Origin: a virus
Length of the DNA: 27,013 nucleotides
Strand: one strand, 5' to 3'
IMG/VR virus record: IMGVR_UViG_3300023178_000219
Location: 1-27,013 of that record
In this document: positions 1 through 27,013 of the stretch, piece after piece
Numbering within the stretch: position 1 is the stretch's first letter
Layout: the number at the start of each line of letters is the position of its first letter
Program-made: the position numbers and the translations under genes
Notes under the pieces: model-generated
The model's input: the letters and a program-made list of their open reading frames with translations, nothing else
What the model was told of the DNA's origin: nothing
Databases searched by the model: none

Positions 1-1424
1 ATCTGGTCAATAGTATATTAACGGGTGAGTTTTTAAATCCAGACTCAAGAAGATTAGAAGAAATAATAGATGATATACCAGATGATTTAGATGAGTTAGA
101 AGCTGCATCTCAAAGAATAGTAAGTAATTATCTTCCGGGGTTAATAAGAGAACCTCAACCATTTTATGCTAAGAACGGGTTGAGTGACTTTCTTGATCAG
201 AACATATTAACATCATCTTCTGTTGGTGACTCTAGAGCATCTCAATCTGGCCCATATGATAATAGTATTGACAAAGTGTTTCAAACTCTTTACACATCAA
301 ATAGAGCTAGATTTGCTTATAGAAATTATGCTAACCAAGAAGGTGTTAATACTCAAAATCAATGGAATAAAGGTGCTATTGCTCAAGTAGCTATAAGTGA
401 AATAGAAAGAAGTGGTGGAGGGGAAGGTGAAGAAGTTTTTAAGTTTACAGATGACGCAGATTTATTAAATTATGCAGCAAAGGTTCAAGGTTTTGATAAC
501 AATATTGCAGATTCTGTTCCACAAAAATCTGACGATTTGGCTAAAGGTGATGAGCTACCAGCAGTTGAAGAAATAAGAATAAACAGCAACTTGGCCGGAA
601 CAAGATTACAACAATATGATCAATATATTACTCAATTAGGTGATAGACAATATTTTCCTTTCTTGTTTGAAACAGAAAACAGAGGTAAAGTTGAAGAAAC
701 AAAAAAAGAACAAGTTTGTCAATTTCAAGCAACTTTAGATAACCTTAACGAAACATTTAATCCTAATTGGTCATCTAAAGGCTTTTTTGGTAGAACAGAA
801 CAAATTAATACATATATGCAAACTGATAGAGCTATATCAATGAGTTTTTCTATACTGGCTAATACTATAAGACAATTACAAAATGTTTATGAAAGAGTTA
901 ATTGGTTAGCACAACAGACTTATGGTCAAACACAAAGAAGAGGTGGTAGTTTAAAAATGACTGGTGGCCCTCTTATTAGGATGACTATTGGAGATATGTT
1001 TTTTAGAGTTGGTGGATACATTCAATCATTATCATATGATTGGAATATGTTAGGCTCGGGTGGTAAATGGGAAATGACACAAGGATTAAGAATGCCAGTA
1101 GCTTGTAAGGCAAATATAACTTTTAGAGTATTACATGATAATATGCCAAGTAGAGATTATAATTTTTATAGAGGCTTAATGACAAACGAAAGAATATTAA
1201 ATGATCAAGGTATAATACAAGGTGGTGGTAAAGAAATGAGAGGGTTCACTGGAACTGGCACTTCCAGAGCAAAACCATTAATACCAGTCCGACCAGATAA
1301 CCAAGACATAGCCGCTATAGAAGAAAACGACAGGATCATCACGCGAGGCGGGAATATAGAAAATTATAGGAACGATTTTGATTATTACTTAAAAGATTTA
1401 TTTAATGGAAGAACAAGTGGTTAA
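1..1424 (+). CDS. Tail tube adaptor / baseplate hub protein (CIS-tube-like), 5' partial
   Basis: The reading frame is open from the left edge (first full codon at 3) to TAA at 1422-1424, so the gene begins outside the window and 473 residues are visible. The TTG at 180 is an internal codon, not a start. The C-terminal half looks like the tube/hub-adaptor family of contractile injection systems (Afp7/CIS_tube type): a helical stretch with NVYERVNWLAQQTYG, then GGPLIRMTIGDMFFRVGG (about 961-1017), YIQSLSYDWN and ANITFRVLHDNMPSRD. This order of 'PPL.R...G' strand, 'G.l.sls.d' strand and final 'l.f.vlh' strand is typical of the family. The protein would sit between the tail tube and the baseplate hub. 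The next gene encodes a LysM-type protein, which supports the call because the two domains are fused in Afp7-type proteins. The last 50 residues look disordered and use rarer CGN arginine codons. The family call is from memory of motifs, so moderately sure. Confidence 0.72.
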   Translation, partial: LVNSILTGEFLNPDSRRLEEIIDDIPDDLDELEAASQRIVSNYLPGLIREPQPFYAKNGLSDFLDQNILTSSSVGDSRASQSGPYDNSIDKVFQTLYTSNRARFAYRNYANQEGVNTQNQWNKGAIAQVAISEIERSGGGEGEEVFKFTDDADLLNYAAKVQGFDNNIADSVPQKSDDLAKGDELPAVEEIRINSNLAGTRLQQYDQYITQLGDRQYFPFLFETENRGKVEETKKEQVCQFQATLDNLNETFNPNWSSKGFFGRTEQINTYMQTDRAISMSFSILANTIRQLQNVYERVNWLAQQTYGQTQRRGGSLKMTGGPLIRMTIGDMFFRVGGYIQSLSYDWNMLGSGGKWEMTQGLRMPVACKANITFRVLHDNMPSRDYNFYRGLMTNERILNDQGIIQGGGKEMRGFTGTGTSRAKPLIPVRPDNQDIAAIEENDRIITRGGNIENYRNDFDYYLKDLFNGRTSG

Positions 1425-1434
1425 GGAGTAAGTT

Positions 1435-1743
1435 ATGTATTCTAGATATGATTTTTTAGAAAATGTGTATGATGTAAAATACAAGGAATTTAGAAAAGAA
1501 ACTTTTCCACCAATTAAGGCTGAAGATATAATTAGTGATAGGGATATTATTGTTTCTTGGAATTCTGCAGAAAGAATTGACAAAATAGCTGCACAATATT
1601 ATGGTGATGGTAGTTATTGGTGGATTATATGTTTAGCTAATGATCTTATCTCTCCCTTACAAAAAATAGAAGATGGAACATCCATAAGAATACCTCCATC
1701 TGTGGATTTAGTATTTGAAAAAATGAAATTAAAAAGAGGTTAA
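1435..1743 (+). CDS. gp53: LysM-type baseplate protein, gp53-like
   Basis: A 102-residue protein starting at ATG 1435 after a clear ribosome binding site (AAGGAG at 1423-1428, spacing 6), ten bases after the previous gene. Residues about 40-92 form a LysM-like fold: SAERIDKIAAQYYGDGSYWW, then IICLANDL and the closing strand GTSIRIPP. The run 'W.i....N.i..P......G..i.iP' is the signature seen in T4 gp53 and phage tail protein X. T4 gp53 (about 196 residues) joins wedges around the hub; this one is much shorter and is nearly all LysM domain. In this place the fold most likely binds other baseplate proteins rather than cell-wall glycan, although a peptidoglycan-binding role cannot be excluded. 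Neighbours on both sides are hub proteins. Confidence 0.82.
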   Translation: MYSRYDFLENVYDVKYKEFRKETFPPIKAEDIISDRDIIVSWNSAERIDKIAAQYYGDGSYWWIICLANDLISPLQKIEDGTSIRIPPSVDLVFEKMKLKRG

Positions 1744-1746
1744 TAT

Positions 1747-4700
1747 ATGTCTAGTAGTGATACGCGTGATATACAATATGAAAAACATCTTGATAAATTA
1801 GCTTATAGTTGGAACTCTAAAAAAAGTGGAAATAATATTGAACTTTCATCATTAAATACTTTCACAAGACTATATCTTTTATTAAAAGATGGTGAGCAAA
1901 ATTTAAAAAATAGTTTGTCTGCGGCAGGTGCTGAGATATTGACATTAAAAAGTGATGATACCGCGTTAAATGATAAAAAAATCGTTGATATATCAACATA
2001 CATAACACAAATAAATGCCAATGATAAATATAATAGTGGTGGTATAGGCATAAATTCATTAAAGGTTGAAAGATCTAATAGAGAAGCATTTACTATAAGA
2101 TATGATATGTCACTAACTATAACAAACTCTAAAATAATTGATGAAAGATTGGATATTTCAAAAGTTATACAATTAAGTAGTGATTGGATTATAGCTTATG
2201 GTTGGGATGGATTTAGAGAGATTAATAGATCAAGAGGGCAAAATTCAGAACCAGAGGTCATAACTCCCTCTGTGCCATCTATTGATGGGTCAAGAATAAC
2301 TTATAATAATAGTGATAAAAATAATGGTTATTGGGATTGGAATTACGTAAAACTTTATAAGTTTAATTTTAATATAACGAATGAAGGTCACTTACAAGGA
2401 AGTTTGCAATTTTCTAACGCAGATAGTTTGAATATTAGTAGCACTAGAATACATGAAATATCAACACAAGTTTTAAATGATTTAAAAAAACCAAGTTCAG
2501 AAACAGAATTAATCACAAACATTTCTACAATTGGTTTAATACCGGGGTATGAAGAGTTATTACTCACATACCCTCAAAACGGTAAAAATTGGAGTTCACA
2601 AACAGAGTTAGCTAATGAAGGTGCAGAGACGCAAAATGATTTTGAAAAAGTATATGGTTTTTTTAACACCGATGCGGATGAGTCAAAAGAATCTTATAAC
2701 TTAATAGCCAGCACCGAAACTTCATTTGATAAATGGAATAATGATTTTACAGTTGACCCAAACTATGATACTGATGACAAAGACAACCCAAAAACATATG
2801 TTTTTGGCAATACGAGACAATTTATATTAAACGCAGATGGAACTGTTTTTGACACTGAAAATGCAATAAAAAATTCTGTAATAAACAATATATATGATTA
2901 TAATTTAGAAGAAGGTAGACTTGGTAATCAAGATAATGTTTATTTTTTAATAGAATATTCAGATCTTACACGTAACTTTGCAACCTTACAAGACTTTGAC
3001 AATTATATTGAAAACGAAGTAGATGAAGCTAATAGAATTATAGGAGATGGTGTTAGTAATGAAGATGCCAAAAACACAAAACTTTTTTTAAGTGAAACAT
3101 TAATACAAATACCTCAACAAAATGAAGAAATTAATAGTGTTATACCAAAAGGTTATTCAAAACCTTATATGTATATTAAAGATTTAGACAGGCCAATACA
3201 AAAAAATAATCAATCCGATAAACCTAATCGGGAATATTTAGGTAGACTTTTTACTGGTAATAATGATGGTATAAAATTACCTATTATTAAAAAACTTTTA
3301 GTAAAAAAAGATTTTCTAAAAACAATATCTCCTAATAGTAGTATAAAATTAAAATTTAATAATAGGGAAATATTTAACGCATTAAAAAGACCTAATCCAC
3401 CCTTTGCTCTTAATCAAGGTGGAGAACCTTTAATAGTAAATGATAATGTTAAATCTGGTTATTATTTATATGATCTTCAAGTAGACTTAAAAGATACAAA
3501 AATAGTTGCAACAGATGAACTATCTTATTTTTATAATAAAAAAACATCAGACGTTTTATACAACTTTAACAATGAAACAGTCCAAGGTAATTTTGACAAC
3601 ATAATTAAGGAATATTACAAATATATATATAGTGATTTAAAACCATTTAATAACAAAAATTATAAACCATTTTTTAACGAACTAACTGTTGAGACTGTTG
3701 TTAATAATGGCGACAGTGATTCACAAAATGTGGATTTAAAAATTGAAGCTTCAACAGCTGTTATAAACAGTAGGGGTGTGTCTGAAAAATTATATTATTT
3801 TAAACCCGAATATATATCTGCCAGACAATATTCTGTTTTTTTAAAAAGTTACAAACAAAAAATAAAATATGGTGTAGATTTTTTAAGTGACAGGATTACT
3901 GATGAAGAAAATTTCAAAAATATTAATAGAAATACATTATTTGAAGGTCTGAGCGAGTCTGAATTAGGTGGTTATATAAATGAAATAATTAGAAGAGGTG
4001 TTGCTGTTTATTTAACCGCTCCAGAAGAATATAGTTCTGGGGTTTCTGTTTCTAATAAAGAAGCTTTACAAAATACTCGTTACAGTTTGCCACCATTTAA
4101 TTTAATAAAAAAATATGCAGAAAAAAATCCTAATTATATTTCAACATTTAGAAATTTACAAGCGGATGGTCTTATGCCTAATGGAGAGGTTGATATTGAT
4201 TTAGGTGTTAGGGTTCCATTAGGATGGGTTAAAAACCTTGAAGGAGATTTAAATATCTCTAATGAATTGCGTAATGATATACGATTGGTGAGTAATAAAG
4301 GTGGATTAAAATATGCCAAATTTGAAGCTGGGAATGGTCAACGGGATTATTTTATAGATACGGGCATAAATGCAACAATAAAAGAATATCGGACAGTATA
4401 TGAGAATAGAGAAATCGGTGATCTTGGCGGCAATCCGCTGTGGGGCTACGTTTCAACTGATTCAAGGACGCTCTCACCTAGGAACCCTGTTTATCCAAAA
4501 CTTTATTATTCTAATAGCGAAGAAATTGAAGCACCGGGTAATAATAATATTGTATTTGTGTTTGATACTACTAATGATGAATATCCCTTTTATAAAAGAA
4601 GTGATGATGATACTTTTTATAGAAATTATAACACTTATTCTTTTATAGTCTTTAACGAAGAAAAGGGTGATATATCAGATATGTTAATTAATTATAAGTA

Positions 4701-7287
4701 TAGTGATAACTATTCTTTTCGTATAGGATCTTCTGTAAATTCGGGTGGTAGAGGAGGATTTGATGTTAATAACATATTGACACTTAGCTATAATAAAGGA
4801 GATAATAGAAATAAAAATTATTATATATATAAAATAAGAAATTTTAAAGGTTTGAGAGCAGAGGTTGATAGAGCAGAATCAACCTCTGAATATAGAAAAT
4901 ATTTTAATGATCAATTTAAAAAATTTGTTGATGAAATAAAACCCGAAGAGGATTGGGAGAGAGATGATTATGGTCAGGAAGTGATATACAATTATGAAAA
5001 TGAAGATATGTCTCCTGCATATAAATTTCTCTTAGATTATGAAGTTGAATATATACCAACAAATAAACCAATAGATAATTCTGAAATACAACCTTCTATA
5101 ATAATTTTTCCATCTCAATTCGAATCTAATAAGAAAGTAAAAGAAAATGAGTCTCAAATGATAAGATTTTCATCTCAAGCTTTTTTGGATTTTTGGGAGA
5201 GAGAAGATAAAGATATATATGATTGGTATAAAGAAAAATTTTATGATGATCTTCAAGAAACATCTGTTAGTTCTCGTAGTGATTCGGATTTTTTTCAAGG
5301 TTTATCGCAAGAACAATCAGAAATAAGAGCTTCTATTTTGGGATTTGTTATACCAGAAGAAACAACTGAAGAACCCGAAACGTCAACATCTGATACTGAC
5401 CAGTCGGACTCTACCGAAGGTGGTGATGAAAATGGTGACGGAGAAGAAGTAACATCTGCAGATGAAATTAGTATTGAGGTTGAAGGATATGTTAACAATA
5501 ACAATGAAGAATATCCTGTGGCTTATTTTTTGGGAGCTGTTTTAGAGAGCATAGCTAAAAATGTAAATGCAAGATCTTCCGGTCAAGAGTTTGAAAAAAA
5601 GAAAAAAATGTATTTTAAATATTCTAAATTACCAGCTGTCGTTAGAAGAGATATATCAAAATTAGCAAGATCTCAAAACTTATATGTTTTTGGAGATAGT
5701 AATAAAACCAGAAGTGTTTCATATGGAAATTTAGCTAAAACTACTTTTGATATATTAGTTGATTATGAAACTATTGATCGGTTGTTGAATGACCCAAATA
5801 TACATAATAAATCTGTAATATATTTGTTAAAAAATGTTTTAAACGCAATAAATATTGGCCCGTTATCGGGGCTACAAGGTCGTTTGCAATTAGGTTATAG
5901 AAAAATAATGGAAGGAGAATTAGATGTTATAGAACTTTATGTTGAGTCAAGAAAAACCGGCGGTGTTAATGAACAACTAAAAGAAAGTTATAAATTTGAC
6001 AAAATATTAAATATAAGCAATGGAACAGAAGATGCTTATAAAAAAGCAATTGTTTTAAATCATGGAGATAGCCAATCATTGGTTGAGTCATTTAATGTTT
6101 CTAGTAAAATAGATCCATTAGCTTATTCTACTTTTCAAATACCTCTGCGAGCAGGTTTAGGTTCTTTAAATTTGCAAGATTTATTAACATCAACAGTAGA
6201 AGGTAACCAAAGTAATAGTTTAAAGACATATTTGAGGGAAAGTTTAGAAGATACTTTTCAAGGAAAAGGTATTTTTTTTAAATCACTTATAAGTAATTCT
6301 AACGCCAATGATTTTGAAAAAAGATTAAGAAATATAATAAATGTATTAGATGGCGGAAACCCCGACAGAATAACACAAACAGTTTTTGATGATTTGAATA
6401 AAATGATATTTTCAGATCCCACAGGTAAGGCGATTGATTTATTCTTATATGATTCATTCCAACGAGATCCAGAAAATAATACTCTTTCAGATTTATTACT
6501 TAATTTTTTATTTAATGTAGATGCTACCATACATGGAACAACAGGTATTTATTTATTAGACCCTATAATAATTAATGATTTTGTTAATGCAGCAGAGGGT
6601 ATATATGTTGTTAACTCTGTTGTAGAAAGTTTAACTCCCAACTCTTTCAATACTGTTCTTAATCTTAAACTTTACAGTCCAATAGAAAATTTAGATACTT
6701 CTCTTTCTCTTAATGAAATGGTAGAGGTTACTGCGCGGGATGATATATCCGGAGAATCATTGGAAGGCTATTTACCTCGTAATTTCAACATAGAAGAAGC
6801 TAATAGACTCGGTTATATTTATATTATAGATAACTTCGGTAATTTTGTTAGAAAAACTGGGGTATATAATATAGCTTTTAGGGAGCCTCCGATCATCAGA
6901 GAAGCGGGGCAGTTTAGGAATAGAGAAAGGCTTTTATCCGAGGAAGTAACGGTTTTAGATGATGGAACATTAATAATTACTCCAGATGGATCATTACCCG
7001 ATAATGAAGGCACTATTGTATTAACTCCGGAAGAATACGCTGATGTTGTTGCTAGATCCGAAGAAAAGTTTGATGCTAACGGTCAATTAAATCAAGACTA
7101 TATACATAATAAAGCCGGATCTCCAAATATAATAGTTGTTCCGCGAGTGCGTCGTCCCAGTCAAACAGAAGAAGAAAAAAGAGGATCATGGATGGGTTAT
7201 TCTTCAATAGCTCGCAGGCAGAGATCAAATACTGATAATGACACTGGAACATCTACAAGAGCTGGTGGGACTGGGCAGGTGCAATAA
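1747..7287 (+). CDS. Giant baseplate hub-like structural protein (1846 aa)
   Basis: ATG 1747 follows the previous stop by 3 bases, with AGAGG at 1735-1739. The N-terminal part (residues about 95-225) resembles the hub proteins of large marine myoviruses: GINSLKVERSN, then a strand-rich stretch to SSDWIIAYGWDG (about 144-155), then NYVKLYKFNFNITNEGHLQG (about 199-218). This is the usual pattern of paired beta-barrels in gp27-like hubs. Near the C-terminus (about 1600-1655), IYLLDPIIINDFVN, GIYVVNSVVESLTP and NTVLNLKLYSP match the closing strands common in such hubs. An acidic, Ser/Thr-rich linker lies at about 1202-1243 and a low-complexity tail over the last 60 residues. T4 gp27 has 391 residues, so about 1000 residues in the middle are extra and not recognised; no peptidase or lysozyme motif was seen there. 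It is probably the central hub, perhaps with the tail-tip cage. A very large unrelated tail protein is the alternative. Confidence 0.62.
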   Translation: MSSSDTRDIQYEKHLDKLAYSWNSKKSGNNIELSSLNTFTRLYLLLKDGEQNLKNSLSAAGAEILTLKSDDTALNDKKIVDISTYITQINANDKYNSGGIGINSLKVERSNREAFTIRYDMSLTITNSKIIDERLDISKVIQLSSDWIIAYGWDGFREINRSRGQNSEPEVITPSVPSIDGSRITYNNSDKNNGYWDWNYVKLYKFNFNITNEGHLQGSLQFSNADSLNISSTRIHEISTQVLNDLKKPSSETELITNISTIGLIPGYEELLLTYPQNGKNWSSQTELANEGAETQNDFEKVYGFFNTDADESKESYNLIASTETSFDKWNNDFTVDPNYDTDDKDNPKTYVFGNTRQFILNADGTVFDTENAIKNSVINNIYDYNLEEGRLGNQDNVYFLIEYSDLTRNFATLQDFDNYIENEVDEANRIIGDGVSNEDAKNTKLFLSETLIQIPQQNEEINSVIPKGYSKPYMYIKDLDRPIQKNNQSDKPNREYLGRLFTGNNDGIKLPIIKKLLVKKDFLKTISPNSSIKLKFNNREIFNALKRPNPPFALNQGGEPLIVNDNVKSGYYLYDLQVDLKDTKIVATDELSYFYNKKTSDVLYNFNNETVQGNFDNIIKEYYKYIYSDLKPFNNKNYKPFFNELTVETVVNNGDSDSQNVDLKIEASTAVINSRGVSEKLYYFKPEYISARQYSVFLKSYKQKIKYGVDFLSDRITDEENFKNINRNTLFEGLSESELGGYINEIIRRGVAVYLTAPEEYSSGVSVSNKEALQNTRYSLPPFNLIKKYAEKNPNYISTFRNLQADGLMPNGEVDIDLGVRVPLGWVKNLEGDLNISNELRNDIRLVSNKGGLKYAKFEAGNGQRDYFIDTGINATIKEYRTVYENREIGDLGGNPLWGYVSTDSRTLSPRNPVYPKLYYSNSEEIEAPGNNNIVFVFDTTNDEYPFYKRSDDDTFYRNYNTYSFIVFNEEKGDISDMLINYKYSDNYSFRIGSSVNSGGRGGFDVNNILTLSYNKGDNRNKNYYIYKIRNFKGLRAEVDRAESTSEYRKYFNDQFKKFVDEIKPEEDWERDDYGQEVIYNYENEDMSPAYKFLLDYEVEYIPTNKPIDNSEIQPSIIIFPSQFESNKKVKENESQMIRFSSQAFLDFWEREDKDIYDWYKEKFYDDLQETSVSSRSDSDFFQGLSQEQSEIRASILGFVIPEETTEEPETSTSDTDQSDSTEGGDENGDGEEVTSADEISIEVEGYVNNNNEEYPVAYFLGAVLESIAKNVNARSSGQEFEKKKKMYFKYSKLPAVVRRDISKLARSQNLYVFGDSNKTRSVSYGNLAKTTFDILVDYETIDRLLNDPNIHNKSVIYLLKNVLNAINIGPLSGLQGRLQLGYRKIMEGELDVIELYVESRKTGGVNEQLKESYKFDKILNISNGTEDAYKKAIVLNHGDSQSLVESFNVSSKIDPLAYSTFQIPLRAGLGSLNLQDLLTSTVEGNQSNSLKTYLRESLEDTFQGKGIFFKSLISNSNANDFEKRLRNIINVLDGGNPDRITQTVFDDLNKMIFSDPTGKAIDLFLYDSFQRDPENNTLSDLLLNFLFNVDATIHGTTGIYLLDPIIINDFVNAAEGIYVVNSVVESLTPNSFNTVLNLKLYSPIENLDTSLSLNEMVEVTARDDISGESLEGYLPRNFNIEEANRLGYIYIIDNFGNFVRKTGVYNIAFREPPIIREAGQFRNRERLLSEEVTVLDDGTLIITPDGSLPDNEGTIVLTPEEYADVVARSEEKFDANGQLNQDYIHNKAGSPNIIVVPRVRRPSQTEEEKRGSWMGYSSIARRQRSNTDNDTGTSTRAGGTGQVQ

Positions 7288-7297
7288 TATAGAAGAA

Positions 7298-7303
7298 TAT
7301 AAT
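7298..7303 (+). promoter_or_regulatory. Candidate promoter -10 box (TATAAT) upstream of the sigma factor gene
   Basis: The 67-base gap 7288-7354 is one of only two gaps over 40 bases in the window. It carries TATAAT at 7298-7303 followed by two T-runs, and no clear -35 box. T4-type late promoters consist of a -10-like TATAAATA element alone, so the lack of a -35 box does not exclude a promoter. In DNA this AT-rich the match could be chance. Confidence 0.3.
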
Positions 7304-7314
7304 TTTTTTTGATT

Positions 7315-7333
7315 TTTTATTAAATTAATAAAA
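7315..7333. promoter_or_regulatory. Perfect 9-bp inverted repeat (operator-like or weak hairpin)
   Basis: TTTTATTAA, one central A, then TTAATAAAA: a perfect inverted repeat of 9 bases per arm, 21 bases before the start of the sigma factor gene. With a one-base centre it reads more like a dimeric protein-binding site than a terminator. As RNA it could form only a weak A-U hairpin, preceded and not followed by the T-run. All bases are A or T, so chance is a real possibility. Confidence 0.3.
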
Positions 7334-7354
7334 CATTTAATTGAGAGAATTTAT

Positions 7355-8014
7355 ATGAAGTATTGGGGTGAAAAAGAAGAAGAAGCTATAGTTTCTTTTA
7401 ATCAGATAGATGATGTAGAGTTTAAAAACCAGATATATTCTTCTGTAATAGAACCGGCATTTAAAAATTTAATAGAAAATATATATTACACATTCAATTT
7501 TAATAGAACATTATATGATTTTGATACAATAAAACACGAAGCTACAACTCATCTTTATGAAAAATTGTCAAAATACGATGCAAGTCGTAATAAAAAATCA
7601 TATTCTTATTTTGGCACAATAGTTAAAAATTGGTTAATACAGCAATCCAATTCTTATAAGAAAAGGGTATTTATAGATGAGAATGAAAATGAAGTTGTTG
7701 TTTCTGATTTGAGTGTTGATTTTTATGAAGAGAAAGAATTAGAAAGAGATAATATAAGTTTTATAAATGATTTAGAGAGGAAGTTTAGTAGTTTAATAGA
7801 AAATAATAATAAATTTACTGATGACGATATACTTGTCTTAGGTGTTATTAAAGATATATTAACAAGTTATGATAAGTTATATATTACGAATAAAAAGCAA
7901 TTATATCTTTATATAAAAGAAGCTACTGATTTACCAAGTAGAAAAATAACAAAATCATTAAATAAAATAAAGTTATTATATAAAGAAGTAAGATTTAATT
8001 TTATAGAGGATTGA
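7355..8014 (+). CDS. gp55: Late-transcription RNA polymerase sigma factor, gp55-like
   Basis: A 219-residue protein starting at ATG 7355 with a GAGAGA ribosome binding site at 7343-7348. Residues about 35-110 look like sigma region 2 as in T4 gp55: a helix with IENIYYTFNF, then DFDTIKHEATTHLYEKLSKY, DASRNKKSYSYFGTIVKNWL and a basic end, YKKR. The 'F.Y......N.l......' helix matches the -10-binding helix of gp55-type factors. Region 4 is not obvious, as in T4 gp55 (185 residues), which works with the sliding clamp and a co-activator. The C-terminal 60 residues are helical and end in RFNFIED, a hydrophobic-acidic tip that could be a clamp- or polymerase-binding tail (speculative). It would direct host RNA polymerase to late promoters. 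In T4 this gene is not in the baseplate cluster. The next gene overlaps it by one base. Confidence 0.8.
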   Translation: MKYWGEKEEEAIVSFNQIDDVEFKNQIYSSVIEPAFKNLIENIYYTFNFNRTLYDFDTIKHEATTHLYEKLSKYDASRNKKSYSYFGTIVKNWLIQQSNSYKKRVFIDENENEVVVSDLSVDFYEEKELERDNISFINDLERKFSSLIENNNKFTDDDILVLGVIKDILTSYDKLYITNKKQLYLYIKEATDLPSRKITKSLNKIKLLYKEVRFNFIED

Positions 8015-8232
8015 TGGAACAGAAACTACCAGATATAAAAAACATATCAGACGAAGAGTTAAAACTTATTTATGCTGATATGATATTGGCTTATAGAGAT
8101 TGTTTGAGTGTTATAAAAAGTTTGTTAAATGTTAGATCTTATAAGTTGAATGAAATTGCTGTTATGAATGAAGAACTAAAAAAAAGAGGTTTTGAGAAAT
8201 TAATAGAAGATTTAGAGAAAAAAGATGAGTAA
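8014..8232 (+). CDS. Small helical protein of unknown function, coupled to the sigma factor gene
   Basis: A 72-residue protein. ATG 8014 overlaps the TGA of the sigma gene (TGATG), with GAGG at 8006-8009. A TTG at 8011 would also be in frame but is too close to the binding site, so ATG 8014 is preferred. It is predicted almost entirely helical: ISDEELKLIYADMILAYRDC, SVIKSLLNVRSYKLNEIAVM, then a charged helix ending FEKLIEDLEKKDE. No family was recognised. Its position right behind a gp55-type sigma, with one-base overlap, suggests joint production and perhaps a role as a small transcription partner (the role gp33 has in T4), but no gp33 motif was identified. It could equally be a small baseplate chaperone or anti-sigma-like factor. 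The next gene starts 8 bases before its end. Confidence 0.72.
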   Translation: MEQKLPDIKNISDEELKLIYADMILAYRDCLSVIKSLLNVRSYKLNEIAVMNEELKKRGFEKLIEDLEKKDE

Positions 8233-9751
8233 ATCTATAGTAAATACATTAAACTCTGCAGATTATTTGAGTTCAAAAATATTAGATAAATCTGACTATA
8301 TTGGTGAAAAATTTATAAAAAGAGGTATTGTTATAGATGTAAACACATTTAACTCACAAAACAATATTAATGTTGGTAAAATACCTATGTATAGTGTTAT
8401 GGCTGCTATAATAGGTGAAGATATAAATATAGAAAATAGTGTAAACAGCGAAATTTCAGAAATAACCAGAACTTTAACAAATGGTTATAAATGGTATCCT
8501 CCATTAAATTCTCTACACAATATTAGTATACCAGAAATAGGTGAAGAAATACTTTTAATAAACGAACCTTTTATCAATAAACTTTATTGGATTTCAAGAG
8601 TTCCAGAAACAAATTATGTTAGTAGATATTTAGTTAGAGAAGATCTAAGTGGGTTAAATGAAAACAAATATGGATTTAGTTTTAAAGTTGATTTATTAAC
8701 AAAAAATAAAGAAGATTTACAACCAACAGTTAGTTTAAATAACTCAACTGGTAAAAGAAAGAAAAGATTTTATACAATACCTGCTAAATTAGGTGATGTT
8801 ATTACGCAAGGTAGAAGTGGAACATTTATAAGACACTCCTTTAATAATGAAACAGAAGAAAAGAGTGGTTTTTTAGAGATAGGTTTATTGAACTCTAACA
8901 ATATTTCTTATCATAACAAAGCATTTAAAAATACTATTGGTGACACAAGAACTAAAACTGTTCATTTTAGAGGTAATATAAACTCAATATATCCAAACAT
9001 AACTAAAAGAACTAATTATGATAAAAAGATAGAAGGCCCATTTCAAGATGGATCTTATCAGTTAGTTCCTGTTAGAAATGATTTTAAAGCTAAAAACATA
9101 ATATTAAATAAAGCTGATGAGATCTATAACATATCTTTCTTAAATAAAGATGATAATTATATATACAGATCTGTTTTAGGAGAAAAGTTAGAAGATTATC
9201 AACAAGGAGTTAATAGCCAAATAATAGATATGTTAGAAGTTGTGAGAAATATGAATGAAACATTGCAAGATATTATGGAAATGTTTTTAAATCATACACA
9301 TGACTTACCCGAAATAAACATACAAATTCCAGACAAGGAAGTGTCATTTAAAGAAAAGGTTAGGTTACCCGGTAAGTTAGTAACTGGTAGACCAAGACAG
9401 GTAAAGATTGACGGCGTTCCGGTAAAGAAAACCATTAACACTCCTGTCGGCCCAAAAGAAGTTACAGAGATAGTTGGTGGTAAAACTATAACTGTTCCCG
9501 GGCCTTCAAGGCTGTTAGCTGGTAGAATTAAAACGGTTACTAGAAAGAAAACTATTTCTTATGATAAGATAGTTATTGGTGGAGAGAAAAATAGAAGAAT
9601 TACCACTTCACCAGAAACAAACGAAGAAACAGATAATATATATAAAGATATTTTTAAATATTATGATGATATAAAAGAACAAAATGATAAGTTCAATTTA
9701 TTATCAAGAAAAACTTTTGAGTTCTTAAGCAAGCATAATTTTATTAATTAA
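8225..9751 (+). CDS. gp5: Baseplate central spike protein with gp5-type OB fold
   Basis: A 508-residue protein; ATG 8225 lies inside the previous gene (8-base overlap) with GAGAAA just upstream. Residues 30-140 are strand-rich (KRGIVIDVNTF, YKWYPPLNSLHNISIPEIGE), as in the OB fold of gp5/VgrG-type spikes. GDVITQGRSGTFIRHSF (about residues 192-208) is the characteristic 'GDvi.qGR.G..IR' loop and strand of spike-hub proteins in marine myoviruses. A coiled-coil segment follows (about 328-352, VVRNMNETLQDIMEMF), then NHTHD and a Lys/Val/Gly-rich beta stretch (about 375-455) that could be a trimeric beta-prism or beta-helix, and finally a helical end. The lysozyme domain found in T4 gp5 is not seen. 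It would form the membrane-puncturing tip on the hub. The gp25 and gp6 genes follow directly, as expected for a baseplate operon. Confidence 0.75.
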   Translation: MSKSIVNTLNSADYLSSKILDKSDYIGEKFIKRGIVIDVNTFNSQNNINVGKIPMYSVMAAIIGEDINIENSVNSEISEITRTLTNGYKWYPPLNSLHNISIPEIGEEILLINEPFINKLYWISRVPETNYVSRYLVREDLSGLNENKYGFSFKVDLLTKNKEDLQPTVSLNNSTGKRKKRFYTIPAKLGDVITQGRSGTFIRHSFNNETEEKSGFLEIGLLNSNNISYHNKAFKNTIGDTRTKTVHFRGNINSIYPNITKRTNYDKKIEGPFQDGSYQLVPVRNDFKAKNIILNKADEIYNISFLNKDDNYIYRSVLGEKLEDYQQGVNSQIIDMLEVVRNMNETLQDIMEMFLNHTHDLPEINIQIPDKEVSFKEKVRLPGKLVTGRPRQVKIDGVPVKKTINTPVGPKEVTEIVGGKTITVPGPSRLLAGRIKTVTRKKTISYDKIVIGGEKNRRITTSPETNEETDNIYKDIFKYYDDIKEQNDKFNLLSRKTFEFLSKHNFIN

Positions 9752-9760
9752 GGAAAAGAA

Positions 9761-10360
9761 ATGAATATTATAAAATTCCCTATTAAAGATTTAAAGTGGG
9801 ATACTCATAAAGAAACAAAATTTGCTGCAAGGGAAATTATGAGAGCTATATTGTTGACATCTCCTTATGAAAGAGTTAACCGGCCATCAGATGATATACC
9901 GGCAGTTGATTTGCTAAGTATAGGTGAAAATTATTTATTTGAACCTATGACAATAGAACAACTACAATTAAGAATAAAAAGTGATATTAATAAAGCTGTA
10001 ACTATTAACAACCAAGATGCTCAAGCTGCTTTCTTTTATGTTATTGATGATTTTCAAATTTACAATAAAGAAAGAACAATAAATGAAAATTTAGGTTTTG
10101 TAATTGAAGATGAAAACCAAATATTGTTAAAGATTAACTATTCTTTTTCAACAACTCAGTTTTATGATCAAGATAGAATTAATGAATTAAATAATAACAA
10201 TCAGAGAACAGAGTATATTGGAGACTCACTTGTTGAAAGAAATAAAAAATTAGAAGATAAATTTAAAAAAAGTTTACAAGAAAGAAATGGTATAAATAAC
10301 TCTGGTTCTTTGGTTATACAGGATGAAATTAACTTTACAATAAATGATATTCCAACTTAA
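9761..10360 (+). CDS. gp25: Baseplate wedge protein gp25 (GPW/gp25 family)
   Basis: A 199-residue protein starting at ATG 9761 with AAGGAAAAG directly upstream. Residues about 20-90 carry the GPW/gp25 signature: AAREIMRAILLTSPYERVNR, then ENYLFEPMT and a helix, IEQLQLRIKSDINKAVTINN. In T4 and P2 the small gp25/gpW protein starts sheath assembly and is clamped by gp6. The family is usually about 130-140 residues; here about 60 extra residues follow, ending in a charged, Asn-rich helix and a short strand. The usual EPRI-type motif after the last core helix is not recognisable (NQDAQAAFFYVIDDFQIY stands there). It lies directly upstream of gp6, the conserved order for this pair. Confidence 0.82.
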   Translation: MNIIKFPIKDLKWDTHKETKFAAREIMRAILLTSPYERVNRPSDDIPAVDLLSIGENYLFEPMTIEQLQLRIKSDINKAVTINNQDAQAAFFYVIDDFQIYNKERTINENLGFVIEDENQILLKINYSFSTTQFYDQDRINELNNNNQRTEYIGDSLVERNKKLEDKFKKSLQERNGINNSGSLVIQDEINFTINDIPT

Positions 10361-10374
10361 TATAGAGAAAAAAA

Positions 10375-12171
10375 ATGACAGAAGCGGTTGATAAAGAGAT
10401 AAGAGATATTGATTATATCTCCAAAGATTTTAATGGATATAAAACAGATCTTATTGATTTCTTAAAAAAATATTTTCCAGACACATGGCAAGATTTTAGT
10501 CAAATTTCTGGTGGTATGGCTTTATTAGAGATGGTTGCTTATGTTGGTGACAGTTTATCTTTTTTGATGGATAGACAAATTAATGAAGGGTTTATAGATA
10601 GAGCTATTGAGCCAGCTAATGTATATAGTTTAGCACAAAATATGGGATATAAACCAAAATTTTCAACTCCAGCTACAACCACACTATCTTTATCAGCAAC
10701 ATTTTTCGATAGCACATCATCAGATTCTATGTTTAAAGTTTTGAAAGAGTCAATATTTTCTTCTGATAATTTTGTTGATTATGAATTGGTAGAAGATGTT
10801 GATTTTTCAAATACAACAAATAGATCATCTATAAGAGATACTGTTGAAAACAAAACAACATACGTTAAAAATGCTGTTGTTATCGCTGGAAAAACTAAAA
10901 GTTTTGAATATTCTGTTTCAGCACCACAACCTTTTTTAAAAATAACATTACCAGATGTAGATATATCAGAAATATATTCTGTTATTGATAACAATGGTAA
11001 CGAATGGATTGAAGTTGATAGTTTAGCACAACAATCTGTTTTTTATGGTGATATCAATATTGATCCATTAACAAATGGAGATGCTGGTTATATTTTAAAA
11101 CAAAAAAAAGTTTATAGAAAATATATAACAGAAAAAAATGCTAATGGTAGTGTTAGTCTTGTTTTTGGTAATGGAGTGTCAACGCAAGAAGATTCGGAAA
11201 TAATACCAAATCCAGAAAATTTTGTTTTACCAATAAATTTAAGAGGGTCCGTTTCAGCCTTTACACCTAAAGTCATAAATTCATCTGATTTTTTAAATAC
11301 CACAACACTTGGAGAAGCTCCCAAAAACACAACTTTAACAATAAAATATAGAGTTGGTGGTGGATCAAACACAAATTCACCAGTAGGTTCTATAAAAAGA
11401 TGTGTTAGTAAAAATATAGAGTTTTTAGACACAAGTTTTGAATCTGCAAATCCAAGTATTTCTAATTTTGTTGTTGATTCATTAACTGTTAATAATAAAG
11501 TTGATGCGTCTGGTGGTTCCGATGCGGAAAGTTTAGCTGACATAAAACATAATGCAATTAATAGTATTAACTCGCAATACAGAGCTGTTACTTTGAATGA
11601 TTATCAAGCAAGAGCTTTATCTTTACCTTCTGTATATGGTAATATATTTAGAGCTAAGGCGCGAAAAAACCCATTAGATAGTAATGGTGTAGAAATATAT
11701 GTTACAGGTATTGATGAAAATAATAATATTAAAAACTTAAACAACATTGTTAAAAATAATTTAGAATCATATCTACAAGAATTTAAATCATTTTCAGATA
11801 ATATATTGATAAGTAATGGGATTATAGCTAATATACAAGTTGATTTTAGTATAACTAAAAATTCAACTTATTCTAACAATGAAGTTTTACTTGAAGCATT
11901 TAATATATTAAAGGGTATATTTTTCTACAGAAATATTAAATTCGGAGATAGTTTTGTTATAAGTGATATAATGTCTACATTACAAGCTTCACCAAAAATA
12001 CTTTCAGTTGGGAGTTTGAATATAACAAATATAACTGGTAGTATTGGGGGTAGTGTGTATTCAAACAGTGTTGTTGATATGCGTCAAAACAATGGCGTAA
12101 TAACACTACCGCAAAATGTGGTTTGGGAATTAAAATATCCAAATAAAGATATAATAGGAACGGTTGTTTAA
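10375..12171 (+). CDS. gp6: Baseplate wedge protein gp6 (BaseplateJ family)
   Basis: A 598-residue protein starting at ATG 10375 (weak site GAGA, 14 bases after gp25). The N-terminus is the classic gp6 region: RDIDYISKDFNGYKTDLIDF, QISGGMALLEMVAYVGDSLS, then LMDRQINEGFIDRAIEP and VYSLAQNMGYKP (about residues 8-93). The middle is strand-rich. The BaseplateJ-type part is at about 380-550, with DIKHNAINSINSQYRAVTLN, DYQARALSLPSVYGNIFRAK and FFYRNIKFGDSFVISDIM. T4 gp6 has 660 residues, so this is close to full length. It forms the inner wedge ring that drives baseplate opening and binds gp25, gp53 and gp7. Its stop codon overlaps the start of the HNH gene (TAATG). Confidence 0.95.
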   Translation: MTEAVDKEIRDIDYISKDFNGYKTDLIDFLKKYFPDTWQDFSQISGGMALLEMVAYVGDSLSFLMDRQINEGFIDRAIEPANVYSLAQNMGYKPKFSTPATTTLSLSATFFDSTSSDSMFKVLKESIFSSDNFVDYELVEDVDFSNTTNRSSIRDTVENKTTYVKNAVVIAGKTKSFEYSVSAPQPFLKITLPDVDISEIYSVIDNNGNEWIEVDSLAQQSVFYGDINIDPLTNGDAGYILKQKKVYRKYITEKNANGSVSLVFGNGVSTQEDSEIIPNPENFVLPINLRGSVSAFTPKVINSSDFLNTTTLGEAPKNTTLTIKYRVGGGSNTNSPVGSIKRCVSKNIEFLDTSFESANPSISNFVVDSLTVNNKVDASGGSDAESLADIKHNAINSINSQYRAVTLNDYQARALSLPSVYGNIFRAKARKNPLDSNGVEIYVTGIDENNNIKNLNNIVKNNLESYLQEFKSFSDNILISNGIIANIQVDFSITKNSTYSNNEVLLEAFNILKGIFFYRNIKFGDSFVISDIMSTLQASPKILSVGSLNITNITGSIGGSVYSNSVVDMRQNNGVITLPQNVVWELKYPNKDIIGTVV

Positions 12172-12437
12172 TGAATAGAAAAAAAAGAATACCAAGAAAT
12201 CAAAAGTTTTCTAAAGCTAGTAAAAGATGTGAAATATGTGGTGAGTCAAAAGCTGTGGATAATCATCATATAACACATAAGTCAGAGGGTGGATCTGATT
12301 ATGGATTAAATAGAGTGTGGTTATGCCCTAATCATCACAGAATGGCCCATAATGGATATTTATTAATAAAAGGTTGGGATGACTACGGATATAAATTAAA
12401 ACTTAATTATGAAATTAGAGAAAATAAATGTCAATAG
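12171..12437 (+). CDS. Small HNH endonuclease (free-standing, homing-type)
   Basis: An 88-residue protein with a complete HNH core: zinc ligands C20-E-I-C23, the catalytic pair H32-H33, N47 in LNRVWLC, C52-x2-H55, H56 and H60 in CPNHHRMAH. The N-terminal 19 residues are basic, which fits DNA binding. HNH enzymes nick or cut DNA with one metal ion; free-standing ones in phages usually spread themselves into intron-less or gene-less alleles. ATG 12171 shares its A with the stop of gp6, and the end overlaps the next gene by 10 bases, so it is tightly built into the operon; no clear ribosome binding site precedes it, suggesting coupled translation. There is no extra DNA-recognition domain, which would make it a low-specificity nickase or an enzyme helped by partners. 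Confidence 0.88.
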   Translation: MNRKKRIPRNQKFSKASKRCEICGESKAVDNHHITHKSEGGSDYGLNRVWLCPNHHRMAHNGYLLIKGWDDYGYKLKLNYEIRENKCQ

Positions 12438-13891
12438 TAAGAGCATATGCAGACAAAGACACTTGGATTACCGACTCTGCCGTTAGTGCTAATTTTGGTT
12501 TATCTCCAATATTAGAGGTTTGGAACAAGTATAGCAATGAAAAAGAAAAAAAGGAATATGCAAGAATATTAATAAAATTTGATTTAGATGAGTTAAAAGA
12601 AGAAATATCAGTTAATAAGAATTATCCAGATCCAAGAGACTCTTCTACTGTTTCAGCATTTATAAGAATGAATAATGTTACTCACGGAGAAGAACAAGCT
12701 AGTGATTTTGACATATATGCCTTTCCACTAAGTGCTACATGGGTTGAAGGCAGAGGTCTTGATAATGATCTTAAAACAAATACTGGTTATACAAATGCAC
12801 TTTATGCTGATAACATCAACCTTTGGACAGATTTAGGTGCCTTAAGTGGGGGTGAAGCTTATAAGGGAGCTTTTGATGCAATATATGACTCTAACTCAGC
12901 TATTCAATCATTTGTTCATGGTGAAGAAGATTTAAAATTAGATGTTACTGAGTGGTTTAAAGATTATTTGGATGGATTAAGTTCTAATTATGGGTTTATG
13001 ATTAGAATGGGTGATAAAGAAGAGGCTCAAACTGATGCTGAGGCAGCAGCTGCTGGAGTTAATACTTCTGTAACGGGCGTTAGTTATTTTACTAAAAAGT
13101 TTTATGGAAGAGAGACAAACACAAATAGAAGACCATATTTAGAACTTACATGGCCAGAGACAATAAAAGACGATAGAAAAACATTATACTTTTCTAGATC
13201 TGCAGATTTATTTTACTACAATATTGTTGACGGTGTTTTGGAAGATTTAGATGGAACAGGAAAGTTTCCCGGATTTGTTACATTACAAGCTGATGGTGTT
13301 AATATAACTCCTATATCACTAACAGCAGGTAGATTTTCTAAGGGTATATATAAACTAAATATAGGAACAGCAACTGATGATTTGGGTAATGCGTTAACTG
13401 GTGTTAATATATCTTTAAGCTCCGCTACTAATTTTACTGACACATGGAGTGTAACATCGGCTGGATATGAGTCATCTTATACTTTTAATTTTGAGCCTAA
13501 ACTACCCTCTATAGGTAATGATAATTTTACTACATCAAACTTGATTGTCAACTTGGTTAATCAAAAAAGCGAATATGATTATGGAAGTGTAGCTAATATA
13601 AGAGTTTTTATTAAAGACAAAACACAAGTTTTACAATCCACAACAGCTACAAAAACATTTATTGATAGTTTTATTGTTAAAAATGGAATGTATGAGATAA
13701 GAGAAAAATCCACTGATTATGTGGAGATTTCAGAACAAAACCTATCATATGATAAAGATGGAAATTTCTTTGAAATAAATACTAACAATCTTTATCCTAA
13801 TGTAGAATATAAGATTGTTTTAAAACTAAAAGTTAGAAATGAAACTATTATAATAGACAAACCAGATTTGTGGAACTTTACTGTTTTATAA
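12428..13891 (+). CDS. Virion structural protein with N-terminal DNRLRE-type domain
   Basis: A 487-residue protein; ATG 12428 lies 10 bases inside the HNH gene, preceded by GAGAAAAT. Residues 1-240 resemble DNRLRE/carbohydrate-binding-like beta-sandwich domains: RAYADKDTWITDSAVSANFG, SPILEVWN, YARILIKFDLDEL, then NLWTDLGALSGG, KLDVTEWFKDYL, YGFMIRMGDKE and RRPYLELTW. This 'D.wi......NFG..p.l.vw....y.rilikFdl' opening is found in surface and extracellular proteins and in tail proteins of marine phages. Residues 245-487 are further beta-rich segments of Ig-like look with no recognised family. Between gp6 and the gpI/gp7-like gene, it is likely a peripheral baseplate or fibre-attachment protein. 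The exact role is not known. Confidence 0.66.
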   Translation: MSIVRAYADKDTWITDSAVSANFGLSPILEVWNKYSNEKEKKEYARILIKFDLDELKEEISVNKNYPDPRDSSTVSAFIRMNNVTHGEEQASDFDIYAFPLSATWVEGRGLDNDLKTNTGYTNALYADNINLWTDLGALSGGEAYKGAFDAIYDSNSAIQSFVHGEEDLKLDVTEWFKDYLDGLSSNYGFMIRMGDKEEAQTDAEAAAAGVNTSVTGVSYFTKKFYGRETNTNRRPYLELTWPETIKDDRKTLYFSRSADLFYYNIVDGVLEDLDGTGKFPGFVTLQADGVNITPISLTAGRFSKGIYKLNIGTATDDLGNALTGVNISLSSATNFTDTWSVTSAGYESSYTFNFEPKLPSIGNDNFTTSNLIVNLVNQKSEYDYGSVANIRVFIKDKTQVLQSTTATKTFIDSFIVKNGMYEIREKSTDYVEISEQNLSYDKDGNFFEINTNNLYPNVEYKIVLKLKVRNETIIIDKPDLWNFTVL

Positions 13892-13901
13892 GGGGTAAAA
13901 A

Positions 13902-16900
13902 ATGGCTGACGGCTATACATACGAAAGTTTATTATCTTCTTTAGAGAGTGCTGGAAGTATTTCTGGTGATTTACTAGAAAATTCATTTACAGCAGATACA
14001 AACAGAGCTATTCCTCTTATAGATTATGGTAGATTCTCAAAACATACTTTCTTTGGTGATATAAGAAGAAAGACAGAAAGAAACTTTAATAAAATAATAA
14101 CTGAATACCCTATTGGTTTGAGTGGGGCTTCAGTGGCCGCATTAACAGAATCAGATATATTGGCTGTTGATAAGTTTTACAAAGAAGCTGATGGTTACAC
14201 TAGATGGTTATTGAATGAGTTGGGTAAAGATGTGGCCTTTACTGGAACAGAAAAATCAATAACTGCAAATGCTGTTAATAATAATCAAGAAAATGTTACA
14301 TTAATTCATTTACATAGAGATTCTGATAATTCTGTAACTGGTGATCAGTTAGATAATATAAATGCAATATATGAAAGAATAGAATTATACGAAGACTTTA
14401 ATAAAGAAATAGAATATTTAGATGCTGGAACTTTATCATATTTTGGAGTCACTGGTGGTGAAGGTAATTATGCTAATTATTCTACTCGTATAACCGAAGA
14501 AGTTCCAGCCTCTGCAGAGGTTGATGTTATTCAAAACTTCAAGTTGGAAAATCTTATACCAAGATATTTGTTTTTAGGTGATGATACAGAATTCTTAAAA
14601 AGTTTTCTTACAGCATTGTCTGAATCTTTTGATGAATATAAATTATATATAGAAAACATACCAAACTTAAAAAAGATTTCATACGATAGCGTTGATAGAG
14701 TTCCAGATAGATTCATACCTGTTTTAGCTAAAGATTATGGTGTTAATTTATATGAAACATCTGCAGATATTGATATAAAACAAGAACTATTTAATTCTTC
14801 ATCTGCTGGATATACTAGTAAAGAGGTAACAAGTAAGGTATGGAATAGAATATTAAACAATATCCCACACTTATTAAAATCAAAAGGTGCAAGAGAAAGT
14901 TTAGAAGCTATTTGTAGAATATATGGAATTAAAAACAATTTCTTAAAAATTAATGAACACTCAATTTTTAGAACAAAAGTTAAAAAAACAGAACAAGAGT
15001 TAGTAGATTTTATAGCTTTATATTCTGATGGAACGAATTATGTTCAAACATCAGTTGGAGCTACAGAAACTAGTTCTTTGGCTTTTGATTTTGCGGCTGG
15101 GCAAGACTTTACCATACAAACTGTTGTATCTGCAACAGCGGCACAATCTCACACATTGGTTGAACACCCACTATATAATATAACATTAAGTGATGTAGGT
15201 GTTTTAACATTTAATTCAGTAACAACACCAACTGTAACAGTATCCACCCCAGAGGGGTCTATTTCATCCCATATACAAGCCTTAGATAATTTTACTAATA
15301 TAACTGTATCAAGAAGTGGTGATACCTTAAACGCTTATTTAACCACCCTCTCAGCTAGTCCTACTGGTGGTAATGATATTGTAGAGGTTGTTAGTGGTTC
15401 TTACAGTGATGTATCGGTTGGAACTGAAAGTTATGACTCAACAGGTGGAACTGTTGGTGGCTCTACAAAATTTCCTTCTCCAAATAACTTTATTGGTTAT
15501 ATGCATGAAGTAAGAACATGGGATATAGCATTAGAAGAAGAAGACATAAAAGAACATACGAGAAACTTTCAATCAATATCAATTGAAAATACAAAAATAA
15601 ACAATCAAAGTGCCACATATAATAATTTGAAGTCTCACTTCAAACTAAGAGAAGATATAATTCTTGGTGGTGATTATAATTTTATTGTAAACTCTGCAAA
15701 AAGTAATTATCATGCTGAACCTGTGGGGTTTGGAACAACAGAGAAAAAATATAGACACTTTTCCGATAGAAAAAGAATTGTTAGTAGTTATCCATTAGGT
15801 TTCTCTATTAACAACGATAAAATAAGAACATCAGAAGAAAATATTGAAGAAGAAGATGTTGGTTATATTAGCTTCTCTATGAGTCCAACAAACGCAGTAA
15901 ATAGAGAAATATACAATAGTATACAAGATTTTAATGTGTTTGATCTTTTAGGAGATCCTTCTGTATTAACAAAGAACTCATATTTTGGAACAGACATAAA
16001 TAATAAATGGAATGAAATTTCAGAACAATGGAATTTATCTAAAAACGAAACATTTGATCCAGATCCATTAAACAATGCATTACTTAAAAGTGGTGGATCT
16101 GTTTTGACGGTAACTGGTGTTAGTGGGTCTAGCGTTGGATTAATGAACAATAACGCATTTGTTAAATCAATGAATAATTTCAATGATACATTTGGAAGTA
16201 TATTTCCATTCTCAGAACAATTTATACCAGCAAAAACAAATGTTATTTCAAAAGGTTTATTTATTGAATCACCTTTATTAGAGAGACATAAAACAAAAAG
16301 AGTGTTTGGTAGAAGATGGAATTCTTTGGCTGAGGTCTTGGCTGAGAACGAACAATATCAATTAACAGCAGATGGAAACATTATATCATATGATAATGAT
16401 AAGCAAACTAACAATGCTGTTCCTACGGTGTTATCGTTAAATGAGCTTGAATTTGTTTTAAATAATCACTATTTAGCTGGTGATTTGGCTACAACGGGTT
16501 CGGGTTCGGCTAATGAAGTAAATTTATCAGCATCAGCTGCAACTACTGCAGATTTTCAAGGTTATCAATATTATGATAACAACATACAAGAAACTATAGA
16601 TTTAGAGTTTAGTGCTATAACTCAAGTTCCAAATGTTAGTGTTAATAGCACTGTAAACGAACCTAATTTTTCTCAAACTAGATATGGTAGATTCTTACCC
16701 GTAAGAATAACTCCTGCAGCTGTTGACCAAACAGAGGTTGAAATAACTTTGGATACTATGTTAATATCACCTACTGCAAACAACACAGCTAGCAATGGGT
16801 TCATAAGTGGTAGAGTTAAAATGTTATCTGGTGGTGTTGAATTCAAAACGGATTTACCAGCCTTAAGGTTTGATTTTCCCACATCAGCTGATGGAACAAA

Positions 16901-17240
16901 CTTGTTTATTGCAGAGGTTGGTGATATAGATGCTGGTGAGGGTAGAATAGTAAAAGACAAAGACAACTCAATAGTTGTCTCCTTAGAGAGTGCAACAATA
17001 CAATTAAACTTAACACTAGCTAGTGTTGTAAGATCACTCAGTGCAGTTGCTGGAGATGTTACACTACAAATGGTAGAAGATTCGGCGTCTGGTAGTATTG
17101 GTATTGTTCCTATTAATGTTACAAACCTATTTAATGATGTAACATATATATTTAGAGTGGGTATAAACGCTGTTGATACTAAGGATACTGATTTGATTAG
17201 ACAAATAACACAACAAGGTGTAGAAAAAATTACATCATAA
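13902..17240 (+). CDS. Baseplate wedge protein, P2 gpI / T4 gp7-like, with inserted LamG-like domain
   Basis: A 1112-residue protein starting at ATG 13902 with AGGGG at 13890-13894. Residues about 205-365 look like the tail protein I/gp7 region: LENLIPRYLFLGDDTEFLKS, a helix with LSESFDEYKLYIENIPNL, DRFIPVLAKDYGVNL, then NRILNNIPHLLKSKGARESL and EAICRIYGI. The last segment ('l..sKGtr..l..l...yGi') is the hallmark of gpI-like proteins. Residues about 366-556 form a LamG/concanavalin-like sandwich ending in FIGYMHEVRTWDIALEEEDI. A middle part with NYHAEPVGFG follows, then a beta-rich C-terminal half. The first 190 residues resemble neighbouring marine-phage wedge proteins (YGRFSKHTFFGDIRRKTERN). 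It would link the wedge to fibres. The lectin-like insert suggests that this wedge protein itself may touch cell-surface glycans. Confidence 0.72.
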   Translation: MADGYTYESLLSSLESAGSISGDLLENSFTADTNRAIPLIDYGRFSKHTFFGDIRRKTERNFNKIITEYPIGLSGASVAALTESDILAVDKFYKEADGYTRWLLNELGKDVAFTGTEKSITANAVNNNQENVTLIHLHRDSDNSVTGDQLDNINAIYERIELYEDFNKEIEYLDAGTLSYFGVTGGEGNYANYSTRITEEVPASAEVDVIQNFKLENLIPRYLFLGDDTEFLKSFLTALSESFDEYKLYIENIPNLKKISYDSVDRVPDRFIPVLAKDYGVNLYETSADIDIKQELFNSSSAGYTSKEVTSKVWNRILNNIPHLLKSKGARESLEAICRIYGIKNNFLKINEHSIFRTKVKKTEQELVDFIALYSDGTNYVQTSVGATETSSLAFDFAAGQDFTIQTVVSATAAQSHTLVEHPLYNITLSDVGVLTFNSVTTPTVTVSTPEGSISSHIQALDNFTNITVSRSGDTLNAYLTTLSASPTGGNDIVEVVSGSYSDVSVGTESYDSTGGTVGGSTKFPSPNNFIGYMHEVRTWDIALEEEDIKEHTRNFQSISIENTKINNQSATYNNLKSHFKLREDIILGGDYNFIVNSAKSNYHAEPVGFGTTEKKYRHFSDRKRIVSSYPLGFSINNDKIRTSEENIEEEDVGYISFSMSPTNAVNREIYNSIQDFNVFDLLGDPSVLTKNSYFGTDINNKWNEISEQWNLSKNETFDPDPLNNALLKSGGSVLTVTGVSGSSVGLMNNNAFVKSMNNFNDTFGSIFPFSEQFIPAKTNVISKGLFIESPLLERHKTKRVFGRRWNSLAEVLAENEQYQLTADGNIISYDNDKQTNNAVPTVLSLNELEFVLNNHYLAGDLATTGSGSANEVNLSASAATTADFQGYQYYDNNIQETIDLEFSAITQVPNVSVNSTVNEPNFSQTRYGRFLPVRITPAAVDQTEVEITLDTMLISPTANNTASNGFISGRVKMLSGGVEFKTDLPALRFDFPTSADGTNLFIAEVGDIDAGEGRIVKDKDNSIVVSLESATIQLNLTLASVVRSLSAVAGDVTLQMVEDSASGSIGIVPINVTNLFNDVTYIFRVGINAVDTKDTDLIRQITQQGVEKITS

Positions 17241-17258
17241 ATAAAAAGGGGTTTATAA

Positions 17259-17900
17259 ATGTTTATATATGGAACAAGTTTTAAACAATTTGGAATATTC
17301 ACATTAGAAAAAATTATAGAAAAAATTAATTCTTTAAATAAAAATTCTATTACTGAGTTAGGTGCACACTCTGGTTTTTTAACATTGGAATTATCAAAAC
17401 ATTTTCATGTTAGTAATTTGAAACCAGCTGTTTTAAAGTCTTACAATACTTTTGCTGATATAAGAAAGATTTTAAATAGAAATAAACTTTCTAATATTAG
17501 TGTTTCATTAATTGAAAGAAGTGATATAGAAGATTACATTAAACAAATAAAAACAGATATAGTATATGTTGATAATAGTTTTTTAAATCATAAAACAACT
17601 ATAGATCTTTTAGTAGAGTTTAATATTATATGTGATGTTATATATGTTGATGGTGATTCTATTATTCATATCAATACAGAATCATTGATATCTCAAAAAA
17701 GAAAAGAAAGTATGGTTATACAACCAGAACCACAACCACAACCAGAGCCAGCGATAGAGGAACCAGTTATTAATACAGAAGAAGCAGTTCCAGAGTATGC
17801 GGCTGTAGAAGAAGTAAAGGAAGAAGTGGTTGTAGAGGAAGAAAAAGTAAAACCAAAAAGAAGAAGAAGAAGCAGAAGTAAGAAAACAAATAGTGAATAA
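17259..17900 (+). CDS. Methyltransferase-like (Rossmann-type) protein with acidic/Pro-rich linker and Arg/Lys tail
   Basis: A 213-residue protein with AGGGG before ATG 17259. Residues 31-43, ITELGAHSGFLTL, match motif I of class I SAM-dependent methyltransferases (E-x-G-A-x-x-G-x-x-T), and strand VYVDNSF at 102-108 and VIYVDGD further on recall the 'd.v.iDg' strands of FkbM-type enzymes. The domain is short (about 150 residues) and some expected motifs are weak, so catalytic activity is uncertain; it may be a decayed or purely structural fold. From residue 155 the protein changes character: Gln/Pro/Glu repeats, then a Glu/Val-rich stretch (to about 196), then a strongly basic end, KPKRRRRSRSKK (198-209). 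It lies between a baseplate wedge gene and fibre genes, so a virion or assembly role is plausible. A glycan- or protein-modifying enzyme is the alternative. Confidence 0.55.
   Translation: MFIYGTSFKQFGIFTLEKIIEKINSLNKNSITELGAHSGFLTLELSKHFHVSNLKPAVLKSYNTFADIRKILNRNKLSNISVSLIERSDIEDYIKQIKTDIVYVDNSFLNHKTTIDLLVEFNIICDVIYVDGDSIIHINTESLISQKRKESMVIQPEPQPQPEPAIEEPVINTEEAVPEYAAVEEVKEEVVVEEEKVKPKRRRRSRSKKTNSE
17721..17750 (+). repeat. Short codon-level repeat (Gln-Pro / Glu-Pro)
   Basis: Ten codons alternating CAA/GAA/GAG with CCA, encoding QPEPQPQPEP at residues 155-164. They mark the switch from the folded domain to the linker of the methyltransferase-like protein. A second slippage-prone run, four AGA codons in a row, is at 17859-17870 in the basic tail. 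Both could gain or lose codons by replication slippage. Confidence 0.75.
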
Positions 17901-17902
17901 TA

Positions 17903-17930
17903 CTTATATTTATTATAAGCATTGTTTTTA
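17903..17930 (+). terminator. Weak candidate terminator hairpin
   Basis: CTTATA (17903-17908) and TATAAG (17914-17919) form a 6-bp stem with a 5-base loop, followed by CATTG and a T-rich stretch (17925-17929), just after the stop of the methyltransferase-like gene. The stem has one G-C pair only, so if it ends transcription it does so weakly. Confidence 0.25.
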
Positions 17931-17936
17931 TTAAAT

Positions 17937-17966
17937 TATAATACAATATAGTTTTATGTATAATAA
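17937..17966 (+). promoter_or_regulatory. Candidate promoter region of the distal fibre module
   Basis: The 80-base gap 17901-17980 holds two -10-like boxes, TATAATAC at 17937-17944 and TATAATAA at 17959-17966, resembling the TATAAATA late element of T4-type phages, without a clear -35 box. The second lies only 15 bases before the start codon, so the first is the better candidate. The place makes sense, because it separates the baseplate genes from the surface-protein genes. No experiment backs this and the local DNA is very AT-rich. Confidence 0.33.
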
Positions 17967-17967
17967 T

Positions 17968-17974
17968 AGGGGGA
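17968..17974 (+). promoter_or_regulatory. Strong ribosome binding site that fixes a TTG start
   Basis: AGGGGGA lies 6-7 bases before TTG 17981. It is among the best matches to the 16S rRNA end in the window and supports TTG as the start codon of a gene whose first residues (MAFLD) match a common phage family start. Confidence 0.7.
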
Positions 17975-17980
17975 AATAAA

Positions 17981-18550
17981 TTGGCATTTCTTGATTCATC
18001 AACAGCAGTTATAGACGCAATTCTTACTAAGAGGGGCCGAGAATTGTTAGCTAGAAATGATGGCTCCTTTCAAATAACAAAGTTTGCCTTTGGTGATGAT
18101 GAGATTAATTACCAATTATTCAACATTGCAAACACAGTTAATCCAGAGGCAGATATTATTAATCTACCTGTTTTGGAACCCACATCAAATGATGAGGTAG
18201 CATTGTTAAATAGATTAGTAACTCTACCAAGAGGAACACTAAAAGTAGCTACATTGAGTTTAGATCCTAATCAAGCAACAGTTGATTTTGGAAGTGATAT
18301 AACTGTTTCAGTTGTTACTGAAAATGGTAGTGATCCACAGGGATATACAGCAACGATTAGAGATTCTACTATTGGTATTTTGACAGCTGCGAGAGCTATT
18401 CCAGCTGCTGGTGGTTTAGCTACTTTCACTATTAGAACTGGCGAAAATGCTAGCGGTGGAACAGGAACTACAATTATGGATATTATTGGTATAAACACTG
18501 GAGCTAGAAAAGAGTTTAGCTTTACAGTTAATGAAGCAACAACAACTTAA
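17981..18550 (+). CDS. Virion structural protein with conserved MAFLD-type N-terminus and Ig-like domain
   Basis: A 189-residue protein starting with TTG 17981. The N-terminus (MAFLDSSTAVIDAILTKRGR, then ELLARNDGSFQITKFAFGDD and EINYQLFN, residues 1-48) belongs to a structural-protein type seen repeatedly in marine myophage tail clusters, where 'aiLT..GR..la..dg.f.itkfa.gddEInY' is the constant part. Residues about 85-185 are a beta-sandwich of Ig-like (Big-type) look: GTLKVATLSLDPNQATVDFG, SDITVSVVTENGSD and a final strand, RKEFSFTV. It is first in the distal module after the 80-base gap. It probably sits at the baseplate edge or on a fibre; the Ig-like domain may bind weakly to cell-surface sugars. 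The function is inferred from family and place. Confidence 0.68.
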   Translation: MAFLDSSTAVIDAILTKRGRELLARNDGSFQITKFAFGDDEINYQLFNIANTVNPEADIINLPVLEPTSNDEVALLNRLVTLPRGTLKVATLSLDPNQATVDFGSDITVSVVTENGSDPQGYTATIRDSTIGILTAARAIPAAGGLATFTIRTGENASGGTGTTIMDIIGINTGARKEFSFTVNEATTT

Positions 18551-18563
18551 TTAGAGAAAAGGT

Positions 18564-19430
18564 ATGGCGTTAACAAATTTTAATGAAGATGATATATCAG
18601 TTAGTGATGTTGAATATACTACTAACTTTGTTATAGATTCGGCTACAGCAGCTTCGGCTAGAAATATATACTCTTTTGTTGCAGAAGCTAGTTCTACTGG
18701 TTTTTTAGTAAATGCTCAAGGTTCAACAACAACTACACCTCTTAGTTCTGCCTTTAGACACTTTACTAATTACTATTTTTCATCAGCATCAGATGCATCT
18801 ATACCACTTGCACAAGACAACACAACAACAACTGGTATATTTAGAGCTATTCAATTAGGGAGAACAACAGTTGATGATGGTATATTAAGTGGTAGTGTTA
18901 CAGCTATATTTTCTTTTGGGGCTGTTGGTAACTTACAGTTTGTTGATATACCAGATACAACAATTGATAATAGTATTGGTAGAAAGGGAACTCTAGTTCA
19001 GAAAAATGATGAAACAAATGTTGTTGGAACAGTATTTTACGACACAGGAACTTTGGTTTTCCACGGTGGTAATACATCAACAAACTTTTTAACATCACCT
19101 GCATCTGGTTTTATATTTGGTGAAGGTTCAACAGCTGAAACTATAGCTATTAATGAAGTTAATTTTAAATCTGTTAATAGTATTAAAAGAACTTCTTTTT
19201 TTTGTAGAGCTAAAAACAGAGAATTTAATTACACAAATAATATAACAGCGTTATCTGATAGAACTACTGGATCTATTACTGGCTCATTAACAGCAGATCC
19301 TACAACATTTATAACAACAATTGGTCTTTATAATGATGATGGTGAAATGCTCGCAATAGCCAAGGTTTCTCCAGCAGTTAAAAAGACTTTTGATACAGAA
19401 AAAGTTTTTTCTGTTAGATTACAATACTAA
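18564..19430 (+). CDS. Tail-associated structural protein, paralogue A with shared C-terminal module
   Basis: A 288-residue protein; ATG 18564 with AAAAGG upstream, 13 bases after the previous gene. The N-terminal part (MALTNFNEDDISVSDVEYTT onward) is Ser/Thr/Ala-rich and not recognised. The last roughly 135 residues form a module shared with the next two genes: VVGTVFYDTGTLVFHGG, RTSFFCRAKNREFNYTNN, FITTIGLYNDDGEMLAIAKV and a final beta strand ending in Tyr. The stretch before it (FRAIQLGRTTVDDGILSGSV) also aligns with the third copy. It is probably a baseplate- or fibre-bound protein in which the C-terminal module is the anchor or trimerisation part and the N-terminal part is variable. No enzyme motif was seen. 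Confidence 0.6.
   Translation: MALTNFNEDDISVSDVEYTTNFVIDSATAASARNIYSFVAEASSTGFLVNAQGSTTTTPLSSAFRHFTNYYFSSASDASIPLAQDNTTTTGIFRAIQLGRTTVDDGILSGSVTAIFSFGAVGNLQFVDIPDTTIDNSIGRKGTLVQKNDETNVVGTVFYDTGTLVFHGGNTSTNFLTSPASGFIFGEGSTAETIAINEVNFKSVNSIKRTSFFCRAKNREFNYTNNITALSDRTTGSITGSLTADPTTFITTIGLYNDDGEMLAIAKVSPAVKKTFDTEKVFSVRLQY
19020..19427 (+). repeat. Shared C-terminal module, copy A
   Basis: Codes for about 136 residues from VVGTVFYD to the end of the 288-residue protein. Landmarks: GTVFYD, EFNYT, FITTIGLYNDDGEMLAIAKV, VKK. Copies B (21372-21791) and C (22272-22712) follow in the next two genes. The copies are alike in protein and only partly in DNA, so the duplications are old. Confidence 0.7.
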
Positions 19431-19436
19431 AACATT

Positions 19437-21794
19437 ATGTCATTTAAAGCTTTTGAAGACGAAACTATCCAAAGTTATGTTAATGAGAAGATAGAGACAG
19501 TTTCATTATCAGAGACTAGTCCTTCGGCTTCTTATGCTCATTTTTTCACAGGTATAAGAAGTTTGGGTAAGATAGGTTCTTTAAATGGCGACGATAATCC
19601 AGATTTTGGTTTTAATAAAGAAGATGAAATAAAATATAAATTTGACTTTACTGAAATACCTATACTTGGCCAATCAATAACTGCCGATATGGTTAATGGT
19701 GTTTATATGAGTGAAGGTGATATGGATTATAGCACCGCTGCTGGATATAACACAACAACATCACATCAAAGAATATTTGATCATATAGCATACTATTTGT
19801 ATAGAGCAGATCTAGATGATAATTATGATCCATCAATAACAAACATACAAAGTGGCTCAACAAGTGTGGATATATCTGTTTTTAAATTAATTAACTTGAG
19901 AAAAGATATAGGTTTTAGTGGTATAAAACCATCATCATTTAGAATGGAGTTAAACTTAGGAACACAAAGTATTACTGGCCATATTGATGGTTCTTCTGCA
20001 GAGCCTTTATATTATGATACTCACGCTACCGGATTTACTGGGGCTTTGGATTTGAAAAACCCATATGGTGGTGAAGTTGGGTTAAGTGATAAAAGTTTCT
20101 TTGGTGTTTCTCTTAATGATACACCTTATATGGCCGCTGAAGGTATTGATAACATTGTTGATGGTATAACAATAGAGGCAATAATAAGACCTCACCAAAA
20201 AGATTCTGTTTTATTTTTTAGAAGAATAGCTAATTCTGCAGACGATAAAACAAGAAATAAATTTATGAAGTTAGAGTTAACTAAAGGCCCTAATGGTATA
20301 AACGAAGCTTTTAGGTTTTATATAAGAAACACATCTACATATCCTAATAACTCAGACACATATGTGGATAAAACAGAATCTAATTTTACAGAAAACTTTT
20401 CTGACGCTAATGTTCAAGCTTCTGGATTGTTTGTTCCTAACGATGTTGGTATAAATCTTTTTGATGGTAATTTTCACCATATAATAGTTACATGGAGTCC
20501 ATATGAATTAGTATCAAATAATGTGGGGGATGCTGAGTTAGGATCTGGGGTTGTGTTGGGTTATGTTGATGGATACAAACTTCTTAATAAAGAACAGGTT
20601 TTTCCAAGACTTAAGGGTTCTGATAGTTCAAACGGCCCAACACCACAACCAAATATGCTTGAACAAAGAATACCAATTAGGCAAGAAAGATTAAGATCTA
20701 CTGATTCTCTTGATGGGCCAAGTGGTAACAATATATATATTGGTGTTTCAAACTTTAGTAGAACAGATGGTGAGTTTGATGGAGATAGAGGAGTTTTAGC
20801 TCCTAGTAATGATCCAAAAATATCTGGGCCTTATGATGGGCAAATACAAGAATTAAGAGTTTGGAATATAAGACTAAAAGATGGAACAACTAAATATAAT
20901 GATAATTTAAACACATTATTAAATACTACAGTTGATGTTGTGGCAAATCCAGAAAAAAGTATTATAGGAACTTTTAATAACTTTTATGATTCTGGTTTAA
21001 CTGGAACATCAACAAGTGCTGGTAATATAGTGGGTTGGTGGAGATTCAACGCTATAGGGTCTCTAACAGCTGCAGATCATGCAGGAGGTTTAACACCCGG
21101 CCTTATTGCGAATGCTCCTGCATTAGCTGCTGACCCAACTGGCCAATTATCTGGAAGTAGTGGTGTGTTGGTTGGTAACTCTACTATGAGATTATATAAT
21201 TCTAAAAACATATTATTAGGTTCAAGTGGAAATGTTTTTAGTGAAGAGTCTGTTTCTTCACTACAAAGAACACTGACATATTATGATCAACCAGCAGCTG
21301 GATCAAAGCCCGTAAATAATAATTTAAATCAGGGTAGAATATTAAGAAGAACTATTTCTGATGAAGCAAAAAGAGTTGGTGTTATATTTTATGACACAAA
21401 TCAAATAGTTTTAGACAATGATGATGAGTTTGTAAGTATGAATTTCACTTGGCCAACCAGTGGTGTGTCTGGTGATTTTGGTTTTTCTGTAACTAGTGAT
21501 AATATAGATAATAACTCTATCAACGTTGAAAGATTAAAATATGACGCAGTTATAAGAAGTGGTAGAACTTTGTTTTCGGCAGTAGCGGAGGGTTCTGAAT
21601 TTAATTACACTGAAAACCCAACGGGGAAAAACCCAGATACAAACGAAAATATATTTGATGATCCAACAGCATTTATTACTTCTGTTGGTTTATACAACAA
21701 TGAAGGTGAGTTATTAGCTATAGGTAAGTTATCAAATACTGTTAAGAAAAATAATAAAATTCAAATAGAAACTCAAGTTAAGCTAGATTATTAG
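19437..21794 (+). CDS. Large LamG-like tail protein, paralogue B with shared C-terminal module
   Basis: A 785-residue protein; ATG 19437 is 6 bases after the previous stop and has no recognisable ribosome binding site, so translation is probably coupled. The N-terminal 220 residues are unrecognised (RSLGKIGSLNGDDNPDFGFN). Residues about 225-480 form a LamG/concanavalin-like lectin: ITIEAIIRPHQKDSVLFFRR, FDGNFHHIIVTWSPYEL, GYVDGYKLLNK, NIYIGVSNFS and DGQIQELRVWNIRLKDG. NIVGWWRFN follows at about 532, a stretch commonly found after phage LamG domains. The C-terminal 140 residues (from RVGVIFYDTN at about 646) are the shared module: RSGRTLFSAVAEGSEFNYTE, FITSVGLYNNEGELLAIGKL. It likely binds a surface glycan through the LamG domain and is anchored to the tail by the C-terminal module. 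Confidence 0.7.
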   Translation: MSFKAFEDETIQSYVNEKIETVSLSETSPSASYAHFFTGIRSLGKIGSLNGDDNPDFGFNKEDEIKYKFDFTEIPILGQSITADMVNGVYMSEGDMDYSTAAGYNTTTSHQRIFDHIAYYLYRADLDDNYDPSITNIQSGSTSVDISVFKLINLRKDIGFSGIKPSSFRMELNLGTQSITGHIDGSSAEPLYYDTHATGFTGALDLKNPYGGEVGLSDKSFFGVSLNDTPYMAAEGIDNIVDGITIEAIIRPHQKDSVLFFRRIANSADDKTRNKFMKLELTKGPNGINEAFRFYIRNTSTYPNNSDTYVDKTESNFTENFSDANVQASGLFVPNDVGINLFDGNFHHIIVTWSPYELVSNNVGDAELGSGVVLGYVDGYKLLNKEQVFPRLKGSDSSNGPTPQPNMLEQRIPIRQERLRSTDSLDGPSGNNIYIGVSNFSRTDGEFDGDRGVLAPSNDPKISGPYDGQIQELRVWNIRLKDGTTKYNDNLNTLLNTTVDVVANPEKSIIGTFNNFYDSGLTGTSTSAGNIVGWWRFNAIGSLTAADHAGGLTPGLIANAPALAADPTGQLSGSSGVLVGNSTMRLYNSKNILLGSSGNVFSEESVSSLQRTLTYYDQPAAGSKPVNNNLNQGRILRRTISDEAKRVGVIFYDTNQIVLDNDDEFVSMNFTWPTSGVSGDFGFSVTSDNIDNNSINVERLKYDAVIRSGRTLFSAVAEGSEFNYTENPTGKNPDTNENIFDDPTAFITSVGLYNNEGELLAIGKLSNTVKKNNKIQIETQVKLDY
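21372..21791 (+). repeat. Shared C-terminal module, copy B
   Basis: About 140 residues closing the 785-residue LamG protein. Landmarks: RVGVIFYDTNQIVLDN, SEFNYTENP, FITSVGLYNNEGELLAIGKL, VKK and final LDY. It is closest in its last 40 residues to copies A and C. Confidence 0.72.
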
Positions 21795-21803
21795 AGAGTG
21801 TAA

Positions 21804-22715
21804 ATGCCAGATCCATTACTACCAATAAGAACTAATAAAGATATTGAAAGTGGATATGTTAGAATAAATCCATCAGACTATTTTTTTGTAACATTTGAAA
21901 GCTCAAAACAAATAGCTATTGATGATATAGAGTGTCCTTTGACTAAGGGTATAAATGATCATCAAATAATTAGTTCACCTAATGATTCTGTTTGTGCGAT
22001 GACTGCTAGTTGGGATGGTAGTAACTCATCATATTGGTATACGGTAAGAAAAATATTATCAGAGAGAACAAGTGATTATTCTTTAACAGCGACTCAACCA
22101 GCTGATGCACAATTAGGTATAATAAGTATAAGGAAGAACTTTTATGATATGGCTTTAGCGACTGGTAGTGTTACTGCCACTGTCACGGGCACTAATTTTG
22201 TTGGTAATAGCATAGCTGATACTTATTATGATGATGGTAATGGTAACTTTTTAAAACTATCAAACGGATTATCAATAGGTAAGGTGTTATACGATGATGG
22301 TATGATTGTTATTGATAATGCAGAATATAGAGAGGTTGCAACCTCAACAACATCATTAGTTTTTAATACAAGAGTTCAACATACAGCTTTAAATGTTTAT
22401 TGTAAGTGTGAATCAAATGAACTTAATTATACACTAAATCACACAGCGGCTGCTACAGCTAGTTTATGTGCAAACGGCGAAAGTATAGAGGCTGGACATG
22501 ATAATTTATATACTAAAACTTCTATAACAGGAAGCACTGATAGGTTTAAATATTGGGAAGATTTAGTTTCGTCTGGATATAATTTTTCACCTATGATAAC
22601 ATCTGTTGGTTTATATAATGAAAATAATGAGTTATTGGCTGTTGCTAAATTAACAAAACCAATTAAAAAACCCACAGACTTACCATTAACTGTTAAGATT
22701 GCAATTGATATATAA
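21804..22715 (+). CDS. Tail-associated structural protein, paralogue C with shared C-terminal module
   Basis: A 303-residue protein; ATG 21804 with AGAGAG upstream, 9 bases after the previous gene. The N-terminal 100 residues are unrecognised (PLLPIRTNKDIESGYVRINP, SDYFFVTFESSKQI). From about residue 157 comes the shared module: SIGKVLYDDGMIVIDN, ALNVYCKCESNELNYTLN, MITSVGLYNENNELLAVAKL and a final beta strand. An insert of about 30 residues, longer than in copies A and B, separates the NYT and SVGLYN parts. Upstream, IISIRKNFYDMALATGSVTA aligns with paralogue A. It has several Cys residues (Cys in CKC and CANGE), unusual for this window; disulphides or metal binding are possible but not shown. 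It is likely a structural partner of the LamG proteins on either side. Confidence 0.6.
   Translation: MPDPLLPIRTNKDIESGYVRINPSDYFFVTFESSKQIAIDDIECPLTKGINDHQIISSPNDSVCAMTASWDGSNSSYWYTVRKILSERTSDYSLTATQPADAQLGIISIRKNFYDMALATGSVTATVTGTNFVGNSIADTYYDDGNGNFLKLSNGLSIGKVLYDDGMIVIDNAEYREVATSTTSLVFNTRVQHTALNVYCKCESNELNYTLNHTAAATASLCANGESIEAGHDNLYTKTSITGSTDRFKYWEDLVSSGYNFSPMITSVGLYNENNELLAVAKLTKPIKKPTDLPLTVKIAIDI
22272..22712 (+). repeat. Shared C-terminal module, copy C
   Basis: About 147 residues closing the 303-residue protein. Landmarks: SIGKVLYDDGMIVIDN, NELNYTLN, MITSVGLYNENNELLAVAKL, IKK. It is the longest copy because of a larger loop in the middle. Confidence 0.68.
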
Positions 22716-22726
22716 AGGAAAATAAA

Positions 22727-24451
22727 ATGGCATTTAGGTTTATAAATCCAGTAGCTACTGGGCAATTTAGATATATTTTATCAAGAGCTGTTGAAGATGT
22801 TACTATAATAGATCTTACAGATACACCAAGCAATGGAGTAACTGGTTTTCATTTGGAAGTTGTAACAGGATCTACTAAATCAATAGAACTTGACGGCATT
22901 GGTGAGTATATGAAACTCCCAACAGCAGAAGGAAATAACACTGAGTTTGGTTTGGATAATATAGGTGTTAATGGCCCCATAGCTAACAATTTAATTTTTG
23001 AATCTTGGGTTAAATTATCAGACATAGAATATACTGCAGGATACGCAAACCAATATTGGGAAGCTACAATACAAAGAGATACTACAAGTGGCCCATATGG
23101 TCAAGACGAAAATGGTGATGATATATTTGGAACAACAACGGAAGGTTTTGATGGAATATATCATAGTAGATTAATATATATAGACCCAGAGGGAGATTCA
23201 ACATCTGCTCACTATGTTGATTTTCAATTCACTAGTGGAACAAATATAGCATATAGTTTAACATCAAACTCTAGTATACCTGTTAATACTTGGACTCATT
23301 TGATGACAAAGTATAATTGGGAGGGTGATACATATGGAAGCGGTGAAGGTAATAGCACTATGTCCGTATATATAAATGGAGTGTTAGATAGAGTAGAGAC
23401 TTTAGACAACCTTCATGCCGCAGGGGCTTTAAGCAACCCTGCATACCCTTCTACGGGTTCCCCATTAGATGCTAAGGGATTAATACTATTTAATGGTAAA
23501 GTCGATGAGATGAGATTGTGGTGTCTCAGTGCAAGTGATCCTGTTATGGCTGAACTTGCTTCTGTAACTAGTATAGGGTTATATCCAGAAAAACTAAGTG
23601 TTCAAGCTCAAAATGATTTATCTCCAAGTGCTAACACTTTAGTAGGTTGGTGGAGATTTGAAGATGTTACAGCTGTAAATCTTTATGCTTCTATAGTTGA
23701 TAGTATAGAAGATAGCACAGAGTATAATCACAACGCGACTCCTGTAGGTTTTGAAGGCCCAACAAGTTTTTCCGATGATCAACACTCTATTTATGGAAGT
23801 AACGCAATGGATAACTTCCCAGATTTAAAAATAGGAACAACAGATAATGGCGGTATGTTAACCATTGATAATAGAAACTCAAGTGTTCTATTAGAAGAAG
23901 GTTGGGAGAATTTAGTATTAAAGTCACAAAATAGTTGGACTCCTATCTTAGAACAAAACGGTGATCCAACAGCAATAGTTAATGTAGATGAAAGACAGAT
24001 ATACACTGGAACCTCTGGCGTTAGAGTTAATACAGGATATGAGGGTGGAGGGGCAATACACACCATAGATTATTCACCAGAAAATTTTATTGATAAAAAC
24101 AAATATATTTGTGGTTTAAGAATGATTGCCGCTAGTGGATCAGTTAGTGCAAGAGTAACATTTACTCTCGGCCCAGAAAGCAATAGTGCATCTGTAACAG
24201 CTGTTATGACTAACTTAGAGTGGAGACCATTTTTTGTTAGGAATACTGCTATTAGTGATCCGGGGCACCCCTCATCTATTACCGGATCTGTTAAGGTAGA
24301 ACAGCTTCATAACCCCGTAGAAGGAGCAGATGAAGGATCTTTGTTTAATGTTGATTCATTTATGATTAAACAAGGTGATTACCCATCAGCTTTTGTGGGA
24401 CAAGAAGAAGTCAGAAAAACAGGTCAAATTTATTGGAATATAGGTGATTAA
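22727..24451 (+). CDS. Tail fibre/decoration protein with LamG-like lectin and CBM-like domains
   Basis: A 574-residue protein; ATG 22727 with AAGGAAA upstream. Residues about 45-270 are a LamG-like fold: KSIELDGIGEYMKLP, NLIFESWVKLSDIEYT, NTWTHLMTKYNWEGD, MSVYINGVLDRVETL and LFNGKVDEMRLWCLSASD. LVGWWRFEDV follows (about 306-315), with NHNATPVGFEGPTSF. The C-terminal part (about 392-555) looks like a jelly-roll carbohydrate-binding module of CBM4/9 type: GWENLVLKSQNSWTPILEQN, TGTSGVRVNTGYEGGG, KYICGLRMIAASGSVSARVT and VDSFMIKQGDYPSAF. Two sugar-binding folds in one chain make receptor or capsule/LPS recognition the most likely role; no hydrolase residues were recognised. The shared C-terminal module of the three previous genes is absent. 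Confidence 0.72.
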   Translation: MAFRFINPVATGQFRYILSRAVEDVTIIDLTDTPSNGVTGFHLEVVTGSTKSIELDGIGEYMKLPTAEGNNTEFGLDNIGVNGPIANNLIFESWVKLSDIEYTAGYANQYWEATIQRDTTSGPYGQDENGDDIFGTTTEGFDGIYHSRLIYIDPEGDSTSAHYVDFQFTSGTNIAYSLTSNSSIPVNTWTHLMTKYNWEGDTYGSGEGNSTMSVYINGVLDRVETLDNLHAAGALSNPAYPSTGSPLDAKGLILFNGKVDEMRLWCLSASDPVMAELASVTSIGLYPEKLSVQAQNDLSPSANTLVGWWRFEDVTAVNLYASIVDSIEDSTEYNHNATPVGFEGPTSFSDDQHSIYGSNAMDNFPDLKIGTTDNGGMLTIDNRNSSVLLEEGWENLVLKSQNSWTPILEQNGDPTAIVNVDERQIYTGTSGVRVNTGYEGGGAIHTIDYSPENFIDKNKYICGLRMIAASGSVSARVTFTLGPESNSASVTAVMTNLEWRPFFVRNTAISDPGHPSSITGSVKVEQLHNPVEGADEGSLFNVDSFMIKQGDYPSAFVGQEEVRKTGQIYWNIGD

Positions 24452-24453
24452 AT

Positions 24454-25800
24454 ATGAATGGTAAAAATTTTACATTAAGAACTGGTGTTAAATTTTCTGG
24501 TAACTCTGGAGATTTTGACAAACAGCCATTTATAAATTTGGTAGAAGAAGACTCAATTACTAGTGGTAAGTTTTTATCACTTTATAGAATAAGAAGATCA
24601 AAAGAAGAAAGTTCAGATATAGATTATGAATATCAGAACCCAGAAAAAGATGGTGTTATTGGATTAAGTTATGGTGATGGATCTAGTGTTTTTTCTTCAA
24701 GTGGAACATATATAACAAAAGCTATTAGTTTAAACGAATACAATGAAAATTTAGTTGGTAATACTACAACTGCAGATGCTCAAGAATATTTTGTTAATGT
24801 TACTGTTGATGATAATAGTAAATTAACACTTATGATTGACGATAATGGAACATTTCACGGTGACATAGTTGTTGAAAACTTAACGTTAAATAGTTATAAT
24901 TATATAGGTTCAACTTACAGACCACAGCCAGAGGGATTGTTAGATGCTAACTTAGATCAAACAATACTACCTAATGGCAGCTCGGCAGACAGCACACTAG
25001 TATTGCAATACCAATATAATGCAATGGAACAAACAGATGTTTTCTTAACTAGTGGATTAACTGGAGTATATGATTGGTCTGGTAACTCTAATACTGGTTC
25101 TATATTTGGAACAGCTATCGGAGATATGGCAAACTTTGGAACAGATAACTCTGTATCTGCAGGAGTTACTGGTTGGACAGCTGGTATTGTTGAGGGCGGA
25201 TTTAGATTGGATGGATCATCATATATAGAAAGCGAAACATCAACATTATTTACTGCAGCTGATCCACTGGATAATGGATATACTTTATTAACATCAGCTA
25301 AGTTTTTTACATCTGCAGATACTGACATATTAACCTTAACTGATGGTGTTGAAACATATGGTTCTTTAAAAATAAGAAATGGTTCTTTTGTTTTTGATGT
25401 AGCTACAGATTCTATAACTGCAGGATCTATAACAGCTGTTGATGAGATTGCAGCAACTGGATCTGTTGAACTGGGTAAGTGGTATAATATAGCAGCTACA
25501 TTAAAAGAAACTAATGGTATAGATAGAGGATCAAAGTTATATATTAACGGAGAGCCATCTATATTAACAAGAACTGTTAGCGATACATTATCAGCATCTA
25601 TGTTTACTACTCCAACAGTAGTAGCTGCTGATACTAAGTTAATTATAGGAACAGATATCGCTAAAACTAGTAACTTCATGAATGGAGTTATTAGTTTAAC
25701 TAGAGTATTTAATAGACCACTTAATGATGCGCAAATATTTGAAAACTTCATAACTAGTATACCCGGTCAAGTTAATATATCAGAAATTAATATTAGTTAG
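24454..25800 (+). CDS. Tail fibre/decoration protein with C-terminal LamG-like domain
   Basis: A 448-residue protein; ATG 24454 sits 2 bases after the previous stop, with AGGTGA at 24442-24447 inside the end of that gene. The N-terminal 165 residues (LRTGVKFSGNSGDFDKQPFI, GLSYGDGSSVFSSS) are beta-rich and unrecognised. A bridging segment with VYDWSGNSNTGSIFG (about 206-220) leads to a LamG-like domain at about 246-430: GGFRLDGSSYIESE, YTLLTSAKFFTSADTDILTL, GKWYNIAATLKETN, SKLYINGEPSILTR and MNGVISLTRVFNRPLNDAQI. It closes the lectin-rich block and is probably a surface-binding tail protein working with its neighbours. Compared with the other LamG proteins the domain order is reversed (unknown part first, lectin last). 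Confidence 0.68.
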   Translation: MNGKNFTLRTGVKFSGNSGDFDKQPFINLVEEDSITSGKFLSLYRIRRSKEESSDIDYEYQNPEKDGVIGLSYGDGSSVFSSSGTYITKAISLNEYNENLVGNTTTADAQEYFVNVTVDDNSKLTLMIDDNGTFHGDIVVENLTLNSYNYIGSTYRPQPEGLLDANLDQTILPNGSSADSTLVLQYQYNAMEQTDVFLTSGLTGVYDWSGNSNTGSIFGTAIGDMANFGTDNSVSAGVTGWTAGIVEGGFRLDGSSYIESETSTLFTAADPLDNGYTLLTSAKFFTSADTDILTLTDGVETYGSLKIRNGSFVFDVATDSITAGSITAVDEIAATGSVELGKWYNIAATLKETNGIDRGSKLYINGEPSILTRTVSDTLSASMFTTPTVVAADTKLIIGTDIAKTSNFMNGVISLTRVFNRPLNDAQIFENFITSIPGQVNISEINIS

Positions 25801-25831
25801 TTAGCTAGTAATTAATATAACAGGAAATAAA

Positions 25832-26929
25832 ATGAATTTAAACTATAAAATAGATAAAGAGCAAATTTTAAAGAAATTTAAAGATTATGTAAACTCTCAT
25901 ACTGATAGAGGTGATAGATATAATTCTAAAGGTAAGGATGTGCAATATCGTTCAGATTATGTTACTTTAGAAAAAATAAAGACATTATATATGTTTGTTA
26001 TTAATAACATAAAGCTAGACTTAAGAAGAGAACTTATACATGATGATAAATTATTTTTTAAAGTTATGAATAATTTATTAAATAGAGTCAATAATAAAAT
26101 AAGAACAAAAACTGCAACTAGCTTATTTATTTCTGTTGGTGTAGAAAATCCTATAGTTTTTGATGGTAGTGAAGATCAATATGAGGAATATTTTGTTTTT
26201 AATAAAACGAAACAAGCTCAAGTTATGAGAAAAATAATTGATGAGCTTAATGCAACATTAACCGGCGATGTTCCAGAAGAAGAAGGTAAAACTATTATTA
26301 ATTCAAATGATATACCAAAGAACCCTTCAAATATAGTTGAGGGTATGAGTAAAGAAGAAATAGCTGATAAGCTTATAAAAAGTATTAATCCAGATTATGT
26401 ATTGGAAATATTCAAGGGTAATTTTGAAAACTTTGATAAAGAATATTATAATTTTATAAAAGAACATGAAATAGATGAGTCAATTGCAAAAGAGATATTA
26501 TCCAATCTACATAATAAATTTTCTTCAGAAGAACCAAATAATATTTTAAATAAAAAACTGGAAGAAGAAGAAAAACCAAAACAAATCTATAAAAGATTTT
26601 CAGATCCCGGACTTGAGAATAGAAGAGAAAAATCTATGGATCAATTAAAGGGAAGAGGTTATACTTCTAAAGGCGGTGGTTGGTATGATCGCCGTGGAAA
26701 CTTTGTTGCAAAGATAGGTGATAAGGGTGAGATAATTTGGACTAAAGATCAGTATGATAAAAGTGACACCGGAGGAGCCACCGCAGCAATGGGTGGCTCA
26801 GCACCAGCTGCAGGAATACCTACTGCCGGACAAGAGGGAGATGGTGAAGAAGTAGAAACTGGATTGAATGATAAAGAGTTAGAATATATTAGAAAAACTT
26901 TTGGACATAATGAGAGAGATGATGCTTAG
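25832..26929 (+). CDS. Protein of unknown function with Gly-Trp-Tyr motif and flexible C-terminal linker
   Basis: A 365-residue protein; ATG 25832 with AGGAAA upstream, 31 bases after the last LamG gene. Not recognised. Residues 1-150 are helical and basic (LEKIKTLYMFVINNIKLDLR). At about 168-238 come short helical stretches of the type EEIADKLIKSINPDYVLEIF and IDESIAKEILSNLHNKF, which resemble small protein-binding helical bundles. Then at about 270-310 is a compact motif, GYTSKGGGWYDRRGNFVAKI followed by GEIIWTK, looking like a three-stranded sheet. A Gly/Ala/Pro-rich and then Glu-rich linker (about 314-345) and a final helix, LNDKELEYIRKTFGH, end the protein. This bead-on-string layout fits an assembly, scaffold or adaptor protein. 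The change from lectin-like beta proteins to this helical one marks a new functional block. Confidence 0.6.
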   Translation: MNLNYKIDKEQILKKFKDYVNSHTDRGDRYNSKGKDVQYRSDYVTLEKIKTLYMFVINNIKLDLRRELIHDDKLFFKVMNNLLNRVNNKIRTKTATSLFISVGVENPIVFDGSEDQYEEYFVFNKTKQAQVMRKIIDELNATLTGDVPEEEGKTIINSNDIPKNPSNIVEGMSKEEIADKLIKSINPDYVLEIFKGNFENFDKEYYNFIKEHEIDESIAKEILSNLHNKFSSEEPNNILNKKLEEEEKPKQIYKRFSDPGLENRREKSMDQLKGRGYTSKGGGWYDRRGNFVAKIGDKGEIIWTKDQYDKSDTGGATAAMGGSAPAAGIPTAGQEGDGEEVETGLNDKELEYIRKTFGHNERDDA

Positions 26930-27013
26930 ATCTGATATATACAATATTATAACAAAAAAAGAAAATCCTAAAAATGAATTGTTTAAAATCAATGAAAGAA
27001 GTCAAGCCAGTAT
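26919..27013 (+). CDS. Unknown protein, 3' partial (first 31 codons)
   Basis: A frame opens with ATG 26919 (or ATG 26922) and stays open to the window edge: MMLRSDIYNIITKKENPKNE, then LFKINERSQAS. It overlaps the end of the previous gene by 11 bases, with GAGAGAG at 26912-26918 as a possible but very close binding site; an in-frame ATG at 26910 is also possible. Tight overlap like this is common in the window, which supports a real gene. Too little is visible to name it. Confidence 0.55.
   Translation, partial: MMLRSDIYNIITKKENPKNELFKINERSQAS

Follow-up and report, generated by a model that had tools for sequence, protein, structure and literature searches.

Three tandem paralogues of a putative baseplate-periphery family in a viral contig and their remote profile similarity to the docking domain of P2 gpH

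Gene content of the locus

The window, i.e., the whole 27,013-nucleotide stretch analysed (positions 1 to 27,013 of the IMG/VR virus record IMGVR_UViG_3300023178_000219), contains three consecutive genes, A, B and C, located directly behind wedge genes and ahead of fibre-like genes. The features of this region are:

10375..12171, + strand: gp6/Baseplate_J wedge protein (PF04865, E=1.5e-4, above cut-off; phrog_219, E=1.6e-27)
13902..17240, + strand: large 1112-aa protein ahead of U, weakly gpI/gp7-like (Tail_P2_I, E=0.05; phrog_48, E=0.024; both below threshold)
17981..18550, + strand: protein U, 189 aa, encoded by a conserved gene just ahead of A; similar to the first half of the gpH docking domain at residues 12-43
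18564..19430, + strand: protein A, 288 aa, extra paralogue
19437..21794, + strand: protein B, 785 aa, the A/C frame with a large insertion
21804..22715, + strand: protein C, 303 aa, type 2 member and last of the array

The large 1112-aa protein was also considered as a P2 gpI: a KGT motif is common to both, but the comparison reached only E=0.59 and the assignment was rejected. Two other genes are interspersed in this region. An HNH endonuclease-like gene (12171-12437) lies between the gp6-like gene and 12428, and a 213-aa gene (17259-17900), methyltransferase-like by eye and matching no family above threshold, separates the large wedge-like protein from U.

Distribution and organization of the family

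A, B and C end with the same C-terminal pattern, as originally noticed, and sequence comparison confirms that this pattern is real. Profiles built from relatives, with the window lineage left out, recover all three C-termini (A, 7e-23; B, 2e-15; C, 2e-26); hence, the pattern is not due to chance. A tblastn search with A matches B at 39% (E=5.6e-20) and C at 29% over A residues 75-279 (E=4e-6), which bears out the expected alignment of A and C upstream of the module.

Relatives of these proteins are numerous in IMG/VR: at least 585 were confirmed by pattern scans, and the scan with the type 2 query (see below) confirmed 380. In the phage collection INPHARED, tblastn identified relatives in four different phages. 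One is Flavobacterium phage immuto, represented by four near-identical records that count as one phage; the others are Microcystis phage Mel-JY01, Rhodothermus phage RM378 and an uncultured phage of 484 kb. Only five matches were obtained in contigs from 84,980 species of bacteria and archaea, all in records titled metagenome-assembled or uncultured, so the family is essentially viral. A Gp23-type (T4-like) capsid gene is present in six of the eight records checked; none was found in a 109 kb contig whose A, B and C are 100 percent identical to those of the window. The initial impression that the module belongs to no named family agrees with the databases, as Pfam has no entry for it and gives nothing significant, and the PHROG hits are scattered, marginal and inconsistent. 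A curated name is lacking because cultured representatives are few (RM378, immuto and Mel-JY01, in addition to the one uncultured 484 kb genome).

The members are of two types: type 1, with a median length of 341 aa and typically with KLDF or KLDY at the end, and type 2, with a median of 325 aa. Most are plain 335-aa proteins that carry no extra domain. Of the 161 distinct arrays, 147 consist of exactly type 1 followed by type 2 and five are the triplet of the window lineage, figures that are conditional on family presence, as the loci were found by family queries. The A-B-C triplet also occurs in loci L006, L176, L177 and L178, and B always measures 770-793 aa. Protein U adjoins type 1 in 180 of 183 loci (loci with room upstream only, counted without de-duplication), and the array of the window adjoins U in the baseplate operon like the RM378/immuto-type family. 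A few loci deviate in detail: the A orthologue of L176 (7554-8474) extends 18 residues beyond the usual RLQY end and is followed by a gap of ~490 nt before B, while L102 and L130 have unusual array orders (21 and 22), L102 being without an adjacent U.

Whole-length relationship of A, B and C

According to the original prediction, the common C-terminal module was carried on unrelated N-terminal parts. The family profiles contradict this. A and C match the RM378/immuto-type paralogue family over their full length, and B does so in pieces: type 2 profile positions 10-284 align with A 3-286 in one piece (iE 1.7e-28), positions 10-286 align with C 18-303, also in one piece (iE 4.5e-40), and B is matched in two collinear pieces with a gap in between:

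19638..19970, + strand: N-terminal frame segment of B, residues 68-178 (type 2 profile 28-148, iE 0.014)
19971..21329, + strand: insertion in B of about 450 residues, the gap between both profile pieces; LamG-like by motifs only
21330..21788, + strand: C-terminal module of B, residues 632-784 (type 2 profile 154-285, iE 4.8e-18)

By hhalign, C matches the type 2 family with E=1e-34. The N-terminal parts were also compared by themselves. That of C matches the type 2 N-part profile with E=1.6e-8 and that of B with E=2.3e-5 over 26 columns; the N-part profiles of type 1 and type 2 match each other with E=2.1e-6 over 36 columns. The N-part of A alone gave no significant match by hhalign, so the N-terminal case for A comes from the full-length alignment and from its HMMER match to the type 2 N-part (E=0.0046 at Z=40000).

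The AlphaFold monomer models of A (pLDDT 79.8) and C (pLDDT 71.7) have a common order of predicted elements: a long strand, a helix, strands, a long strand and the final hairpin. No significant match to the PDB was identified by Foldseek for either model, nor by sequence. Against BFVD, Foldseek gave long, near full-length matches of A to uncultured phage proteins (TMq 0.56-0.64), one of them annotated as a ConA-like lectin. The profile alignments show that A and C are whole-length homologues and that B is their frame with a large insertion.

In the module tree, type 1, A and B are separated from type 2 and C with a support of 100/97. On this evidence, the three proteins appear to fall on both sides of an old type 1/type 2 duplication. 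Outside the module, the type of A and B is ambiguous by typing HMMs built without the window members, so it is the module tree that assigns them to type 1; an earlier assignment to type 1 by HMMs containing these members was discarded. Protein A is mixed, its C-terminal module grouping with type 1 and its N-terminus being closer to type 2. Taken as a whole, A, B and C are paralogues of what is probably a phage-specific baseplate-periphery family, normally present as an ordered pair (type 1, type 2) behind U in T4-like RM378 ('Far-T4') phages.

Added domains and split genes

One of the three proteins, B, had been credited with a LamG lectin domain. LamG-like motifs are visible in B by eye, and a comparison with the LamG profile (E=0.13) retains collinear motifs only; Pfam detects no Laminin_G above cut-off, either in B or in two B orthologues, and the assignment was therefore not kept. 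The real LamG hits of the region are found in the two genes directly after C (22727-24451 and 24454-25800), both with a significant Pfam Laminin_G_3 (LamG_3) match.

In the long family members, the extra parts are loop insertions or terminal extensions. The type 2 protein of Mel-JY01 has a Pfam-positive LamG at residues 266-437, two of its type 1 proteins have 390-620 extra N-terminal residues, and C-terminal extensions are present in L019 and L021. SprB repeats are among the added parts, above the cut-off in L074 and below it in L082. Extra domains come in by insertion or by extension at a terminus, and a swapping of heads by exchange of N-termini is not supported.

These LamG or SprB-like domains, together with the position ahead of fibre-like genes, would suit proteins that are receptor-binding spikes or short fibres, with a conserved end serving only as a folding or trimerisation cap. 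Such a role is unlikely, however: most members are plain 335-aa proteins, the pair is conserved with a strictness unlike that of fast-evolving receptor binders, and the final hairpin matches a domain of the baseplate side (see below).

In six loci (L044, L045, L072, L074, L082 and L086), type 2 is encoded by two genes. A seventh locus, L198, is broken in the same way, and its C-part is extended at the C-terminus. The end of the N-part is at profile position 180-202, right behind the VGNIIY..GIIIIT strand, and this part carries a long C-terminal tail in L044, L072, L074 and L082. The C-part begins at profile position 183-192 and is a stand-alone protein of about 100 aa, slightly shorter than the module as first delimited. 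Up to three other genes lie between the two parts. Introns were discarded as the cause of the break, as no Rfam match was found, and the broken type 1 of L092 was left out of the count because it resembles a frameshift. Related proteins of 310-320 aa lie between the parts in L045 (3624-4553), L044 (12958-13887) and L086 (9326-10285); they are glycosyltransferase-like by eye, and those of L045 and L086 have no Pfam hit.

A stand-alone gene for the module in some phages, foreign domains in the long variants and a C-terminal module much better conserved than the rest of these proteins are what would be seen if this module were a mobile domain for docking or trimerisation that recombination had joined to unrelated receptor-binding heads. 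This original interpretation is nevertheless largely refuted and now improbable: the family profile covers the whole of A and C, the module tree follows the two old paralogues, and the order of the pair, like that of the triplet in the window lineage, is fixed.

Similarity to the docking domain of P2 gpH

In the literature, PF12571 (DUF3751) is the domain by which P2-like fibres contact the baseplate (PMC6363177), and pyocin fibres are attached via their N-terminus (PMC6116203). A profile of 14 P2-gpH-type N-terminal domains (the gpH profile) was compared with the family by hhalign. The final hairpins of type 2 (E=4.7e-7) and type 1 (E=7.6e-6) match its second half, as do those of the window-lineage profiles of A (9.6e-6), B (3.7e-5) and C (2.8e-5), always at the same position, in pairwise comparisons that cover 23-38 columns per half. 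The first half of the gpH profile matches the U family with E=2.5e-6 and the U of the window alone with E=3.7e-4. In the window, the hairpins are located as follows:

19308..19391, + strand: docking hairpin of A (FITTIGLYNDDGEMLAIAKVSPAVKKTF); gpH profile 86-113 aligned with A 249-276, E=1.1e-4
21672..21752, + strand: docking hairpin of B; gpH profile 86-112 aligned with B 746-772, E=2.8e-4
22596..22676, + strand: docking hairpin of C; gpH profile 87-112 aligned with C 265-291, E=2e-3 for C alone (2.8e-5 with the lineage profile)

None of the controls reached such values: E was 0.05-0.34 for crossed gpH halves, at least 0.09 for reversed profiles, at least 0.02 for ten T4 proteins and at least 0.011 for 250 random ORFs from these loci. 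Similarity to the halves of the gpH N-terminal domain (E 4.7e-7 to 3.7e-5) is present at the profile level. In PF12571 proper, the whole domain stands at the N-terminus of a fibre protein; here, the halves are on separate proteins and the hairpin is C-terminal. The PF12571 model itself matches neither A, B, C nor U in a Pfam search, and PF12571 is not among the families listed, loose thresholds included, for 107 type-1-like members (25 of 42 families) or 88 type 2 members. As no PDB fold match was obtained and a sequence search of the PDB found no solved PF12571 domain structure, the similarity to gpH is known from sequence profiles and not from the fold.

Since the matched stretches are short, a convergence of beta hairpins is conceivable. 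The paralogy would then hold, and the proteins would be peripheral wedge parts, T4 gp8-gp11-like in position and unrelated to fibre docking domains; the gene position and the missing fold match fit this as well. It appears rather unlikely, as adjacent genes match the two gpH halves in the correct order, the controls are clean, and T4 gp8-gp11 show nothing by profile.

Of the docking domain originally proposed, the docking role is thus supported for the C-terminal hairpin by remote homology to gpH and by gene position; the whole-length paralogy, the fixed pair and the fixed triplet speak against a free swapping of heads. Protein U and the two paralogues may assemble into an adaptor at the outer wedge of the baseplate, where pieces of different chains would combine into one gpH-like docking unit. 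Optional domains of carbohydrate- or adhesin-like type would sit on surface loops and chain ends, and the products of the downstream fibre and lectin genes might attach at those loops and ends or nearby. Tentatively, and as a possibility short of an even chance, the docking domain, a single chain in P2-like phages, could be divided among U, type 1 and type 2 in RM378-type T4-like phages and reassemble in trans. The break in type 2 would be a further stage of this splitting, which lets large adhesin domains or cargo genes sit in the break.

With names for the pair and for its partner U, and with the tie to P2 fibre docking, annotators gain a handle on the tails of RM378-type phages, and the family shows where host-recognition domains get inserted. 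If true, the division of the docking domain among chains would link the host-recognition hardware of T4-like and P2-like phages.

Comparison with known systems

The direct homologues are found in RM378 (p128), immuto (QQO92082, QQO92083) and Mel-JY01 (WWT39513-39517), with the same frame and position, and are all annotated as hypothetical. RM378 differs in that it has type 1 but no type 2, whose place is taken by another U-like protein (L014 12380-13087, E=3e-4), the second of this phage, directly after type 1. Mel-JY01, on the other hand, has four type 1 proteins, and its type 2 contains the Pfam-positive LamG insertion.

T4 gp8, gp9, gp10 and gp11 occupy the same place in the gene order, after gp6/gp7. 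However, they have no sequence-profile similarity to the family (hhalign E at least 0.02), and no PDB fold match was given by Foldseek. As relatives, T4 gp53, 5-12 and wac were ruled out by profile comparison.

The likeness to P2 gpH (residues 1-140, PF12571) is threefold: the first-half motif ILT..G..LA...it..algDd is also present in U, the second-half hairpin vGLyd..g.LiAv.k...K is also present in types 1 and 2, and in the gene order both lie behind the wedge genes. In contrast to P2 gpH, the halves are here on separate chains, the Pfam model is blind to them, and the hairpin is C-terminal instead of preceding a fibre shaft.
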